A DNA stretch of 64,000 nt, from the NCBI GenBank assembly GCA_944325175.1, contig CALUYZ010000004.1, forward strand, positions 62,001 through 126,000. Direction: 5' to 3'. Below are positions 1 to 64,000 of this stretch, in pieces. The stretch's first letter is position 1; each line of letters begins with the position of its first letter. The notes below the pieces were generated by a model that saw nothing but the letters and a program-made list of their open reading frames with translations, had not been told where the DNA came from and did no database searches. Source of the DNA: Candidatus Gastranaerophilales bacterium (GTDB lineage: Bacteria > Cyanobacteriota > Vampirovibrionia > Gastranaerophilales > Gastranaerophilaceae). A program made the translations under genes and the position numbers.

Positions 1-1
1 T

Positions 2-199
2 TCAAAAGCCACAGATATTGTGCTGGATCCTTTTGGCGGTTCCGGTTCAACTTTGCTTGCCTGCCAGAGAGCCAAACGAAAAGCCAGAATTATTGAGATA
101 TCTCCACATTATTGTGACTTGATAATTCATCGTTTTGAAGAACTTACCGGTATAAAAGCAGAATTTGTTATAAATATTTCAGAACAGAAAGAGGTTTAA
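2..199 (+). CDS. DNA methyltransferase, C-terminal fragment (cut by window edge)
   Basis: An open frame enters from the left edge and stops at 197-199, giving the last 65 residues of a protein. It contains DPFGGSGST, the SAM-binding DPFxGSGT motif of site-specific adenine/cytosine-N4 DNA methyltransferases, followed by the family's usual tail (RAKRKARIIEI, then HYCDLIIHRF). The next gene starts one base later, so it belongs to the same transcript as the DUF5681, DUF2924 and recombinase genes. Such methyltransferases are common cargo of phages and integrative elements. The target sequence, and whether a ParB-like domain precedes it, cannot be seen from this fragment. Confidence 0.85.
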   Translation, partial: SKATDIVLDPFGGSGSTLLACQRAKRKARIIEISPHYCDLIIHRFEELTGIKAEFVINISEQKEV

Positions 200-200
200 G

Positions 201-413
201 ATGAAAAAGAAAAATTATCAAAAGGAAATAATAAACGAGCTTATAGATTTTTACAGAAACAGAATCAGGTTTATAAAATTAGCCAAAAAAATTGATAAAC
301 AGCAATATGGTGCTATTTCGACATTCTGTGATTTAGATTTTATTGAAAATGCTTACAAACAAGAGATACAGTTATTAAAAGAGGTAAAGAAATATGAAAA
401 AAAAGGAAACTAA
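201..413 (+). CDS. Small hypothetical protein of the mobile-element operon
   Basis: A 70-residue, lysine-rich and apparently soluble protein, starting one base after the methyltransferase stop. AGAAAGAGG lies about 10 bases before the ATG as a possible ribosome-binding site within the preceding gene. Its end overlaps the next gene by 20 bp, typical of tightly coupled phage or integrative-element genes. I recognise no motif. The helical, charged composition would suit a small accessory or DNA-associated protein, but no function is assigned. Confidence 0.6.
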   Translation: MKKKNYQKEIINELIDFYRNRIRFIKLAKKIDKQQYGAISTFCDLDFIENAYKQEIQLLKEVKKYEKKGN

Positions 414-1002
414 AAAAAGAAACAATTGGAAACAAGCATATAATAGATTGGTAAAAATGTCAGAAGAATGTTATTTACCATGTATATTATTCTTGATACA
501 AGATATATTTCCAATGATGAACGAACAAATGTTTAACTACGTGTGCCGTAACTATTCTTTAAAGCCGGAAATAATTTTAGAATTTGCAAGTAAATTAGGG
601 ATAAAATTAAATTTTACAAAGGAAGGGAAGCCGGAATCTAAAACTGAAGACCCGCAACCCGAAGATATTGATCCTGACTATAAGGTAGGCTATAAACATC
701 CGCCTAAACATACCCGGTTTCAAAAAGGCAACAAAGGTAATCCTAAAGGCAGAAAGTCTAAGAAAGGTAGACCTATTATGGAATTGCTCTTAGAAGAACT
801 GGATAAGAAAATTCGTATTAATGAAGGTGGCGAAACTAAAGAAATCTATAAAAGGGAAGTAATAACTAAAGATTTGTCCAAATCTCTAATATTAGGAAAA
901 CCGATTCCAAGAAATAACCTAGATTTAATAAATCATTTAGATCGATATGCCGCAAGAAAAGAGGTTGTTGAAAAAATCTTTAATGATGAGAATAATTGTT
1001 GA
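394..1002 (+). CDS. DUF5681 domain protein
   Basis: A 202-residue protein. Around residues 95-130 it has a basic glycine/lysine block (VGYKHPPKHTRFQKGNKGNP, then KGRKSKKGRP) that matches the hallmark of DUF5681, a family found mostly in phages and integrative elements of proteobacteria, often beside methyltransferases and packaging or recombination genes. The N-terminal 60 residues are helical and unrecognised. It overlaps the previous gene by 20 bp and precedes the DUF2924/recombinase pair. The molecular function of DUF5681 is unknown; DNA binding is a guess from the basic block. Confidence 0.75.
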   Translation: MKKKETKKRNNWKQAYNRLVKMSEECYLPCILFLIQDIFPMMNEQMFNYVCRNYSLKPEIILEFASKLGIKLNFTKEGKPESKTEDPQPEDIDPDYKVGYKHPPKHTRFQKGNKGNPKGRKSKKGRPIMELLLEELDKKIRINEGGETKEIYKREVITKDLSKSLILGKPIPRNNLDLINHLDRYAARKEVVEKIFNDENNC

Positions 1003-1019
1003 TTCTATGTATCTTTTGA

Positions 1020-1472
1020 GTGAGTAATATTCTCAAAGGATTAACATTTATGCTTGCAAATTACGACAAATACACAAAAAAGGAGCTTACTGAACTTTAT
1101 GAGAAAGAGTTCGGGAAAGCTCCTTTTTCATATCTAAGCAGAAGCTTTTTGACAAAATATCTTATTTATAAAGAACAAGCCGGCAAATACGGAGATTTGA
1201 CCGCATCAACGCAAAAACAGCTAAACAAACTTATTCAGGTATATCAATTAAATAAAAATATAATGGATAAAGATATTAAAAAGACAAAGAATTTCTATAT
1301 ACAGTCAGGCACAAAACTTGTACGGGAATTTAAAGGAGAACGCTATGAGGTAATTGCGTTGGATAAAGGTTTTGAATTTAACGGAAAAATATACAAAAGC
1401 CTTTCTGCAATAGCAAATGAAATCACAGGCTCAAGATGGAACGGTAAAATATTTTTCGGAGTAAAAAAATGA
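1020..1472 (+). CDS. DUF2924 family protein, recombinase partner
   Basis: A protein of 150 residues from a GTG at 1020, or about 140 from an ATG at 1050; the latter begins MLANYDKYTKKEL. The C-terminal half (LVREFKGERYEVIAL, then GKIYKSLSAIANEITGSRW) has the DUF2924 pattern: a short beta-rich module followed by a helix. DUF2924 genes are commonly found directly upstream of large serine recombinases in alphaproteobacterial elements, and here the stop overlaps the recombinase ATG by 4 bp. A role as recombinase accessory or DNA-binding factor is inferred from that coupling only. Confidence 0.75.
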   Translation: MSNILKGLTFMLANYDKYTKKELTELYEKEFGKAPFSYLSRSFLTKYLIYKEQAGKYGDLTASTQKQLNKLIQVYQLNKNIMDKDIKKTKNFYIQSGTKLVREFKGERYEVIALDKGFEFNGKIYKSLSAIANEITGSRWNGKIFFGVKK

Positions 1473-3115
1473 AAAAATTCAGATGTGCAATCTATACCCG
1501 CAAATCAACAGAAGAAGGATTAGAACAGGATTTTAACTCTCTGGATGCCCAAAGAGAAGCCTGCGAGGCTTATATAAAATCCCAGCAGCACGAAGGCTGG
1601 ATTTTGATAGAAAAACAATACAACGATGGTGGATTTTCCGGCGGAAATTTAGACAGACCGGCATTAAAAGAACTGTTTAATGATATAAAAAATGACAGAA
1701 TAGATATTGTAGTTGTCTATAAAGTTGACAGACTAACCCGTTCCCTGCTTGACTTTGCAAAAATTGTCGAACTTTTTGATGCCCACAGTGCAAGTTTTGT
1801 TTCCGTAACACAAAATTTTAATACAACAACATCTATGGGCAGGCTGACATTAAATATACTGCTTTCTTTTGCCCAATTTGAAAGAGAAGTAACAGGAGAA
1901 AGGATTCGTGATAAAATTGCAGCATCAAAAAAAAAGGGAATGTGGATGGGGGGTCGTGTTCCGATAGGATACGAAAGAAAGGATAAAAAACTGATAATAG
2001 AAACAAGCGGTGCCACAAAAGTAAAAAAAATATTTGAAAAATATATTGAATTAAAGAGTGTTCCTAAACTGAAAACTTATCTTGCCGGTGAAAATATCAG
2101 AACAAATACAGGAAAAAACTTTGATAAAGGGCAGTTGTACCATATTCTGCAAAACAAAACTTACACAGGGAAAATTGTGCATAAAAACAATGTTTATGAA
2201 GGAGAACATGCTGCAATTATTGAAGAAAATCTGTTTAATCTTGCCCAAGATTTACTACAGGCAAATAAAGTTGATGAAAGCCGAAAACATAATGCCTCAA
2301 ACTCACTGCTTGCAGGTAAAATATATGATGATAAAAATAATCGGATGACGCCGAGTTACAGTAAAACAAGAAATAAAAAATACAGGTATTATGTTAGCCA
2401 GCCGGTCTTAAAATTCGACAAAACAAAAGCCGGTTCTGTATCAAAACTTCCTGCTGAAGAAACAGAAAAATTTGTAACAGATGAGATAAGAAGCTATTTT
2501 TTTGATACAAAACAGATTCAGAATTATATTGCAGAACTCTCTGTTTTAGAGCAAAACCGGATTTTAGAAGCAGTTAAATCCGGAAAATTTGATAATTATG
2601 CTCTTGTACGTTCTGTTTTAGAAACGCTAACTGTTTCAAGAGAATGGACAGAAATGATTTTATCCAAAATCAGGATTAAAAAATTTCTTTATGATTTAGG
2701 TGGAAATATTTGCACAACTTCAGATTTCAATGAACAAGCGGAAGATTATCTGACAATAAAACGGGATATAAGAATAAAGACAGGCACTTCTAAAGGCAAC
2801 AATACTTTGATAATCCGAAATGATAAAGCCGAACCACCTCATATAAACGAAACACTTATAAAAGCGATAGTTAAAAGCTTTTACTGGCATAAACTGTTGT
2901 TGGAAGGCAAAGTTAAAAATACAAAGGATATTCAGAAACTTGAGAACCTGAAAGACAACAGTTATATAAAACAGGTTTTAAATCTGAGATTTCTCTCTCC
3001 CCGAATTATTGAAGCTATATTAAACGGTACACAACCACATGAACTAACCGTAACAAAACTGTTTAATATAAAGACTTTAAACTGGAAAGAACAGGAAGAA
3101 TTAATAATGCTTTAA
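1469..3115 (+). CDS. Large serine recombinase / site-specific integrase
   Basis: A 548-residue large serine recombinase. The resolvase domain covers residues 1-150, with YTRKS placing the catalytic Ser at residue 13, then SLDAQREAC, KVDRLTRS and the FEREVTGERIRDK helix. The Recombinase domain follows (VPIGYERKD, then LQNKTYTGKIVHKN). The usual zinc-ribbon cysteines are absent around residues 280-310, as in DUF2924-linked homologues. Such enzymes integrate or excise elements at short att sites without needing host ligation. It is translationally coupled to DUF2924. The 350 bp after it carry no gene and are the obvious place to look for an attachment or binding site. Confidence 0.93.
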   Translation: MKKFRCAIYTRKSTEEGLEQDFNSLDAQREACEAYIKSQQHEGWILIEKQYNDGGFSGGNLDRPALKELFNDIKNDRIDIVVVYKVDRLTRSLLDFAKIVELFDAHSASFVSVTQNFNTTTSMGRLTLNILLSFAQFEREVTGERIRDKIAASKKKGMWMGGRVPIGYERKDKKLIIETSGATKVKKIFEKYIELKSVPKLKTYLAGENIRTNTGKNFDKGQLYHILQNKTYTGKIVHKNNVYEGEHAAIIEENLFNLAQDLLQANKVDESRKHNASNSLLAGKIYDDKNNRMTPSYSKTRNKKYRYYVSQPVLKFDKTKAGSVSKLPAEETEKFVTDEIRSYFFDTKQIQNYIAELSVLEQNRILEAVKSGKFDNYALVRSVLETLTVSREWTEMILSKIRIKKFLYDLGGNICTTSDFNEQAEDYLTIKRDIRIKTGTSKGNNTLIIRNDKAEPPHINETLIKAIVKSFYWHKLLLEGKVKNTKDIQKLENLKDNSYIKQVLNLRFLSPRIIEAILNGTQPHELTVTKLFNIKTLNWKEQEELIML

Positions 3116-3469
3116 CCGGATTATGCGGAAAACCCTATTTATATATACCCGCCATTTTTATGAATTTCAATAAATACATAAATTATCATTTATCGGATAA
3201 TTATTTTAATTGTCATTTATTATTGCAGTGAGCGAATTTTAGGACAAAATCCCCAAATTCCCATTAACTTCCCATTAGCGTGTTTAAAATTCCCATTTCT
3301 TACTTTTGGATATTTGGCTAAACTTCTTGCTATATCTGCATTTAAGATAATTCGTAGGCATTTGTATTTTAGCACTTTTTTTATTTTTTGCAAGCGTAAA
3401 ATATAAAGCCTTTACTATAAGATGCTTAATTTAACTCTATACATTAAAAATTAAAGTTTTGTTACAAGC
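3116..3469. other. Gene-free stretch between recombinase and AAA+ operon
   Basis: About 350 bp without a credible gene, lying between the 3' ends of two convergent operons. It holds AT-rich near-repeats (ATTATCATTTATC and AATTGTCATTTATT near 3183-3222) and three TTCCCATT direct repeats (listed separately). Flanking a large serine recombinase, it is a candidate att or recombinase-accessory region. No clear strong terminator hairpin was seen. Confidence 0.5.
3258..3297. repeat. Three phased TTCCCATT direct repeats
   Basis: TTCCCATT occurs at 3258-3265, 3269-3276 and 3290-3297. The start-to-start distances are 11 and 21 bp, about one and two turns of the DNA helix, as expected for protein-binding iterons. 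They lie 140-180 bp after the recombinase stop. Binding by the recombinase, DUF2924 or an excision factor is conjecture. Confidence 0.5.
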
Positions 3470-5005
3470 TTAAAAATTGGCAATCATTTTTTCTTCAATG
3501 ATTTTTTTTATATCTCTTAAATTATTAGTATTTCTATTATTTATTTCAGTAATTAAATTTTTCTTAAATTCATCATATAATACATAACCAGGATTGATTG
3601 ATTGTAGATATTTACAAAAGTGATTTATTTGATAGTTGATATATTCATTTAATTCATAAGGCTTTAGCTCTTCAAATTGACATATGAAATCAATTCTAGA
3701 TTGTAGTTCTGGTGGGATCCGCTGTTTAAATTCTTTTTCAGTTCGTATATTAGAAGTAAATATTAAAACATATCCTTCTAAGTTATATTCTCTAGAAATA
3801 CTATCGGTATAACCACCATCTTCCAATAATTCCAAAAAAAAATCAAATACTGGTCTATTTGCTTTTTCAAATTCATCAAAAACAATTACTCCAGTTTTAT
3901 TTTTTTCTAATTTTCTACAAAGCTCACCACCATCACAGCCGACATATCCATTCGGACTGCCAATTAGGTTGTTTAATGAATGATCACTAGAATAGTTGCC
4001 AAAATTTATCTTAATTAATTTAGATTTCTTAGATAAAAATTTACTACACAATCTACCAACTTCCGTTTTACCTAACCCAGATTCGCCAAATAAAAAAACA
4101 GAAAAAACTTTTCTTTTTTTTATAGTGAATAATTTACGAAAATTAGTTAATCTTTTAATGAATTCCGTTTTAAAATTTTGATGTCCTATTAAATTTTGAC
4201 AAAACTCTTCTTGAAATTTTCTAAAACATTCATCACTTAAATTTGTAATTAAACTCACTTCTGTATCTTTTGCCGGTTCTTCTAATGTTTCATTTAAATT
4301 TAAATCAGGGAAGCATGAATTAATATTTTGATAATTGTCAAAATATAGAGGCATATTTTTTAAGACATCCTCTTTATGTATATCTTGCACAATACAAATG
4401 ATATTTTCGTTATGATCCAAAATTTGTTCTAAGTTAAACAATATATGCATATTGTTAGACGTTGCAATTTTAATAACTGAAGTTAAATCAATTATAAAAG
4501 TTTCATTTACTTTTATTGAATTTTTCAGAGCTTGCATCTTAGAAAAATTCAAATAACTCAAATTATTGTCTTGAGCATATTTTATAATTTGTTCCACATT
4601 TTTAATATCTTGATATGTATATAATGTTTTACGTTCCATAATATAATTTGTTTTTATGTTATCTTTGCTTTCAAATTCACTATCAAATAACGGTCGTGTT
4701 TCGACAAAAATAAAAGGAAATTTATCTAAACAATAGTTGCCCAGCTCTTCTTTTACTATAAAAATTTGATTTTCAGGGTTCGCATATTCAAATATTTCAT
4801 GTAAATAATAGATATCAGCTTCATTTCTTTGTGTCAAATATATAACGGCAGACAAGTCTATAACTATGTTTTCATAGTACTTTAATAAGTCTTTTATTTC
4901 ATCATAATTAAATCTATGAAAATTAAATTTTTCTTTTGATTTTTTTTCATGATACTTATCAAATTCTTCTTTGTTTCTATATGTGTATAAAACTAATTTT
5001 GTCAT
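3470..5005 (-). CDS. AAA+ ATPase, ClpB-D2-like, with duplicated unknown N-terminal domain
   Basis: A 511-residue protein. The C-terminal half is an AAA+ module of the ClpA/ClpB second-domain type: Walker A GESGLGKT at about 307-314, a pore loop GSPNGYVGCDGG at 349-360, Walker B VIVFDEFEKA at about 373-382, sensor-1 TSN at 418-420, an arginine-finger-like QSRIDF, and a sensor-2 NNLRDI at 494-499. The N-terminal half (about 3-222) is an internal duplication: LYTY at 6-9 and 128-131, and IDLSAVI/IDLTSVI at 49-55 and 172-178. It lacks Clp N and M domains. It is co-transcribed, 1 bp apart, behind an unrecognised protein. A threading or remodelling motor in a defence or mobile-element system is inferred. 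Confidence 0.8.
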   Translation of the reverse strand: MTKLVLYTYRNKEEFDKYHEKKSKEKFNFHRFNYDEIKDLLKYYENIVIDLSAVIYLTQRNEADIYYLHEIFEYANPENQIFIVKEELGNYCLDKFPFIFVETRPLFDSEFESKDNIKTNYIMERKTLYTYQDIKNVEQIIKYAQDNNLSYLNFSKMQALKNSIKVNETFIIDLTSVIKIATSNNMHILFNLEQILDHNENIICIVQDIHKEDVLKNMPLYFDNYQNINSCFPDLNLNETLEEPAKDTEVSLITNLSDECFRKFQEEFCQNLIGHQNFKTEFIKRLTNFRKLFTIKKRKVFSVFLFGESGLGKTEVGRLCSKFLSKKSKLIKINFGNYSSDHSLNNLIGSPNGYVGCDGGELCRKLEKNKTGVIVFDEFEKANRPVFDFFLELLEDGGYTDSISREYNLEGYVLIFTSNIRTEKEFKQRIPPELQSRIDFICQFEELKPYELNEYINYQINHFCKYLQSINPGYVLYDEFKKNLITEINNRNTNNLRDIKKIIEEKMIANF

Positions 5006-5006
5006 A

Positions 5007-5909
5007 TTATTTTTTCCAGAACCAGCCTTTAAATTTGCTTAACCAACCCCAACACTTTTTTATAGGTTTACCTTTTTGATAATATACATCTTGAATAATT
5101 GCAATTAAATCGATATAGTAATATTTTTCTTTAATATTTTTATTATCTTTAGATTTTATCTCTATTGAAGAACTTTTTATTATTTTTCCTTGAGTGTCCG
5201 TTTTTGCACCTATTTCAGTTAAATAGTTGAATGTGTTCATATTAATAGTTTCTTCATCAACTAGACTTTTATAAATTCCGATAATAGAAACTTTACCTAT
5301 CAACAAATCATTTATACTGTATTTATTTTCAAATTCGGATTGCAGATCCAGCGGAATCTTTATTATTATTTTTTCTCCACTATTAAGTTTTGCGTATAAT
5401 AAATATGCATAGTCTTGTAACATTGATGATACAATATTGCTTATTTGAATACCCTCAACATTCATCCCTTTAAGAGTATCTCCCTTTAGAACAATTATTT
5501 GTCTTAGGTTTTCTTCATTCAATATTTGCAATTGAATTTCATCTATTTTTACAAGTTGCCCTTCCTTAATGTCGTTACAACTAGTAACTTTAATGCATTT
5601 ATTGATTATTTTATCCAACAATCTAGATTTTGTTGTTTTAACTTCAAATGTTTCTATTATTTTAGACACAGCATTTTGAACTGATGTTTTAGACTGATTT
5701 ATTGATGCACTTGCTTGTGCCAAATAACTTAATTTACCGTCTAAAGTTGTTGTTTTAGTATTAGAGAATTCATTTGTTCTTTCTTTTATCCTTGAACTAA
5801 TAACTTCATTGTCTATCATCATTGAAATTTCATAAGTTTTTAGAAAATTCAAATAATAAATATTAAAAGATTCGGCCTGAAGTTCAATTGATTCATTAAT
5901 CTTTTTCAT
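5007..5909 (-). CDS. Unrecognised protein, first gene of AAA+ operon (weak DUF6414-like impression)
   Basis: About 300 residues from the ATG at 5909 (MKKINESIEL). The frame stays open to an ATG at 5969, but that extension translates promoter-like sequence (TATAAT at 5916-5921) and has no ribosome-binding site, so I prefer 5909. From there no membrane segment is evident. The layout (an opening YYLNFLK strand, a Lys/Asn/Thr-rich linker with SASINQSKT, then alternating strands and helices ending in a KCWGWLSKFKGWFWKK tail) faintly recalls DUF6414, but I cannot confirm it. The aromatic, basic C-terminus could touch membranes. Its stop lies one base before the ATPase start, so the two probably work together. 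Confidence 0.6.
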   Translation of the reverse strand: MKKINESIELQAESFNIYYLNFLKTYEISMMIDNEVISSRIKERTNEFSNTKTTTLDGKLSYLAQASASINQSKTSVQNAVSKIIETFEVKTTKSRLLDKIINKCIKVTSCNDIKEGQLVKIDEIQLQILNEENLRQIIVLKGDTLKGMNVEGIQISNIVSSMLQDYAYLLYAKLNSGEKIIIKIPLDLQSEFENKYSINDLLIGKVSIIGIYKSLVDEETINMNTFNYLTEIGAKTDTQGKIIKSSSIEIKSKDNKNIKEKYYYIDLIAIIQDVYYQKGKPIKKCWGWLSKFKGWFWKK

Positions 5910-5915
5910 GTTGCA

Positions 5916-5921
5916 ATTATA
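5916..5921 (-). promoter_or_regulatory. -10 box of the AAA+ operon
   Basis: On the minus strand TATAAT is followed by six bases and then the ATG at 5909. No Shine-Dalgarno sequence fits between them, so the message may be leaderless. The preceding context (TTTTGTTG) is nearly identical to that before apeC at 19192. A -35 match is weak. Confidence 0.5.
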
Positions 5922-5973
5922 CAACAAAATAATAGAGAATGATGCTATCTGGACTACCAGCACCACCATTTAT

Positions 5974-6001
5974 AAAAAGAGACCAATTAGGGTCTCTTTT
6001 T
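5974..6001. terminator. Bidirectional terminator hairpin
   Basis: AAAAAGAGACC and GGTCTCTTTTT pair perfectly around a 6-base loop, with U-runs usable in either direction. It lies upstream of the leftward AAA+ operon and upstream of the rightward 6062 gene, so it insulates both. No recognisable complete gene ends just before it, which suggests it is left over from a gene displaced at this junction. Confidence 0.75.
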
Positions 6002-6027
6002 TAATGTTAAATTTTTTCTCATTTCTT

Positions 6028-6055
6028 TTGACATTTAATTTGTATTAAATATTAT
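6028..6055 (+). promoter_or_regulatory. Sigma-70 promoter for the 6062 gene
   Basis: TTGACA at 6028-6033, a 16-bp spacer, then TATTAT at 6050-6055. The ATG is at 6062, only six bases after the -10 box and without a ribosome-binding site. This is the clearest example in the window of a promoter that predicts a leaderless transcript. Confidence 0.7.
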
Positions 6056-6061
6056 TATTTT

Positions 6062-7003
6062 ATGGACACGTGGCTTTTAAAAACATTCAGGTTGGAGAGG
6101 TATATTTTTGCTGTTTTGATGGCGCTTTCTATGGTTTTACTTGCTGAGGTTAGCGGTGAAAGGGAAATTATTTTTCCTGAAATTTGTGCGCTTACTATTG
6201 GTGCTTGGATTTCGGAACAGCAGCCTTGGAAGGTAAATAAAAGAAGAATATTTTTCTTGATGTCGGCTGCTGCATTGTTTGGGGTTTTAGTTGTAAGATT
6301 TTTGCAGATTCCTTTAATTTTTCAGGTTTGTGTTTGTTTTGCTTTTGCGGGGTTAATTTTAACTCTTTTTAAAACAAATTTTATTCCTATAATTTCAGCT
6401 TGCATTTTGCCTGTTTATCTTAGAACTACAAGTTTTATATACCCTGTTTCGGTTGTAATAATGGCACTATTTATAATTTTTGCGCAATGGGTAATGGAAA
6501 AAGGACGTATGCGCCCTGTGAATAAATTTGAGCCGGTTAATTTTAGTTTAAAAAGTCAAATAATAAAGTGGGCTAAATTGCTTGTTGTTTTTGGCTTAAT
6601 TGCACTTATTCCATTCAGGGTTCATCAAATATATTTTTTAGCACCTCCTTTAATTGTAATGTTTTGCGAACTTTCAAACCCAAAAAGCCCCGCAAGGAAA
6701 AAACCCTTATACATTGCTTTTTTAATGGCATTTGCCGCTTTTATAGGAAGTTTTTTCAGGCTTATTTTTAATGTATATTTTAATTTGCCTTTATCTTTTT
6801 GTACATTAATTGCATGCGTAGTTTTATTTTTTGCACTAAGTAAAATAAAAATTAACTTTCCCCCCGCAGGCGCTATTTTACTAATTCCAATGATTTTAAA
6901 CAAAAATTTGCTTTTAGCTTTCCCTTTTGAAGTTTTAATCGGTTCTTTTATATTAACTTACGTTGCAATTTTTTTGTTCAAAGAAAAAGAAGAAAGTGTG
7001 TGA
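6062..7003 (+). CDS. Polytopic membrane protein, HPP-like C-terminus
   Basis: A 313-residue, very hydrophobic protein with roughly eight to ten membrane segments. After an N-terminal LLKTFRLERY block, segments run from about residue 15 to 150; a charged loop (MEKGRMRPVNKFEP) separates them from a second set. The final part reads FPPAGAILLIPMIL, resembling the HPP family signature region. The family is mostly uncharacterised; a transport role is possible. Translation probably begins directly at the 5' end of the message (see promoter). The macro-domain gene follows after 3 bp in the same operon. Confidence 0.55.
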   Translation: MDTWLLKTFRLERYIFAVLMALSMVLLAEVSGEREIIFPEICALTIGAWISEQQPWKVNKRRIFFLMSAAALFGVLVVRFLQIPLIFQVCVCFAFAGLILTLFKTNFIPIISACILPVYLRTTSFIYPVSVVIMALFIIFAQWVMEKGRMRPVNKFEPVNFSLKSQIIKWAKLLVVFGLIALIPFRVHQIYFLAPPLIVMFCELSNPKSPARKKPLYIAFLMAFAAFIGSFFRLIFNVYFNLPLSFCTLIACVVLFFALSKIKINFPPAGAILLIPMILNKNLLLAFPFEVLIGSFILTYVAIFLFKEKEESV

Positions 7004-7006
7004 CCT

Positions 7007-7507
7007 ATGCAAAAAATTGAAATTTTATCAGGCGATATTACAAAATTAAATGTTGATGCTATTGTAAATGCTGCAAATAGAACCCTTTTAGGCGGTGGTG
7101 GTGTAGATGGTGCAATTCATAGGGCAGCCGGAAAAGAACTTTTGGAAGAATGTAGAGCTTTAAATGGTTGCGAAACAGGAAAATCTAAAATAACTAAAGG
7201 ATACAATTTGCCTTCAAAGTTTGTAATTCACACAGTCGGACCTGTTTATTCAAACGGAAAAAGAAATGAAGACGAGCTTTTAAAATCTTGTTATTTGACA
7301 GCTTTAAATCTTGCCGTTCAAAATAATATTAAAACAATAGCTTTTCCTGCTATTTCTTGCGGGGTGTACCGTTTCCCGATTGATAGGGCGGCAAAAATTG
7401 CGGTTGAAACGGTTAAAAATTTTATATCCAAAAATGAACAAATAGAAAAAGTTATTTTTATTGATATAAATAAAAATGTTGTTGAAGAATATAAAAAGCT
7501 TATTTAG
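7007..7507 (+). CDS. Macro domain protein (ADP-ribose / O-acetyl-ADP-ribose hydrolase)
   Basis: A 166-residue single macro domain of the YmdB/TARG1 type. The features are [27 protein letters not shown] (Asn and glycine-rich loop at about 18-45), [15 protein letters not shown] and [14 protein letters not shown]. Family members bind ADP-ribose and remove ADP-ribose or acetyl groups from ADP-ribosylated molecules in the cytoplasm. The full length matches the family. It is in an operon with the preceding membrane protein; a functional link between them is not evident. Confidence 0.93.
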
Positions 7508-7582
7508 TTATACTTTTGTAAATAAAATTAAATACTTAGCGGTTTTTGTCGATAAATCAAATATATTAAAGGAAGGTTAAAA

Positions 7583-8623
7583 ATGTCAGACGAATTAAAT
7601 GTAAATGGTTATATTTGCGCAAGCAATAAGGTTTATGACAGTTTGAAGTCTGAAAATATATCCAAAGATAATTTAGCTAAACTTGATAAAAATTCTGACA
7701 ATAAAATTTCGGAAGACGAACTTGTGGAATTTGATGACAAAGAAGAAGAATCCGCAAGTAAAAAAACATACAGCGACAATCCGCAAATAGCATCTCTTGA
7801 ATTACAGTATGAAAAAGAGCAAGAAGATATTGTCAAATATCAAAAAAGAATTGCAGACCTTATGGTGTTAAAAAATAAAACAAGGGTGAATGTTGCAAGT
7901 GCTTCAAAAAATGAAACAAAAGAAGCTCTTATGTCAAAATTAGACAATATTCAAGGAGAAATAGACGAATATAATACAAAAATAATCTCAAGTTTAAATA
8001 ATATGGGAACCATAAGTGCAAACATCAAAAACATTCAAACACAAATTGAAAATACAAAAACATCATACACTGCCATTCAAGCAAATTCAAATGCTTCAAC
8101 TGCATCAACAAGTACAAATGCAGTTTCAAATACAGCATCTGCTTCCCTAAATGTTCAAACAGGCACAGGGCAAGAACTTATGAATGTTACAGGCGATTTA
8201 TCAATTTGTCTTGACAGAGTAGCTGAAAGCCTTAATACATCAAGGCAAGGTGCAGCAGATTATATCACAACTCTATGCAATACAATAAGCAATGGCGAAA
8301 TTAATCCAAAGGTAATTCTTTCTCAAATTTTTTCAGAATCATCCGGAATACAATCATGTTCAACCACAGCAACATCAAAATTTGTCGGCTTAGGGCAAAT
8401 GTCGGCTGTTGCAGTTGAAGAAATAAACAGGCAATTTGGAACCAACTTTACATTTAGCGATATGGATAATGCTGCCAAAAACTTAGAAGCAATGGTTTAT
8501 TTAATGACATATCAATATAGAAGGTATGATAACAATATAGCAGCAGCCATTACAGCTTATAACGTAGGGCATTATTCAGGCACTGTAAATAATTATGCCA
8601 AAAAAATTCTTTCAAGAGTTTAA
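7583..8623 (+). CDS. Transglycosylase SLT-domain protein with EF-hand and coiled coil
   Basis: A 346-residue protein with ribosome-binding site GGAAGG before the ATG. Residues 33-50 contain an EF-hand-like loop (LDKNSDNKISEDEL), 70-165 are coiled coil, and 165-195 form a Ser/Thr/Ala/Asn linker. The C-terminal 110 residues form an SLT lytic transglycosylase domain: SESSG with the catalytic Glu at about 247, GLGQM, and AAITAYNVG. The reaction would be peptidoglycan cleavage forming 1,6-anhydro-muramyl ends. There is no signal peptide, so export would need a non-Sec route, as for phage, flagellar or secretion-system muralytic proteins. Confidence 0.85.
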   Translation: MSDELNVNGYICASNKVYDSLKSENISKDNLAKLDKNSDNKISEDELVEFDDKEEESASKKTYSDNPQIASLELQYEKEQEDIVKYQKRIADLMVLKNKTRVNVASASKNETKEALMSKLDNIQGEIDEYNTKIISSLNNMGTISANIKNIQTQIENTKTSYTAIQANSNASTASTSTNAVSNTASASLNVQTGTGQELMNVTGDLSICLDRVAESLNTSRQGAADYITTLCNTISNGEINPKVILSQIFSESSGIQSCSTTATSKFVGLGQMSAVAVEEINRQFGTNFTFSDMDNAAKNLEAMVYLMTYQYRRYDNNIAAAITAYNVGHYSGTVNNYAKKILSRV

Positions 8624-8684
8624 AATCGAAATATTTACCTCTCTAAAATTTATGTGATAGCATAAAGAAAAGAGGAGACAAATT

Positions 8685-9317
8685 ATGAAGGTTTTATTGT
8701 TTAACGGCAGTTCAAACGAAAAAGGCTGCACTTATACGGCACTTTTAGAAATTTCAAATACATTAAACAAAGAAAATATTGAAACGGAAATAATTCAAGT
8801 TGGAAAAAATGCCATAAGAGATTGTATCGGATGCTCAGGCTGTAGAAAAAACGGGGGCAAATGCGTTTTTGGCGATGACATTGTAAATGATGTCATTGAA
8901 AAAGCAAAAGAAGCAGACGGCTTTATTTTTGGCTCACCTGTTTATTATGCACATCCTTCAGGCAGAATTTTATCTTTTATGGATAGAATTTTTTATGCAA
9001 ATTCAGCCGCTTTTAAATTTAAACCTGCTGCAGCGATAGTTTCTGCAAGAAGGGCCGGCACAACAGCTTCCATTGATGCAATGACAAAACATTTTACAAT
9101 TAATAATATGCCTGTCGTTTCTTCAAATTACTGGGCAATGGTTCATGGAAGGCAAAATACCCCCGATGATGTTAAGCAAGATTTAGAAGGCTTACAAATT
9201 ATGAGAACATTAGGGCAAAATATGGCTTGGCTTTTAAAATGCATTGAGCTTGGAAACAAAAACGGAATTTTTCCGCCCAATTTAGAAGATAAAATTTATA
9301 CAAACTTCATAAGATAA
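8685..9317 (+). CDS. NADPH-dependent FMN reductase / iron-sulfur flavoprotein family
   Basis: A 210-residue flavodoxin-fold protein. It has GSSNEKGCTY (the FMN phosphate loop GSxxxxG, about 8-17), a cysteine cluster CIGCSGCRKNGGKC at about 47-60, and FGSPVYYAHPSGRILSFMDR, typical of the NADPH-dependent FMN reductase/YwqN group. The cysteines may hold an iron-sulfur cluster. The likely role is reduction of flavin or quinone-like substrates in the cytoplasm. A strong GAGGAG ribosome-binding site precedes the ATG. It appears to be a single gene between the transglycosylase and dapL. Confidence 0.85.
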   Translation: MKVLLFNGSSNEKGCTYTALLEISNTLNKENIETEIIQVGKNAIRDCIGCSGCRKNGGKCVFGDDIVNDVIEKAKEADGFIFGSPVYYAHPSGRILSFMDRIFYANSAAFKFKPAAAIVSARRAGTTASIDAMTKHFTINNMPVVSSNYWAMVHGRQNTPDDVKQDLEGLQIMRTLGQNMAWLLKCIELGNKNGIFPPNLEDKIYTNFIR

Positions 9318-9375
9318 GCTTTATAAAAATTTTTTCTTCAATTATAATTTTTATGTAATTAACAAAGGAAACAAT

Positions 9376-10557
9376 ATGAATATCAACGAAAATTATTTGA
9401 ATTTGGAAGAAAGCTACCTTTTTTCAACCGTAGCAAAAAAGGTGAACGAATTTATTCAAAATAATCCGGATAAAAAAGTGATAAGGCTTGGTATTGGCGA
9501 TGTTACGCTTCCTTTATGTAAAGCAGTAATTGAAGCTATGCACAATGCTGTAGATGAAATGGCAAAAAAAGAAACATTTAGAGGATATGGTCCTGAACAA
9601 GGGTATGACTTTTTAAGAGAAAAAGTTCAAGCTTATTATAAAAAAAGAAATGTTGAACTTGAACTTGATGAAATTTTTATTTCAGACGGTGCTAAAAGTG
9701 ATGTAGGAAACATTTTAGACATTTTTTCAAAAGATAATGTCATTTTAGTTCCGGACCCTGTTTATCCTGTTTATGTAGACACAAACATAATGGCGGGCAG
9801 AAAAGTTATTTTTGCAGATGCAAACAAAGAAAACGGCTTTTTGCCGTTGCCTGATAGTAACCAAAAAGCAGACATCATCTATATTTGCTCTCCAAACAAC
9901 CCGACAGGGGCAGTATATAACAAAGAGCAATTAAAAAAATGGGTTGATTATGCAATTTCAAACAATGCAATCATCTTATTTGACGCTGCTTATGAATGTT
10001 TTGTTTCTGATGAAAAACTTCCAAGAAGCATTTTTGAGATTGAAGGCGCTAAAAATTGTGCAATAGAATTTTGTTCTTTATCAAAAACTGCGGGCTTTAC
10101 GGGCACAAGATGCGGTTATACGATTGTTCCAAAACTTTTGGGCAAATTAAATAAATTCTGGCTAAGACGCCAAACAACAAAATTTAACGGTGTTCCATAT
10201 ATTATTCAAAGGGGCGCTGAAGCCGTGTTTACGGAAAAAGGGCTTGATGAAATTAAAGAAAACATTAATTATTACAAAGAAAATGCAAAAGTTATTTCTG
10301 AAACACTGGATAGGTGCAATATCTGGCATGTGGGCGGTAAACATTCGCCTTATATCTGGTTAAAATGTCCAAACAATATGAAATCTTGGGAATTTTTTGA
10401 TCTTCTTCTTGAAAAAATTCAAGTGGTGGGAACCCCTGGCTCAGGCTTTGGTAAAAACGGCGAAGGCTTTTTCAGATTAACTTCATTCGGTTCAAAAGAA
10501 AATACAATCGAAGCTATGAAAAGATTTGAAGAAGCGTTTAAACCTGTTAATGTATAA
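9376..10557 (+). CDS. dapL: LL-diaminopimelate aminotransferase
   Basis: A 393-residue fold-type I PLP aminotransferase of the DapL family. It contains RLGIGDVTLPL, RGYGPEQGY (substrate-specific loop), ICSPNNPTGAVY, and the PLP lysine in SLSKTAGFTGTRCG near residue 237; length and motifs match cyanobacterial and plant DapL. It converts tetrahydrodipicolinate and glutamate directly to LL-diaminopimelate, bypassing acylated intermediates. The partners dapF (61.1 kb) and lysA (48.8 kb) are in this window but not adjacent. TATAAT and AAAGGA precede the start, and a strong terminator follows. Confidence 0.95.
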   Translation: MNINENYLNLEESYLFSTVAKKVNEFIQNNPDKKVIRLGIGDVTLPLCKAVIEAMHNAVDEMAKKETFRGYGPEQGYDFLREKVQAYYKKRNVELELDEIFISDGAKSDVGNILDIFSKDNVILVPDPVYPVYVDTNIMAGRKVIFADANKENGFLPLPDSNQKADIIYICSPNNPTGAVYNKEQLKKWVDYAISNNAIILFDAAYECFVSDEKLPRSIFEIEGAKNCAIEFCSLSKTAGFTGTRCGYTIVPKLLGKLNKFWLRRQTTKFNGVPYIIQRGAEAVFTEKGLDEIKENINYYKENAKVISETLDRCNIWHVGGKHSPYIWLKCPNNMKSWEFFDLLLEKIQVVGTPGSGFGKNGEGFFRLTSFGSKENTIEAMKRFEEAFKPVNV

Positions 10558-10560
10558 AGA

Positions 10561-10590
10561 AAAAACCCGAGCAAAAAGCTCGGGTTTTTT
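10561..10590. terminator. Rho-independent terminator after dapL (and PIF1 gene)
   Basis: CCCGAGC and GCTCGGG pair around an AAAAA loop and are flanked by A- and T-runs, so the hairpin works in both directions between convergent genes. It slightly overlaps the end of the helicase gene. Confidence 0.95.
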
Positions 10591-12559
10591 AAACGGTTTC
10601 AAGGTTATCATAAAATTGTGCAACTTTTTCATCAACCATAACTTTTTTAGGGTCAAAGTTATATAAAAACAAACCTTCTAATGTTTTAATGCGGCTAATT
10701 GCGACATAGGCTTGTCCTTTTTCGAAAATTTTTGAACAATCTACAACTAATTTATCTAAACTCATGCCTTGAGATTTATGAATTGTTATGCCGTATGCAA
10801 GCCTTATTGGAAATTGCTGCCTTTTTGCAATTAAAATTTCATTATTATAAAATTCAAAGTCGTGCCTTGGCACTTTATAGTTAATACCGTTGTCAAAATT
10901 TATTGAAATGTAATTGTCAAAAATTTCATCTACTGTGCCGCATGAACCGTTGATTAAACCTTTTTCAAAATCTAAATTTATCAAAAGCATAACTCTTGCA
11001 CCTGTTTTAAGAGAAATATTTTTTTCTGCACGACAAATAGAATCAATTCGCTCTAAAATTTTATTATCAGCTTCTTGCGCCTCTAAAACAGGTTTTCCGT
11101 CTTTATAAACGACATCTTTTGCACAAAGGTTGTATTCTTTTGAATTTATATTGTTAAACATTTTTTGATTGTATGAATCTGCCTCTATATTTGTTGCATA
11201 AATGTGCAAAATATCAGATGTTGTTGAAAGCTCTTTAAATTCTCTTGATTTTAAAAGCTCTATATCGCTTGCAGCAAGCTTATTTGTTCTCATATTCGAT
11301 AAAGCTTTTATGAAATTTTCTTCATTTTGACGATAGCTTTTTGTTAAAATAACATTTTTTAGGTTTAATTCTTTCCATAAATCAGATTCAAAGCAATATT
11401 TTTGTTCTTTTCTTTCTTTAATTTCGACAGGCGGTAATTGGAAAAAATCGCCGATTAAAATTAGCTGAATACCGCCAAAAGGAGCGTCTGTTTCTCTTAT
11501 TATTCTTAAAACTTTATCAACATATTCAAAAGTGTGAATATCAAGCATGGAAACTTCATCAATAGCAAGCATTTCGCATTTTTGAATTTGATTTTTTATT
11601 GACCTTTTTGTCATAATTTTTTCTGCGGTTTTTTCAACAGAACCCTTGCAAATACCAACCCCTGCCCAAGAATGAAGGGTTTGTCCTTTAACATTAACGG
11701 CAGCTATTCCCGTTGTGCTTGTTATTGTAAGTTTTTTATCAAATTGTTCTTTTAATTTGTTTAAAATATAACTTTTGCCTGTGCCTGCATGACCTGTTAT
11801 AAAAACGTTTTCATCATTATTAATTAACTTGATAATTTTTTCTAAATTTGTGTCTTCTTCTTTTATTTCTTCTTTCGGCTTTATTTCAGTTGGTTCTGTT
11901 TTTTCTTGTACGTATAAAACAGGTCTTCCGAGTGCAACTTTTTTAACAATTAATAAACCTTCATTAACTAAATTTTCAATTTCCGTTTCAATTAAATTTA
12001 AAGTAGATGATGCTAAAAGCCCAAAATATTTTGAATTTAGCGCATCTTTATTGTGGGCATTATCTTTTAAACTTTTACTGCCTTTTAAAATTTTAGCAAT
12101 GCCGCTTTTTCCGTAAAAACCGTTAAATTCTTTAATGCAAGATAAAATTGAATTTTTTATATTGTCTTCATTTTTATCAAATTCAATTTCATTGTTGCAA
12201 GGTTTATTTTCTGTTTCCTGTTCTTCAATTTGCGATTTATTATAAAAAACATAGCTTATAAATTCGCCCTTTTGATTTATTCTGGTGAATTTTATCGGTC
12301 TTATTTCAAAATTAGGTTTTATTGCTTGCAATTCATTTTTAGAATACCAAACAGACGACAAAAAGCCGTTTTTAATTTTATAACATTCCAAAACACATTG
12401 AACAAAAGGGCTTGGAAAAACGTTCCCAAGAGAATTTTCATGGGGTGTAACAATATGTTGCGAAAGTGCATAACAACGCTTGGTCAACTGTTCATAAGAC
12501 ATTTCACCAAACAATAATTCTTCCAGCAGTTCATCGAAATAACGAAAATCGTTTTCCAT
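10589..12559 (-). CDS. PIF1-like DNA helicase with RQC-type winged helix
   Basis: A 656-residue superfamily 1B helicase. Residues about 130-220 resemble an RQC winged-helix segment (GKSGIAKILKGS, then YFGLLASSTLNLIETEI and LVNEGLL), followed by a charged linker. The PIF1/RecD-like core has Walker A GHAGTGKS at 256-263, TTGIAAVNVKGQTLHSW, AIDEVSML, GDFFQLPPV, SYRQ, and C-terminal IHKSQGMSLD with YVAISRIKTLEG. It would unwind DNA 5'-3', for example at G-quadruplexes or replication obstacles. The gene stands alone, convergent with dapL. TAAAAT lies seven bases before the ATG with no clear ribosome-binding site. Confidence 0.92.
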   Translation of the reverse strand: MENDFRYFDELLEELLFGEMSYEQLTKRCYALSQHIVTPHENSLGNVFPSPFVQCVLECYKIKNGFLSSVWYSKNELQAIKPNFEIRPIKFTRINQKGEFISYVFYNKSQIEEQETENKPCNNEIEFDKNEDNIKNSILSCIKEFNGFYGKSGIAKILKGSKSLKDNAHNKDALNSKYFGLLASSTLNLIETEIENLVNEGLLIVKKVALGRPVLYVQEKTEPTEIKPKEEIKEEDTNLEKIIKLINNDENVFITGHAGTGKSYILNKLKEQFDKKLTITSTTGIAAVNVKGQTLHSWAGVGICKGSVEKTAEKIMTKRSIKNQIQKCEMLAIDEVSMLDIHTFEYVDKVLRIIRETDAPFGGIQLILIGDFFQLPPVEIKERKEQKYCFESDLWKELNLKNVILTKSYRQNEENFIKALSNMRTNKLAASDIELLKSREFKELSTTSDILHIYATNIEADSYNQKMFNNINSKEYNLCAKDVVYKDGKPVLEAQEADNKILERIDSICRAEKNISLKTGARVMLLINLDFEKGLINGSCGTVDEIFDNYISINFDNGINYKVPRHDFEFYNNEILIAKRQQFPIRLAYGITIHKSQGMSLDKLVVDCSKIFEKGQAYVAISRIKTLEGLFLYNFDPKKVMVDEKVAQFYDNLETV

Positions 12560-12645
12560 AACTTGTATTTTACAATAAAAAGTATTATAAATACAAAATG
12601 AACCATTTTTCTTTTTGGTCGTTGTAAATTCTAAAGGGGGGATTT

Positions 12646-13068
12646 ATGAAAAAATCATTTTATTTATTTATGCTTATTAGTTTTATATTTCTTGGTGCAA
12701 TGCAAGCCTTTGCGCTAAATTCTTATGACAAATACGGTCAAAAAACAGGAATTTACAGAGAAACATCAACAGGAATAGATAAATACGACAAATATGGCTC
12801 AAAAACAGGAAGCTACAGAAAAACCTACTCCGGATACGATTCTTATGATAAATACGGTTCAAAAACAGGAAGTTTCAAAAAAACATCATCCGGCTATGAT
12901 GAATATGATAAATATGGTTCAAAAGTAGGCAGCTACAAAGAAACAAGCAATGGAACAGTTATCAAATACGATAAATACGGTCAAAGAACCGGTTCATTTA
13001 AAAAAGATTCAATGGGAAATATAACAGAATATGATAAATATGGGCAAAAAATGGGAAGTTATAAGTAA
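12646..13068 (+). CDS. Secreted YDKYG-repeat protein
   Basis: A 140-residue protein with a clear Sec signal peptide (MKKSFYLFMLISFIFLGAMQ, AFA cleavage at about residue 23). The mature part is six tandem repeats of about 20 residues with the consensus YDKYGxKxGSYKxTSxG. The repeats keep Tyr, Asp, Lys and Gly at fixed positions and vary in the linkers. GGGGGG before the ATG is a strong ribosome-binding site. The mature protein is small, lacks Cys, and should lie in the periplasm or outside the cell. Similar YxxxG repeats occur in proteins of unknown function; beta-hairpin or cell-wall binding repeats are a guess. Confidence 0.8.
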   Translation: MKKSFYLFMLISFIFLGAMQAFALNSYDKYGQKTGIYRETSTGIDKYDKYGSKTGSYRKTYSGYDSYDKYGSKTGSFKKTSSGYDEYDKYGSKVGSYKETSNGTVIKYDKYGQRTGSFKKDSMGNITEYDKYGQKMGSYK

Positions 13069-13125
13069 TTCAGGCAATTAAAAACTTTTATTTTATGCTA
13101 TTTTAAATAAAAAAAGGGGGCAAAA

Positions 13126-13566
13126 ATGATTTTTGAAGGTTTAGATGAAAACGGCAATGAAAAACAATTTAATTTAGACGATTTTTTAGGCAAAAAAGTT
13201 ATTTTATATTTTTACCCGAAAGATAACACAAAAGGTTGCACCCAAGAAGCCTGCGATTTCAGAGATAATTTTAACCGCCTAACCCCTTTTGCAACCGTTA
13301 TTGGAGTTAGCCCCGACAGCATCAAAAGCCACAAAAATTTTAGAGAAAAACAAAACCTAAATTTTATTTTACTATCAGACCCAAACCACACTTTAGCTGA
13401 AAAGTTTGATGTTTGGAGAGAAAAATCAATGTATGGCAGAAAATATATGGGAATTGAACGCTCAACTTTTATTTTAGATGAAAAAGGCGCAATTCAAAAA
13501 GAATGGCGCAAAGTTAAAGTAAAAGGGCATGTTGATGAAGTTATAAATTATCTAAAAACTAATTAA
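13126..13566 (+). CDS. bcp: Thioredoxin-dependent peroxiredoxin, BCP/PrxQ type
   Basis: A 146-residue atypical 2-Cys peroxiredoxin. It has YFYPKDNTKGCTQEACDFRD, with the peroxidatic Cys at 38 and the resolving Cys at 43 (the CX4C spacing of BCP), then GVSPDSIKSH, DPNHTLAEKFDVW and STFILDEKG. It reduces hydrogen peroxide and alkyl peroxides using thioredoxin in the cytoplasm. It has full family length and starts after an AAAAGGGGG ribosome-binding site. It is monocistronic, with the YDKYG-repeat gene upstream and the calpain-like gene downstream. Confidence 0.95.
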   Translation: MIFEGLDENGNEKQFNLDDFLGKKVILYFYPKDNTKGCTQEACDFRDNFNRLTPFATVIGVSPDSIKSHKNFREKQNLNFILLSDPNHTLAEKFDVWREKSMYGRKYMGIERSTFILDEKGAIQKEWRKVKVKGHVDEVINYLKTN

Positions 13567-13655
13567 TATTAAGCGATATTAATTTAAAAAACTAAATTCT
13601 GTTAATTTTTTTATTGTTGCAATTTTATTAAATTGGCAGTAAAAGGTTTTTTAAT

Positions 13656-14897
13656 TTGAAAATATCTTTAAATAATATAAATTTCAAAATGGTTGAACCC
13701 GTAAATTGTAAAGCAATTTCTAATTTGCATTTTATGGGACAGTTTAATGAAGATAAATTTCAAAAAGATGAAACTTTTGCAGATGACCCTATAAGCTATA
13801 TAAATGGCAAATTTCAAAATACGGAAAAAATGGCAAAATATTTGCCAAATGTTTGTGCAGCACTTTTAAAAAATGATGAAAATGCAAGAAATATAGCAGC
13901 ATTAATTGATTATGCAGCTAAAAACAATATGCCCTCTGATTTTATAATGGATTTATTGGCTGACCCAAAATTAAACCCTTTAATAACAGAAGAATTAAAA
14001 GCAAAAGATGTTGAAATTCCGACTTTTAAAAGTCAAAAAGAAGCAATAGAAAATTCAAAAACAGGTGACATTTTTCTTTTGGCGGAAAATGATTTTATTT
14101 CAATTAAAACACAAAATGATGAAATCGCCCCGTTAAAAATTACCCCAAAAACTTATAAAAAGCTTTTCCCGCCTGTTATAGGCAAAGTTACAACACAAAA
14201 TCTTGCATCCGATTGTTATTTATTAGGGGTTTTAAATGCCATGATGAATAACCCCAAAGGAAAAGCTAAAATTCTTTCAATGTTTGAAGAAAAAAATGGA
14301 AATATTTATCTTAATTATGAAAACGGCAATTTAGAGCATGAATTTAAAGACGGTAATTTGCCCGATAACACAGATTATTTAAGGCTTGCTAATGCACCTT
14401 TGGGCATAAAAATGGTTGAATACGCTTATGGAGATGAGCTTGAAGAAAAAAGTTTAAGATACGGCGAGAAAGAAACTTTAAGCCACGCCAATTCAATGCT
14501 TCCGCCATATTATCCGAAATATTTGAAAGTTGCAGACTACTTAAGAGATAAAAACGGCTCAATCGGGAATTTCATGCAAACCATTGGTTTAAAAGATATT
14601 GAAAAATGCAATTTAATGACTCCAAACGGGCAAAAGAAACTCGTGGACTCTTTTTATGACCTTAACGGTTTTGAAGATAAAATTTTTGTCGCAGCATCCA
14701 ATCAAACGCCAACAAAACTGAAAAACGGAACAATAACAAAACCAAACCATGCTTATGTTATTGAACCCTATACGGAAGATAAAAGAATAAAATTCAGGTT
14801 GTATAATTCCTCAAATTCAGCATTTTATTCTGATATAAATTTAATTGATATTATAAATTCATTTTCAAGAATTTATATAGGAAAAATTACAAGCTAA
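13656..14897 (+). CDS. Calpain-like cysteine protease domain protein
   Basis: A 413-residue protein read from a TTG at 13656; an ATG at 13689 (MVEPV) is an alternative. The N-terminal 160 residues are unrecognised. Residues about 165-413 follow the C2 (calpain) layout: LFPPVIGKVTTQN, then LASDCYLLGVLNAM with the candidate nucleophile Cys187 in the DCxLL motif, then KPNHAYVIEPY with His365, and FRLYNSSNS with Asn384 in place of the RNPWG Asn. Calpain-like domains in bacteria are rare and often act on host or structural proteins. No signal peptide and no calcium EF-hands are visible. The assignment rests on motif order, not an alignment. Confidence 0.6.
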   Translation: MKISLNNINFKMVEPVNCKAISNLHFMGQFNEDKFQKDETFADDPISYINGKFQNTEKMAKYLPNVCAALLKNDENARNIAALIDYAAKNNMPSDFIMDLLADPKLNPLITEELKAKDVEIPTFKSQKEAIENSKTGDIFLLAENDFISIKTQNDEIAPLKITPKTYKKLFPPVIGKVTTQNLASDCYLLGVLNAMMNNPKGKAKILSMFEEKNGNIYLNYENGNLEHEFKDGNLPDNTDYLRLANAPLGIKMVEYAYGDELEEKSLRYGEKETLSHANSMLPPYYPKYLKVADYLRDKNGSIGNFMQTIGLKDIEKCNLMTPNGQKKLVDSFYDLNGFEDKIFVAASNQTPTKLKNGTITKPNHAYVIEPYTEDKRIKFRLYNSSNSAFYSDINLIDIINSFSRIYIGKITS

Positions 14898-15714
14898 AAT
14901 TTAATTGTTCAAAATCAACAGGGGTATTTTCGACGTTTAATTTTGCGATTTTTACGGTTTTGTTTAAACCGTGGTAGTCGCTTCCGCCTGTTGTTTTTAG
15001 GTTATATTTTTTGGCGCAAGAGAGAAGAAAATTGATTTCATCTTGATTATATCTTGAATAGTAACATTCAAGACCTAAGATGCCATTTTGAACCATGGTA
15101 TCAAGTTTTGGAAGAAATTCTTCTTTTTTTAGGTGAAGTTCGCCTTCGCCGCCTAAAGGGTGCGCCCAAATAGGGATGCCGCCTGCGTTTTTAATTGTTT
15201 GAATGGCTTTGGTGCCATTAAACCTTGTGTTTCCTGTTTTGCAGCCGTCTAAATATTTTTTCATAGCCGAAATGTTATCGGGTGCTAAACCTCTTTTAAC
15301 CAAGATGCTTGCAAGGTGGATTTTAACAACGCTATGTCTTGAATAGAGCCAATTTAATTCTTCATTTGTAAACTCAAAATTATGAACATCTTTTAGATAT
15401 TTAATTCTTGTTTCAAGCTTTTTTCTTCTTAAAATTTTTCCTTCTTCAATTAATTTTTTTAAATCTTCATTGTTTATATCTACAAAATAGCCTAAAATGT
15501 GGCATTTTATGTTTTCTAAAAGGCAAGTGAGCTCAACCCCTTTGATAAACCCTTTTGAAAAATATTTTTGCATTTCCTCGCACCCTGAAACCGTATCATG
15601 GTCAGTTAAGGCAAAAATTTCAATTTTTTCTTTTTTAATTATTTCAGAAAGTTCAAAAACGGTGTCGCTGCCGTCAGAATTATTGCTATGTAAGTGAAGA
15701 TCAAATTTTGTCAT
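14887..15714 (-). CDS. PHP-domain phosphoesterase (RNase AM / YciV type)
   Basis: A 275-residue PHP-family protein. It starts FDLHLHSNNSDG (metal-binding HxH), then LTDHDTVSG, KGVELTC, HILGYFVD, IPIWAHPLGG and TGGSDYHG, the standard metal ligands. Family members are metal-dependent 3',5'-bisphosphate phosphatases or 5'-3' exoribonucleases acting on short RNA. It is the last gene of the leftward aryl-polyene arm, two bases after apeR, and its tail overlaps the convergent calpain-like gene by 11 bp. Co-transcription with ape genes may be only positional. Confidence 0.88.
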   Translation of the reverse strand: MTKFDLHLHSNNSDGSDTVFELSEIIKKEKIEIFALTDHDTVSGCEEMQKYFSKGFIKGVELTCLLENIKCHILGYFVDINNEDLKKLIEEGKILRRKKLETRIKYLKDVHNFEFTNEELNWLYSRHSVVKIHLASILVKRGLAPDNISAMKKYLDGCKTGNTRFNGTKAIQTIKNAGGIPIWAHPLGGEGELHLKKEEFLPKLDTMVQNGILGLECYYSRYNQDEINFLLSCAKKYNLKTTGGSDYHGLNKTVKIAKLNVENTPVDFEQLNFSL

Positions 15715-15716
15715 TT

Positions 15717-16940
15717 TTATATTCTTTTTAAAATTAAAGATGTATTTATTCCGCCAAAGGCAAAATTGTTTGTCATAATGTAGTTAACATCAAGGTTTCT
15801 GCCTTCATTCATTATATAATCAAGTTCGCCGCAGTTTTCATCAACATTTTTTAAATTCAAATTTGGCGAAAACCATTTGTTTTTCATCATCATAATGCTT
15901 AAAATTGCTTCAATAGCACCGCATGCGCCTAAAGTATGCCCTGTATAGCTTTTAATTGTGCTTATTGGAACATTGTTTTTGCCAAAAACATCTTCCACGG
16001 CTTTTGATTCAGCTATATCGCCATTAATTGTGCCTGTGCCATGGGCATTAATATAGCCTATATCAGATGGGTTTAAGTTAGCGGAATTTAGGGCAAGCCT
16101 CATAACATCTGCCATTTTGTCTTTATTTGGGTTTGTTATGTGGTTGCCATCCGTATTTGTTGCAAAGCCCACAATTTCAGCGTAAATTTTAGCACCCCTT
16201 TTAATTGCGCTTTCATATTCTTCTAAAATTAAAGTTCCTGCGCCTTCACCAATTACAAGCCCGTCTCTTTCTTTATCAAAAGGCCTTGGGGTAAGATTTG
16301 GGGTTGAATTTTTAGAGCTTGTTGCATATAAAGTATCAAAAACGCCAACTTGTGTGGGGTGAATTTCTTCCGCTCCCCCTGCAATCATAATGTTTTGATA
16401 GCCGTCTTTAATTGCTTCATAAGCATACCCAATTCCCATAGAACCTGATGTGCAGGCGGTGGAAGTTGGAATAAGCCTGCCATTTGTTTTAAAATAAAGG
16501 GAAATATTAACGGCTGCTGTTTGGGGCATCATTTTAATGTATGAACCTGAATTTAAGAGCTTAACTTTTTTATCAATGCACATTGAATAAAAATCTAATA
16601 GTGCATCCATTGAACCCATTGATGAACCATAGCTGACACCTGCAGTTTTAACGATTTCATCTCCTAATAAATTAGCATCCGTTAGGGCATCTTCTGCAGT
16701 TTTAACGGCCATAACAGAAATTCTGCCCATTGTTCTTGTAACTTTTCTTGTAAAATGGCATGGTACTTCAAAACCAACCACAGGGGCGCCCAATGAGGTG
16801 TTCAACCTGTCATATTCAGTTAATTTTTCCCAAACCTGAACGCAATTTTTATAGGTTTTAAGCCTATTAAATGCGCTATCTAAGGTTGACCCTAAGGGGG
16901 ATGCTATTCCTAAGCCTGTTATTACAACTCTTTTTTTCAA
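15717..16940 (-). CDS. apeR: Aryl-polyene ketosynthase ApeR-like (KAS II type)
   Basis: A 407-residue beta-ketoacyl-ACP synthase. The N-terminus is VVITGLGIASPLG; the nucleophile is in TSTACTSGS (about residue 163), with catalytic histidines in NAHGTGT and SYTGHTLGA and the ending NNFAFGGINTS. It would extend ACP-bound acyl chains by decarboxylative condensation with malonyl-ACP. In the characterised E. coli cluster ApeR is the homodimeric KS at the end of the O-P-Q-R block, the position seen here. It overlaps apeQ by 4 bp. A housekeeping fabF identity is less likely given the context. Confidence 0.9.
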   Translation of the reverse strand: MKKRVVITGLGIASPLGSTLDSAFNRLKTYKNCVQVWEKLTEYDRLNTSLGAPVVGFEVPCHFTRKVTRTMGRISVMAVKTAEDALTDANLLGDEIVKTAGVSYGSSMGSMDALLDFYSMCIDKKVKLLNSGSYIKMMPQTAAVNISLYFKTNGRLIPTSTACTSGSMGIGYAYEAIKDGYQNIMIAGGAEEIHPTQVGVFDTLYATSSKNSTPNLTPRPFDKERDGLVIGEGAGTLILEEYESAIKRGAKIYAEIVGFATNTDGNHITNPNKDKMADVMRLALNSANLNPSDIGYINAHGTGTINGDIAESKAVEDVFGKNNVPISTIKSYTGHTLGACGAIEAILSIMMMKNKWFSPNLNLKNVDENCGELDYIMNEGRNLDVNYIMTNNFAFGGINTSLILKRI

Positions 16941-17656
16941 ATGTAAAGCCCCCCGTTTACCCCTATTACTTGGCCTGTAATATAGCTTGCTTCTTTTGAT
17001 AAAAGGTAATTTGCAAGGCTTGCAACCTCATCAGCTTTACCCATTCTTTTCATTGGAATTGATTTTACAATTTCAGGGGGTAATTCTTCTGTCATATCGC
17101 TTTCAATAACCCCAGGCGCAATGCAATTAACGGTTATATTTCTTTTTGCAACTTCACGGCTTAGAGCCTTAGTGGCGCCAATTAACCCTGCTTTAGATGC
17201 GCTGTAATTAACCTGCCCTCTATTTCCCGTTTGGCCTGAAATTGATGACATTACAACAATTCTGCCTTCTCTTTTTTGAATTAAAGGCATAATTAAAGGT
17301 TTTAGCACATTATAAAAACCGTTTAAGTTTACATTAATAACATCATCCCATTCAAAATTTTCCATACTTGGGAACGGGTTATCTTTTGCAATTCCCGCAT
17401 TTAAAATAATTCCATAGTAAACCCCGTTTTTTTCAATGTCATCAAGCAAAATTTTTTCACATTCATCTCTATTTGAAACATCAAAAGAAAGACATCTTAC
17501 ATTCACCCCTAATTTTAAAATTTCTTCTTTTATGGGGTTTAACCTTTCTATATTTTTTGAACAATGCAAAACTATATCAAACCCGTTTTTTGCAAGATAG
17601 GTTGCACAAGCTTTTCCAATTCCTCTTGAACTTCCTGTTATTAAAACTTCACTCAC
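16937..17656 (-). CDS. apeQ: 3-oxoacyl-ACP ketoreductase ApeQ-like (FabG family)
   Basis: A 239-residue short-chain dehydrogenase. It has the TGSSRGIGKA cofactor loop (about 7-16), NAG, SSISGQTGNRGQVNYSASKAG with catalytic Ser-Tyr-Lys, and C-terminal YITGQVIGVNGG. It reduces the beta-keto group of each polyene extension intermediate with NADPH. Start and stop overlap neighbours by 8 and 4 bp, so it is translationally coupled between apeP and apeR, exactly as in the canonical O-P-Q-R order. Confidence 0.92.
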   Translation of the reverse strand: MSEVLITGSSRGIGKACATYLAKNGFDIVLHCSKNIERLNPIKEEILKLGVNVRCLSFDVSNRDECEKILLDDIEKNGVYYGIILNAGIAKDNPFPSMENFEWDDVINVNLNGFYNVLKPLIMPLIQKREGRIVVMSSISGQTGNRGQVNYSASKAGLIGATKALSREVAKRNITVNCIAPGVIESDMTEELPPEIVKSIPMKRMGKADEVASLANYLLSKEASYITGQVIGVNGGLYI

Positions 17657-18104
17657 TTTTCAATAATTCCTCAATGCTTTCGCCCTGATAAACATTAACG
17701 CTGGCGCTTAAAACCTCGTTATCATTATTATCATATATTAAACAATCAAAAACAACAATTTCATTATCGCTAAAAACTTCATGGGTTTTAACTTTATAAT
17801 CAATTCCTTCAATAAAATAATCAATATTGTTGTTATAAAGCCTTGAACCTAACAAAAGCCCCGGTTTTGGGCTTTTACAGCCGTTTTTAAAATATGAATA
17901 ACAGCCAATGGTTTGTGCCATAAATTCAATTCCTGCTAAAGAATTTATCCCTTTATCTTTTTCAAAAAAAACTTTTTCAGGGTAAACACTAAAGGTTGAT
18001 GTCAGTGAATTATTTTCAATATCAATATCTAAAATATCATCCAATAAAATCATAGGTTTTTTATGAGGAAGAATTTTTTCTAAGTTATATTTTTTATTCA
18101 TCAT
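17649..18104 (-). CDS. apeP: 3-hydroxyacyl-ACP dehydratase ApeP-like (hotdog)
   Basis: A 151-residue hotdog-fold protein with LPHKKPMILLDDILD near the N-terminus and AGIEFMAQTIGCYSYFKNG in the middle, the pattern of ApeP/FabZ-like dehydratases (LPHxxPMxLLD). In characterised aryl-polyene synthesis ApeP pairs with ApeI to form the active dehydratase that introduces each double bond. Here ApeI is fused to ApeH (21.3-22.8 kb). Two ATGs stand in tandem at the start; the gene overlaps apeO by 11 bp and apeQ by 8 bp. Confidence 0.85.
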   Translation of the reverse strand: MMNKKYNLEKILPHKKPMILLDDILDIDIENNSLTSTFSVYPEKVFFEKDKGINSLAGIEFMAQTIGCYSYFKNGCKSPKPGLLLGSRLYNNNIDYFIEGIDYKVKTHEVFSDNEIVVFDCLIYDNNDNEVLSASVNVYQGESIEELLKSE

Positions 18105-19173
18105 CTACCCCCAATAAAATTGCCGTGTTTGTGCCGCCAAAACCAAAAGATGTACAAAGGCAGGTTTTTAATTTTTCTGTTACCGTGTTTTTATCAGCTA
18201 AAAATATTTTCGGTATTGTTTCATCATAAAACCCGTCATAAATATGTGGAAAAACTTTATTCCCCCCGTTTTCTAAAAGTTTAGCACAAAGCGCAATTTC
18301 AATTCCTGCAGCTGCCCCCAAACAATGCCCCGTTAGAGGCTTAGTTGAGCTTGCAGGAACTTTATTTCCAAAAATTGAACTTATTGCAACAGCTTCCATT
18401 AAATCATTTGCAATTGTTCCTGTGCCATGCAAATTAATGTAATCAACATCAAAATTGCCATTTAGGGCCTCTTTAATTGCCCTTATTGCCTCAATTCCAT
18501 TTGGGTCAGGCGTTGTTGAATGGTAGCAATCTGTTGTTTCACCCATTCCTTTCACTTTAATTTTGCCCCCTTGTTTTTGAAGAATAAAAGCAGCGGCTGC
18601 TTCACCAATGTTGATGCCTTTTCTATTTTTGCTAAAAGGGTTTGTTTGGTTTTTATCTAAAATTTCAAGAGAATCAAACCCATATAAAGGAAGCTTTGAG
18701 ATAGCATCTGTATTAATCACAAGAACGGTTTTTGCAAGGTTAGAATTTAAAATTTCATCTGCAATTAAAAATGCTTTTATTCCTGATGAACAGGCGGTTG
18801 AAACGGATGTATAAAAATTTTTAAGCCCAAAAAATTTATGAATAAATTCTGCAGGGTTTCCAATTTCAAAATGCTTAGGGTTTTTTGTTATTTCATATTC
18901 ATTAACACCTGTATTTGTTGTAGCGCAAACAACTGCAAGGTTATTTTTGTCATATTCTTCAATATTTAATGGCTCAATACATTTTAATAAAATTTGATTA
19001 CATCTTATGTTGTAATCTTCATCTTCAATTTCAGGAAGTTCAACATTAATTTTTGCAATTCTTCTTTTATTTTCAATACAAAATAAATCCGCTCTTCCTA
19101 AAAGCGCATTTTCAAAAACTTCATCAATATTACTTCCTAAATTGCAAATTGCATTATATTTAATAATATCCAT
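18094..19173 (-). CDS. apeO: Aryl-polyene ketosynthase ApeO-like
   Basis: A 359-residue ketosynthase starting at the ATG at 19173 (MDIIKYNAI). A longer frame to 19239 would run through the divergent gene, so I reject it. The catalytic triad is visible: STACSSGIKAF (Cys), LHGTGTIANDL (His) and KPLTGHCLGAAAG (His), with the family ending CTSFGFGGTNTA. In the characterised system ApeO works as a heterodimer with the chain-length-factor-like ApeC, whose gene diverges here from the same 18-bp intergenic region. It is the first gene of the leftward O-P-Q-R-PHP operon. Confidence 0.9.
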   Translation of the reverse strand: MDIIKYNAICNLGSNIDEVFENALLGRADLFCIENKRRIAKINVELPEIEDEDYNIRCNQILLKCIEPLNIEEYDKNNLAVVCATTNTGVNEYEITKNPKHFEIGNPAEFIHKFFGLKNFYTSVSTACSSGIKAFLIADEILNSNLAKTVLVINTDAISKLPLYGFDSLEILDKNQTNPFSKNRKGINIGEAAAAFILQKQGGKIKVKGMGETTDCYHSTTPDPNGIEAIRAIKEALNGNFDVDYINLHGTGTIANDLMEAVAISSIFGNKVPASSTKPLTGHCLGAAAGIEIALCAKLLENGGNKVFPHIYDGFYDETIPKIFLADKNTVTEKLKTCLCTSFGFGGTNTAILLGVDDE

Positions 19174-19191
19174 TTGTTGTATAATTTTACC
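19174..19191. promoter_or_regulatory. 18-bp divergent promoter between the two ape arms
   Basis: Only 18 bp separate the start codons of apeO (leftward) and apeC (rightward). On the plus strand TATAAT at 19179-19184 leaves seven bases to the apeC ATG. On the minus strand a TAAAAT box lies within about 13 bases of the apeO ATG. The -35 elements must therefore lie inside the opposing coding sequences, and both messages would have almost no 5' leader. Confidence 0.55.
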
Positions 19192-19716
19192 ATGGAAAAT
19201 AGCTGTTTTTTTGTAAAAGATTTTTATTTTATAAAGCAAAATGAAGAAATTGACCTTTCTTTCATTCCGCCTCTTATAAGGCGAAAATTAAGCAATATTG
19301 ATAAATTAACGGTTTGCGCCATAAATAAAATTTATAATGATAAAGTGGATGAAATTGTTTTTTCATCTAAAGTTGGGGAATTTGACAGGCTGAATTCCAT
19401 TATTTCTCAATATCAAGAATTTGATGAAGTTTCGCCTTCAACATTTTCAGGTTCTGTTCATAATTACCCTGTCAGCTTTTTTACCCTTTTTAAAAAAATA
19501 ACAATTCCATACTATGCGCTCTCTTCAGGTGATAATTCCTTTTATATGGGGCTTATAAAAGCTGTTATTTCAAAAAAAGAAAACGTTTTATATGTTTATT
19601 CCAATGATGTTACAATTTCAATTTTAATTTCAAAAAAAGAAGGAAAGAAATTTAACTTAAATGAAATTCCAAAATCTCCAAATGATTTTATAAATTTTAT
19701 TGAAGGGCAAAATTAA
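19192..19716 (+). CDS. apeC: Chain-length-factor-like ketosynthase homologue ApeC-like
   Basis: A 174-residue protein from the ATG at 19192. It matches the short beta-ketoacyl-synthase-like 'chain length factor' family: IPPLIRRKLSNIDKL, VFSSKVGEFDR, SPSTFSGSVHNYPVSFF. Where a KS would have its nucleophile this has ALSSGDNSF, with no Cys, so it is non-catalytic. The characterised ApeC forms the heterodimer with ApeO that controls polyene extension. It starts the rightward operon and ends one base from apeD. Confidence 0.85.
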   Translation: MENSCFFVKDFYFIKQNEEIDLSFIPPLIRRKLSNIDKLTVCAINKIYNDKVDEIVFSSKVGEFDRLNSIISQYQEFDEVSPSTFSGSVHNYPVSFFTLFKKITIPYYALSSGDNSFYMGLIKAVISKKENVLYVYSNDVTISILISKKEGKKFNLNEIPKSPNDFINFIEGQN

Positions 19717-20423
19717 TGAAATTTATAAGGTCAATTATAACAACATTTTGCTTTATTGTTTTTGGAGTTGGAGCAATATTTTTAAATTTTTTAATTTTTC
19801 CTTTTATTAAAAAAGATAAAATTTTATGCTCTAAAATAATTCATAATTCTTGGAAATTTTTCACCCGCTTTTTATCAGTTGTGGGACTTATTGGGGTTGA
19901 CATCAAGCATTTAGAAAAAATTGAAAATAAGGTTATTGTTGCAACTCACCCAAGCTTTATTGATATTGTAATTTTAATCGGGTTAATTCCAAAAACCACT
20001 TGTTTTGTAAAAAAAGAACTGACCAAAAATTTTGTTATGAAAAATATAGTAAACAGCATTTTTATATCTAACGACCTTGAAATAGACGATATGAAAAAAG
20101 AAACTAAAAAAATGCTTGATATGGGCTTTAATTTAATAGTTTTTCCCACAGGTTCAAGGCACAGAAAAAATGAACACCCGAAAATTAAAAAAGGTGCAGC
20201 AACAATAGCCTTAAATGCAAATAAAGATATAATTCCTGTTGAAATAACGACAAGTGAAGATTTTCTTTTTATTCACCAGCCCTTTTATGCAGCGGGTAAA
20301 AAACGGGTTATATTTGAAATTGAACAGCTTGATACAATTAAAATTGAAAATTTTCAACAAAAAACTGAAATTGAAAATAAAAAAGAACTTACAAAAGAAA
20401 TTGTAAATAAACTTTATAGCTGA
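19716..20423 (+). CDS. apeD: ApeD-like acyltransferase (PlsC family)
   Basis: A 235-residue lysophospholipid acyltransferase-type protein with an N-terminal membrane anchor (about 8-30). The HX4D motif is HPSFID (His78, Asp83), and FPTGSRHRKNEHPKIKKGAATIA is the FPEGTR-like second motif. In aryl-polyene clusters the PlsC-type acyltransferase is thought to help attach or transfer the polyene to its lipid anchor at the inner membrane. It starts on the last base of apeC and precedes the ACP pair. Confidence 0.88.
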   Translation: MKFIRSIITTFCFIVFGVGAIFLNFLIFPFIKKDKILCSKIIHNSWKFFTRFLSVVGLIGVDIKHLEKIENKVIVATHPSFIDIVILIGLIPKTTCFVKKELTKNFVMKNIVNSIFISNDLEIDDMKKETKKMLDMGFNLIVFPTGSRHRKNEHPKIKKGAATIALNANKDIIPVEITTSEDFLFIHQPFYAAGKKRVIFEIEQLDTIKIENFQQKTEIENKKELTKEIVNKLYS

Positions 20424-20429
20424 TATAAT
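20424..20429 (+). promoter_or_regulatory. Extended -10 box before the ACP pair
   Basis: TGATATAAT (TGn extension plus TATAAT at 20424-20429) overlaps the apeD stop codon and leaves six bases to the first ACP's ATG. It may be an internal start that boosts ACP expression relative to the enzymes, giving a leaderless message. Confidence 0.4.
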
Positions 20430-20435
20430 TTTCTT

Positions 20436-20693
20436 ATGGAATTAAATGCTGAAATTAAAAATTTAATTATAGAGGCGCTTCAATTAGAAGACATTACGCC
20501 TGATGACATCATTGACGATGAACCTTTGTTTGGCGACGGCTTAGGGCTAGATTCGATTGATGCCTTAGAACTTGGCATGGCAATTAAAAGAAAATATAAA
20601 ATTACATTATCTTCAAACAAAGAAGAAAACAAAAAATATTTTTATTCGATAAATACATTAAGTGATTTTGTGAGATCTAAAATTAATGGCTAA
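20436..20693 (+). CDS. apeE: Acyl carrier protein ApeE-like
   Basis: An 85-residue acidic ACP with the phosphopantetheine site GLDSIDALELG (Ser40). It would carry the growing polyene as a thioester. Aryl-polyene clusters typically encode two ACPs in tandem, and the second follows with an 8-bp overlap. A possible internal promoter lies immediately upstream. Confidence 0.9.
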   Translation: MELNAEIKNLIIEALQLEDITPDDIIDDEPLFGDGLGLDSIDALELGMAIKRKYKITLSSNKEENKKYFYSINTLSDFVRSKING

Positions 20694-20940
20694 TTATACA
20701 AAAGAAGACATTTTTAAAGAATTAAAAGATATATTAATTGAAGAATTGGAAATAAACGAAGCTGATATTAATATGGATGCCAATTTGTTTTCAGATTTAG
20801 ACCTTGATTCAATCGATGCTGTTGATATTGCAGTCAGGATGCAAAAATTTACCGATAAAAAATTAAGCCCTGAGGAATTTAAAAAAATTAAAACAGTTGG
20901 CGATGTTGTGGAAGCTACCTATGGGCTCATTCATAAATAA
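20686..20940 (+). CDS. apeF: Acyl carrier protein ApeF-like
   Basis: An 84-residue second ACP with the site DLDLDSIDAVDIAV (Ser42). It is less similar to the first ACP outside the DSIDA core, consistent with the specialised roles of ApeE and ApeF in the characterised system. The start overlaps apeE by 8 bp; the 3' end contains the ATG (20921) of the following membrane-protein gene. Confidence 0.9.
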   Translation: MANYTKEDIFKELKDILIEELEINEADINMDANLFSDLDLDSIDAVDIAVRMQKFTDKKLSPEEFKKIKTVGDVVEATYGLIHK

Positions 20941-21345
20941 AATTAAAAAATTGAATGGTTTTTTGCCTTTTTTAGGGCTTATATTTGTTATTGTTGCGCA
21001 TCATTTTACAGATATAATATATTTTAAATTTTACCCGCCCATTATGAATTTTTGCATTTTTTCTATCTTTTTTTTTCTTTATTTCAAAAATATACGGTTA
21101 TTCAAAAGCTTGCACTTAAAATGGAACCTGATATAACGGATGTTACCCTTAAATATACAAGAAATTTAACTTATATTTGGGCAATTTTTACATTTTTAAA
21201 TTTTTTGGTTTCCATTTATACGATTTTTTTACCGAAAGAAATTTGGGCGCTTTATAACGGCTTTATTTCATATTTTCTTGTCGGGCTTATTTTTATTATA
21301 GAATATATTGTAAGAATTAATTTTAAGAGGAAGTATGGCAAATAA
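20921..21345 (+). pseudogene. apeG: ApeG-like membrane protein (COG4648), frameshifted at a T9 tract
   Basis: Two overlapping frames together give one COG4648-like protein. Frame one (ATG 20921, MGSFINKIKKLNGFLPF) holds an N-terminal membrane segment and KFYPPIMNFCIF. Frame two holds the conserved SLFQKYTVIQKLALKMEPD, then VTLKYTRNLTYIWAIFTFLN and ALYNGFISYF. The switch falls at nine Ts (21068-21076); one extra T would restore a protein of about 140 residues. COG4648 proteins sit between the ACP and ligase genes in aryl-polyene clusters and have no defined activity. Genuine mutation, slippage-based expression or an assembly error are all possible. Confidence 0.75.
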
Positions 21346-22801
21346 TTTCTTTGAATATTTTGAATCTAATAAATACGATAAGAAAATTATTTTAAAAAGT
21401 TCAGATAAAAATTATTCCGTTTTAGACGTTAAAAACCTTTTAAAAAACGGCTATTTCGGGAACATTGAAGCTTTTCAAATTATTCTTGAAACAATAAAAA
21501 ACGTTTTAGAAAATAAAGAATATATTTTTCATTTTTCAACAAGCGGTTCGGCTTCAAATAAAGGAAAAATTATTGAAAAAAAACTATTAAATTTTGAATT
21601 GGAATGTCATGATTTAACAAAACAATTAAACCTTGATAAATATGAAAATTTAGAATTTTTTACAACAACCACGCTAAAACACATCTATGGTTTTGCGTTT
21701 CAATTTATAATTCCTTTTTTAAACGGCAATGTTGTTAATATAGATAGAATAAATTACCCTGAAGATGTTAACTTTGAAAATGCCGTTTTAATAACAACGC
21801 CTTCATTTTTGGATATGATGAAAAGATATAACGTAATTCCAAAAAATAAACCGAAAATCATAATGACGGCAGGCGCAAAAATTAAAGATGATGTCTATAA
21901 ATTCGCAGAAACTATTGCAGATAGGGTTATTGATATATATGGAAGCACGGAAACAAGCACAATAGGCTTTAGAGAAAGTTCAAATACAAATAAATTAACC
22001 CTTTTAGACGGTGTTGAAATTATTTCTACGGGTATTGACGGCACAACAATAAAAACAAACTATTCTATTCAAAACCTTCAGCATATTGGGGATAGCATAA
22101 AACTTGACGGCAGAAATTTTGAAGTTTTAGGCAGGCTGGATAGAACGCTTAAAATTCAAGAAAAAAGAATTGACCTGAACATTTTGGAAAATAAAATTAA
22201 AGAAAACGAAATGGCGGCTGATTGTTTTTGTTTTGAACATAAAAATAAAGTTGCCTGCCTCTTAATTCCAACAGAAATTGGCAAAAGGGCGCTTTTTAAT
22301 GAAGGAAAAATTGAAGTTATTAAAAAATTAAAGAAATTTTTAAAAGATGATTTTGAAATTATTCCTCAAAGGTGGAAATTTTATGATGAAATTCCAATTA
22401 ATGAAAGAGGGAAAATAAATAAAGAAAAAATAAAAGAAATTTTTAATTTGAATTTATCTTTACCTTTAATTTTAAATTCTAAAATTGAAAAAGAAAAGGC
22501 AAGTTTTGAACTTTGCTTTTTATCTGATAGCAACTTTTTTAAGGGGCATTTTGAAAACTTCCCGATTTTAGCAGGTGTTGTGCAATTATTTTATGCAGAT
22601 TTTTTTATTAAAAGGGCATTTAAAATTGATTGCCACGAAGGGCAAATAAGGAAAATTAAATTTTCAAATATAATTCGCCCGAATAAAAAGGTTCAATTAA
22701 ATTTAATTAAAAATGAAAAAAATGTATCTTTTGAATATAGTGATAATGATAAAACTTATTCAGGCGGAGTATTTCCAATTAAAAATTATTTTGTAGGATA
22801 G
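21335..22801 (+). CDS. apeHI: Fused acyl-AMP ligase (ApeH) and dehydratase (ApeI)
   Basis: A 488-residue two-domain protein. Residues 1 to about 370 are an AMP-forming ligase: FHFSTSGSASNKGK (P-loop A3), DIYGSTETSTIG (A5), HIGDSIKL (A7) and PINERGKINKEKI with the catalytic Lys (A10). Residues about 380-488 are a hotdog dehydratase with NFFKGHFENFPILAGVVQL, the GHFxxxPILxGVxQ motif of ApeI/FabA-like enzymes. ApeH loads the aryl starter (4-hydroxybenzoate in E. coli) onto the ACP; ApeI with ApeP dehydrates. In reference clusters these are separate adjacent genes, so this is a gene fusion. Confidence 0.9.
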   Translation: MANNFFEYFESNKYDKKIILKSSDKNYSVLDVKNLLKNGYFGNIEAFQIILETIKNVLENKEYIFHFSTSGSASNKGKIIEKKLLNFELECHDLTKQLNLDKYENLEFFTTTTLKHIYGFAFQFIIPFLNGNVVNIDRINYPEDVNFENAVLITTPSFLDMMKRYNVIPKNKPKIIMTAGAKIKDDVYKFAETIADRVIDIYGSTETSTIGFRESSNTNKLTLLDGVEIISTGIDGTTIKTNYSIQNLQHIGDSIKLDGRNFEVLGRLDRTLKIQEKRIDLNILENKIKENEMAADCFCFEHKNKVACLLIPTEIGKRALFNEGKIEVIKKLKKFLKDDFEIIPQRWKFYDEIPINERGKINKEKIKEIFNLNLSLPLILNSKIEKEKASFELCFLSDSNFFKGHFENFPILAGVVQLFYADFFIKRAFKIDCHEGQIRKIKFSNIIRPNKKVQLNLIKNEKNVSFEYSDNDKTYSGGVFPIKNYFVG

Positions 22802-22805
22802 TTTA

Positions 22806-23216
22806 ATGAGAGAAATTAAAACAAGAACAAAAATTAAAATTCCTTTTTTCGACCTTGACCCGATGAATATCGTTTGGCATGGCAATTATGTTAAATATAT
22901 TGAAATTGCAAGGTGTGATTTTTTCAAAAAAATTAACTATACCTACGATGAAATGAAAAAAGACGGGGTTATGTACCCAATCGCAAAAATGGACTTTAAA
23001 TTTGTAAAATCTGCAAAATTTGAAGATGAAATTGAAATTGAAACAACTTTAAAAGAATTAGAGCCTGCAATTATGTTTAAATATGTTATTTACCATAACG
23101 GTAAAAAAATATTGTGTGCAAATACTATGCAAATAGGTGTTTCTATTGAAACCGGGGAAAGCTTATTTGAAGCCCCCAAAAGACTAAAGAAAGCGATTGA
23201 TGAATTTATTGAATAG
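22806..23216 (+). CDS. apeK: Acyl-ACP/CoA thioesterase ApeK-like (4HBT family)
   Basis: A 136-residue hotdog thioesterase with PFFDLDPMNIVWHGNYVKY (catalytic-type Asp17) and a following EIARCDFF helix, characteristic of the YbgC/4-hydroxybenzoyl-CoA thioesterase family. In aryl-polyene clusters it may release or edit acyl intermediates. It lies 4 bp after apeHI and overlaps the LolA gene. Confidence 0.9.
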   Translation: MREIKTRTKIKIPFFDLDPMNIVWHGNYVKYIEIARCDFFKKINYTYDEMKKDGVMYPIAKMDFKFVKSAKFEDEIEIETTLKELEPAIMFKYVIYHNGKKILCANTMQIGVSIETGESLFEAPKRLKKAIDEFIE

Positions 23217-23706
23217 AATTTTAATTATTATATTTTGTTTTTTTATTTGCCTGAAAGTTGAGGCAAATGTTTTTGAGCATCCAAAACAATTAAACTATAT
23301 TTTTCAAAAGCTGCCTGATTTAGAAAACATAAATTGTAAATTCTACCAAGAAAAAATTTCAAACGGGGTTAGTTTAAAATCAAGTGGCGATTTTTATTTT
23401 GATAAAAATAAAGGAGTTACATTTTATACAACATACCCAATTAAAACAACAACAAGCTATAATTCAAGCAGTTCTAAAAAAATTAATGATATAATAAGTG
23501 CAATAATAAATAAAAACTATAAAAAACTGGAAAAAGATTTCACCTTTTACTATGAAGAAGGCTGGGCTTTAGGGCTAAAACCAAAGAAAAATACCCCTGC
23601 TTTTAGCTACATTAAACAAATTGAAATTGGGGGAAATCAAAAAATGATAACAAATATTGAAATAATAACGGTTGATTCAATAATAACAAAAATCAGGTTT
23701 CAATGA
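23200..23706 (+). CDS. apeL: LolA-like outer-membrane carrier ApeL-like
   Basis: About 168 residues from the ATG at 23200 (MNLLNRILIIIFCFFIC), with a Sec signal peptide cleaved near residue 23. The mature region (INCKFYQEKI, LKSSGDFYFDKNKGV) follows LolA-type lipoprotein-carrier proteins that read 'F.Q.K......G...F.KP..v'. In aryl-polyene clusters a LolA homologue is proposed to ferry the lipid-linked pigment across the periplasm. Its frame starts inside apeK and ends overlapping the ApeM ATG. Confidence 0.82.
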   Translation: MNLLNRILIIIFCFFICLKVEANVFEHPKQLNYIFQKLPDLENINCKFYQEKISNGVSLKSSGDFYFDKNKGVTFYTTYPIKTTTSYNSSSSKKINDIISAIINKNYKKLEKDFTFYYEEGWALGLKPKKNTPAFSYIKQIEIGGNQKMITNIEIITVDSIITKIRFQ

Positions 23707-25679
23707 TAAAAAAAATTCTTTTTATAATAATTTCAATTTTAATTTTTATAGCCGCTTTTTTTGCGGCAAAAACCCCTGAAGTTAATCTTACCGGTGCTTT
23801 TTTAGATAAAAATTCAAACCTTGTAAAATTAGCAAATCTTTCATCAAATTATTTGACTGTTATTTTTGAAGCAGAAAATAAAGAAGATTTAGATGAAATT
23901 CAATCAGGGTTTAAAAAAGAAAACTTAAATTATAGAGAAATAACAGATATTTATAAAAATTACCCTGAAAATTTTTTATCTGATGAAATTAAAAATTTAA
24001 TTATAGAAAAAAATTATAAAAAGCTTGATGAAATTGCTTTAAACCAGCTATATAGCCCTTTTTCATTAATTTTAGCGCCAATAAATTTAGACCCATATTT
24101 ATTATCAACAAATTATTTATTGTCTAAAAATTTAGATGAAACAATAAAAGAAAAAGACGGCAAATTTTATTCAAAAGAAAATTTTAAAATAAAAGATAAA
24201 AAACAAATTGAGAACTTTTTAAAGCTTCAAAAAGAAAATGAAAAAGGGAAAATTTACCTTGCAGGGGCGCCCATTCATTCTTATTTAACAAGTGAAAAGT
24301 CTTCTTTTGAAATAAATTTAATTTGCATTATTTCAACAATAGCTTTGATTTTGCTTTTTAAATTTTATTTTAAAAATATAAAAATTTTAATTCCTGTTAT
24401 TTTGAGCATTTTATTTGGGTTTTTGTTTGGGTTTTCAATTTCAACATTAATTTTCAAAAAATTGCACATTTTAACATTTGTTTTTTCAACCACATTAATT
24501 GGTATAAGCCTTGATTATTCCCTTCATTCTTTTTTGGTTGGCGATGAAAAAAAATTTATTAAAAATTTAACCGTTTCAATGCTAACAACTGTTTTTGCGT
24601 TTTTAATTCTTCTTTTTTCAAATATGGAAATTTTAAAACAAATCGCAATTTTCACATCTTTTGGGCTTATTGGGGTTTACCTTTTTGTTGTTATATTTTT
24701 ATATAAAAAAGTAAACCTTAATCCTAAAAAAACATTTGAAATTGAAAATAAAAAAGTAAAAGTTGTTTTAAGCGTTTTTATTTTGTTGGTTTTAATTTTG
24801 GGCGGAACCAAAATTAATTTTAATGATGATATAAAAAATTTATATAAACCAACAAAAAAACTGGAATTTGCTGAAAAAATTAATTCTGAAATTTTTAATT
24901 CAAAACAGCCGAATTTTATTTTGGTTGAAGGAAAAAATTTAGATGAAATTCTTCAAAAAGAAGAAAAATTAAATATCAAAAATTCAATTTCAATTTCAAA
25001 TTTTATTCAATCAACAAAAAAACAAAAAGAAAACCAAAAGCTTGTTCAAAATTTATATAAAAATAATTTAGATAACTATGCAACATTTTTATCTAAAAGC
25101 GAAATTCAAAAATTAAAAAATAAAGAATTTAAAATTTATGATGTTGAAAATTTTCCTTTGAAAAAAGATTTTATGCTTGATAATTCAACAAGTTTTATAA
25201 TGACAAATGAAAAAATAAATGGTTCAATTAACCCTTCTGTTGAAATTACAAAGAAAATGACAGAACTTAGAAAAGAAATTTTATTTTTGGTTCCTTTTTT
25301 ATATTTAGCTTTGTTTTTATTTTTAACCCTTTCTTTTGGAATTAAAAAAGGGGTTAAAATCATTACCCCGCCTTTAGTTGGCGTTTTATTTTCAATTTGT
25401 TTTTTGGGGCTATTTAATATAGAAATAAATTTATTCCACATTTTATCTTTAATTTTAATAACAGGTTTTAGCCTTGATTATTCAATTTTTAGGGCAAATT
25501 CAGGCGATGGTTCAAAGTGTGCCGTTTTTGTTTCATTTTTATCAACCGCATTTTCATTTCTTTTATTATCAACAACAAGCTTTAAATTAATAAGTTCAAT
25601 CGGGCTTACTTTGTTTTTGGGTGTTACGGTTTCATATTTATTAAGCTTATTTATGGTAAAATCGAATAATGAAAAGTGA
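23703..25679 (+). CDS. apeM: MMPL/RND-type exporter ApeM-like
   Basis: A 658-residue RND-superfamily membrane protein. One N-terminal membrane helix is followed by a periplasmic loop of about 170 residues, a first bundle (about 200-345) with TLIGISLDYSLHSFLVGD, a second loop, and a second bundle (about 525-655) with SLILITGFSLDYSIF. The twin DYS motifs carry the proton-relay Asp residues. It likely exports the aryl-polyene lipid from the inner membrane. It is somewhat shorter than proteobacterial ApeM. It overlaps apeL by 4 bp and apeB by 11 bp. Confidence 0.9.
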   Translation: MIKKILFIIISILIFIAAFFAAKTPEVNLTGAFLDKNSNLVKLANLSSNYLTVIFEAENKEDLDEIQSGFKKENLNYREITDIYKNYPENFLSDEIKNLIIEKNYKKLDEIALNQLYSPFSLILAPINLDPYLLSTNYLLSKNLDETIKEKDGKFYSKENFKIKDKKQIENFLKLQKENEKGKIYLAGAPIHSYLTSEKSSFEINLICIISTIALILLFKFYFKNIKILIPVILSILFGFLFGFSISTLIFKKLHILTFVFSTTLIGISLDYSLHSFLVGDEKKFIKNLTVSMLTTVFAFLILLFSNMEILKQIAIFTSFGLIGVYLFVVIFLYKKVNLNPKKTFEIENKKVKVVLSVFILLVLILGGTKINFNDDIKNLYKPTKKLEFAEKINSEIFNSKQPNFILVEGKNLDEILQKEEKLNIKNSISISNFIQSTKKQKENQKLVQNLYKNNLDNYATFLSKSEIQKLKNKEFKIYDVENFPLKKDFMLDNSTSFIMTNEKINGSINPSVEITKKMTELRKEILFLVPFLYLALFLFLTLSFGIKKGVKIITPPLVGVLFSICFLGLFNIEINLFHILSLILITGFSLDYSIFRANSGDGSKCAVFVSFLSTAFSFLLLSTTSFKLISSIGLTLFLGVTVSYLLSLFMVKSNNEK

Positions 25680-26712
25680 AAAGAAACATAAACTTATAGA
25701 AGCTTTATCTGAAGCGCAAAAAATTGCTTTTTCACCCCTAATGTTTCAGGCGGTTAATTGTTTAATTGAATTAAACATTTTAAATGAAATTGATTGCCGC
25801 CCACAAACAAAAAAAGAATTACAAGATAAATTAAATTTATCTGATTACATTTTATCAACCCTTTTAGAAGTTGCCCTTATAAATAAAATTGTAGAAAAAA
25901 AGGAAGAAAAATTTTATATAACACATATTGGCGAAGCCCTTTTATACGATGAGATGACAAGGGTTAATTTTAATTTTACAAAAGATGTTTGCTATATTGG
26001 CGCCAATAAATTAAAAGAATCTTTTTTATCTGAAACACCTTATGGCATAAAAGAAATTTTTAAAGAAGCAAAAACAATTTACCCCTACATTTCAAAATTG
26101 CCCGATAAAATGAAAAAAAGCTGGTATGAATTTGACCATTATTATTCAGATAATTGCTTTGATATTATTTATAAAATGATAACCCCAATATCAAAAATAA
26201 CAGATATTGGCTGTAATACGGGCAAATTTGAAAAAATGGTTTTAAAAAATAACCCAAACCAAGACATTTTAATGGTTGATTTACCTGAAAACATTGAAAT
26301 AATTAAAAATGACCCTGAACTTTCAAATTGCAATTTTTTTGCAACGGATATTTTAGATGAAAAACAAGAGCTGCCAAAGCTTTCAGGCGCTGTTTTTATG
26401 AGCCAATTTTTAGATTGCTTTTCAAAAGAACAAATTAAATTAATTTTAAATAAAATTTATAAAGCAAGCTCAAGCGATATTAAGGTTTATATTTTAGAGC
26501 CATTAATTGACAGGCAAAAATTTGAAGGCGCAAAATATTCAATAATCCATACCTCTCTTTATTTCACCTGTATGGCAAACGGCAAAAGCAAAATGTATAA
26601 TTATTCAGATTTTGAAGAATTAATTAATGAAACAGGCTTTGAAATTAAAAATTCTTATGACGGGCTTGGGGCGCATGATTATACATTAATAGAATGTGTG
26701 ATAAAAAAATGA
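25669..26712 (+). CDS. apeB: SAM-dependent O-methyltransferase ApeB-like
   Basis: A 347-residue protein. Residues 1-100 form a winged-helix dimerisation domain (SPLMFQAVNCLIELNILNEI), followed by a Rossmann methyltransferase core with ITDIGCNTGKFE (motif I, about residue 180) and GAVFMSQFLDCF. This is the plant-like O-methyltransferase fold. In aryl-polyene synthesis a methyltransferase can modify the aryl head group. Here it lies near the end of the operon rather than at the start as in E. coli. An extended -10 (TGGTAAAAT) lies six bases before the ATG inside apeM. Confidence 0.82.
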   Translation: MKSEKKHKLIEALSEAQKIAFSPLMFQAVNCLIELNILNEIDCRPQTKKELQDKLNLSDYILSTLLEVALINKIVEKKEEKFYITHIGEALLYDEMTRVNFNFTKDVCYIGANKLKESFLSETPYGIKEIFKEAKTIYPYISKLPDKMKKSWYEFDHYYSDNCFDIIYKMITPISKITDIGCNTGKFEKMVLKNNPNQDILMVDLPENIEIIKNDPELSNCNFFATDILDEKQELPKLSGAVFMSQFLDCFSKEQIKLILNKIYKASSSDIKVYILEPLIDRQKFEGAKYSIIHTSLYFTCMANGKSKMYNYSDFEELINETGFEIKNSYDGLGAHDYTLIECVIKK

Positions 26713-27569
26713 AAAAATGGTTTCAAATGCCTGAATGTGCCGCAGGCAAAAAACGCCTTCTTTTAAGCTATTTTTTATATAAAATTTTTGGCTCCTCAAT
26801 TTTAAGAATCATAGCCTTTTTTGTTTCTTTATCTGTTTTTTTGTTTAACAGTGAAAGAAGAAATTCATCAATTAAATTTTATAAATTAATTAAAAAACCG
26901 CCAATTCTAAGCACATACAGGCAATTTTTTAATTATGCAAATTCTTTGGTTGATAAAATAATTTCTTTTTCAGGAAATTTTGATACAAATAAATTTATTT
27001 TAAAAAACGACCCAAACATTTATAAAGGTGCATTTTTTATAACAACCCACATTGGAAACATTGAAATTTTAAGGTGTTTAATTGAAAAATTTGACAATTT
27101 AAGAACAAATATTTTCCTTCAAGGAAATTTTTGTGAAACCTTCAACAGCTTTTTAAAAACGCTTGAAATAAAAGTGAATGCAGATATTTTCCCTGTTGAA
27201 GAAATAGACATTGAAACATCCATCATAATTTCAGAAAGGTTAAAAAACGGCGAAATTGTTTTTATGGCAGGAGATAGAATTTCAGCCCAAAATGAAAATA
27301 AAGTTTATGAAGGGGATTTTTTAGGTAAAAAAATTCAACTGCCACAAGGCACACTTAAATTTGCCCTTATGATGAATGTTCCCATTTATTTTATAGTTTG
27401 TGCTAAAGAAGGAAAAAATTATATAGTTCAAGCTGAAGAATTTATTTCAGAGAAAAACAAAAAACAAGAAAAGTTGGATGAATTAAAACAAGCCTATCTA
27501 AAATTTCTTGAAAAATATACCCTTAAATATCCATACCAATTCTACAATTTTTATCAAATGTGGGATTAA
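26694..27569 (+). CDS. LpxL/HtrB-like acyltransferase (ApeJ acyltransferase-part equivalent)
   Basis: A 291-residue late lipid-A-type acyltransferase. It has an N-terminal membrane helix at about 35-50, FFITTHIGNIEILR containing HX4E (HIGNIE), MAGDRISAQNENKVYEGDFLGKKI and LPQGTLKFALMMNVPIYF. In E. coli-type clusters this activity is the acyltransferase half of the glycosyltransferase-acyltransferase ApeJ; here only the acyltransferase is encoded. A role in lipidating the polyene is inferred from position. It overlaps apeB by 19 bp and ends 4 bp into the convergent XRE gene. Confidence 0.85.
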   Translation: MCDKKMKKWFQMPECAAGKKRLLLSYFLYKIFGSSILRIIAFFVSLSVFLFNSERRNSSIKFYKLIKKPPILSTYRQFFNYANSLVDKIISFSGNFDTNKFILKNDPNIYKGAFFITTHIGNIEILRCLIEKFDNLRTNIFLQGNFCETFNSFLKTLEIKVNADIFPVEEIDIETSIIISERLKNGEIVFMAGDRISAQNENKVYEGDFLGKKIQLPQGTLKFALMMNVPIYFIVCAKEGKNYIVQAEEFISEKNKKQEKLDELKQAYLKFLEKYTLKYPYQFYNFYQMWD

Positions 27570-27883
27570 CTTATATAGCCTTCTATAAATTTATAAATAA
27601 ATTTTATTTTTTCATCGCTTATTTTATCAATGTTTTCAACTATTTCTTCTTTCATTTTGTCGATTGATTTTAAGTGGCTGAAATCAAAAAGAGTTTTCAA
27701 TTCAACATTTAATTTATTTGCAATTTTTTCAATGGTTGGAAGCGAGGGAAAATGTCTGCCGCTTTCTATTCCGCTTAAAGATGTTGTTTCAATATTAATA
27801 AGCTCAGCAAGCTTTTCTTGTGTTAAACCGGCTTCTTTTCTTAATTCTTTTATTCTTTTACCTAATAATTTTTTATTATCCAT
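27566..27883 (-). CDS. XRE-family transcriptional regulator
   Basis: A 105-residue protein with an N-terminal lambda-repressor-like helix-turn-helix at about 10-64 (LTQEKLAELINIETTSLSGIESG, then PSLPTIEKIANKLNV) and a helical C-terminal tail. It is convergent with the aryl-polyene operon and divergent from the glycosyltransferase gene at 28062. A control role over either neighbour is plausible but unproven; the 178-bp gap to the glycosyltransferase contains TAGTTTTA-type inverted matches (27956-28040) that could be an operator. Confidence 0.85.
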   Translation of the reverse strand: MDNKKLLGKRIKELRKEAGLTQEKLAELINIETTSLSGIESGRHFPSLPTIEKIANKLNVELKTLFDFSHLKSIDKMKEEIVENIDKISDEKIKFIYKFIEGYIS

Positions 27884-28061
27884 CTTAAAAATACCTTTTT
27901 TAGTATGATAGTTTATAGGCAGTCAAAAAATAAGCGTAAATAAAATATACTTTTTACTAAAACTATGTATTTAATAAAAACAAATCATTGAAATATAAAA
28001 AGTTTTCGTGTAAACTATAGATTAAATACTTAGTTTTAATTTTTTAAAGGTGGAATTATTT

Positions 28062-30137
28062 ATGTGCCATAAGAAAACTGACACGGCATTTTTTGGTGCC
28101 GAAAATTTTTTATCTAAATTTTGCTCTGAAAATGAAGTTTTAAACCCAAAAATTTCTGTAATAATTCCTGCATATAATGTTGAAAAATATATTGAAAAAT
28201 GCCTTTTATCAGTTAATTTGCAAACATTGAAAGAAATTGAAATTATAGTTATAAATGATGGCTCAACTGATTCTACACTATCTTTAATTTTAGAATTTGC
28301 AAAAGTTGATAAAAGAATAAAACTAATTAATCAAGAAAACAAAAAACAAGGTGCCGCAAGAAATGCGGGGCTAAAAATTGCCAAAGGTGAATATATTGGC
28401 TATATTGATGCGGATGATTGGATAGATATTGATTATTTTGAAAAATTATATTTAGCAGCTAAAAAATATGATGCCGATATTGCGCTTGCAAATAATATAA
28501 GAGTTGGGGGAAAGAAAAAGAAAGCAAGATTAAATATTAATAAAGAAAAAGTTTATTCAACCTTGCAAGAAAAATTTGATATATGTAAACAATGGAAAAA
28601 CCAATGCCCGACAAATAAAATTTATAAAAGGGAAATGCTTAAAAAAAATAAAATTACTTGGCCTGAAAACATTTATTGCGAAGACAAAATTTACACAACA
28701 AAAGCAATTTATTATGCAAATAAAATTGTTACCGTTCCAAACATTTTTTATTATTATTATAGAAACCCAAATTCAACTGTTTTAGGTGGAAATAAAAAGC
28801 AATTAAGGGAACATAAAAACATTGCTAAAATCTCTGTAATAGAATTTTTAAGAAAAAATAATGCTAAATTGAAAGATAAAGAATTTTTTGCTATAAAAAA
28901 AGAATTTAGTTTGTTTAAAATTCCTATTCTTCAAATAAAAGAAAGCATTTATACTAGAATAACAACAATTTTTGGAATTCCATTTTTTGAAAAAGAAATT
29001 AAGGATGAATGGAAAAATTTTGAAAGGCAAAAAATTAAAATTTTTGGAATAAAAATTTCATATAAAAATAAAGATTTTATAAAAAAAGCAAACCAATGGA
29101 ATATGGAGCAAAATAAAATTAACTTAAATAAAAAAATTCAAAAAAATGAGAAAAACATTTTATTTATTGCAAGAAATTTTATTAAAAAAGGCGGCATTGA
29201 AACAAGGCTGAATCAATACATTGAACAAATTATTCCTATGGGCTGGAAGGTTTTTATTTTATCTGAAAACAATCAAAACGAAGAACTTTTAAAATATACA
29301 AACTTTAATTTAATTTTTGATGCTAAAAACGTTGAAGAATGTTTAATTGAAATAATTAATAAATATAAAATTAATGTTATTGAATTTCAATTTAAAAACC
29401 CAAAAATTTTGAAAAATATAGATTTATCACGCCTTAAATTAAGGGCAAAAACAGGCTGCACAATCCACAATTTAGGGATTAAAAATTATAAAATTTTAAA
29501 TGAATTTGATTATAAAATTATTGCAAGTGAATATATGTCTAAGTATAATTACACAAAAGTTATTGGTGCAGATGTAATTCAAAATTGCATTGATATTAAA
29601 AAATTTGAAAATTTTCAAACTTGGGAATATAAGGGGCAAAAAACAGCACTTTTTATATCAAGAATTGCTGTTGATAAGTTAAGTTCTATTCAATGTTTTA
29701 TAAAATATTGTATTCAATATAATTATAATTTTTTAATTGCAGGCGGCGGGTTTAATTTTGAAGAAATTAAGAAAAATTTAATTAATAAATTTAATCTAAA
29801 AGAAGAAAATTTTATTGGTGAAATTAACACAATGGAATATTTAAGCAAAAATAGAGATAAAATTCTTTTTGTAGGGGGTTTAGGGCAAGTTATAATTGAA
29901 GGTTTATTTTTAAATTTTCCCTGCCTTTGTTGTTCTAATTACAAAGACAAAGGATTTTCCTTTGTAACAAATAAAAACTTCTTCTTATTTGATAATTTTA
30001 CGGTAACTAAAAACATAGAAAAAGAATTCGAATTAAAAATTAATGATATTAAAAATTACAAATTAAGGCATCTTATTATTGCAAACAGAAATTTAACCGT
30101 TGGTATAGGAAAATATTTGAGCATTATTGAAAATTAG
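28062..30137 (+). CDS. Bifunctional glycosyltransferase: GT2 plus GT-B domains
   Basis: A 691-residue protein from the ATG at 28062 (MCHKKTDTAFF), which has AAAGGTGG upstream; an upstream in-frame GTG at 28050 is less likely. Residues about 30-260 are a GT-A family 2 domain: SVIIPAYNVEKYI, VINDGSTD, GAARNAG and the metal site IDADDW. Residues about 365-691 resemble a GT4-like GT-B domain (FIARNFIKKGGIETRLN, then ALFISRIAVDKLSS and GLGQVIIEGL). It probably adds two sugars to a surface glycan. The cysteine-containing N-terminus recalls lipid-linked glycan enzymes but no membrane helix is seen. It appears to be a single gene. Confidence 0.85.
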   Translation: MCHKKTDTAFFGAENFLSKFCSENEVLNPKISVIIPAYNVEKYIEKCLLSVNLQTLKEIEIIVINDGSTDSTLSLILEFAKVDKRIKLINQENKKQGAARNAGLKIAKGEYIGYIDADDWIDIDYFEKLYLAAKKYDADIALANNIRVGGKKKKARLNINKEKVYSTLQEKFDICKQWKNQCPTNKIYKREMLKKNKITWPENIYCEDKIYTTKAIYYANKIVTVPNIFYYYYRNPNSTVLGGNKKQLREHKNIAKISVIEFLRKNNAKLKDKEFFAIKKEFSLFKIPILQIKESIYTRITTIFGIPFFEKEIKDEWKNFERQKIKIFGIKISYKNKDFIKKANQWNMEQNKINLNKKIQKNEKNILFIARNFIKKGGIETRLNQYIEQIIPMGWKVFILSENNQNEELLKYTNFNLIFDAKNVEECLIEIINKYKINVIEFQFKNPKILKNIDLSRLKLRAKTGCTIHNLGIKNYKILNEFDYKIIASEYMSKYNYTKVIGADVIQNCIDIKKFENFQTWEYKGQKTALFISRIAVDKLSSIQCFIKYCIQYNYNFLIAGGGFNFEEIKKNLINKFNLKEENFIGEINTMEYLSKNRDKILFVGGLGQVIIEGLFLNFPCLCCSNYKDKGFSFVTNKNFFLFDNFTVTKNIEKEFELKINDIKNYKLRHLIIANRNLTVGIGKYLSIIEN

Positions 30138-30138
30138 C

Positions 30139-33110
30139 TTATAAAGCTCTATAAATAAGTTCTAAATTTTTTATATCGGCAAATTTTTTATATCCCCAAG
30201 GAATTGAAACGGTTAATTCGCTTTTATCTTTATAATTTTCTAAAGAATTTGAAAAAATAAACCCGTCATCAAGCTTAATTTTATATACCCCTGGGGAAAT
30301 TCCCGAAAAATAAAATTCGCCAAATTCATCTACTGTGCTGTATGAAACTTCTTTGCCGTTTTCATCATTTAAAACAACAATAAAATCTTGAATGTTTTTT
30401 GTTCTGCCAAAATCATCCAAAATTTTTAATTTGCCTTTAATGTTTCCAATGCAGCTTATAAGTGGAAGTTCCACCTTTGTTACTTTTTTGGCCTGAACCC
30501 TTGTTTGTTTTCCTTTTTGGGTTAATTTATCAACAATTAAAGTGGCAGGCAGGTTTTCATCATCAACTTTTACAATATAAAAGCCTTCATCTAAGCTGCC
30601 TGAAAAAACTCTGCCAAAATTCCCTGTATAATAAGTTTTGCTGCCATTTCCAAATTTAATTGGAACATTTTTTATTTTTATATCTTTTTTATCAAATTTA
30701 CCGTTTTTGTTTTTATCAATGTAGGCTAAAACATCAATATAGCCTTTGGTTTCATCTATATACCCGACAGATTTTACCCCTGATGGCGCAAATTGAAAGG
30801 CATCATTAACGGTTAAATTTATTGAATGTCTTGAATTCATGGGCAAAAACATATTATTTATTATATAACCCCCCATTTGATTGTATTGGTAGCTTAAATT
30901 AATTATTCTGCCGCTTTTTGTTCTGTATGCTAAATTTGCATAAATATCAAAGCCGTTGTCATCTCCCGTATATTTATAACCTGTCCCTAAGCTTAATGTA
31001 ACCCTTTTTATTTCAGGAAAAGTATAGCCAAATTTCAGCATATTATATTCATTTATCTGGTTTGTATATTTATAACTAATAACATCATGACCTAAATTTA
31101 GAACCCCTAAATTTTTTGGCATTTTTATATCTGTTTTTAGGTATATGGTTGAATATTTTGAAGAATAATCATCATAAGTTTTTTCCATATATTTTGTTGA
31201 ATAATTGCTTTCTGTTTTTCCTGCTTCTATAGATAAATTTGAGGTAATTTCTTTAGACAGGTTGAGATCATAATAATAGCTTTCATTTTTTGCAATGTTG
31301 TTTTCGCCTTGTCTGCCATTTATGTTGAATTTGACATCAAACAATTTTTTTGAATATTTATAAAAATTAAAATTATATTCTATAAAATTAATAAGCCCGC
31401 CATCAAACCTTTTTTCAGTATTTGAAAAATAGTTTTTTAAATTTATTTGAGTGCCAAAATCTTTTTTGTTTATGCCGCCAGATAGCATAGCGCCCATTCT
31501 GTCGTTATAATAGCTGCCATCTGAGCCTGCTAAATAATAATCTGCTGAAGTTGAAAAAATTCCTGATTTTATGAAAAAATCTTTTATTTTGTATTTTGTT
31601 TCGCCTGCTATTGTAAAGCCGCCCAAATTACCGTACATTCCGCTTATATCGTTTGCATAGCTTGTGCCAAATAAAATTTTAGAAGTAAGTTTTTCATTTT
31701 TTTTATATTCTAAACTGTTTAATAAACTTACCCCCTCTAAATTGTTTGGGTTTTTCCAAGTGCCTGAAGTTAAAAGGGCATCTGTTGAATAAATGCTTTG
31801 CCAAATTGAATTTTTGGGGGTTTGAAAAATTGAATCGAAGGAAATTTTTGAATCAAATTTTAAATTGTTTGTAATGCCATATTCATATTGTGCGCCTAAA
31901 AGAAATTTTTTCGTGTTCATTTCATAAATATAGCCGTTTGAATTGAACAATTTATTGTTATACCCTGTAACACCCCCCAAAACAGTGTATCTTGATTGAT
32001 TTTTTTCAAGGTGGTTTTTATCTTTTTTGTATTTTTTTCAAAAATGGTTTTTGTTTTGCCGTCTGCAAATAATTCTTCAAGCCTTATTTTTGTCGGGGGC
32101 TTATTTAAAAATAAATCTGATAATGTGTAATAACCATCGTATGTGCTAAGGGTTGCTTCTTCTTTGTCATCTGCAAAAACTTTAACAAGGCTATCTTTTC
32201 CAACGTAACCTTTTAATTCCCTGTATGATTTTGGTTTGAATTCATAGTTGCTTAATTGAACCCCAAGCATTTGATTTCCGATTGTATATTCTTCATCTTG
32301 AATACCCCTTGTTCTTCCAAGCTCAATTTCTTTTCCTTTGTAATTTTTCTTATATTTAAACCCTAAGCCCCCAAAAGAAAATAATTCGCCTTTATAGTTA
32401 TATGTATTCATATCTAAGCTTAAATCGCCGTCAAATGCTCTGCCTTTTAAAACCAGCTGAGTATTATTGTTAAAAAACAGGTTCTTTTCTGTTCCGTTTA
32501 TTAAATATTGAGAAACAGTATCGCTTATTGTTGAATTATTTAAAGAAATTGAGCTGAATTCTATTTTTTTATTTTCTTTTGGCGCTAAAACATTTTTATA
32601 AGCCTGAACTTTTTTTGTTTTGTTGTCATCAAAAAATTCTTCTTTTGCTCTTAATAAAATTAAATCTCTTTTTGTATTTGCAATTATTGATAAATCGTTT
32701 TTATCTGTTTTTATTTCGGAATTAAAAATAATGCTTAAATCTTTTTCCGAGCAAAAAATTTCATCTCTAATATCGTCCATTAAGCCTTTTTTTAAATAGC
32801 GATTTTTATTTTTCGAAATTGTTTTATTGTCAAATATTATTGAATTTTGGGTAATTTTGCCAATTTTTCCTTCATTTGTTTCAAAATCAATTTCTTTTGT
32901 AAGGTGATTAACTTTTGTTTTAACTTCAAAAATTTCTGACAACTGTTTAAATGGAAGTAAGATTTTATCTTCTTTTGTTAAAATAATTTCAATATCATAA
33001 AAAGCTTTATTGTTTAAATTAATATAAGAAACAGTATTCTCTGCTTCAATTCCAAAGGCAGCTTGAAAAAAAGAAAATAATAAAATTAAAATGGGGATAA
33101 AAAATTTCAC
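30139..33110 (-). pseudogene. Usher-like outer-membrane assembly protein, frameshifted
   Basis: Two frames, 33110-31917 and 31980-30139, form one protein of about 985 residues. The first has a signal peptide (MKFFIPILILLFSFFQAAFG), a copper-amine-oxidase-N-like module (KILLPFKQLSEIFEV), and the start of a barrel with YDGYYTLSDLFLNKP. The second continues SRYTVLGGVTGYNN, then many beta-strands, and ends in two Ig/carboxypeptidase-regulatory-like domains (VLAYIDKNKNGKFD, GEFYFSGISPGVYKI). The frames join if one A is added to the A7 tract at 32032-32038. It lies downstream of pilin and chaperone genes, hence usher-like. It may be phase-variable, a real pseudogene or a sequence error. Confidence 0.75.
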
Positions 33111-33114
33111 TGCT

Positions 33115-33744
33115 TTAAGGGTTCCTTATGGCGCTAAATGTAACTATTGCCTGATAAGTTCCCGCTCTGTCATTTGTGATTGAATATGTATTTGTCAATG
33201 GAACATTCCCGAACGTTTGAACAAAGTTTCCGTTTTTAGAATCTCCCATTTGAACAGCATAATAAAGCCCGCCATAGCTTGAATTTGTTTGCATTGTGGC
33301 AGATTGAACATTTGTTAAAACATTTGTAATTGGGTATGCAATGGCATTTCCATTTGAAGAAGAAGTCGGAGTTGAACTTTTTATATTATTTATAGCGTTT
33401 AATGTCGGTAAATTAGAAGATGAAACGTTTCCTAAAACAATGTAATCTCTGTTTGAATTCCTAAAATAGGCATTTGCTTCACCTGTTTTTGTATTTAATT
33501 TTGCCTGCACAACATAGCTATAATCACAATCTTCACCGTTTGTTTGAATGTTAAATGAGGCAGACAGGGAAGATAAGTTCCCTGTCGTTGGGTTTATCAC
33601 CCCTTTTGATAAAGCTTGATTATATGCTGTAATATTAACTGCAGCCGGTATTGTTGTTGTAATTGTTTGTTCAAAAGTGGTTTGCGAATAGCATTTTAAA
33701 TTACAAAACAACAAAACCATAAATATTTTAAATATTTTTTTCAT
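33115..33744 (-). CDS. Fimbrial-type subunit, minor paralogue
   Basis: A 209-residue secreted protein with a signal peptide (MKKIFKIFMVLLFCNLKCYS, cut near 20-21). The mature part is Asn/Thr/Ser-rich and beta in character, with NPTTGNLSSLSASFNI, NGNAIAYPITNV and NTYSITNDRAGTYQAIVTFSA at the C-terminus. It shares the layout of the next gene (xGNLxxxxxSxFxI, xNANAIAYxIT, NTYS...AGTYQAxxT), so the two are paralogues. A terminal beta-strand after the GTYQA motif could serve for donor-strand exchange. It is 4 bp upstream of the usher-like gene. Confidence 0.72.
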   Translation of the reverse strand: MKKIFKIFMVLLFCNLKCYSQTTFEQTITTTIPAAVNITAYNQALSKGVINPTTGNLSSLSASFNIQTNGEDCDYSYVVQAKLNTKTGEANAYFRNSNRDYIVLGNVSSSNLPTLNAINNIKSSTPTSSSNGNAIAYPITNVLTNVQSATMQTNSSYGGLYYAVQMGDSKNGNFVQTFGNVPLTNTYSITNDRAGTYQAIVTFSAIRNP

Positions 33745-33750
33745 TTTTTA

Positions 33751-34377
33751 CTATAAACTTGCCGATGTTAATGTCATTACTGCTTGGTAAGTTCCTGCAT
33801 AGTCTTGAAAGGAATATGTATTTGTATAAGGGGCTGTTCCTGCTTTTGTGATAACAGTTGTTACTCCTGCGTTCACATTTAGAATGTATTGGTTTTGGCT
33901 GTTGTTATAGCTTGAAGAACCACTGTTATCAACACTAATATCGGTTATTTGATACGCTATTGCATTTGCATTGTTTGAAGCTGTCGGGCTTGCTGTTTTG
34001 CAATCTGCAATGGCCGCTTGGGTTGGAACTTTTCCTGAGGTGGTATTTGAAAAAACAACATAGGTTTTGCCGCCCTGTTGAAAAAGTGCATTAACGCTTC
34101 CTGTTGAACTTGTTGTATTTCCTTGCAAATATAAATCTTGTTCATCTGTATTTAAAGTGATTTTAAATTTTGAAACAAGAGGTGCCGCTAAGTTCCCTGT
34201 ATCAGGCGCAATCGTTGTTGTGGTTGTTGCACCTTGAGTTTGCGCTGTTATATCTAAATAAGTTCCCAACGTTGCTTGAAGTGTTTGAGTGGCGCTGTTT
34301 GAAAGTGCATAAGAAGTATTCATTGTGGCAATAATTACAGGCAAAAAAAGAGCCACTGCCATTTTTTTGTTAATCAT
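33751..34377 (-). CDS. Fimbrial-type subunit, probable major pilin
   Basis: A 208-residue secreted protein with a signal peptide (MINKKMAVALFLPVIIATMN, ending SYA near 24). The mature protein is rich in Thr, Ser, Ala and Gln, with APDTGNLAAPLVSKFKITL, NNANAIAYQITDI and NTYSFQDYAGTYQAVMTLTS. TCCTCC reverse-complement (GGAGGA) gives it a strong ribosome-binding site, stronger than its neighbours', consistent with a major structural subunit. It is a paralogue of the following gene and probably a substrate of the chaperone upstream and usher downstream. Confidence 0.72.
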   Translation of the reverse strand: MINKKMAVALFLPVIIATMNTSYALSNSATQTLQATLGTYLDITAQTQGATTTTTIAPDTGNLAAPLVSKFKITLNTDEQDLYLQGNTTSSTGSVNALFQQGGKTYVVFSNTTSGKVPTQAAIADCKTASPTASNNANAIAYQITDISVDNSGSSSYNNSQNQYILNVNAGVTTVITKAGTAPYTNTYSFQDYAGTYQAVMTLTSASL

Positions 34378-34394
34378 TTTTCCTCCTTAAAATA

Positions 34395-35231
34395 TTAAAC
34401 TTTTTGGTTTGAAAAGTTTTCTATTGTAAAATTGTTTTCTTTGATAATGCTTTTTAGATGCCCTTTTTTATCTTGATATTGGACAATAAGGCGCAAAGTA
34501 TAATTTCCGTTTTCCTTAATATCAGATAAAGGAATTTCTTCTGTTGTATTAAGAATATTGTTTGAACCGATTACCCTGTTTTTTATTTTGTATTCACCGA
34601 TTAATTCTTTATCTTTTATAATTTGTGCTCTGCCTTGGTATCTTACCTTGCTGTTTCCTGTTGATAAAAATTTGAGCGAAATTTCAAGGTTTTCATTTTG
34701 TTTTTTGAGGTCAAAGTTTTCTATATGGGCGCATTTTACAAATTTGCCTTTATCTAAATAAATTGGAATTCCAACCCTTGTTTTTACTATAAGTTTTGTT
34801 GAAACATTTTTTATACCTGAATTTAAAAACATTTCTTTCGGCTTAACGTCTTCTAAAAATAAAACCATTCTGGATTCACCGTCTTGAATGTTTTTAATAT
34901 CTGCTATTGTTAAGCGAACTTTTTGATTGTTGCCGTTTGTTAAAGTAAATTCGTTTGGCACAAAGCGGGTATTTTTTATTAAATTGTCTGCTTCATCTGA
35001 TTTTTCAATTATATCCATTTCCCCTTTATCTGTTATTTTGAAATATGCGGGGTAGATTTTAAAACGAATTGTTTCATTTTTATCACCTTGAATATTAAAA
35101 GAGGTTGTAAGGTAATTTCCTTTTGTTTCATTTGCATTTAATTCTATAACCGTTGGTGTCACTTTAATTGCAGCGTTTGCTTTGCAAAAACAAGACATTA
35201 AAATTAATGAAAAAATTAGCAACTTCTTCAT
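34395..35231 (-). CDS. Periplasmic fimbrial chaperone-like protein (PapD-type)
   Basis: A 278-residue protein with a Sec signal peptide (MKKLLIFSLILMSCFCKANA). It then has IKVTPTVIELNANETKGNYL, NQKVRLTIADI and GESRMVLFLEDVKPKE followed by a second beta domain with TRVGIPIYLDKGK. The strand order and the KVRLTI and RVGIPIY stretches match PapD-like periplasmic chaperones, which complete the fold of pilin subunits before delivery to the usher. It lies between the putative tip adhesin and the pilins, as expected. Confidence 0.78.
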   Translation of the reverse strand: MKKLLIFSLILMSCFCKANAAIKVTPTVIELNANETKGNYLTTSFNIQGDKNETIRFKIYPAYFKITDKGEMDIIEKSDEADNLIKNTRFVPNEFTLTNGNNQKVRLTIADIKNIQDGESRMVLFLEDVKPKEMFLNSGIKNVSTKLIVKTRVGIPIYLDKGKFVKCAHIENFDLKKQNENLEISLKFLSTGNSKVRYQGRAQIIKDKELIGEYKIKNRVIGSNNILNTTEEIPLSDIKENGNYTLRLIVQYQDKKGHLKSIIKENNFTIENFSNQKV

Positions 35232-35235
35232 TTAA

Positions 35236-36119
35236 TTATTCCCCTTTTTGAATTGTGTAACTTAAATAATTGTTGAATTTGCCCTCTTTAAGATATTTTC
35301 CCGTTGAATTTTTAAGAAAATATCTTATATTTATATAATCTGTTGAATAAGCTCCATTTATGGGTTCTGTTACGGTTGGTTTTCCTTTTGCTAAAACGTA
35401 TTTTTGGTTTGGCAAAATTTCAATTTGATTTGTTTCATATTCGCTAACGTTTTGAGAAGCACCTGTTATTTGAAAATAATATTTTGCAGCTAAAGTTCCC
35501 AATTTACCTGTATCCATTGAAACTGTCCAATTATCATTAGATTTAATTAAAATTTGCGCCGTATTTGAACTTGAAAGAGATAAATTTCCGCTAAATACAT
35601 TTTCAGGGGTTAGAGTTATTGTTATCGGGTTATTGGCACAAGAAATTTCTTGGTTTATAGGAACCGTAAAAGAAAGGTTATATGTTGCATTGAATGAAAG
35701 AAAGGCTGTTTGGGTTTTAAATTGAAGCCTTGTTGAATAAGTCCCCGGGGGTAAAACGCCAATATTTTTAATATTACAGGTATAATTTTTTGTATATCCC
35801 ATAAGCTGCAAGCCGCTAACCGAAAAAAGAGTTGTTTCAATATTGGGTTGCATTTGAAATTCGTTTTCCCCGTCGTTTAAATAAAGTTTATTTATTGGAA
35901 TTTTATATTCAGGGTTTGAATTGTTTACTATAAAAGAATCCATAGCCGTAACTTTTAAAAGAAATTTGGCTGTAATAAAAGAGTCTTCAACCACTTGAAT
36001 GGAAGTTGAAACTTGAGAAGGCAAAACAGTTGTGCCGCCAAGGCTTTTAACTGAAACCTGAGCATATACGGGCGCAAAATTTAATATGGCAATATAAAAA
36101 ATAAAAATATTTTTTTCAT
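35236..36119 (-). pseudogene. Putative tip adhesin, frameshifted in its signal peptide
   Basis: The body (from about 36024 leftwards) is about 262 residues of beta-rich sequence with an internal cysteine-containing domain and C-terminal domain (NYLSYTIQKG). In the same frame upstream lies AILNFAPVYAQVSVKSLGGT, a signal-peptide end, but the only good start, the ATG at 36119 behind GAGG, is in another frame (MKKIFLFFILPY, stop). Adding one A to the A7 tract at 36110-36116 gives MKKNIFIFYIAILNFAPVYA, a perfect signal peptide. It heads the chaperone-pilin-usher operon, so it is probably the tip adhesin. The tract could act as an on/off switch. Confidence 0.65.
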
Positions 36120-36205
36120 CTAAATCCTCAACAATGGAAAGTTAAGAGATTTAAAAGAAAATTTACATTGCCCTTTTGTATAAAAAAATTTGTTATAAAA
36201 ATATT

Positions 36206-36228
36206 ACCCTTTTAAAGGGTTATTTTTT
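36206..36228 (+). terminator. Hairpin plus T-run upstream of the 36260 gene
   Basis: ACCCTTTTAAAGGGT (36206-36220) is a compact hairpin followed by TATTTTTTT. It sits in the short divergent region between the adhesin operon and the rightward surface-protein genes, so it could attenuate transcription of the latter from a promoter around 36160-36200. Confidence 0.5.
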
Positions 36229-36259
36229 TAAGGCTTTTTTGCAAAAACTTAAATTGATT

Positions 36260-36748
36260 ATGAATACAATTAAAAAAATTATTATTTTTCTTATACTTTT
36301 TCTTCAAATTGAACAAGCTGCTTTTTGCGCAACAGAAGCAAATCAAATTTTAAATTTAGGGCTTGGTGAAGTTTTGGAAATTGAAAAAATTATTGTTGAA
36401 GATATTGAGCATGAAAGAGATGCGCCCTTACCAAACGTAAGAATAACAAATACAAATAAGGTGAATAACCAAAACACAATTTTAACAATGACGCCTGTTA
36501 GTGTTAAAATTCACACAAATGTTTCATCACCAATTACGGTTAGCGCGCAGTTTACAAAATTAAAGCATGTTGAAAACCCTTATGAGTTTGCAGATATTAA
36601 CCTTTCTGTTTCACCAACATCATATACAATTTCAAACCCGTATGATCATGTTGAATCGGGTGTATTTATTCCATACGCAGTTATAAAGCCTGATACTGTT
36701 ATTGGTGATTATGTAGGAACGCTTTTATTTACATTGGGTGTTATATGA
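36260..36748 (+). CDS. Secreted beta-rich protein of the fimbrial locus
   Basis: About 162 residues from the ATG at 36260 (MNTIKKIIIFLILFLQ); a longer frame from a TTG at 36176 would translate the hairpin and is rejected. The signal peptide ends at about residue 23 (AAFCA). The mature protein is all-beta in look, with MTPVSVKIHTNVSSPITVSAQF and the C-terminal VGTLLFTLGVI, resembling the final strand of fimbrial subunits. It overlaps the next gene by 4 bp and is divergent from the adhesin gene. An additional subunit is likely but not certain. Confidence 0.6.
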   Translation: MNTIKKIIIFLILFLQIEQAAFCATEANQILNLGLGEVLEIEKIIVEDIEHERDAPLPNVRITNTNKVNNQNTILTMTPVSVKIHTNVSSPITVSAQFTKLKHVENPYEFADINLSVSPTSYTISNPYDHVESGVFIPYAVIKPDTVIGDYVGTLLFTLGVI

Positions 36749-37485
36749 AAAAAATATTTACGGCTATTTTTTGTTTAATTTTTTCTTTTGCTCAAGCTTC
36801 TTTTGCAAACAGCTCTCAAAGCCAAAATGATTTTGCAATAAAAGTTGTAGAAGCGCCAAGCGGTGATATTTCAAAAGAAAAGAAAGGTTTAAGCGACGGC
36901 GCCATTTCTGCGATTGTTTTAGGCTCAACCTTTGGAGGTTTGGGTGTTCTTTCTGGCATTGGATATTATTTTTATAAAAATTCAAAATGCAATTTAAAAG
37001 CAGGGCTTGTTTGCGGTAAAAATTCACCATATCAAACATTAAATAATTCTGAATTTTTAAATTTAGTTTGTAAAAAAGATAAATATTTTTATTTAATGAA
37101 AGCAAAAGATGAAGTTAAGAGTGAAAATTCAACAATTTATCTTGTTATTCCAGATACAAAAATAGAAGCTAAAACTTTTGATACCATATTTTTTGAACTT
37201 CCTGAATTTAAAAATGGTGCAAATTTTAGAATAGTTCAATCTACAAAGCCTTTTGAAATTAAAAATAATATTCCAAATATAAACTCTGATATTTTTATAA
37301 ACCCAAAAGAAAATGATGTTGAAAAAATTCCAACTTCAACCGAAAAAATTGCAAACAATAATGGAATTTTAATTAAAAAAGGAACAATAAAACCGTCAAT
37401 AAAGCAAATTTTAGGGCTAACCGTTCAAAATGATTCATCAAAAGAACAAATTTATGCAATTATTGTTGAATTTAAAAACAATTAA
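36745..37485 (+). CDS. Signal-peptide membrane protein of the fimbrial locus
   Basis: A 246-residue protein with a signal peptide (MKKIFTAIFCLIFSFAQASF) and a second hydrophobic glycine-rich segment at about 50-72 (AISAIVLGSTFGGLGVLSGIGYYFY), then a soluble C-terminal domain of about 170 residues with a beta-sandwich-like pattern (SENSTIYLVIPDTKIEAK). Topology suggests an inner-membrane protein with a periplasmic domain, perhaps a chaperone-like accessory. It is translationally coupled to the preceding secreted protein. No family recognised. Confidence 0.55.
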   Translation: MKKIFTAIFCLIFSFAQASFANSSQSQNDFAIKVVEAPSGDISKEKKGLSDGAISAIVLGSTFGGLGVLSGIGYYFYKNSKCNLKAGLVCGKNSPYQTLNNSEFLNLVCKKDKYFYLMKAKDEVKSENSTIYLVIPDTKIEAKTFDTIFFELPEFKNGANFRIVQSTKPFEIKNNIPNINSDIFINPKENDVEKIPTSTEKIANNNGILIKKGTIKPSIKQILGLTVQNDSSKEQIYAIIVEFKNN

Positions 37486-37535
37486 ATGCCTTGTTGGGGA
37501 ATTAAAATTTTATTCAAGCAAATTAAAATTCATTT

Positions 37536-37922
37536 ATGTTTAATTCAATTTGGTACGAAAATTTAACAAGGCCTTTTTTATCACCGCCAAAGTGGCTTTT
37601 TGCCCCAGTGTGGGGAATTTTATATTTAACAATTTTTATCTCTTTTATTTTATATTTTCTAAAAAAAGATAAAAATAAAAGAAAAGGCTACATTTATTTT
37701 TCAATTCAAATTATTCTTAATTTCTTGTGGACACCTGCATTTTTTGGAATGAAAAACATTTTACTTGCTCTTATTATCATAATTTTATTAGATATATTTT
37801 TAATTTTAACAATTAAAAATTTCTACCCCACATCAAAAATTGCAAGTTTACTTTTAATTCCATATTTAATATGGACGCTTTTTGCAACATACCTGAATTT
37901 TAGCTATTTTATTTTGAATTAA
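37536..37922 (+). CDS. tspO: TspO/MBR family membrane protein
   Basis: A 128-residue, five-helix membrane protein. It has WYENLTRPFLSPPKWLFAPVW at the N-terminus (the WY..L.KP...PP....PVW signature), a middle NFLWTPAFF and the C-terminal PYLIWTLFATYLNF, all TspO landmarks. It is shorter than typical (about 150-160) mainly in the first helix. TspO proteins bind porphyrins and cholesterol-like ligands and mediate stress and light or oxygen responses. TAAAAT lies six bases before the ATG. The class II photolyase gene follows by 1 bp, so the two are co-expressed. Confidence 0.88.
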   Translation: MFNSIWYENLTRPFLSPPKWLFAPVWGILYLTIFISFILYFLKKDKNKRKGYIYFSIQIILNFLWTPAFFGMKNILLALIIIILLDIFLILTIKNFYPTSKIASLLLIPYLIWTLFATYLNFSYFILN

Positions 37923-37923
37923 A

Positions 37924-39201
37924 ATGAAAAGAATTATAAAAAACACGATGCTGAATTATCTTCCAAAAAAATTAAGTTTGGATGACAGCTTTAATGAAAA
38001 TAGAATTTTTGATTTTAATAACAAGGAAATTAAAAAAGGCTTAATTGTTTATTTAATTGAAAGGGAATTAAGGGCTTATGATAATTTTGCGCTTTGTTTT
38101 GCATCTAAACTTCAAAAAGAATTAAAGACAGATATTAAAATAATTCACCATAAAAAAACCTTTGAATTTAAAAATAAAGAAAATTTTATAAACGGAAACA
38201 TTAAAAAAGTTCAAAAGGAATTTCAAAATTTAAGGTATGATTTTGAAATTTTTGAAGGCTCTGAGCTTGAGCTTTTAGAATATTTAAAAAAAATAAAAAC
38301 AGGTGCTTTAATTGTAGATTTTAACCCAATAAATAAAAAAGAATTTTTATTTAATGCGCCATTTAAAATTTTTGAAATTGACGGGCATAATATAATTCCA
38401 ACCAAAATTTTAACCGATAAAAAAGAATACAACGCACAAAGTCTAAGAAGAAAAATTTATTTAAACATTTCAAATTATCTGACTGATTTTATAGAACCCT
38501 TTGAAGCAAGGCACGAAGCCGATTTAACCCTGTTTAATTTTATTCAAAATAAGCTTCCCCATTATTTTGAATTTAAAAACAATCCTAATAAAAATGTAGT
38601 TTCAGATTTATCAAAATTTTTAAATTTAGGCTTTATTTCTAAAAAAAGAGTTGCTGTTGAAATTTTTAAATCAAAAGCAAGCAATGAAAATAAAGAAGCC
38701 TTTTTTGAAGAATTAATTGTTCAAAATGAATTATCGGAAAATTTTTGCTATTTTGAAAAAAATTATAAATCAATAAATTCTGCCCCTGTTTGGGCAAAAG
38801 AAAGCTTATTTAACCACAAAAAAGATTTCAGAGAATATAATTATTCATTATTTGAACTTGAAAATTTTAAAACCCACGATATTTTATGGAACGCAACTCA
38901 AAAAGAGCTTATAAATAAAGGTAAAATTTTTGGCTATCTTAGAATGTGTTGGGCAAAAAAAATTTTAGAATGGTCAAATTCGCCTGAAGTTGCAATTAAA
39001 AATGCAATTTACCTGAATGATAAATACAGCTTCGATTCCCCTTCTCCAAACGGGTATTCAAACATTTTATGGGCAATTACGGGGGTTCATGACAGGGCAT
39101 TTAGAGATTATTTTATAACAGGGAAAATAAGAAGAATGACATTTAATTCAATAAAGAAAAAATTTGATATTTTTGAATATATAGAAAGAATTAATTCATA
39201 A
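37924..39201 (+). CDS. phr: Class II CPD photolyase
   Basis: A 425-residue class II deoxyribodipyrimidine photolyase. The C-terminal FAD-binding half is diagnostic: ELIVQNELSENFCYF, PVWAKESLFNHKKDFREYNY, KTHDILWNATQKEL, GYLRMCWAKKILEWSNSPE, NDKYSFDSPSPNGYSN and ITGVHDRAFRDYFITGKIRRM. The enzyme uses light to reverse UV-induced cyclobutane pyrimidine dimers. The N-terminal alpha/beta domain is divergent. It is co-transcribed with tspO; its end overlaps the convergent larE by 11 bp. Confidence 0.93.
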   Translation: MKRIIKNTMLNYLPKKLSLDDSFNENRIFDFNNKEIKKGLIVYLIERELRAYDNFALCFASKLQKELKTDIKIIHHKKTFEFKNKENFINGNIKKVQKEFQNLRYDFEIFEGSELELLEYLKKIKTGALIVDFNPINKKEFLFNAPFKIFEIDGHNIIPTKILTDKKEYNAQSLRRKIYLNISNYLTDFIEPFEARHEADLTLFNFIQNKLPHYFEFKNNPNKNVVSDLSKFLNLGFISKKRVAVEIFKSKASNENKEAFFEELIVQNELSENFCYFEKNYKSINSAPVWAKESLFNHKKDFREYNYSLFELENFKTHDILWNATQKELINKGKIFGYLRMCWAKKILEWSNSPEVAIKNAIYLNDKYSFDSPSPNGYSNILWAITGVHDRAFRDYFITGKIRRMTFNSIKKKFDIFEYIERINS

Positions 39202-39985
39202 TATCTTCATTCAAACTGCCTTGCCTGTAGCCTTTTAAGTCAAGCAAAACATCTTTAAAGCCAATATCAAAAAAGCTTTTTAAAATTTCATCTTTTTTAT
39301 TAATTAATTTTTGAAAATCATTTGCTAAAATTTCAATTTTTGCCGTTTTTCCTAAAATTCTAACTCTATATTGAAAAAAACCTATTTCATATAAAATGTT
39401 TTCAGCTCTATCCACCATTAAAATTTTTTCTTTATTTATTGGTTCATTATATGGAATTCTTGAAGCAAGACAAGGAAAAGAGGGCTTATTGAAGGTTTTT
39501 AGGTTTAGAATTTTAGAATAGTTTCTAATTTCATTTTTGCTAAATTCTAAAATTTTCAAGGGGCTTAAAATTTGAAGCTCATCAACTGCCTTTAACCCCG
39601 GTCTATAATCTTTAATATCATCAAAATTGCTGCCTTCTAAAATGTTTTTATAGCCTTCAATTTCAGCTTTTTCTTTTATTTTTTTAAAAATTTCACGCTT
39701 ACAAAAATAGCACCTTTCTTTTCCGTTTTCTATAAATTCTTTAATTTGAAACGGGTCAAAATCTAGAATAAAATGTTTTATTTTATTTTTATTGCAAAAT
39801 TCTTTTGCTTCAATAAGTTCTTTTTTTGGAATTGTTGGCGCTTTAATTGTTATGGCGCAAGCATTTTCACCTATTGTATCTCTTGCAACCTTTAATAAAA
39901 AAGTTGAATCAACACCACTTGAAAATGCCACCATAACTTTATTTAATTTTTTAATATAATTTTTTAATTCGTTTAATTTGTCCAT
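39191..39985 (-). CDS. larE: ATP-dependent sacrificial sulfur transferase LarE
   Basis: A 264-residue PP-loop protein: FSSGVDSTFLL (about 21-31), ERCYFCKREIF, EGSNFDDIKDYRPGLKAV and PSFPCLASRIPY. The Cys in FPCLASR matches the sulfur-donating Cys of LarE. It activates the carboxylates of pyridinium bis-carboxylic acid mononucleotide and transfers sulfur for the nickel-pincer nucleotide cofactor. It is the last gene of the larB-larC-permease-larE run and overlaps the permease by 13 bp. Confidence 0.93.
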   Translation of the reverse strand: MDKLNELKNYIKKLNKVMVAFSSGVDSTFLLKVARDTIGENACAITIKAPTIPKKELIEAKEFCNKNKIKHFILDFDPFQIKEFIENGKERCYFCKREIFKKIKEKAEIEGYKNILEGSNFDDIKDYRPGLKAVDELQILSPLKILEFSKNEIRNYSKILNLKTFNKPSFPCLASRIPYNEPINKEKILMVDRAENILYEIGFFQYRVRILGKTAKIEILANDFQKLINKKDEILKSFFDIGFKDVLLDLKGYRQGSLNEDIMN

Positions 39986-40875
39986 TTTGGTTTTTGAATA
40001 AGAATTTTAGATAATAAAAATGCAAATAATGTAATTAAAATTATACCTGATAAATTTGCTAAAATATCAGGCAAATTTAATAAAATTGCGGTTTTTTCCT
40101 GAAGCATTTCAGATAAATTATAAATAATTCCGTTTGTTTGTTCTATAAAGGAATCTGAAATTTTAATTAAAGACCATTCAAGCCCATCGGGCTTCATTGA
40201 TGCATAATTTGAAATAATTAAAGATAAAATAAGTGTTAAAGAAAAAATTGAAGCTTTAATTTTATTTGAAAAATCAAATTTTTGAACCAGAAAAACCACA
40301 AGGCTTGTAAATAGACCTTCAAAAATTCCGATTATAAAATGAATGAATAACATAAAGCTTGCAAAATTTAAAATGTTTGCAAGTGAATTTGAAAGGTACC
40401 CTTCAGCTAAAACGCCGATAGAACCTAATTCGAGCACACAAATAGAAGCTAAAAATGCGCCCAAAAACTCCATTTTCTTTTCTTTCAAGGGTTTATAAAT
40501 GAAGGGGTAAATTACAAAACAAGCTAAAACCCCCATATTAAAAATGTTGCACCCCAAGGCTAAAAGCCCGCCGTCATTAAAAAATAGACATTGAACGGTT
40601 AAAATTAATGAAATTGAAAGAAAGGCTAAATTGGGTCCAAGTAAAATGGCAAGCAGAGTTGAACCAATTATATGACCGCTTGAACCTGTATATGGAATTG
40701 AAAAATTAACCATTTGAAGCGCAAAAACAAACGCTGTTAAAAGGCAAAAAGGAAGAATATTTTCTTTTTTAAATTCAGATTTTGCTTTTTTATATGAATA
40801 ATAAATTACAGCTCCTGTAGCAAAAAGCATTGGAATACCTGTAGTTGGACATATAACAGAATTTCCTAAATGCAT
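39973..40875 (-). CDS. Nickel/cobalt ECF transporter permease, CbiM/LarM type
   Basis: A 300-residue membrane protein with six or more helices. It begins MHLGNSVICPTTGIPML, where Met1/His2 are the metal-binding N-terminus of the CbiM/NikM family, then SSGHIIGSTLLA and DGGLLALGCNIFNMG, also conserved. Embedded between larC and larE, it probably supplies nickel for the pincer cofactor. The C-terminal part adds extra helices that may replace a separate NikN/NikL-like subunit. The cognate ECF ATPase and transmembrane component are not in this window. Confidence 0.85.
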   Translation of the reverse strand: MHLGNSVICPTTGIPMLFATGAVIYYSYKKAKSEFKKENILPFCLLTAFVFALQMVNFSIPYTGSSGHIIGSTLLAILLGPNLAFLSISLILTVQCLFFNDGGLLALGCNIFNMGVLACFVIYPFIYKPLKEKKMEFLGAFLASICVLELGSIGVLAEGYLSNSLANILNFASFMLFIHFIIGIFEGLFTSLVVFLVQKFDFSNKIKASIFSLTLILSLIISNYASMKPDGLEWSLIKISDSFIEQTNGIIYNLSEMLQEKTAILLNLPDILANLSGIILITLFAFLLSKILIQKPKWTN

Positions 40876-40885
40876 AATTTTCTCC

Positions 40886-41608
40886 TTATCTTATTTTCAT
40901 AACTCTTAATGTCGGGTTTTTATATTTTCTTTTGCCTGCGCCATAACCCACTTTTTCTATTATCATTTCATTTGGCAATTTTTCCCCTTCATAAATTGCT
41001 GCAATAATAGCAGCACCTGTTGGGGTAATCATTTCGCCGTTGTTATCGGTTATTTTAATTTGCAATTTATATTTTGAAACTATCTCTAAAACGGCAGGAA
41101 CAGGAACAGATAATTCCCCATGGGCGCAAGTTATACTTCCTGTTCCTTCAGATAGAGTTGAGATAAAAATTTTATTTGGGTTAATGTCATCAAAAAGAAC
41201 TGCAAAAGAAACAATATCTACAATGGAATCTATTGCGCCAACCTCATGGAAATGAATTTCATCTATATTTTTATTATGAACTTTAGACTCTGCATCAGCT
41301 ACAATTTGAAATATTTTCTTAGCAAGTTTTTTAGCATTATCTGTTATTTTGGCGCTATCTATGATTTTTGAAACATCTTTTAGGTTTCTATGTTCGTGGT
41401 GGTGATGATGTTCTTTTAAAATAACATTAAAATCAACAGCCTTTATTCCGTTAATTAAAACATCTTTTATTTCATAAGAAAATTCATCATTCAAATTCAT
41501 TGAATCAAGGGCATTTTTTAATTTTTCAATATTTCCCCCTAAATCAATTAAAGCAGCAACTGTCATATCGCCTGAAATTCCATTGTTACATTCAAAATAT
41601 AAATTCAT
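40886..41608 (-). CDS. larC: Nickel-pincer cofactor nickel insertase, LarC1 portion only
   Basis: A 240-residue protein: FECNNGISGDMTVAALIDLG, a His-rich EHHHHHEHRN loop at about 65-75, HFHEVGAIDSIVDIVS, ISTLSEGTGSITCAHGELSVPVPA and TPTGAAIIAAIYE. This is the LarC N-terminal domain (LarC1). It ends NPTLRVMKIR and stops; the permease follows after 10 bp, so there is no room for the C-terminal LarC2 catalytic domain, which in Lactiplantibacillus is joined by programmed frameshifting. Function as a complete insertase is therefore uncertain. Confidence 0.9.
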   Translation of the reverse strand: MNLYFECNNGISGDMTVAALIDLGGNIEKLKNALDSMNLNDEFSYEIKDVLINGIKAVDFNVILKEHHHHHEHRNLKDVSKIIDSAKITDNAKKLAKKIFQIVADAESKVHNKNIDEIHFHEVGAIDSIVDIVSFAVLFDDINPNKIFISTLSEGTGSITCAHGELSVPVPAVLEIVSKYKLQIKITDNNGEMITPTGAAIIAAIYEGEKLPNEMIIEKVGYGAGKRKYKNPTLRVMKIR

Positions 41609-41610
41609 TT

Positions 41611-42288
41611 TTATTTCCCTTTTTCAATTAACCTGTTTATCTGATTTGCGCTATACCCTGCATTAAAGCCGTTATCAATATTTACAACGGTAATTCCTTC
41701 TGTGCAAGAATTTAACATTGTAAGAAGTGCTGAAAGCCCGTTTAGGGAAGCACCGTAGCCAACAGAAGTTGGAAGTGCAATAACAGGAACATTAACAAGC
41801 CCTGCAACAACGCTTGGAAGCGCCCCTTCCATGCCTGCTATCGCAACAATAACATTTGCTTTTCTTATTTCTTCAATGTTATCTAAAAGCCTATTCAGCC
41901 CTGCAATTCCAATGTCATAATATTTTTTCACTCTGCTTCCAAAAAATTTTGCAGTTTCAGAGGCTTCTTCTGCAACGGCAATATCACCCGTACCGCCTGT
42001 TATAATTGCAACTTCGCCTATTTGTTCAATTTCATTATTAATTAATGTTATTGTTTTTGCTTTTTTGTTATATGAAATTTTGCCTTCAAAATGCTTTTTT
42101 AAAAATTCAAATTGCTCTAAGCTTGCCCTTGTTCCTAAAACGTTTGCACCATTTTCAAAAAAAGCTTTAAAAATTTCTAAAAGTTCATTATTTTCTTTTG
42201 GTTCGCAAAAAACGGTTTCTTGAAAACCCCTTCTTTCTTTTCTTTCTATATCAAGCTTTGCAAAGTCTAAATCTATATATTTTTTCAT
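41611..42288 (-). CDS. larB: Pyridinium-3,5-biscarboxylate mononucleotide synthase LarB
   Basis: A 225-residue AIR-carboxylase-like protein. It has ITGGTGDIAVAEEASETAKFF, DIGIAGLNRLL, AGMEGALPSVVAGLVNVPVIA and PTSVGYGASLNGLSALL. LarB carboxylates and hydrolyses nicotinic acid adenine dinucleotide to start nickel-pincer cofactor synthesis. Two bases separate it from larC; it overlaps tatC by 4 bp, so transcription probably runs on from the tat and ferredoxin genes. Confidence 0.93.
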   Translation of the reverse strand: MKKYIDLDFAKLDIERKERRGFQETVFCEPKENNELLEIFKAFFENGANVLGTRASLEQFEFLKKHFEGKISYNKKAKTITLINNEIEQIGEVAIITGGTGDIAVAEEASETAKFFGSRVKKYYDIGIAGLNRLLDNIEEIRKANVIVAIAGMEGALPSVVAGLVNVPVIALPTSVGYGASLNGLSALLTMLNSCTEGITVVNIDNGFNAGYSANQINRLIEKGK

Positions 42289-42998
42289 TTTTTAATTCCT
42301 TTTGAAAATAAAAGCCCAAGTTCAAATAAAAGGTATGTCGGTATAAAAAGCATAATTTGTGAAACAACATCAGGCGGGGTTAAAATGGCTGCTATTATTA
42401 ATAAAATGACAACAACATAGGGTCTTTTATCGCTAATAGAATTATATTCAACAACACCTGATTTAATTAAAAAATAAACAACTAATGGCGTTTGAAACAT
42501 CAAGCCAAAAATTAAAGAAAGAGTTAATGTAAGGTTTGCTAAATCTGAAATTCCAAATAAAGCTTTTATATTTTCATCTGCAAAACTAAGCCCAAAATTT
42601 ATTATAAAAGGAAGAATTATAAATAATGAAAATAAAACCCCAAAAATAAAAAGAAAACTTGAAACAAAAACAGCAGATTTTATAAACTTTTTTTCATTTT
42701 CATATAATGCAGGCAGAATAAAATTCCAAATTTGCCTTATTATATAAGGAAAACAAACCACAATGGCTAAAATTACAGCCAATTTAATTTGAATTAAAAA
42801 AACTTCAACGGGGGAAAAATAATTAAGGGTAATTTTGTTTCCCCCAATCAAAATTTTAATTAAATAATTAAGCCCTTTTGGTGCAATTACAAATGTGAAA
42901 GGCAAAACAACGGCAATGGAAACTAAGCACTTTAAAAGAGTTTTTCTAAGTGCTTCTATATGAGATATTAAGCTTTCATCATCTTTGTTTTCTGTCAT
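42285..42998 (-). CDS. tatC: Sec-independent protein translocase TatC
   Basis: A 237-residue six-helix membrane protein with the TatC N-terminal box SLISHIEALRKTLLKCL and a later FPYIIRQIWNFILPALYENEK motif. TatC recognises twin-arginine signal peptides at the inner membrane. It is in an operon with tatA and next to a gene encoding a twin-arginine-signal oxidoreductase (44.5-45.7 kb), a natural substrate. It overlaps larB by 4 bp. Confidence 0.95.
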   Translation of the reverse strand: MTENKDDESLISHIEALRKTLLKCLVSIAVVLPFTFVIAPKGLNYLIKILIGGNKITLNYFSPVEVFLIQIKLAVILAIVVCFPYIIRQIWNFILPALYENEKKFIKSAVFVSSFLFIFGVLFSLFIILPFIINFGLSFADENIKALFGISDLANLTLTLSLIFGLMFQTPLVVYFLIKSGVVEYNSISDKRPYVVVILLIIAAILTPPDVVSQIMLFIPTYLLFELGLLFSKGIKK

Positions 42999-43000
42999 TT

Positions 43001-43225
43001 TTATACATCAGGGTTATTTATGTCGTCTTTTTGTTTATATTCTTCTTGCTTGCCTTCGATTGAATCTTTAATTTCATCGGCTTCTTTTTTAATCATATCT
43101 TTTGCTTTTTTATATTCATAGGTTGCTTTTCCTAAGGCTCTTGCTAATTCAGGAATTCTTTTGCCGCCAAACAAAAGAAGAATAACAACCAAAATTAAAG
43201 TAATTTCCGTAATTCCAAGTGACAT
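43001..43225 (-). CDS. tatA: Sec-independent protein translocase TatA
   Basis: A 74-residue protein with one N-terminal helix ([36 protein letters not shown] pattern: [14 protein letters not shown] at about 19-32) and an amphipathic, charged tail. TatA oligomers form the translocation path for folded proteins. It lies 2 bp from tatC, 11 bp after the polyferredoxin gene. Confidence 0.95.
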
Positions 43226-43236
43226 ATTATCTCCTT

Positions 43237-44517
43237 TTATATTAAACCTTGTTCATAAACTGAATAAATTTCTATTGCGCCATGCGGGCAAACCGTTTTG
43301 CACTTTCCGCAGCCAATGCATTTTGCTGCATCAAATTTTATTTTACCATTTTCTTTAATAATTGCACCTGTTGGGCAATTTTTGGCACAAATTTTACAAT
43401 GAACACATTTTTCAAAATTAATTGATGCCATTGCAATTCTTGTTTTTTGTTTTTCATTTAGTGTAATTTTTTTAATTGCACCAGTGGGACAAGTTTTAGA
43501 ACATTCATTGCAATTAAATTCGCAATAACCTTTCCCTTTTTCATAATTTATATGGACTGCACCAAAGTTATCATTTGCTTTTTCTAAAATTTTATTTGTG
43601 CAATTTTGAATACAAAGGTTACAATTAATGCATTTATTTATCATTCTTTTTTCTGAAACGCTACCCGGGGGCAAAATTACATTTTTAATTTTTTCACCTA
43701 AAATTTTTGTTGTTTCAATTCCTAATTTAATTGCACCTAAAAAAACAGCGCTTGCTGCGGTAAATATGATTAACTTTCTTCTATTTAAACTAAATGGAAT
43801 TTTTTCTTTCGGTTTAATTCCAAAGTGAATTCCATTTAACTTACATTCTCCTAAACATTTCATGCAATTTATGCAAATTTCACTATCAACAAATTTTTCT
43901 TTTGAATTAATAGCACCCGTTGGGCAAGCTTTTTCACACATTGAGCAAGAAACGCATTTTTTATTATCAATATAAATTTTATTTATTGAAAATTTTGAAA
44001 TTAACCCTAAAATTGCACCAACGGGGCAGATATTAGAACAAAAGAACCTGTTTTTAAACAAGGTTAAAATTAAAACCAAAACAAGCGCAACTATTCCAAA
44101 AACGGTTAAATTAAAGGAAGATGAAAAAATTGTATAAGGGTCAATATATTTTATAATAAACGTTGTTCCCCCAATTAAAAATCCAAAAGAAACAGCCAAT
44201 ATAAAATATTTTATAGGGTAATTTTTTATAGGCGCTTTTTTCTTTTTTGAAATAAAAGAAAAAATTTCTTGCATTATTCCAAAAGGGCAAAGGCAAGAAC
44301 AATAAAACCTTCCAAATAAAAGGGTTAAACCAATTATTGCTAAAAATAAAATAAGAGAAAGAACCGAAAAATCAAAAATTGTTCTTTCAAAAACGGGTAA
44401 AAACTGAAAATCTAAAAATTTAAACGGGTAAAAAAGCCCTAAAACTGCCACAATCGACAATAAAAGAACGGTAATTGAAACGGTTAATCTTATATAATAA
44501 AATTTTTTCTTATTCAT
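43237..44517 (-). CDS. Membrane polyferredoxin, NapH/YccM-like, multiple 4Fe-4S
   Basis: A 426-residue protein. The N-terminal part has four membrane helices and two CxxxCP motifs ([16 protein letters not shown]) typical of NapH/CcoG-like proteins. Six ferredoxin-type cysteine motifs follow: [59 protein letters not shown] and [13 protein letters not shown] further membrane-helix segment with RR ([18 protein letters not shown]) splits the ferredoxin region. It would move electrons across or along the inner membrane. Neighbours are tatA and the Fe-S aldo/keto reductase, its likely partner. Confidence 0.88.
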
Positions 44518-44520
44518 TTT

Positions 44521-45742
44521 TTAGCTTAATTCCTTAATTTCTTTATCAATTTTTTTCAATAAATCGGGAATATTCAAATTTTGAGGGCAATTTTTGCTGC
44601 ACAAACCGCAATCAATGCATTTATCAGCCTTTTCGCTTTCTGCTAAAGTATTATAATATAGCGAATAAACCGATTTATTGTTGTTTTGCTTATATGAGTT
44701 ATGAAGCTGAAAAATAGCCGGAATGTTAATTTTTCTCGGGCAAACTTCTAAACAATATTTGCAAGCGGTACAATTAATTTCCCCTTGAGATTGAATTATT
44801 TTAGATAGCTCCGTTCCTAAAATTTCTTTTTTTTCGCTCAACGGTTTATAGTCTGTAAAAGTTTCAATATTTTCTTTAACTTGTGCTAAATTGCTCATGC
44901 CGCTTAAAACGGTAATAACATTTTTTCTGCTTGCAGCCCACCTCAAACCATAACTTGCAGGGGTTTCGTTTGGAATTGCCTCATTCAATTTATCAAGTGC
45001 CTTTTTGGATAAATCAACCAAGCCCCCGCCTCTTAAAGGTTCCATTACAATTACAGGGATATTTTCATTTTGAACAATTTCATATTGTTCTTTTCCTTTA
45101 ATAACATCCCAATCAAGGTAATTTATTTGAAGCTGGGCAAAATCCCATTTATGTTCTTTAACAACTTCTCTTAAAATGTCCGGTGTTCCTTGGAATGAAA
45201 AACCAAGATATTTTATTTTGCCTTCTTTTTTTAATTTTAAAAGTTTATTATACATATCAACTTTTCTATAAGTATCCACAGTGTTTAAATTTATGTTGTG
45301 GCACATATAAAAATCAAAATATTCTACTTGACATTTTTTTAACTGTTCATCAAAAATTTTTCTGACATCATCTTTTGTTTTTATTTTATAAATGGGGCTT
45401 TTATCGGCTAAGATGAAATCTTCTCTTTTATATTTTTTTTAAAACCTTGCCCATTGCAATTTCAGATTGTGAATTTACATACATATAGGCTGTATCAAAA
45501 TAATTTGCGCCCTTTTGCATGCAATATTCAACCATTTTGTCTAATTCTTCCATATCGATATTATTTCCCCTCATAGGAAGCCTCATGCACCCTAAAGCCA
45601 AAAGGGGAACTGTTATATCTTTATATTTTCTTCTTGTTATTTGATTTTCAGATTTTATTAATTCTTTTTTATTGCAGCCCCCTAAAAGTGCTGCACCCCC
45701 CGCTAAAATAGCAGAATTTATAATAAATTCTCTTCTTTTCAT
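44521..45742 (-). pseudogene. Tat-signal aldo/keto reductase with ferredoxin tail, frameshifted
   Basis: Two frames make one protein of about 405 residues. The first (45742-45428) begins MKRREFIINSAILAGGAALLGGC, a twin-arginine signal ending in a lipobox-like GGC, then VPLLALGCMRLPM and YFDTAYMYVNSQSE (aldo/keto reductase active-site region). The frame breaks at A8 (45433-45440); removing one A gives VLKKYKREDFILADKSPI and runs into YMCHNINLNTVDTY and the rest of the barrel (44521-45306). The C-terminus carries CTACKYCLEVCP and CIDCGLCSKNCP, two 4Fe-4S sites. It probably works exported, taking electrons from the polyferredoxin. Genuine disruption or sequence error. Confidence 0.85.
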
Positions 45743-45752
45743 ATTTTTCCCT

Positions 45753-46325
45753 TTATTTTATATCTGAAAGCCAATTATCAATTTCTTTATCTAAATTATT
45801 GCCGCCTTTGCCATAAATAACAAGTGGTTTTTTGGTTGAAGAATTTTTTGCATATTCTTGCATTTCTTCTTTAATTCTATAACCGCCGCCACCCCCGTGG
45901 GTTATGAAAGGAACAATTATTTTGCCTTCAAAATTATTATTTAAAATGAATGTTTTAACAGCAGGTGCCATTGTGTACCACCAAGCGGGTGTTCCTATAA
46001 AAATAACATCATAAGGCGCTATATCTATTTTTCCTTCAATTTCAACAGGTATATTTTTTTGAATTTCTTCTTTTGCAATTTCTACTGTTTCATTGTAGCT
46101 GTTTGGATATTTTTTAACCGTTTTAATTTCATAAATATCTGCATTTAATTTGTTTTGAATTTTTTGAGCAACAGATTTCGTGTTACCGCTAAACGAAAAA
46201 TAAGCAATTAAAACTTTTTTATCCATAAAGACTCCTTTCATAGAATTTTGGTTAATTGAAACAGAATATGCTGCACCAATCATAAAAAGCAGAATAAGAA
46301 GTATTGTAAAAACAGTTTTTTTCAT
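45753..46325 (-). CDS. Flavodoxin with N-terminal membrane/signal segment
   Basis: A 190-residue protein. Residues 4-22 are a hydrophobic signal or anchor (TVFTILLILLFMIGAAYSV). A flavodoxin_4-type domain follows: LIAYFSFSGNTKSVAQKI (FMN phosphate loop), GTPAWWYTMAPAVKTFI and THGGGGGYRIKEEM. An internal ATG at about residue 34 (MDKKVLIAYF) would give a cytoplasmic form, so both forms are conceivable. It lies between the TetR gene and the Tat-signal reductase in the same operon and likely exchanges electrons with them. Confidence 0.85.
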   Translation of the reverse strand: MKKTVFTILLILLFMIGAAYSVSINQNSMKGVFMDKKVLIAYFSFSGNTKSVAQKIQNKLNADIYEIKTVKKYPNSYNETVEIAKEEIQKNIPVEIEGKIDIAPYDVIFIGTPAWWYTMAPAVKTFILNNNFEGKIIVPFITHGGGGGYRIKEEMQEYAKNSSTKKPLVIYGKGGNNLDKEIDNWLSDIK

Positions 46326-46326
46326 T

Positions 46327-46938
46327 TTAACTTCCTTTTATTATGTAGGGTTCAAAAATTTTATCAAGCTGGGTTTTGCAAAATTTTTCCGTCCATTCTA
46401 AAGGTTCAAAAGCGCCATCTGACATGCACCAAGAAAGCATCATTCCGTATAATTCAGATATTAAAAGGTTTGAAAATAAATCAACCGGTGTTTCTTTTTT
46501 AAGTTCACCGTTTTTAATTGCGTCAAACAAAATATTTTCAAGAGTTTCAATATCATAAAACCATTTTTTGCCGTCTTTATTGTCCGGTGTAGAATTTGGA
46601 TTTATTGCATCTTTAAGCCATTCTCTGCAAATATTGATATTGAAATTTTCAACAAGAATCATAAATTGCTTGAAATAATAAGAAATTCTTTCAATGAAAT
46701 TTACACCTTTCATTGATTTTAATTTATTTTCAAGCTCTCTAAAGGGTGAGCGGCTGATTTCATTAACAATATCTTCTTTTCTTTTAAAATAGGAATAAAA
46801 TGTGCCTTTTGCGACATTTGCTTTTTTTGTAATGTCTTCAACATTGATTGCCTCAAATCCTTTTTCTTTTAAAAGTAAAATGGCAGATTCAACAAGCTTT
46901 TGTTTGGTTTCAAGCGCAGAAATTTGTCTTTTATTCAT
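46327..46938 (-). CDS. TetR-family transcriptional regulator
   Basis: A 203-residue regulator with the TetR helix-turn-helix at about 10-57 (TKQKLVESAILLLKEKGFEAI, split around VEDITKKANVAKGTFYSYFKRKEDI). The C-terminal domain is ligand-binding type with the WCMSDG segment. It is the first gene of the leftward regulator-flavodoxin-reductase run. The promoter and tandem palindromic operators directly upstream show probable autoregulation of the whole operon. Confidence 0.92.
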   Translation of the reverse strand: MNKRQISALETKQKLVESAILLLKEKGFEAINVEDITKKANVAKGTFYSYFKRKEDIVNEISRSPFRELENKLKSMKGVNFIERISYYFKQFMILVENFNINICREWLKDAINPNSTPDNKDGKKWFYDIETLENILFDAIKNGELKKETPVDLFSNLLISELYGMMLSWCMSDGAFEPLEWTEKFCKTQLDKIFEPYIIKGS

Positions 46939-46959
46939 ACATTATCCCCAATATTTGAA

Positions 46960-47001
46960 TTATACATTTTTATTGACTCAAAGTCAATGACTAAGAGTCA
47001 A
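46960..47001 (-). promoter_or_regulatory. tetR promoter overlapped by tandem operators
   Basis: ATTGACTCAAAGTCAAT (46972-46988) is a perfect 17-bp palindrome. Beside it TGACTAAGAGTCA (46988-47000) is a second one, so four TGACT half-sites lie in 29 bp. On the minus strand TTGACT serves as the -35, then 17 bp and TATAAT. A bound repressor would cover the -35 box, giving autorepression of the tetR-flavodoxin-reductase operon. Confidence 0.85.
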
Positions 47002-47655
47002 TTATTTTGTATTTTCTTCAATCATATTGTTAAATGAATCTATAATATCAACTGCGCTTCCTTCTTTATTAATTGTTTCATCGGCTTTTTTGTTTACGCC
47101 GTTTTGCAGCTTGATTATTCTTTCCATATCAGAATCAACTCTGTTTATAATTTCAGGGTTGGAAAATTCTTTCATTGTGACAGAAATCATAATAGGGTCT
47201 ATTGCCTGAACAAAATCGTTAATAATAACCGCAACATCAACTAAATCTTTCACCATGCCGGCTAAATCATTAATTCTCATAGATTCAACCGCAACTATCC
47301 CTTTAATTTCAGGGTCGTTTGTGTTAGGCGGCAAAAGCTCAATGGATTTTGAACCCCCAAGCCCGTTAAATGCAATTTTTGCCCTTGTCATATCAGGCAA
47401 TTTAACATTTTCTTTAGTAATTCTTATTTTGCAAATTATATATTTATCTTTTCTTTTTAATTTAACAACATGCCCTACATTCATTCCCATAAAACGGACA
47501 GGGGAACCTTTTACAATGGAATCAACATCTTTAAATAAGATATTATAGCTGTTTGGCTTTTCAAATTTGTAGTGATTAAAAAGCACGCATCCAAAAACTA
47601 TTGCACTAAAAATTAATATCAATATTAATATTTCAACTATAACTTCTTTTTTCAT
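47002..47655 (-). CDS. MlaD/MCE-domain protein
   Basis: A 217-residue protein with one N-terminal membrane helix (VEILILILIFSAIVFGCVLF) and an MCE domain at about 36-112 (YNILFKDVDSIVKGSPVRFM, GMNVGHVVKLK, KIAFNGLGGSKSIELLPP). A helical C-terminal tail follows. MCE proteins form rings that pass lipids between inner and outer membranes, normally with an MlaE/MlaF ABC transporter, neither of which is next to it here. It is 1 bp after the AI-2E permease, within the same operon. Confidence 0.85.
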   Translation of the reverse strand: MKKEVIVEILILILIFSAIVFGCVLFNHYKFEKPNSYNILFKDVDSIVKGSPVRFMGMNVGHVVKLKRKDKYIICKIRITKENVKLPDMTRAKIAFNGLGGSKSIELLPPNTNDPEIKGIVAVESMRINDLAGMVKDLVDVAVIINDFVQAIDPIMISVTMKEFSNPEIINRVDSDMERIIKLQNGVNKKADETINKEGSAVDIIDSFNNMIEENTK

Positions 47656-48708
47656 TTACTTTCCATTGTTAATTTGTTTTATATATAATTCATTCACCAA
47701 AACGCAAACCAAACTTGCAAAAGCCGGTCCTAAAATAACTCCTATAAAGCCCATAAATTTTGCCCCTATTAAAAGAGAAACAATTATTAATAAGGGGTGA
47801 ATATCCATAAATTTACCAAAAAGAAGAGGTCTGGTTATTTGATTTTGCAGCCATTGTGCAATAAGCATTATAACCAAAGTTAAAACCATATAGCCTATAC
47901 CACCGTCATAAGCCGTTATAAGCCCTAAAGCGACAGCTATTGTTGCGCCGACAACAGGAATTAAATCTGTTATAAATGTTATAAAACCAACCAATAAAGG
48001 GTTTGGATGCCTTATTATTAACAGACCGATAAAGGTGAAAACACCTACAGCCACCATTGAAAGCAGTTGAGCAATAACATAACCGCCAACTTTTGCCGTT
48101 AAAATGTTCAAAATATCACGTGCCTTGCGTTTAAATCTGGGCGGAAAAAACGACAAATATGCCTTTTTCATATGCTCAGTATCCACACACAGGTAAAACA
48201 CCATAATTGTGACCATTAAAATAGATGTTATTGAATTTGCAATAACTTTTCCCGCAGACAACCCTTGGCTCAAAATGTTTCCTGCAAAAGATGTAAGCAT
48301 TGCGCCAAAATTTTCAAACCCGTTTGAATTAATAAAATCCAAAAGCGAATAATTAAAAACTTTAAAATTTAAAATGTGGTTAATTTTATCAATTTGCATT
48401 GGTGCATTATCTATCAATAAAGCCACCTGATTAACCGTTATTATCATCAACGGTATAAATACAAGCAAAATGCCCACTAAAACCATTAACAAAACTAAAC
48501 TTACCGCCAAAGTTCTCGGCATATATTTTTGCAATTTTTCTATAATCGGCAATAAAGATGCGGAAATTATAAAAGCACCAAAAAACATAATTGCAATATC
48601 AATAATACTTCCAATAAAAACAAGTGCTAAAATCAGCATTATTACAAATATTATCGTCTTATACATATTGGAAAAATTGTTTGCAAACATATTTTTTTTA
48701 AACTCCAT
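47656..48708 (-). CDS. AI-2E family (TqsA/YdiK/YtvI-like) membrane permease
   Basis: A 350-residue membrane protein with about eight helices. It has the family marks FFGAFIISASLLPIIEKL, PNPLLVGFITFITDLIPVVGATI and the GPAFASLVCVLV ending. Family members are transporters of varied small solutes or sodium and are not necessarily autoinducer exporters. It heads a two-gene operon with the MCE protein and is divergent from lysA. Confidence 0.88.
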   Translation of the reverse strand: MEFKKNMFANNFSNMYKTIIFVIMLILALVFIGSIIDIAIMFFGAFIISASLLPIIEKLQKYMPRTLAVSLVLLMVLVGILLVFIPLMIITVNQVALLIDNAPMQIDKINHILNFKVFNYSLLDFINSNGFENFGAMLTSFAGNILSQGLSAGKVIANSITSILMVTIMVFYLCVDTEHMKKAYLSFFPPRFKRKARDILNILTAKVGGYVIAQLLSMVAVGVFTFIGLLIIRHPNPLLVGFITFITDLIPVVGATIAVALGLITAYDGGIGYMVLTLVIMLIAQWLQNQITRPLLFGKFMDIHPLLIIVSLLIGAKFMGFIGVILGPAFASLVCVLVNELYIKQINNGK

Positions 48709-48718
48709 TATCTTATGT

Positions 48719-48730
48719 TTATGTTACAAT
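48719..48730 (+). promoter_or_regulatory. Extended -10 promoter for lysA
   Basis: TTATGTTACAAT contains a TGn extension and TACAAT at 48725-48730. The lysA ATG is 33 bases further on behind AAGGAG, giving a normal leader. No lysine-riboswitch-sized leader fits here. Confidence 0.5.
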
Positions 48731-48763
48731 CATTAATGAATTTTAGCAAGGAGAAAGAAGTAT

Positions 48764-50080
48764 ATGACCAATACCGTTAATCAAAACATTAAACCTTTTA
48801 ACACAAAAAGAAACCAACAGGGTAATCTTGAAATTTCAGGATGTGATACGGTTTTACTTGCAAAAAAATACGGAACTCCGCTATATGTTATGGATGAAGT
48901 AACTTTAAGAAAAATAGCAAAAGAATATAAAGATGCTTTTTCAAGCTACAAAAAAGTTAATATGATGTATGCAAGCAAAGCATTGATGACATCTCAAATT
49001 GCAAAAATCCTTCATGAAGAAGGTTTTGGTTTTGACGTTGTTTCAGGCGGAGAAATATATACAATTCATAATGCAAAAGTTGATATGAACTATGCAACTT
49101 TTAACGGCAATAACAAAACATCTGATGAAATTGAACTTGCCTTAGATTTAAACATAGGCAGAGTTAGTGTAGATAACTTCTATGAAATCAGGCTTCTTGA
49201 TGAAATTGCAAAAAAGAAAAATAAAATTCAAAAAATATTGTTAAGAATTACCCCCGGAATTGAATGTCACACCCATGAATACATTCAAACAGGGCATCTG
49301 GATTCAAAATTCGGCTTCGATTTAACGCAAATTGATGAAGCAATCAATATAATTAAAAATGAATGTAAAAACCTTGAAATTAAAGGGCTTCATGCTCACA
49401 TCGGCTCTCAAATTTTTGAAACACAAGTTTATTATGATGAAATTGGCGTTTTAATCAAAGAATTAAAAAGAATTAATGAAGTTCATAACTTAAATTTAGA
49501 TGAAATGAACATAGGCGGTGGTCTTGGCATAACCTATACAAATCAAGATTGCCCACCTTCCGTATATGAGCTTGCAGATGTTATTTTAAAATCTATCAAA
49601 GAAAATTGTGCAAAATATAATTTCGATGAACCCACCTTATACATTGAACCCGGTCGTTCCATTGTAGGCACATCGGGGGTAACTTTATATACAGTGGGTT
49701 CATATAAACAAGTTCCGAAAGGAAGAAAATATATTGCCGTAGATGGCGGTATGGCAGACAATCCAAGGCCTTCAATGTATGGTGCAAAATATTTAGCAGA
49801 AATTGCAAATAAAAAAGAAGGTGAAAATATAGAAAAAGTGACCATAGCGGGAAGATTTTGCGAATCAGGTGATATTTTAATTAAAGATATCGAATTAAAT
49901 TCGCCCACCACAGGTGACATTCTATGCATTTATAATACAGGCGCTTACGGCTATTCGATGTCATCTAATTATAATAGAGTATTAAAACCTGCTATGGTAC
50001 TTGTAAATAACTCACAATCTGATATTATTATAAAAAGAGAAACTTACGAACAACTTGTTCAAAATGACGTTATGCACTAA
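48764..50080 (+). CDS. lysA: Diaminopimelate decarboxylase
   Basis: A 438-residue fold-type III PLP enzyme. It has YASKALMTSQIAKIL with the PLP Lys (about residue 68), GFGFDVVSGGEIYT, GLHAHIGSQI, NIGGGLGI, IEPGRSIVG and GRFCESGDIL (active-site Cys) plus GAYGYSMSSNYN. It converts meso-diaminopimelate to lysine. The other DAP genes dapL and dapF lie elsewhere in the window. AAGGAG ribosome-binding site. cdaA follows 18 bp later, probably in the same transcript. Confidence 0.96.
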   Translation: MTNTVNQNIKPFNTKRNQQGNLEISGCDTVLLAKKYGTPLYVMDEVTLRKIAKEYKDAFSSYKKVNMMYASKALMTSQIAKILHEEGFGFDVVSGGEIYTIHNAKVDMNYATFNGNNKTSDEIELALDLNIGRVSVDNFYEIRLLDEIAKKKNKIQKILLRITPGIECHTHEYIQTGHLDSKFGFDLTQIDEAINIIKNECKNLEIKGLHAHIGSQIFETQVYYDEIGVLIKELKRINEVHNLNLDEMNIGGGLGITYTNQDCPPSVYELADVILKSIKENCAKYNFDEPTLYIEPGRSIVGTSGVTLYTVGSYKQVPKGRKYIAVDGGMADNPRPSMYGAKYLAEIANKKEGENIEKVTIAGRFCESGDILIKDIELNSPTTGDILCIYNTGAYGYSMSSNYNRVLKPAMVLVNNSQSDIIIKRETYEQLVQNDVMH

Positions 50081-50098
50081 AAAATTATAAGGGAAGAA

Positions 50099-51022
50099 GT
50101 GGAATTTACAGCTTTCATACACCAATATATTTTAAGACCCTTCCATACGTTTATGACCCAAACTGTTGGAGTTAACTATGGTGCTGCCACTATTGTAAAT
50201 TTCTTTGAAATTCTTTTCCTTGCCGGTGTTTTAATATTTTGCTACAAAAAATATATAAGAGGAACACATTCTGAAAGCTTAGTTAGAGGCTTATTTGTTC
50301 TTTTAATTTTGTGGGGCATATCTGAACTTTTAATTAAATTCAACATTCAAATTATCGGTATGTTTTTAAAAATGCTTGTAACATTTATTACGGTTAGTTT
50401 GATTGTTATTTTTCAGCCTGAAATGCGCCGCTTTTTAGGCTACATCGGGCAGAACGATTTTATCGTTAATATGTTGTTCAACAAAAATGCAGAACCTGTG
50501 GCAAGCAATGAAATTAATGTTGTTAAAGAATTAATTGAAGCCATTAAATATTTATCAAGAACAAAAACAGGCGCCTTAATTGTTTTAAAAAGCAAAGGTG
50601 AAACCTTAAATCATAATGATGTCGGTGTTAAATTAGATGCCAATTTATCTCAAGAACTTTTGCTCACAATTTTTCACCCAAATACTCCGCTTCATGACGG
50701 GGCTGTTATTTTGGATAAAGATAAAATAATCTATGCAGGCGCTTTATTGCCCCTAACAGAAGACCCAAAATTAAGCTGGAGATACGGAACTCGCCATAGA
50801 GCCGCAATAGGCATAACAGAAATTTCAGATTGTGCTTGCATTGTAGTTTCTGAAGAAACCGGCGATGTTTCAATAGCAACTTCAGGCAATCTTAAAAAAT
50901 ATGAAGATTTAGGCGCTCTAAAAGCAGATTTAGAAAGAATTTTAGGGTATGCCAAAAACGAAGATGAAAAGAAACAATATATCTTTAAATTTGAAAATAT
51001 ACTTCCTTCAAAATATCAATAA
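50099..51022 (+). CDS. cdaA: Diadenylate cyclase CdaA
   Basis: A 307-residue protein with a GTG start at 50099 behind AAGGGAAGA. Three membrane helices lie within residues about 25-110, then VIFQPEMRRFLGYIG and the DAC domain: KTGALIVLKS, TPLHDGAVIL (DGA motif), GTRHRAAIG (RHR motif) and VVSEETGDVSIA. It makes the second messenger c-di-AMP, which governs osmotic and cell-wall homeostasis. The CdaR regulator that often follows it is absent; murT lies convergent next door, so cell-wall genes surround it. Confidence 0.94.
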   Translation: MEFTAFIHQYILRPFHTFMTQTVGVNYGAATIVNFFEILFLAGVLIFCYKKYIRGTHSESLVRGLFVLLILWGISELLIKFNIQIIGMFLKMLVTFITVSLIVIFQPEMRRFLGYIGQNDFIVNMLFNKNAEPVASNEINVVKELIEAIKYLSRTKTGALIVLKSKGETLNHNDVGVKLDANLSQELLLTIFHPNTPLHDGAVILDKDKIIYAGALLPLTEDPKLSWRYGTRHRAAIGITEISDCACIVVSEETGDVSIATSGNLKKYEDLGALKADLERILGYAKNEDEKKQYIFKFENILPSKYQ

Positions 51023-51023
51023 T

Positions 51024-52418
51024 TTATTCTGCACCATATTTTTTAATAATTTTGCCTAAATTCTTATTTATTTCCAAAAGCCCTGTATAAGTTGTTAAAA
51101 CAACAAGGTTTTCGTTTTCATTCAGCTCGTTTATGCAAGCTTCAATGCTCAATGAAACTTTATCGGTGGAATCAAAAGTTTCTATTAAAACAGGGTTAAC
51201 ATTTGCATATTTTAATCTTAATGACATATCATAAGACCTTATCCCTGTTGTATAAATGACATTTGAAAAATCCGATAAACTTTCAAAATCTGCATCCCAA
51301 AGCCAGCTTACATCACGACCGTCTGCATAATTGTCGTTAATTGCAATTAACATTCTTGAATTTTTTAAATTTTTCAAACCTCTTAAAACTTCGCTTGCCC
51401 CAACGGGGTTTTTAATTAAATGTATGGTCATAACCCCGCCATTATTCAACTTCACCTTTTGGTGACGACCAAAAACAGGCGAATAAGAGCGCATGGCATC
51501 TTCAATAAAATTGGGTTCAACGCCCGCAAGCAGGGCTGCTGCTATTGCCCCAAGAGCATTATAAGCATTATAAAGACCGCTTAATTTTGTAATAAAACTG
51601 TATTTTTTATTTTTATATGTAACGTCCAAAATTGATTTATCGGGGTATATAAATGCATTTGCCGCCACATCGAGCATTTTTCTTTGGTTTCCGCATGCAC
51701 AATACCAAGAACCAAGTTGCGCATAGTATCTTTTATTATACAAAATATTTTCACCGCATTTTGGACAATCAATGGTTTCTTTCGGGCTGTTTGAATTTTT
51801 TTCATAATCAATATATTCAATATTGTTAAATCCAAAATAAATGAATTTATCATCGTTATAATTTAATTTTTCCGTTATTTCAGATAAGGAAGGGTCATCT
51901 GCATTTAGAATAATTTTAATATCAGGGTTTAATTCAATGCCTTTAATTATTTTTCTTCTTGCAATGTCCATTTCGCCGTATCTATCCAGTTGGTCACGAA
52001 AAAGATTTGTAATTAAAATGTAGTCAAAAACAAATTTATTTGAAATTGCTGAAAAATATGCCTCGTCACATTCTAAAACAACACCGTCAACATTTTGAAT
52101 TGTGCCATTCTTTTTATATAAACCTTTAGCAAGTGCGGTAATGATGCCGTTTGGCATATTGGCACCCAATTTATTGCTTATGATTTTTAATCCTTTTTTA
52201 TCTAAAATTTCGGATAAAATACCCGATGTTGTTGTTTTTCCGTTAGTGCCGGTTACTGCAAAGCGCGGATGATTAATATATTCGCTGCATTTAGATAAAA
52301 AATCAGGACAAACTTTTTGAACAATTTTCCCGGGAAAACTTGTTGCTTCGAAATTAAAAAATTTAAGCGCCATTGAAACCTTATTTGAAAGTTTAACAGC
52401 CTCTAAAAACTTTGGCAT
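51024..52418 (-). CDS. murT: Lipid II isoglutaminyl synthase subunit MurT-like
   Basis: A 464-residue Mur-ligase-like protein. It has FAVTGTNGKTTTSGIL (P-loop), LECDEAYF, ILITNLFRDQLDRYGE, the zinc ribbon CPKCGENILYN with YCACGNQ (about 222-245), LSGLYNAYNALGAIAAA and a C-terminal DUF1727-like domain (INDNYADGRDVSWLWD). MurT with the glutaminase GatD amidates the D-Glu of lipid II. GatD is normally the next gene, but here only convergent cdaA follows, so GatD must be elsewhere. Confidence 0.92.
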   Translation of the reverse strand: MPKFLEAVKLSNKVSMALKFFNFEATSFPGKIVQKVCPDFLSKCSEYINHPRFAVTGTNGKTTTSGILSEILDKKGLKIISNKLGANMPNGIITALAKGLYKKNGTIQNVDGVVLECDEAYFSAISNKFVFDYILITNLFRDQLDRYGEMDIARRKIIKGIELNPDIKIILNADDPSLSEITEKLNYNDDKFIYFGFNNIEYIDYEKNSNSPKETIDCPKCGENILYNKRYYAQLGSWYCACGNQRKMLDVAANAFIYPDKSILDVTYKNKKYSFITKLSGLYNAYNALGAIAAALLAGVEPNFIEDAMRSYSPVFGRHQKVKLNNGGVMTIHLIKNPVGASEVLRGLKNLKNSRMLIAINDNYADGRDVSWLWDADFESLSDFSNVIYTTGIRSYDMSLRLKYANVNPVLIETFDSTDKVSLSIEACINELNENENLVVLTTYTGLLEINKNLGKIIKKYGAE

Positions 52419-52477
52419 AATAAATACTTCTACCTTACGATATTAATAATGAATAAAACAATTATAATACATAATAT

Positions 52478-52834
52478 ATGCAAGTTGTTTATTTTTTAAT
52501 ATCTCTTATAGAAATAATTTTAACTTTTATTATTGTTTCCTTGCTTATAAAAGGAACAAGGGCAATTAAAAATGCGAATATAAAAGTTAATTCAAACATT
52601 AAAAAGTTTGAAGATATTTATGAAATTATTACAAAAATTTTAAATTTAAGCGCAAAATTTTTTGATTTTTACAAAAACTATAAAGCCTCAATAAAAGAAA
52701 TAAACCATTTGTTCAAGGCAATTATTTCGGTTAAAAAAATTATAGATACATATTCTTTCTTATCAAGCATTACAACAATAAAAAAACTTGGCTTTCTTAT
52801 ATTTTTAAAAAAAATGATATTTAAAAAACACTAA
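52478..52834 (+). CDS. Small membrane-anchored hypothetical protein
   Basis: A 118-residue protein with one N-terminal membrane helix (VVYFLISLIEIILTFIIVSLL) followed by lysine-rich amphipathic helices (INHLFKAIISVKKIIDTYSF) and a second weakly hydrophobic stretch near the end. TATAAT at 52463-52468 lies nine bases before the ATG with no ribosome-binding site. The layout resembles small YtxH/DUF948-like proteins, but I recognise no family. It is divergent from murT. Confidence 0.5.
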   Translation: MQVVYFLISLIEIILTFIIVSLLIKGTRAIKNANIKVNSNIKKFEDIYEIITKILNLSAKFFDFYKNYKASIKEINHLFKAIISVKKIIDTYSFLSSITTIKKLGFLIFLKKMIFKKH

Positions 52835-52930
52835 TTGAACTTTTAGCTAGTCATAACTATTACCATTTTGTGTATTTTTAGTTCATTAAAAATTATTTAA
52901 ACTAAAAAAACAATGACTAAGGAGTTTTTT

Positions 52931-53239
52931 ATGCTAGTTGAAAAAAGATATAGAGAGAATGAAAACTACGCTTGCCAAGAATTTAAAGGAGTAATAAAAG
53001 AAACAATTCCTTGGCTTGAATACTTGGCAGATGAATATCATTGTTCAGTTGTTAAAAAAGAATGGAGAAGCAAATATAACAATTATGTTGTATATGATTA
53101 TGAACCTTTTTGCTCTGAAGGTTTTGAAATTAACATGACATTAAGCTCAAATTCTCCGCAGTTTCTTAATTTTGTAAAATATTTATACGACAAAAAAATG
53201 TCAGTTATAAATTATCTGAACAACTGCATTGAAATTTAA
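52931..53239 (+). CDS. Hypothetical soluble protein
   Basis: About 102 residues from the ATG at 52931, chosen because AAGGAG (52918-52923) is well spaced for it; an earlier ATG at 52913 lies before that site. It is an alpha/beta sequence rich in Tyr and Trp (IPWLEYLADEY, KKEWRSKYNNYVVYDY) with no signal peptide. No family recognised. A palindromic terminator follows at 53261. Confidence 0.55.
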   Translation: MLVEKRYRENENYACQEFKGVIKETIPWLEYLADEYHCSVVKKEWRSKYNNYVVYDYEPFCSEGFEINMTLSSNSPQFLNFVKYLYDKKMSVINYLNNCIEI

Positions 53240-53260
53240 GATAATGCAAACTAATTAAAA

Positions 53261-53287
53261 AAATTGCACCTTTTAAAGGTGCAATTT
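53261..53287. terminator. Bidirectional terminator with TTGCACC stem
   Basis: AAATTGCACCTTT and AAAGGTGCAATTT pair around a single central base. It terminates both the small rightward gene and the leftward pilin gene. Its TGCACC stem is shared with the hairpins among the pilin paralogues. Confidence 0.85.
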
Positions 53288-53305
53288 CCGTATATAAATT
53301 AAACA

Positions 53306-54268
53306 TTATTTTTGTATGCAACGTATTGCATTTGAGGTTGAACGAGCAACTAAGCTAAGTTGACCTGTTGCAAAATCTTGAGTCCAAGACATGCCATTAG
53401 CACCGACTGAAGTAACTGAACCTGAACCATAGCTGCCTGTAGTAAGGTTAATCAAGCTGCTGTTGATAAACATAGCAGCAAGTTCAGATTTATCAGGAAG
53501 CCTTAAATCTTCACTTTGCGCTCTGCAAGAAGAAGCAGCATCTAAAGTGCTTGTGCTTGCAGTATATGAAGGTGCGCTGGTTGAATCAGCTTTATATGCT
53601 ATTGGAGCTACTACGACAGGGTTTTTTCTGTATAGCGCAGTAATATAGCCGACATCTTTACCAACTTGGTTTGGACCTTCAGCACCATTTAAGTCATACA
53701 AGAAGTTTACGCACATTTTATTTTGCGCATAATGAGCAACAGAGCTGTCTGAACCGCAGTGAGGATTATAGAAAACAGCAATAGATTCGCCGTTTACTGT
53801 TTCAAATGCTGCCGCTTTTGTATCAACGTTACTTCCGTCGCTTGAGCCGATTGTGCCTACATTTTGCAGCAATTTAGCATTTAATTCGCTCATTTTGGTT
53901 GGAAATGTCATTGTGCTGTTGTTTAAAGTTGTAATGCTTGCAGGTAAACCGCAAGAAGAAAGTTTATCCGGTCCGCAAACGTTATTGATTTTGTAAACTT
54001 TTGATAATGCGTCTAAAATAAAACTTTCAGCAGCTGTATCTGTCGTTGCTGTTCCGCCTTCACCAACTACATAGGAACCATAGCCGCCCAATGTATTCAT
54101 CTGCCCGATAGCTTGAGCTAGTCTTGCATGAAGAGCTTTCTTTTGAGCATCCCAAGCTTTTTCGTTTACGTTTACAAGTAAGCTTGGCAAAGTAATTGCA
54201 GCTACGATACCAATAATCGCCAAAGTAATCAAAATTTCAGCCAAAGTAAAGCCTGTTTTCTTTTTCAT
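53306..54268 (-). CDS. Type IV pilin-like protein, paralogue 1
   Basis: A 320-residue protein with a prepilin leader MKKKTGFTLAEILITLAIIG: cleavage before Phe, Glu5 of the mature protein, then the hydrophobic assembly helix. Residues 35-60 (KAWDAQKKALHARLAQAIGQ) are identical to the other copies. The middle part holds ESFILDALSKVYKINNVCGP, and the C-terminal 80 residues (DLRLPDKSELAAMF, then ANGMSWTQDFATGQ and IRCIQK) resemble the DUF1566/C-type-lectin-like fold. Inverted relative to the other three. Paired Cys residues suggest extracellular disulfides. Confidence 0.85.
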   Translation of the reverse strand: MKKKTGFTLAEILITLAIIGIVAAITLPSLLVNVNEKAWDAQKKALHARLAQAIGQMNTLGGYGSYVVGEGGTATTDTAAESFILDALSKVYKINNVCGPDKLSSCGLPASITTLNNSTMTFPTKMSELNAKLLQNVGTIGSSDGSNVDTKAAAFETVNGESIAVFYNPHCGSDSSVAHYAQNKMCVNFLYDLNGAEGPNQVGKDVGYITALYRKNPVVVAPIAYKADSTSAPSYTASTSTLDAASSCRAQSEDLRLPDKSELAAMFINSSLINLTTGSYGSGSVTSVGANGMSWTQDFATGQLSLVARSTSNAIRCIQK

Positions 54269-54385
54269 AAATTATTCCTTTCACAAAAATACGGTAAGAA
54301 CAACCTGTTTTATATTTTTGTATTATAGCATCATTTAATTATCACTTCAATATTGCTTCTTAATAAAAATTCACATGATAAAAAA

Positions 54386-55147
54386 TTAATAATTGACGTT
54401 AAGGGGATAATCTTTTGTGATTTTCCAACCGGCAGACTGTATTAATGTTGCGCAATAGCTTCGTTTTCGAATGTTATTTTCAGAATCACTAAGACAAGAA
54501 TACCCCTGTTGTGTTGAAGTTAAACCTTTTGTTGTGCCATCCCAACCCCATTTATAAGGTTCAAACGTATTGGGTAAATATTTGCAATTAATTTCTTTTG
54601 GAGTTCCGCTATATTTACTTTCACAGTCTGGAAAATAAATAAATGAAAAACCACAAACACCTGAAAGCTTTGAGTAATCATTATTATATCTTTTTTTGCA
54701 ACTTTCGGGATCGCCCGGGTAAAAAAACCAATCAGCCGTACTTGAATATTCTTGGTCACATTCAGGCTCTAGTGCGCTGCCGTCTGCAAAATAAAACACG
54801 GGACAACCGCTTTCTTTATATTCTATTTTTAAAGTACTCATATAAGGAGCAATATAATAATTCCACCATTTTTCAATACTGGAGCTTCCCTTTATCGGAT
54901 TACCCTCTTCATCATATTCAAATTCAATCATATTATTGGAAGCAGACCAAATTGTCCTATCGCCGTTTTCTAACTCTGAAAGCTGAATTGCCGCGTTAAT
55001 ATTCCTATAAAATTTAGCAAGTCTGCCTTCTACCACCAAATTATTATGCTTCTGAATAACAACCGGAATAACAAAAACTGCAACCACACCAATTATAACC
55101 AAAGTAATTAGCACCTCAGCCAGCGTAAAACCTCTAAACTTTTTCAT
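54386..55147 (-). CDS. Type IV pilin/pseudopilin-like protein, divergent
   Basis: A 253-residue protein with leader MKKFRGFTLAEVLITLVIIG (prepilin-type, Glu5) and a hydrophobic helix, followed by KFYRNINAAIQLSELENGDR, and a Cys-rich mature domain (about 11 Cys). It lacks the ESFILDALSKVYK segment and the variable lectin-like tail, so it is a more distant member of the family. It sits head-to-tail behind paralogue 1 and may be a core subunit or a separate pseudopilin. Confidence 0.8.
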   Translation of the reverse strand: MKKFRGFTLAEVLITLVIIGVVAVFVIPVVIQKHNNLVVEGRLAKFYRNINAAIQLSELENGDRTIWSASNNMIEFEYDEEGNPIKGSSSIEKWWNYYIAPYMSTLKIEYKESGCPVFYFADGSALEPECDQEYSSTADWFFYPGDPESCKKRYNNDYSKLSGVCGFSFIYFPDCESKYSGTPKEINCKYLPNTFEPYKWGWDGTTKGLTSTQQGYSCLSDSENNIRKRSYCATLIQSAGWKITKDYPLNVNY

Positions 55148-55315
55148 AACATTCTATCCTTTCAACTTTTTAGACCAAAATATTCATTATGTTTCAAAAA
55201 GCTCAAAACACCTGATTTTATTGGACAAAAAACAAAATAAAATAGAATGAAACTTAAAAATATAAGACTTGTAACTTCCAAAAAACAATGATAATATTAA
55301 TACATATAAACCATT

Positions 55316-55341
55316 TGCACCATAATGAATATTATGGTGCA
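55316..55341. terminator. TGCACCAT-stem hairpin
   Basis: TGCACCATAAT and ATTATGGTGCA are inverted repeats followed by ATTTTTATTG, so it looks like a terminator in the plus direction. No gene ends just before it on that strand, which suggests it is a remnant of a duplicated pilin unit. Confidence 0.6.
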
Positions 55342-55384
55342 TTTTTATTGCTCAATTTTAAATTCATGTACTAAAACTTTGTAG

Positions 55385-55404
55385 GTTGGGGTTTCTACCC
55401 CAAC
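55385..55404. repeat. GTAGGTTGGG-type palindromic repeat, copy 1
   Basis: GTTGGGG and CCCCAAC pair around TTTCTA, preceded by GTAG. A matching inverted copy with CCCAACCTAC lies at 56782-56804. It resembles small dispersed palindromic (REP-like) elements containing GTAGGTTGGG. Confidence 0.5.
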
Positions 55405-55492
55405 AAAATCTCATCTTCCGCATAAATTCCATATCCACCCGTCCTATTATTATTGCTATTCTTACATAAAGAACTTTTTCAACCAAAAAAAA

Positions 55493-55519
55493 TGCACCAA
55501 AATGAGTAATCTTGGTGCA
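55493..55519. repeat. TGCACCAA/TTGGTGCA hairpin, copy A
   Basis: The 8-bp stem TGCACCAA...TTGGTGCA with an 11-nt loop is followed by TTTATCTTCTTTTTCTTAAT. The tail sequence recurs almost unchanged after the hairpins at 56827 and 58193, marking a repeated intergenic module. It may terminate transcription. Confidence 0.7.
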
Positions 55520-55634
55520 TTTATCTTCTTTTTCTTAATATATCACTGTTTTTACATTAATTCAAGCTGTCAAAATTTGACATTTTTTAAATCCTCAACA
55601 CCTTAAACAGCACACCAACAACTATTTTACCCCC

Positions 55635-55663
55635 TTGCATCAAATTTACTCAAATTGGTGCAA
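55635..55663. promoter_or_regulatory. TTGNANCAA...TTGGTGCAA inverted repeat before pilin 2
   Basis: TTGCATCAA and TTGGTGCAA are separated by 11 bp and lie immediately before GTTGAAAGGA and the ATG at 55687. Counterparts precede pilin copies 3 (56968-56996) and 4 (58336-58364) with the same spacing. A regulator-binding site or leader hairpin is likely. Confidence 0.55.
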
Positions 55664-55686
55664 AAGTTGAAAGGAAAGCAGGAAAT

Positions 55687-56658
55687 ATGAAAAAGAAAAC
55701 AGGGTTTACCCTTGCTGAAATTTTGATTACTTTAGCAATTATTGGCATCGTTGCCGCAATTACTTTGCCAAGTTTATTGGTTAATGTAAACGAAAAAGCT
55801 TGGGACGCACAGAAAAAAGCTCTTCATGCAAGACTAGCACAAGCTATAGGGCAAATGAACACATTGGGTGGCTATGGAACCTATACAGAAGATGAAGAAG
55901 GAACTGCAACAGAAGATACGGCAGCTGAGAGTTTTATTTTGGATGCACTTTCTAAGGTTTATAAAATTAATAATGTTTGTGGACCGGATAAGCTTTCTTC
56001 TTGCGGTATTCCAAGTAAAATTACAACCCTAGATGCGGTTTCTGAAATTAATTTTCCAACTAAAATGAAAGAATTAAATGCAAAGCTTTTAAATGGACTT
56101 CATTATACAAGTGAAGACGGTGATGTTGCAGATACCAAAGCTGCTGCATTTGAAACAGTTAATGGCGAGTCTGTTGCAGTATTTTACAACCCATTATGTA
56201 GTTCGGATACAACAACTAGCCATCACGCTCAAAACAAAATGTGTGCAAATTTCATATATGACCTAAATGGTAGTGAAGGACCAAACCAAGTTGGTAAAGA
56301 TGTAGGTTTCATAACAGCTTTTTATAATAAAAACCCCGTCGTTGTAGCACCAATTCCGTATGACTCAGATTATACATCAACCGCAAAACAATATACGGAA
56401 ACAAAAGGTGAAATTGATGCACCAACAGCATGTGAACTCATGGGAGAAGATTTAAGATTACCCGATAGAGATGAAATTGCATCATTATTTATAAACTCAC
56501 CACTTATCAATCTGGGTGAAAGTAGTAGTCTCTATTGGTCAGGTTCGGTCATTTCATTGGGCACCTCTGGGTTAGCCTGGGTTCAGGTTTTCAGTAATGG
56601 CAACCGTCCCGAAGCCACTCGCTCTGGAACATTCTCCGTGCGCTGTGTCAGGAGATAA
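55687..56658 (+). CDS. Type IV pilin-like protein, paralogue 2, lectin-like variable tip
   Basis: A 323-residue prepilin-like protein with leader MKKKTGFTLAEILITLAIIG and the constant KAWDAQKKALHARLAQAIGQ helix. The central part (ESFILDALSKVYK, CGPDKLSSCGIPSKITTL, AAAFETVNGESVAVFYNP) matches the other copies. The C-terminal DUF1566/C-type-lectin-like domain has EDLRLPDRDEIASLF, YWSGSVISLG, SGLAWVQVF and ends VRCVRR. Between AW and RC the residues differ in every copy. The gene has its own terminator (56717) and leader repeat, so it is expressed as a single-gene unit. Confidence 0.88.
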   Translation: MKKKTGFTLAEILITLAIIGIVAAITLPSLLVNVNEKAWDAQKKALHARLAQAIGQMNTLGGYGTYTEDEEGTATEDTAAESFILDALSKVYKINNVCGPDKLSSCGIPSKITTLDAVSEINFPTKMKELNAKLLNGLHYTSEDGDVADTKAAAFETVNGESVAVFYNPLCSSDTTTSHHAQNKMCANFIYDLNGSEGPNQVGKDVGFITAFYNKNPVVVAPIPYDSDYTSTAKQYTETKGEIDAPTACELMGEDLRLPDRDEIASLFINSPLINLGESSSLYWSGSVISLGTSGLAWVQVFSNGNRPEATRSGTFSVRCVRR

Positions 56659-56716
56659 ATTGTCATTTTGCTAAAATGTGACAAGACTAAACAAAAAGAC
56701 TCTAAATTTTATCTTT

Positions 56717-56746
56717 AGCGTCACTTTTTTTAAGTGGCGCTTTTTT
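56717..56746 (+). terminator. Terminator after pilin 2
   Basis: AGCGTCACTT and AAGTGGCGCT pair (with one G-U) and are followed by a T-run. The same stem sequence recurs in the terminator after pilin 3 (58143). Confidence 0.85.
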
Positions 56747-56781
56747 GTTTTTTGATGTTGCAATAAAAACAGTTTGATGAT

Positions 56782-56804
56782 GTTGGGCTGAAAGCCCAAC
56801 CTAC
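56782..56804. repeat. GTAGGTTGGG-type palindromic repeat, copy 2 (inverted)
   Basis: GTTGGG and CCCAAC pair around CTGAAAG, followed by CTAC, i.e. the reverse complement arrangement of the repeat at 55385. Confidence 0.5.
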
Positions 56805-56826
56805 TTAATTTTAAACATGAAAAAAG

Positions 56827-56851
56827 CACCAAAATGAACGATATTGGTGCA
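56827..56851. repeat. GCACCAA/TTGGTGC hairpin, copy B
   Basis: GCACCAA and TTGGTGC pair around an 11-nt loop; the following ATTTATCTTCTTTTTCTCAATATAGCA repeats the tail of copy A at 55493 (shown here only in part as TTTATCTTCTTTTTCT). Confidence 0.65.
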
Positions 56852-56967
56852 TTTATCTTCTTTTTCTCAATATAGCATTGTTTTTAGATTAGTTCAAGAG
56901 GGGAAAAGTTTGAAAATTTTAATATCTATTGTAGCGAAAATAATCAAATGGTAAAGCTTTTAAGGTA

Positions 56968-56996
56968 TTGCACCAAATTCGTTCAAATTGGTGCAA
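56968..56996. promoter_or_regulatory. Perfect TTGCACCAA...TTGGTGCAA inverted repeat before pilin 3
   Basis: A perfect 9-bp inverted repeat with an 11-nt spacer, followed by AGTTGAAAGGA as before pilins 2 and 4. Here about 120 bp intervene before the ATG, including a second AAAAGGATAGAAAGG ribosome-binding region. Confidence 0.6.
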
Positions 56997-57122
56997 AGTT
57001 GAAAGGATAAAATTTATACATTACATTGAAGAGAAAGCAAAATAATGATATTATAAGAATATGTGAAGTATTACTTCATTATACATTCCTGTGGGAATTA
57101 AAAGGATAGAAAGGCAACTATT

Positions 57123-58094
57123 ATGAAAAAGAAAAAAGGGTTTACTTTGGCTGAAATTCTTATTACTTTGGCAATTATAGGTATTGTCGCAGCAATTACT
57201 TTGCCAAGTTTATTGGTTAACGTTAACGAAAAAGCATGGGATGCACAGAAAAAAGCGCTACATGCAAGACTGGCGCAAGCTATTGGGCAAATGAACAGTT
57301 TGGGCGGGTATGGAACGTATACAAAAGGCGAAACAGATGCAGAAACCGTAGATACTGCCGCTGAAAGCTTTATTTTGGATGCATTATCTAAGGTTTATAA
57401 AATTAATAACGTTTGCGGACCGGATAAACTAAGTTCTTGTGGTATTCCAAGCAAAATTACAACACTTGATGCAAAATCTGAAATTGATTTCCCTGTAAAA
57501 ATAAGCGGGTTGAATACGAAACTGTTAAACGGTGCTCATGAAACAGGAGAAGACGGAAACGTTGCAGACACAAAGGCAGCTGCATTTGAAACGGTTAATG
57601 GCGAATCAATCGCAGTTTTCTACAACCCACTTTGCAGTTCGGACACATCTTCTAACCATTTTGCACAAAATAAAATGTGTGTAAATTTCATATATGACTT
57701 AAATGGTAGCGAAGGACCAAACCAAGTTGGTAAAGATGTAGGCTTCATTACAGCTTTTTATAATAAAAATCCGATTGTAGTAGCACCTGAAGCCTACAAT
57801 AGTGATTACGCTTCCGCTGTAAAACATTATACGGAAGATTCAGAAACCATAGATGCTCAAAGCGCATGCAAAACAATGGGTGAAGATTTAAGACTACCTG
57901 ATAGAGATGAACTGGCATCACTTTTTGTTAATGCGCCCCTTATAAATCTAGGAGAAAGCGCAAACGGCTACTGGTCAAGCTCCGTAATTTCACTTGGTAC
58001 TTCCGGTTTAGCTTGGGCGCAGGGCTTTGGTAATGGCAGCTGCGGTCGTAACTCTCGCACCCTAACAGGCTATGTACGTTGCATTAAAAGATAA
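57123..58094 (+). CDS. Type IV pilin-like protein, paralogue 3, lectin-like variable tip
   Basis: A 323-residue protein with leader MKKKKGFTLAEILITLAIIG and the same constant helix and core as paralogue 2. Conserved landmarks are CGPDKLSSCGIPSKITTL, DTKAAAFETVNGES, EDLRLPDRDELASLF and YWSSSVISLGTSG. The variable tip reads LAWAQGFGNGSCGRNSRTL and ends VRCIKR. The tip sequence is visibly richer in G and C than the rest of the gene. Start chosen at the leader Met; a ribosome-binding AAAGGATAGAAAGG precedes it. Confidence 0.88.
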   Translation: MKKKKGFTLAEILITLAIIGIVAAITLPSLLVNVNEKAWDAQKKALHARLAQAIGQMNSLGGYGTYTKGETDAETVDTAAESFILDALSKVYKINNVCGPDKLSSCGIPSKITTLDAKSEIDFPVKISGLNTKLLNGAHETGEDGNVADTKAAAFETVNGESIAVFYNPLCSSDTSSNHFAQNKMCVNFIYDLNGSEGPNQVGKDVGFITAFYNKNPIVVAPEAYNSDYASAVKHYTEDSETIDAQSACKTMGEDLRLPDRDELASLFVNAPLINLGESANGYWSSSVISLGTSGLAWAQGFGNGSCGRNSRTLTGYVRCIKR

Positions 58095-58142
58095 AAGCGC
58101 AATAAACTAAAATCTCTTAAAGTTTACCATTTAATCAGTACT

Positions 58143-58170
58143 AAAAGCGTCACTCAAAAGTGACGCTTTT
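58143..58170. terminator. Terminator after pilin 3
   Basis: AAAAGCGTCACT and AGTGACGCTTTT pair perfectly around CAAA, with T- and A-runs at the two ends. Its stem matches the terminator after pilin 2, showing that gene plus terminator were duplicated together. Confidence 0.9.
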
Positions 58171-58192
58171 AAAAGTGAAATTTAATAAAAAA

Positions 58193-58219
58193 TGCACCAA
58201 AATGTTTTAGTTTGGTGCA
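58193..58219. repeat. TGCACCAA/TTGGTGCA hairpin, copy C
   Basis: TGCACCAA...TTGGTGCA with an 11-nt loop, then TTTTAGGTCTTTTTATTAATAT. Same position between pilin units as copies A and B. Confidence 0.7.
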
Positions 58220-58335
58220 TTTTAGGTCTTTTTATTAATATAGCATTGTTTTGGATTTTGTTCAAGATTGGGAAAAAGGGCGTGTGAACTTTTTGGGTGG
58301 GTGGGAAGTGGTGCAGATATTGGGGTTTTGGTGGG

Positions 58336-58364
58336 TTGCAACAAAATAAAACAGATTGGTGCAA
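58336..58364. promoter_or_regulatory. TTGCAACAA...TTGGTGCAA inverted repeat before pilin 4
   Basis: An imperfect 9-bp inverted repeat with the usual 11-bp spacer, followed by AAAAGTTGAAAGGATAG and the ATG at 58390. It corresponds to the elements at 55635 and 56968. Confidence 0.55.
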
Positions 58365-58389
58365 AAAAGTTGAAAGGATAGAAAAAGTT

Positions 58390-59361
58390 ATGAAAAAGAC
58401 AAAAGGTTTTACGCTGGCTGAAGTGTTGATTACTTTGGCAATTATTGGGATTGTGGCGGCGATTACGTTGCCAAGCTTATTGGTGAATGTAAATGAAAAA
58501 GCGTGGGATGCGCAGAAGAAGGCATTGCATGCCAGAATGGCGCAAGCGATTGGGCAGATGAATACGTTGGGTGGGTATGGAACGTATACGGAAGATGAGG
58601 AAGGAACCGCAACGGTTGATATGGCGGCTGAAAGTTTTATTTTGGATGCACTTTCTAAGGTGTATAAGATAAATAATGTTTGTGGGGCGGATAAATTGAG
58701 TTCTTGCGGGGTGCCAAGCAAGATTGCAACGTTGGGCGCAGTTTCTGAAGTTAATTTTCCAAAGAAAATGAGCGAGTTGAATGATAAATTAATGAACGGT
58801 TTGAAAGCAGAAGGTGAAATGGGAGATATGGCAGACACAAAAGCTGCTGCATTTGAAACGGTTAATGGGGAGTCTGTTGCTGTGTTTTATAATCCGCTTT
58901 GTAGCTCGGATGCATTTGAAAATCATTACGTGCAAAATAAAATGTGTGTTAATTTTATTTATGACTTAAATGGGGATGAAGGCCCTAATGAAGTAGGGAA
59001 GGATGTTGGATTTATTACGGCTTTTTATAATAAAAATTCTGTAGTGGTTGCGCCAATTATATATGACAAAGATTATGTATCAACGGTTTCGGGATATACA
59101 GAAGATAAAGCAGGCATGGATGCTGCAAGCGCATGTAAAACTATAGGGGAAGATTTAAGATTGCCCGATAGGGATGAGCTGGCATCAATTTTTATAAATG
59201 GTATTTTGCTTAATTTAGGAAAAAGCACAAATGTATATTGGTCAAGCTCTGTTATTTCATCCGGAGCATCCGGGCTGGCATGGGGACAGCATCTTAATAA
59301 TGGCTATTTGCACAAATACGCGCGATCTAATTTACTTTATGCTCGTTGTGTAAAAAAATAA
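58390..59361 (+). CDS. Type IV pilin-like protein, paralogue 4, lectin-like variable tip
   Basis: A 323-residue protein from the leader ATG at 58390 (MKKTKGFTLAEVLITLAIIG); a longer frame from 58297 runs through the leader repeat and is rejected. The core matches the other copies (CGADKLSSCGVPSKIATL, DTKAAAFETVNGES, EDLRLPDRDELASIF, YWSSSVIS). The variable tip reads LAWGQHLNNGYLHKYARSN and ends ARCVKK. The first half of the gene has noticeably more G in third positions than its paralogues, so it has diverged for some time or come from another source. Confidence 0.88.
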   Translation: MKKTKGFTLAEVLITLAIIGIVAAITLPSLLVNVNEKAWDAQKKALHARMAQAIGQMNTLGGYGTYTEDEEGTATVDMAAESFILDALSKVYKINNVCGADKLSSCGVPSKIATLGAVSEVNFPKKMSELNDKLMNGLKAEGEMGDMADTKAAAFETVNGESVAVFYNPLCSSDAFENHYVQNKMCVNFIYDLNGDEGPNEVGKDVGFITAFYNKNSVVVAPIIYDKDYVSTVSGYTEDKAGMDAASACKTIGEDLRLPDRDELASIFINGILLNLGKSTNVYWSSSVISSGASGLAWGQHLNNGYLHKYARSNLLYARCVKK

Positions 59362-59387
59362 TTTATAAGAATTTCAATAAGCAAAAA

Positions 59388-59427
59388 ATACAGCCTAAAC
59401 TCGCTTAGATGAAGAGATAGGCTGTAT
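59388..59427. terminator. Bidirectional terminator between pilin 4 and lipoprotein gene
   Basis: ATACAGCCTA and TAGGCTGTAT pair with a 20-nt loop and T-rich flanks. It lies between convergent genes. Confidence 0.7.
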
Positions 59428-59476
59428 TTGTATTTTAGGTTCAATATGGGTTAATAAAAGAAACAAAGGATGATAA

Positions 59477-59896
59477 TTAATTATACCTGAACTCTTGAAT
59501 TTTTTTTCTGTATTTTTCTTCAATTTGTTCTTTTTGAATTTTTAGAGTGCTAATTTCATTTTGCAAAATTGTAAGTTTAGCTTTCTTTTGAGAAGCTTTT
59601 AATTTCATATTAACAACTGTATTTCTCATAAGTGCTTCTTTTTGCGCAATTTGTTTTTCTATTGGGGCTAATTCTCTATCTCTTTCGGCTTTTGCATCGT
59701 CAATAACCTCTTGAAGAGAAAGCGGGCTGTTGCTTCCTCTTGATTTTTGTTGATTGATAGCTTGCATATCGCTTCTTATATTACTTTTTGTATTTGTAAA
59801 ATCATTTTGAAGAGAAGAAATAAAATCGCTGCCTTGGGCAAAAGTACAGCCGCCTAAAATTAGAGCAGAGGCAACAAGTAAAAAACTCTTTTTCAT
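59477..59896 (-). CDS. Small lipoprotein with coiled coil
   Basis: A 139-residue protein with a lipoprotein signal peptide (MKKSFLLVASALILGGC; lipobox LGGC, Cys17). The mature part is charged and helical: a Gln/Ser linker, then IEKQIAQKEALMRNTVVNMK and a coiled coil to the end. It would be anchored to a membrane in the periplasm, in the manner of Lpp- or YbgF-like helical lipoproteins. No family recognised. Confidence 0.75.
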   Translation of the reverse strand: MKKSFLLVASALILGGCTFAQGSDFISSLQNDFTNTKSNIRSDMQAINQQKSRGSNSPLSLQEVIDDAKAERDRELAPIEKQIAQKEALMRNTVVNMKLKASQKKAKLTILQNEISTLKIQKEQIEEKYRKKIQEFRYN

Positions 59897-59978
59897 ATAA
59901 AACTCCTTATTATAAGGAAAATCTTACATCTAAATATTGATTAATACAATAATATTAATGCATGATTTGAATACGGCA

Positions 59979-60006
59979 AAAACCGCAACAGGAAAGTTGC
60001 GGTTTT
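59979..60006 (-). terminator. Terminator of the rpsF-ssb-rpsR operon
   Basis: AAAACCGCAAC and GTTGCGGTTTT pair around AGGAAA, ending in T-runs in the direction of the ribosomal operon. Confidence 0.9.
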
Positions 60007-60034
60007 AATTCAAAACTTTTTAAAAACCTAAAGG

Positions 60035-60268
60035 CTAGTTTTCAAAAACATAGCCCATTAAAGAAGATTCTCTTGCTTTTTTAACAGCAGAAGCTAATTT
60101 TCTTTGATGAAGAGCGCAAGTGCCCGTAATTCTTCTTGGAAGAATTTTACCTGCTTCAGATAAAAATCTTTTTAATTTTGATGTGTCTTTGTAATCAATA
60201 ACTTCTACTTTATCAGCGCAAAAGCTGCAAGTTTTTTTCTTTTTATTGTCTTTCAAATCTTTAGCCAT
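60035..60268 (-). CDS. rpsR: Small ribosomal subunit protein bS18
   Basis: A 77-residue S18 protein with [19 protein letters not shown] (a CxxC motif at the N-terminus), [24 protein letters not shown] and [14 protein letters not shown]. The order rpsF-ssb-rpsR is the classical arrangement in many bacteria. It binds S6 in the 30S platform. A strong terminator follows. Confidence 0.97.
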
Positions 60269-60299
60269 TTATTTTTCCCTTTATATTGTTATTTTCTTT

Positions 60300-60704
60300 T
60301 TAGAACGGAATTTCATCCGGATCGATTAAATCTTCTGCAATTTCTTCGGTTGAAAACTGAACAACAGGTTCTTCTTTCTTAATAACAGGTGTGGAAGCAG
60401 AGGAAGAATCTGCTGAAATTTTTTCAACATTTGAAGCATTAATCGTGGCAACCTTTCTTTCTTTGCCACTTGTGGTTTTTACAGTTTCCATTTGAAGCCT
60501 GCCGTCAACAATAACGGTATCGTTCATTTTAACGGTGTCAGCCACTCTATCAGCTATAGTGCCGATTGCAGAAACCCTTACCAAAGTTTCTTCCTGAGGG
60601 TTGATATCCACAATCAAGCTTGTAATTGCAAGATTATTTTGTGTAAATCTTTTTTCAGGATTTTTAGTTACTTTACCGGTTACAACAATTTTTGCTAATG
60701 TCAT
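60300..60704 (-). CDS. ssb: Single-stranded DNA-binding protein
   Basis: A 134-residue SSB with an N-terminal OB fold (KIVVTGKVTKNPEKRF, LVRVSAIGTIADRVADTVKMNDTVIVDG) and an acidic tail ending in DEIPF, the protein-interaction C-terminus. It is shorter in the linker than E. coli SSB. It lies between rpsF and rpsR, 31 and 5 bp apart. Confidence 0.95.
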   Translation of the reverse strand: MTLAKIVVTGKVTKNPEKRFTQNNLAITSLIVDINPQEETLVRVSAIGTIADRVADTVKMNDTVIVDGRLQMETVKTTSGKERKVATINASNVEKISADSSSASTPVIKKEEPVVQFSTEEIAEDLIDPDEIPF

Positions 60705-60709
60705 GAAAT

Positions 60710-61000
60710 TTATGCCTTTTTAACTTTTGTGAAAATAGTTCTTAATATATTTTCATTTAATCTTAACTGTCTTTTAAAATCAACCACTTTATCTTCAGGC
60801 AAATTCATTCTTTGAACAACAAAATAGCTGTCTCTATAGCCTTGTACGTCATAAGCAGATTTTTTTCTGCCCATTTTTTCGGTGTCAATAATGTTTCCGC
60901 CTAAATTTTGAACTGTTTCTTCAATCTTGGTGACAACTTTATCTGCTTCATCATTATCAAGATTGGGTTTAATTGCTGATAATAATTCGTATTTTCCCAT
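60710..61000 (-). CDS. rpsF: Small ribosomal subunit protein bS6
   Basis: A 96-residue S6 protein from the ATG at 61000 (MGKYELLSAIKPN), preceded by AAGGAAAA; an extension to 61054 is rejected. It shows KIEETVQNLGGNIIDTEKMG, KKSAYDVQGYRDSYFVVQRM and RLNENILRTIFTKV. It is the first gene of the rpsF-ssb-rpsR operon. Confidence 0.96.
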   Translation of the reverse strand: MGKYELLSAIKPNLDNDEADKVVTKIEETVQNLGGNIIDTEKMGRKKSAYDVQGYRDSYFVVQRMNLPEDKVVDFKRQLRLNENILRTIFTKVKKA

Positions 61001-61096
61001 TTTATTTTCCTTAACTGTTTTAGTATTGTGCATATTTGAACTTATCACAAACAATTTTTATATGCAAATAATAATAAATATTTTTGTATAGTATCT

Positions 61097-61891
61097 TTAA
61101 TCAAAGTAAAACAAGCCTTCAAAAACTTTTTCACAAGGACCGGTCATAAAAATATTTTCACTGTTATATTCAATAAAAAGCGAACCGCCCGGCAGAACAA
61201 CTTCAACGTTTTTATCCAATATGCCTTTTTTTACACCGGCTGCAACAGAAGCGCATGCACCGGTGCCGCATGCCAGAGTAATTCCGCAGCCTCTTTCCCA
61301 AACGTTAACTTTAATTTTTGAAGAATTAACAACATTTATAAATTCAACATTTGTTTTTTCGGGGAAAATTTTTGCATTTTCAATTTTTGAACCGTCTTTT
61401 ATAGCAAGGGTTTTACCGTCATCATCGGTAAAAATTAAGCAATGCGGGTTGCCCATGCTAACAGCCGAAGCTCTGTATCCTTCTACTTCAAATTCCATTG
61501 GATTAGAAACATTGACAGGAATTTTTTCCGCTTCAAAAATGGGTTCACCCATATCAACTTTAACCAAACCGGAATCCAAAATTTCAGGAATAACAATTCC
61601 TCTTTTTGTTAAAACCGTAAATTTCTTTTTATCAACAAGCCCTTTTTCATAAGCATACTTAGCAAAACAGCGAATACCGTTACCGCACATTTGAGCTATT
61701 GAACCGTCTGAATTATAAAAATTCCAGCCAATATCGGCATCAGGTGTTTTTATGACGTTAAAAATGCCATCAGCCCCTATTCCAAACCTTCTGTCGCAAA
61801 GTTTAATTGCAATTTCAGGAGTTACTTCAACATTTTCAACTATTATAAAATCGTTTCCGATACCATGCCATTTTTCAAATTTTATTTCCAT
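61097..61891 (-). CDS. dapF: Diaminopimelate epimerase
   Basis: A 264-residue enzyme from the ATG at 61891 (MEIKFEKWHGIGNDF). It has the two active-site cysteines in MCGNGIRCFAKYAYEKG and ACGTGACASVAAG, plus MGNPHCLIF and GCGITLACG. It interconverts LL- and meso-diaminopimelate, following DapL and preceding LysA. Its start overlaps the end of the DUF4127 gene by about 17 bp, so it is co-transcribed with it. Confidence 0.96.
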   Translation of the reverse strand: MEIKFEKWHGIGNDFIIVENVEVTPEIAIKLCDRRFGIGADGIFNVIKTPDADIGWNFYNSDGSIAQMCGNGIRCFAKYAYEKGLVDKKKFTVLTKRGIVIPEILDSGLVKVDMGEPIFEAEKIPVNVSNPMEFEVEGYRASAVSMGNPHCLIFTDDDGKTLAIKDGSKIENAKIFPEKTNVEFINVVNSSKIKVNVWERGCGITLACGTGACASVAAGVKKGILDKNVEVVLPGGSLFIEYNSENIFMTGPCEKVFEGLFYFD

Positions 61892-63326
61892 AATCAACCT
61901 CTATTTCAATTTCAAAGCTTCTTTTCCAAGGCAAACTATATTTTACATTAAAATCTTGTTTTGTGAAATTTTTTATTTTTTCTTCGAAGGGCAAAAATTT
62001 TTCAAGATTTAATGCAAGCTCTTCAACAAAGTTTTTATCTTCACGTTTTTGGATAATTTTTCTGACGTTTGCTTGGTAGCCCCAATCATCCAAAAACCTT
62101 GTTATTAAAAGCTTTTTATATGCAATTTCGTTAAAATTGCCTTCCTTTTTTGCAAAATAAGAAATTAAACCTGTCGCAAGAGCGCTTCCTATTGTGTTTG
62201 CGCTTGTATTATAGGCACAATATGCCAGTAAATTATCATCAAAACCGCTTTCTAAAATTTGAGAAACAAGCCCGTTATCTGAGCCGTTTGCATTTGAAAT
62301 GTCTGCTATTATGTATGGTGTTTGAAATTTTGGAATTTTGCCCTTAAATTCATTAATGGAATCAAGAAAAACAAGCTCTCCTTGAACATTTTGAAAATTA
62401 TTGACAAACAGAGTTATATCAGGGTTAATATCAGTAATTTGCGCATTTTTTACACCTAAATTAATCTGAGATAAAACTGAATTTTCAACCGAAATATCTT
62501 CATATCTTGAAATTAAGTTTTTAGATTCAACATGAGAAAAAACTATGTTTATTTTAATTTTTTTATCTTCAAGAATTCCCCTTAATAATAGCCCTAAAGG
62601 AATTTCATCTGCACCTGTTTTTGTTATTGCAGGAAGGTTTTCTTTTTTAATTAATTCATCTAAAATGCTTGCTTCTTCAACATTTAAGCCAAATTCACCC
62701 GTATCATCTTTTGAAAATACCAGATAATCAAAAATTTTTTCTTTCAGCAATTCTATATAAAATTTGTTAATGTCAAAATTTCTTTTTCTTGTATCAAGAT
62801 AATCTTCCAAAATATCGTTTGGAATTATGTTATAAACACAGTTATATTCCTTTAAAACCCTTGATTTATGCTGATGATAAGAATATGAATAAATTCTTTT
62901 TCCCCAATTTGCCCAATATTCTTTTTCTTCTTCATTTATATTGTTGTTTGAAATGCGCATCACACTGGATGTTGCATAAATTTTTAAATCAGGATTTTGC
63001 TGCTTTTTTAAAGATAAAATTTCTTTTAATTTTAAAATTCTTGCCTTTATTTCATCATAGGTTTCAGGACATCTTCTTGATGAAACAAGCCCGCCGTAGG
63101 CAACCGTATCTAAAGATAAAACAATTAAATCAACGGAAGGCAAATTTTTCAGCCAGCTTAAAATAGCTTCAATATTGCTTTTTGAAGTTAAACCGCCTAA
63201 GTCTTCTCTTTTTGGCATAAACAATTTTAAAGAAGTATTAATATCGGTTATCTTGTTTGTTAATAAATATGTAATAGGACGATTGTCGATTGGAACAAAT
63301 GCAATATTTGATACAGACTTTTTCAT
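61875..63326 (-). CDS. DUF4127 family protein
   Basis: A 483-residue protein of the DUF4127 type: VSNIAFVPIDNRPITYLLT at the start, PKREDLGGLTSKSNIEAILSWL, VLSLDTVAYGGLVSSRRCP, KDDTGEFGLNVEEA and SNANGSDNGLVSQIL. The family is uncharacterised; secreted homologues occur but no signal peptide is visible here. TAAAAT lies seven bases before the ATG with no ribosome-binding site. It is transcribed ahead of dapF and divergent from murF. Confidence 0.85.
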   Translation of the reverse strand: MKKSVSNIAFVPIDNRPITYLLTNKITDINTSLKLFMPKREDLGGLTSKSNIEAILSWLKNLPSVDLIVLSLDTVAYGGLVSSRRCPETYDEIKARILKLKEILSLKKQQNPDLKIYATSSVMRISNNNINEEEKEYWANWGKRIYSYSYHQHKSRVLKEYNCVYNIIPNDILEDYLDTRKRNFDINKFYIELLKEKIFDYLVFSKDDTGEFGLNVEEASILDELIKKENLPAITKTGADEIPLGLLLRGILEDKKIKINIVFSHVESKNLISRYEDISVENSVLSQINLGVKNAQITDINPDITLFVNNFQNVQGELVFLDSINEFKGKIPKFQTPYIIADISNANGSDNGLVSQILESGFDDNLLAYCAYNTSANTIGSALATGLISYFAKKEGNFNEIAYKKLLITRFLDDWGYQANVRKIIQKREDKNFVEELALNLEKFLPFEEKIKNFTKQDFNVKYSLPWKRSFEIEIEVDYGNKI

Positions 63327-63406
63327 AAAATTTATTTTACATCAATTACTGTTTGATTTACAATAAATTTTGTGCCGATTTGGGCAATGTATTCTTTGGG
63401 GGTTAA

Positions 63407-64000
63407 ATGCAGTTTAGCATTAGAGAAGTAATTGAAAATACAAATGCCACCTTGCTTAAAGGTGATATTAACGATGAAATTAAATTTAACATATCAACAG
63501 ACACAAGAAAAATTCAAAAAGGAGATTTTTACCTTCCTTTAAGAGGTGAAAATTATGACGGTCACTGCTTCATAGATAACGCCATAAAACAAGGCGCAAT
63601 AGGTTATTTCACACAAGATAAAACCAAAATAAACAATGACGCTAAGTTCATAATTCTTATAGAAAATTCTCTTGTTGAATATTTAAAACTTGCAAATTAC
63701 ATAAGAAGAAAAATTAACCCCAAAGTTATTGCAATAACAGGTTCTTCAGGCAAAACCACCGTTAAGGAAATGCTGTTTTCAACCTTAAATACAACCTATA
63801 AAACACACAAAACCTACTTAAACCACAACAACGAAATAGGTTTATGCGAAACATTTTTTAATATGCCAACAGATACTGAATATCAAATTGTTGAAATGGG
63901 CATGAGGAATTTAGGCGAAATTGAACTTTTATCTTTATATGCAAACCCCGATATTGCAGTAGTTACAAATGTAGGCACGGCACATGTTGAATTACTTGGC
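63407..64000 (+). CDS. murF: UDP-MurNAc-tripeptide-D-Ala-D-Ala ligase, N-terminal part (cut by window edge)
   Basis: The first 198 residues of a MurF-type ligase, running off the right edge. It begins MQFSIREVIENTNA, has STDTRKIQKGDFYLPLRGENYDGH (substrate-binding domain), the P-loop AITGSSGKTTVKEML, LNHNNEIGLCETFF and VEMGMRNLGEIELL with VVTNVGTAHVELLG. It adds D-Ala-D-Ala to the peptidoglycan precursor. GGGGG before the ATG (63398-63402) is the ribosome-binding site. The DAP genes next to it make its substrate's third residue. Confidence 0.93.
   Translation, partial: MQFSIREVIENTNATLLKGDINDEIKFNISTDTRKIQKGDFYLPLRGENYDGHCFIDNAIKQGAIGYFTQDKTKINNDAKFIILIENSLVEYLKLANYIRRKINPKVIAITGSSGKTTVKEMLFSTLNTTYKTHKTYLNHNNEIGLCETFFNMPTDTEYQIVEMGMRNLGEIELLSLYANPDIAVVTNVGTAHVELLG

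What the first reader, a model, noticed from the sequence alone, without database searches (positions are those of the whole stretch)
3470..5909. Candidate new two-gene system: unknown protein plus ClpB-D2-like AAA+ ATPase beside a serine recombinase
A self-contained leftward operon, bounded by its own promoter and a terminator, joins an unrecognised protein of about 300 residues (5007-5909) to an AAA+ ATPase with all ClpA/ClpB D2 landmarks (GESGLGKT, GSPNGYVG pore loop, FDEFEKA, TSN, NNLRDI). The ATPase lacks Clp N and M domains and a ClpP-binding loop is not evident. A sensor-plus-motor pair directly beside a large serine recombinase, a methyltransferase and DUF5681 fits the pattern of cargo defence or element-maintenance systems.
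Basis: partly seen in the sequence, partly recalled or inferred. Interest (0 to 1): 0.75.

Follow-up and report, generated by a model that had tools for sequence, protein, structure and literature searches.

The report
Prophage-borne Dodola-like defence gene pair
The two genes are a member of PDC-M37, an already catalogued but untested candidate anti-phage system distantly related to Dodola, carried at the end of a prophage in a gut cyanobacterial relative; the find is real but not a new kind of system.

Summary
Two same-strand genes lie at 3470-5005 (B, 511 aa, single-ring ClpB-D2-like AAA+) and 5007-5909 (A, 300 aa). "New system" is not right: both match PADLOC's candidate defence system PDC-M37 over their full length (B 2e-121, A 6e-80), and B is homologous to DolB of Dodola (4e-32). 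The DolA model, run over 11 genomes or records that hold relatives, hits only the A locus, in 7 of them. In 22 of 22 testable relatives B follows A directly. Neighbours of the relatives are rich in defence genes (restriction-modification, Gabija, DRT, SoFic, Thoeris); control host genes are not. The pair sits inside a ~50-kb prophage in tRNA-Ala, about 50 bp from its right end; a Gastranaerophilales relative carries A, AbiP2 and DUF1643 at the equivalent end. B keeps all threading-motor residues and lacks the ClpP-docking loop. One clade, including this pair, has a duplicated N-domain in B and a tryptophan/lysine-rich tail on A. Function and mechanism are inferred: most likely phage defence by a Skd3-like unfoldase working with, or on, A.

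The parts
3470..5005 (-). M37B: 511-aa AAA+ ATPase with two tandem N-terminal alpha/beta domains and one ClpB-D2-like AAA+ domain
   Evidence: PDC-M37B 2.1e-121, DolB 3.9e-32; AAA_2 1.5e-23; ClpB NBD2 / Skd3 fold, Z about 22
4682..5005 (-). M37B N-terminal domain copy 1 (aa 1-108)
   Evidence: matches copy 2: BLASTP 3e-8; profile-profile E 4.5e-14
4316..4639 (-). M37B N-terminal domain copy 2 (about aa 123-230), the copy also found in short-form homologues
   Evidence: profile match to the single N-domain of short forms, E 1.3e-14
3473..4243 (-). M37B AAA+ domain (aa 255-511): Walker A 307-314, pore loop 349-354, Walker B 377-378, sensor 1 417-419, R437, R497; no ClpP loop
5007..5909 (-). M37A: 300-aa partner protein; C-terminal part (aa about 105-275) weakly OB-fold-like
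   Evidence: PDC-M37A 5.8e-80; model pLDDT 64, OB-fold matches Z up to 7.3, a level the tool itself does not trust
5010..5060 (-). M37A C-terminal tail (aa 284-300, KKCWGWLSKFKGWFWKK), aromatic and cationic
   Evidence: such a tail is present in 8 of 8 long-form systems with a complete A and absent from all short forms
5916..5921 (-). TATAAT, candidate -10 element 6 bp before the A start codon
   Evidence: read directly; also present in L039; no matching -35
5961..5981 (+). right attachment site (attR) of the prophage: remnant of the tRNA-Ala 3' flank
   Evidence: 19 bases (5963-5981) identical to the flank of the tRNA-Ala sequence in G002; alignment
1469..3115 (+). second serine recombinase of the prophage (phage integrase family PHROG 95)
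   Evidence: Pfam Resolvase 1.4e-39; phrog_95 2.6e-95
394..1472 (+). DUF5681 (394-1002) and DUF2924 (1020-1472) proteins, prophage genes next to the recombinase
   Evidence: Pfam 3.4e-14 and 4.5e-36

Best explanation
The pair is a PDC-M37 system, a distant relative of Dodola, carried as defence cargo at the integration end of a ~50-kb tRNA-Ala prophage, where it most likely protects the lysogen against other phages. Shown: gene content, conserved pairing, motor residues, loss of the ClpP loop, defence-rich neighbourhoods, prophage location (its right end inferred from a short flank). Inferred: B forms one hexameric ring that threads proteins through its aromatic pore without passing them to a protease, as human CLPB/Skd3 does; its N-terminal domains hold or recognise A; infection lets the complex remodel A, or a phage protein bound by A, which stops phage growth or the cell. 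My estimates: defence role about 75% likely; that B acts by threading about 60%; that A is B's adaptor or direct substrate about 50%.
For: Full-length PDC-M37A/B matches. B directly downstream of A in 22 of 22 testable relatives across Bacillota, Bacteroidota and plasmids, often overlapping by 4-14 bp. DolA model finds only the A locus in 7 of 11 genomes or records (weak E-values 2e-6 to 7e-3); DolB homology strong. Dodola protects across all tested streptococcal phages, mechanism listed as unknown (PMC12322248). Neighbours: type II RM, GajB, RT/DRT, SoFic, ThsB, PDC-M49 against 1 of 48 control host proteins; L039 has A beside AbiP2 (4e-183) and near a type I restriction subunit. Patchy: 1 of 292 genomes of the phylum. 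Prophage: tRNA-Ala attL, terminase, head protein, endolysin, integrase, attR at 5961-5981. Fold of ClpB D2 and Skd3; pore loop, Walker and R-finger residues conserved; ClpP loop deleted.
Against: No experiment on any PDC-M37 member was found. The window's own A does not hit DolA at E 1, and A against one DolA gives only E 0.011. The one DolB read here lacks the pore loop, so Dodola may work differently. The A model is poor (pLDDT 64), so its fold and role are open. Whether A binds B was not tested. The neighbour control comes from one genome. attR is inferred from a short conserved flank; an empty site with the same right-hand genes was not found.
Confidence: 0.72

Rival explanations
1. A is the effector itself: in this long-form clade its tryptophan/lysine-rich tail binds or breaks the membrane, and B, with its doubled N-domain, keeps A inactive or releases it on infection (abortive infection).
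For: All 8 complete long-form A proteins end in a W/F-rich tail with net charge +1 to +7, none of the short forms does; the tail and the doubled N-domain go together, though as one event in one clade. Chromosomal Dodola delays growth (PMC12322248).
Against: Short-form systems lack the tail, so it cannot be the core mechanism of the family. Amphipathic moments are only moderately high. No toxicity data.
Confidence: 0.2
2. The pair serves the prophage itself (lysogeny control, exclusion of its own kind, or stability of the element) rather than general defence.
For: Lies inside a prophage next to a recombinase and attR. Some relatives are on plasmids with recombinase genes nearby.
Against: Relatives sit in many unrelated contexts rich in other defence genes; no PHROG family for A and no hit in phage records; no relative in viral contigs.
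Confidence: 0.15
3. B is a housekeeping Clp chaperone or ClpP partner that happens to lie beside A.
For: AAA+ domain of ClpB D2 type.
Against: Single ring, no Clp N or M domain, ClpP loop deleted; the genome has two other Clp-type proteins elsewhere; conserved pairing with A.
Confidence: 0.02

Closest known systems
PDC-M37 (PADLOC-DB candidate phage defence system; attributed to Payne et al. 2021 in PMC11811056)
   Same: Both proteins match the two-part models end to end; the 518-position B model covers the doubled N-domain; same adjacency.
   Different: Nothing clear. This is one more member, in a prophage of a Gastranaerophilales-type genome; no mechanism is known for the entry.
Dodola (DolA + DolB)
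   Same: Two genes in the same order, similar sizes, B homologous to DolB, A distantly homologous to DolA (seen through its relatives).
   Different: A of this window misses the DolA model; B here has two N-domains and the aromatic pore loop, which the one DolB read here lacks.
Human CLPB (Skd3), single-ring Hsp100 disaggregase
   Same: Single ClpB-D2-type AAA+ ring with non-Clp N-terminal domains (7ttr: Z 22.6, rmsd 2.8 over 250 residues).
   Different: The N-terminal domain is ankyrin repeats in Skd3 (PMC9934407), alpha/beta domains here; Skd3 is a mitochondrial protein-maintenance factor.
ClpB / ClpC / ClpA
   Same: The D2 AAA+ domain with its Walker, pore-loop and sensor motifs.
   Different: No D1 ring, no Clp N or M domain, no ClpP loop.

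Membership tests
PDC-M37 | protein matching PDC-M37A over its length | tested here: met
   5.8e-80, aa 13-277 of 300 to model 3-274 of 277
PDC-M37 | protein matching PDC-M37B over its length | tested here: met
   2.1e-121, aa 1-510 to model 1-510 of 518
PDC-M37 | A and B adjacent in one operon | tested here: met
   1 bp apart in the window; adjacent in 22 of 22 testable relatives
PDC-M37 | protects against phage | not testable with these tools
   needs a plaque assay; no report found
Dodola | DolB-like AAA+ protein | tested here: met
   3.9e-32; profile-profile 99% with a true DolB
Dodola | DolA protein | tested here: inconclusive
   window A: no DolA match at E 1; relatives 2e-6 to 7e-3; against one DolA E 0.011
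Hsp100 / Clp two-ring chaperones | two AAA+ domains in one chain plus Clp N-domain | tested here: not met
   one AAA+ domain at aa 255-511, other domains before it
ClpP-dependent unfoldases (ClpA, ClpC, ClpX) | ClpP-docking IGF/LGF loop | tested here: not met
   the region between sensor 1 and the arginine finger is deleted; the genome's own Clp on contig C2 has it, with LGF
Prophage cargo | between attL and attR of an element with phage genes | tested here: met
   attL at tRNA-Ala C4:17,786-17,860, terminase, head protein, endolysin, integrase; attR at window 5961-5981, inferred from a 19-base flank

The most novel reading that the evidence does not exclude
The long-form PDC-M37 clade is a mechanistically distinct defence: an infection-triggered, protease-independent unfoldase that releases or inserts a membrane-active partner whose tryptophan/lysine-rich tail is the acting part, with the duplicated N-domain of B as its lock.
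Probability: 0.1. Interest if true: 0.65.

Novelty: new member of a known kind. Interest (0 to 1): 0.33.

Why it matters
It extends a little-studied candidate defence family to a prophage of a Gastranaerophilales-type bacterium and ties PDC-M37 to Dodola, a proven system whose mechanism is still listed as unknown. The conserved pore loop and missing ClpP loop make one clear prediction (threading without degradation), and the doubled N-domain with the tailed partner gives a natural variant to test. That could help explain how Clp-like motors defend bacteria.

Tried and rejected
Phage records and viral contigs: no relative of A. Rfam on the first 14 kb: nothing above gathering score. Foldseek of A against PDB and BFVD: no match at E 0.001; only weak OB-fold resemblances. 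Sequence search of the PDB with A and with the N-domains of B: nothing of significance. Long direct repeats between the two ends of the prophage: none beyond short A+T-rich matches, as expected for a serine integrase with a short core. The B model alone is of no use for a genome survey because it rings for every ClpB. Housekeeping Clp: rejected.

Full report
The 320-aa reading of A that starts at 5969 would begin inside the attachment site; the 300-aa start has a TATAAT 6 bp before it and matches the start of the 88%-identical relative in L039.

Identity. Against PADLOC-DB, B matches PDC-M37B from end to end at 2.1e-121 and DolB at 3.9e-32; A matches PDC-M37A at 5.8e-80. Pfam and NCBIfam see only the AAA+ part of B and nothing of significance in A. 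The pair is therefore a member of a candidate defence system that is already catalogued. The only paper in the library that names PDC-M37 reports that PADLOC's PDC-M37 and Dodola were called on the same proteins in one case (PMC11811056).

Relation to Dodola. Plasmid relatives of A hit the DolA model at about 1e-5. Searching 11 whole genomes or records with the DolA model gave hits in 7, one each, at the known A locus. A true Dodola pair (L099, DolA 5e-74) compared by profiles gives 99% probability for B with DolB but only E 0.011 for A with a single DolA, in collinear positions. I therefore call the systems related but do not file this pair as Dodola. The one DolB read in full lacks the GSPxGYVG pore loop that M37B has.

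Conserved pairing. A scan of genome contigs with an alignment of A gave 20 loci, mostly Bacillota, one Bacteroidota and one Gastranaerophilales MAG; four plasmids were found as well. B follows A directly in every locus that can be judged: 4 of 4 plasmids and 18 of 18 genome loci. Two loci cannot be judged: L039 ends inside A, and L048 is nearly identical to L049 with most of B missing, by deletion or misassembly. A and B often overlap by 4 to 14 bases. In a sample of 292 genomes of the window's phylum, only this one has A, so the pair is patchy and probably moves horizontally.

Context of relatives. Proteins within 8 kb of the relatives match many defence families: type II methyltransferases and restriction enzymes, GajB of Gabija, reverse-transcriptase defence (RTasHel), SoFic, ThsB of Thoeris, PDC-M49. 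Of 48 host proteins from the window, one matches, a Pif1-type helicase. The control is from one genome only. L039, the nearest relative, has A beside an AbiP2 reverse transcriptase (4e-183), a DUF1643-like protein (my reading of its sequence) and a type I restriction subunit.

The element. Left of the window the contig continues through a phage gene set: ParB-methyltransferase-like protein, small and large terminase, major head protein, endolysin, a reverse transcriptase, and an integrase of 493 aa next to tRNA-Ala(TGC). Relatives share the host sequence up to and including that tRNA gene and then diverge. At the right end, window 5961-5981 reads CACCACCATTTATAAAAAGAG; 19 of these bases (5963-5981) equal the sequence after the tRNA-Ala of another species of the genus, and the host genes to the right are conserved in G003 from 6015 on. 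The prophage thus runs from about C4:17,860 to about C4:67,963, some 50 kb, and the pair lies at its right end, with the A start codon about 50 bp inside attR. L039 shows the same end sequence with other defence genes inserted next to it. The right-hand genes after tRNA-Ala in G006 differ from those here, so attR is a good inference, not proof.

Anatomy of B. The model (pLDDT 83) has two alpha/beta domains, aa 1-108 and 123-230, and an AAA+ domain, aa 255-511. The two N-domains are duplicates (BLASTP 3e-8, profile E 4.5e-14). The AAA+ domain matches ClpB NBD2 and human Skd3 with Z about 22 and rmsd 2.8 over 250 residues. Walker A, pore loop, Walker B, sensor 1 and the arginine finger are invariant or nearly so in 23 homologues. 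The stretch that holds the LGF loop in this genome's own ClpC-like protein is deleted. Established knowledge of Hsp100 proteins says that such a motor threads polypeptides; without the loop it should not feed ClpP.

Anatomy of A. The model is poor (pLDDT 64). Residues 105-275 resemble OB folds, with Z up to 7.3, a level the tool itself says may mean nothing. In the eight long-form systems with a complete A, including this one, A ends in a tail with 4-6 Trp/Phe and a net positive charge; no short-form A has it. Long forms make one clade (support 81/95), so tail and doubled N-domain may have arisen once, and their link is suggestive only.

Mechanism. Best supported: an anti-phage system in which a single-ring, protease-independent unfoldase (B) works with or on A. 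Steps shown: pairing, motor residues, missing ClpP loop, context. Steps inferred: hexamer, threading, binding of A by the N-domains, trigger by infection. Dodola is reported to protect against all tested streptococcal phages with unknown mechanism and to delay growth when placed in the chromosome (PMC12322248), which fits a system with a costly or harmful state.

Verdict. A real, well-conserved defence-type pair, correctly spotted, but a new member of a known candidate kind. Interest is moderate because PDC-M37 is untested, its proven relative Dodola has no known mechanism, and the long-form variant offers a testable idea.

Noticed in passing
contig C4:17,860-67,963 (window 1-5963 and loci L069, L072, L073): A ~50-kb prophage in tRNA-Ala(TGC) with two serine recombinases, a 2728-aa protein (L073:1715-9901), and a reverse transcriptase at L072:17745-18842 that looks like that of a diversity-generating retroelement.
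   Followed up: partly
L039:3757-6340: A Gastranaerophilales relative has an AbiP2 reverse transcriptase and a DUF1643-like protein between the A gene and the shared end sequence, as if this end of the element collects defence genes.
   Followed up: partly
L068 (G003:C27), 4518-9900: In a species of the same genus a Mu-like element (659-aa transposase-like protein, 241-aa ATPase) lies beside the same host gene (window 6062-7003).
   Followed up: no
L048 against L049: Two nearly identical clostridial contigs differ by loss of about 1 kb covering most of B, a natural deletion or a misassembly.
   Followed up: no
M37A C-terminal tails, window 5010-5060 and L040-L046: Trp/Phe-rich cationic tail in all long-form systems, absent from short forms.
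   Followed up: partly
L099:2265-3347: A DolB protein lacks the aromatic pore loop conserved in M37B, which suggests that Dodola's motor may not thread in the usual way.
   Followed up: no
control genome Methanocaldococcus jannaschii: The PDC-M37A model gives a hit in this archaeal control genome; not looked at.
   Followed up: no
window 12646-13068: A 140-aa secreted-looking protein made of repeats of the form YDKYGSKTGSYKKT.
   Followed up: no
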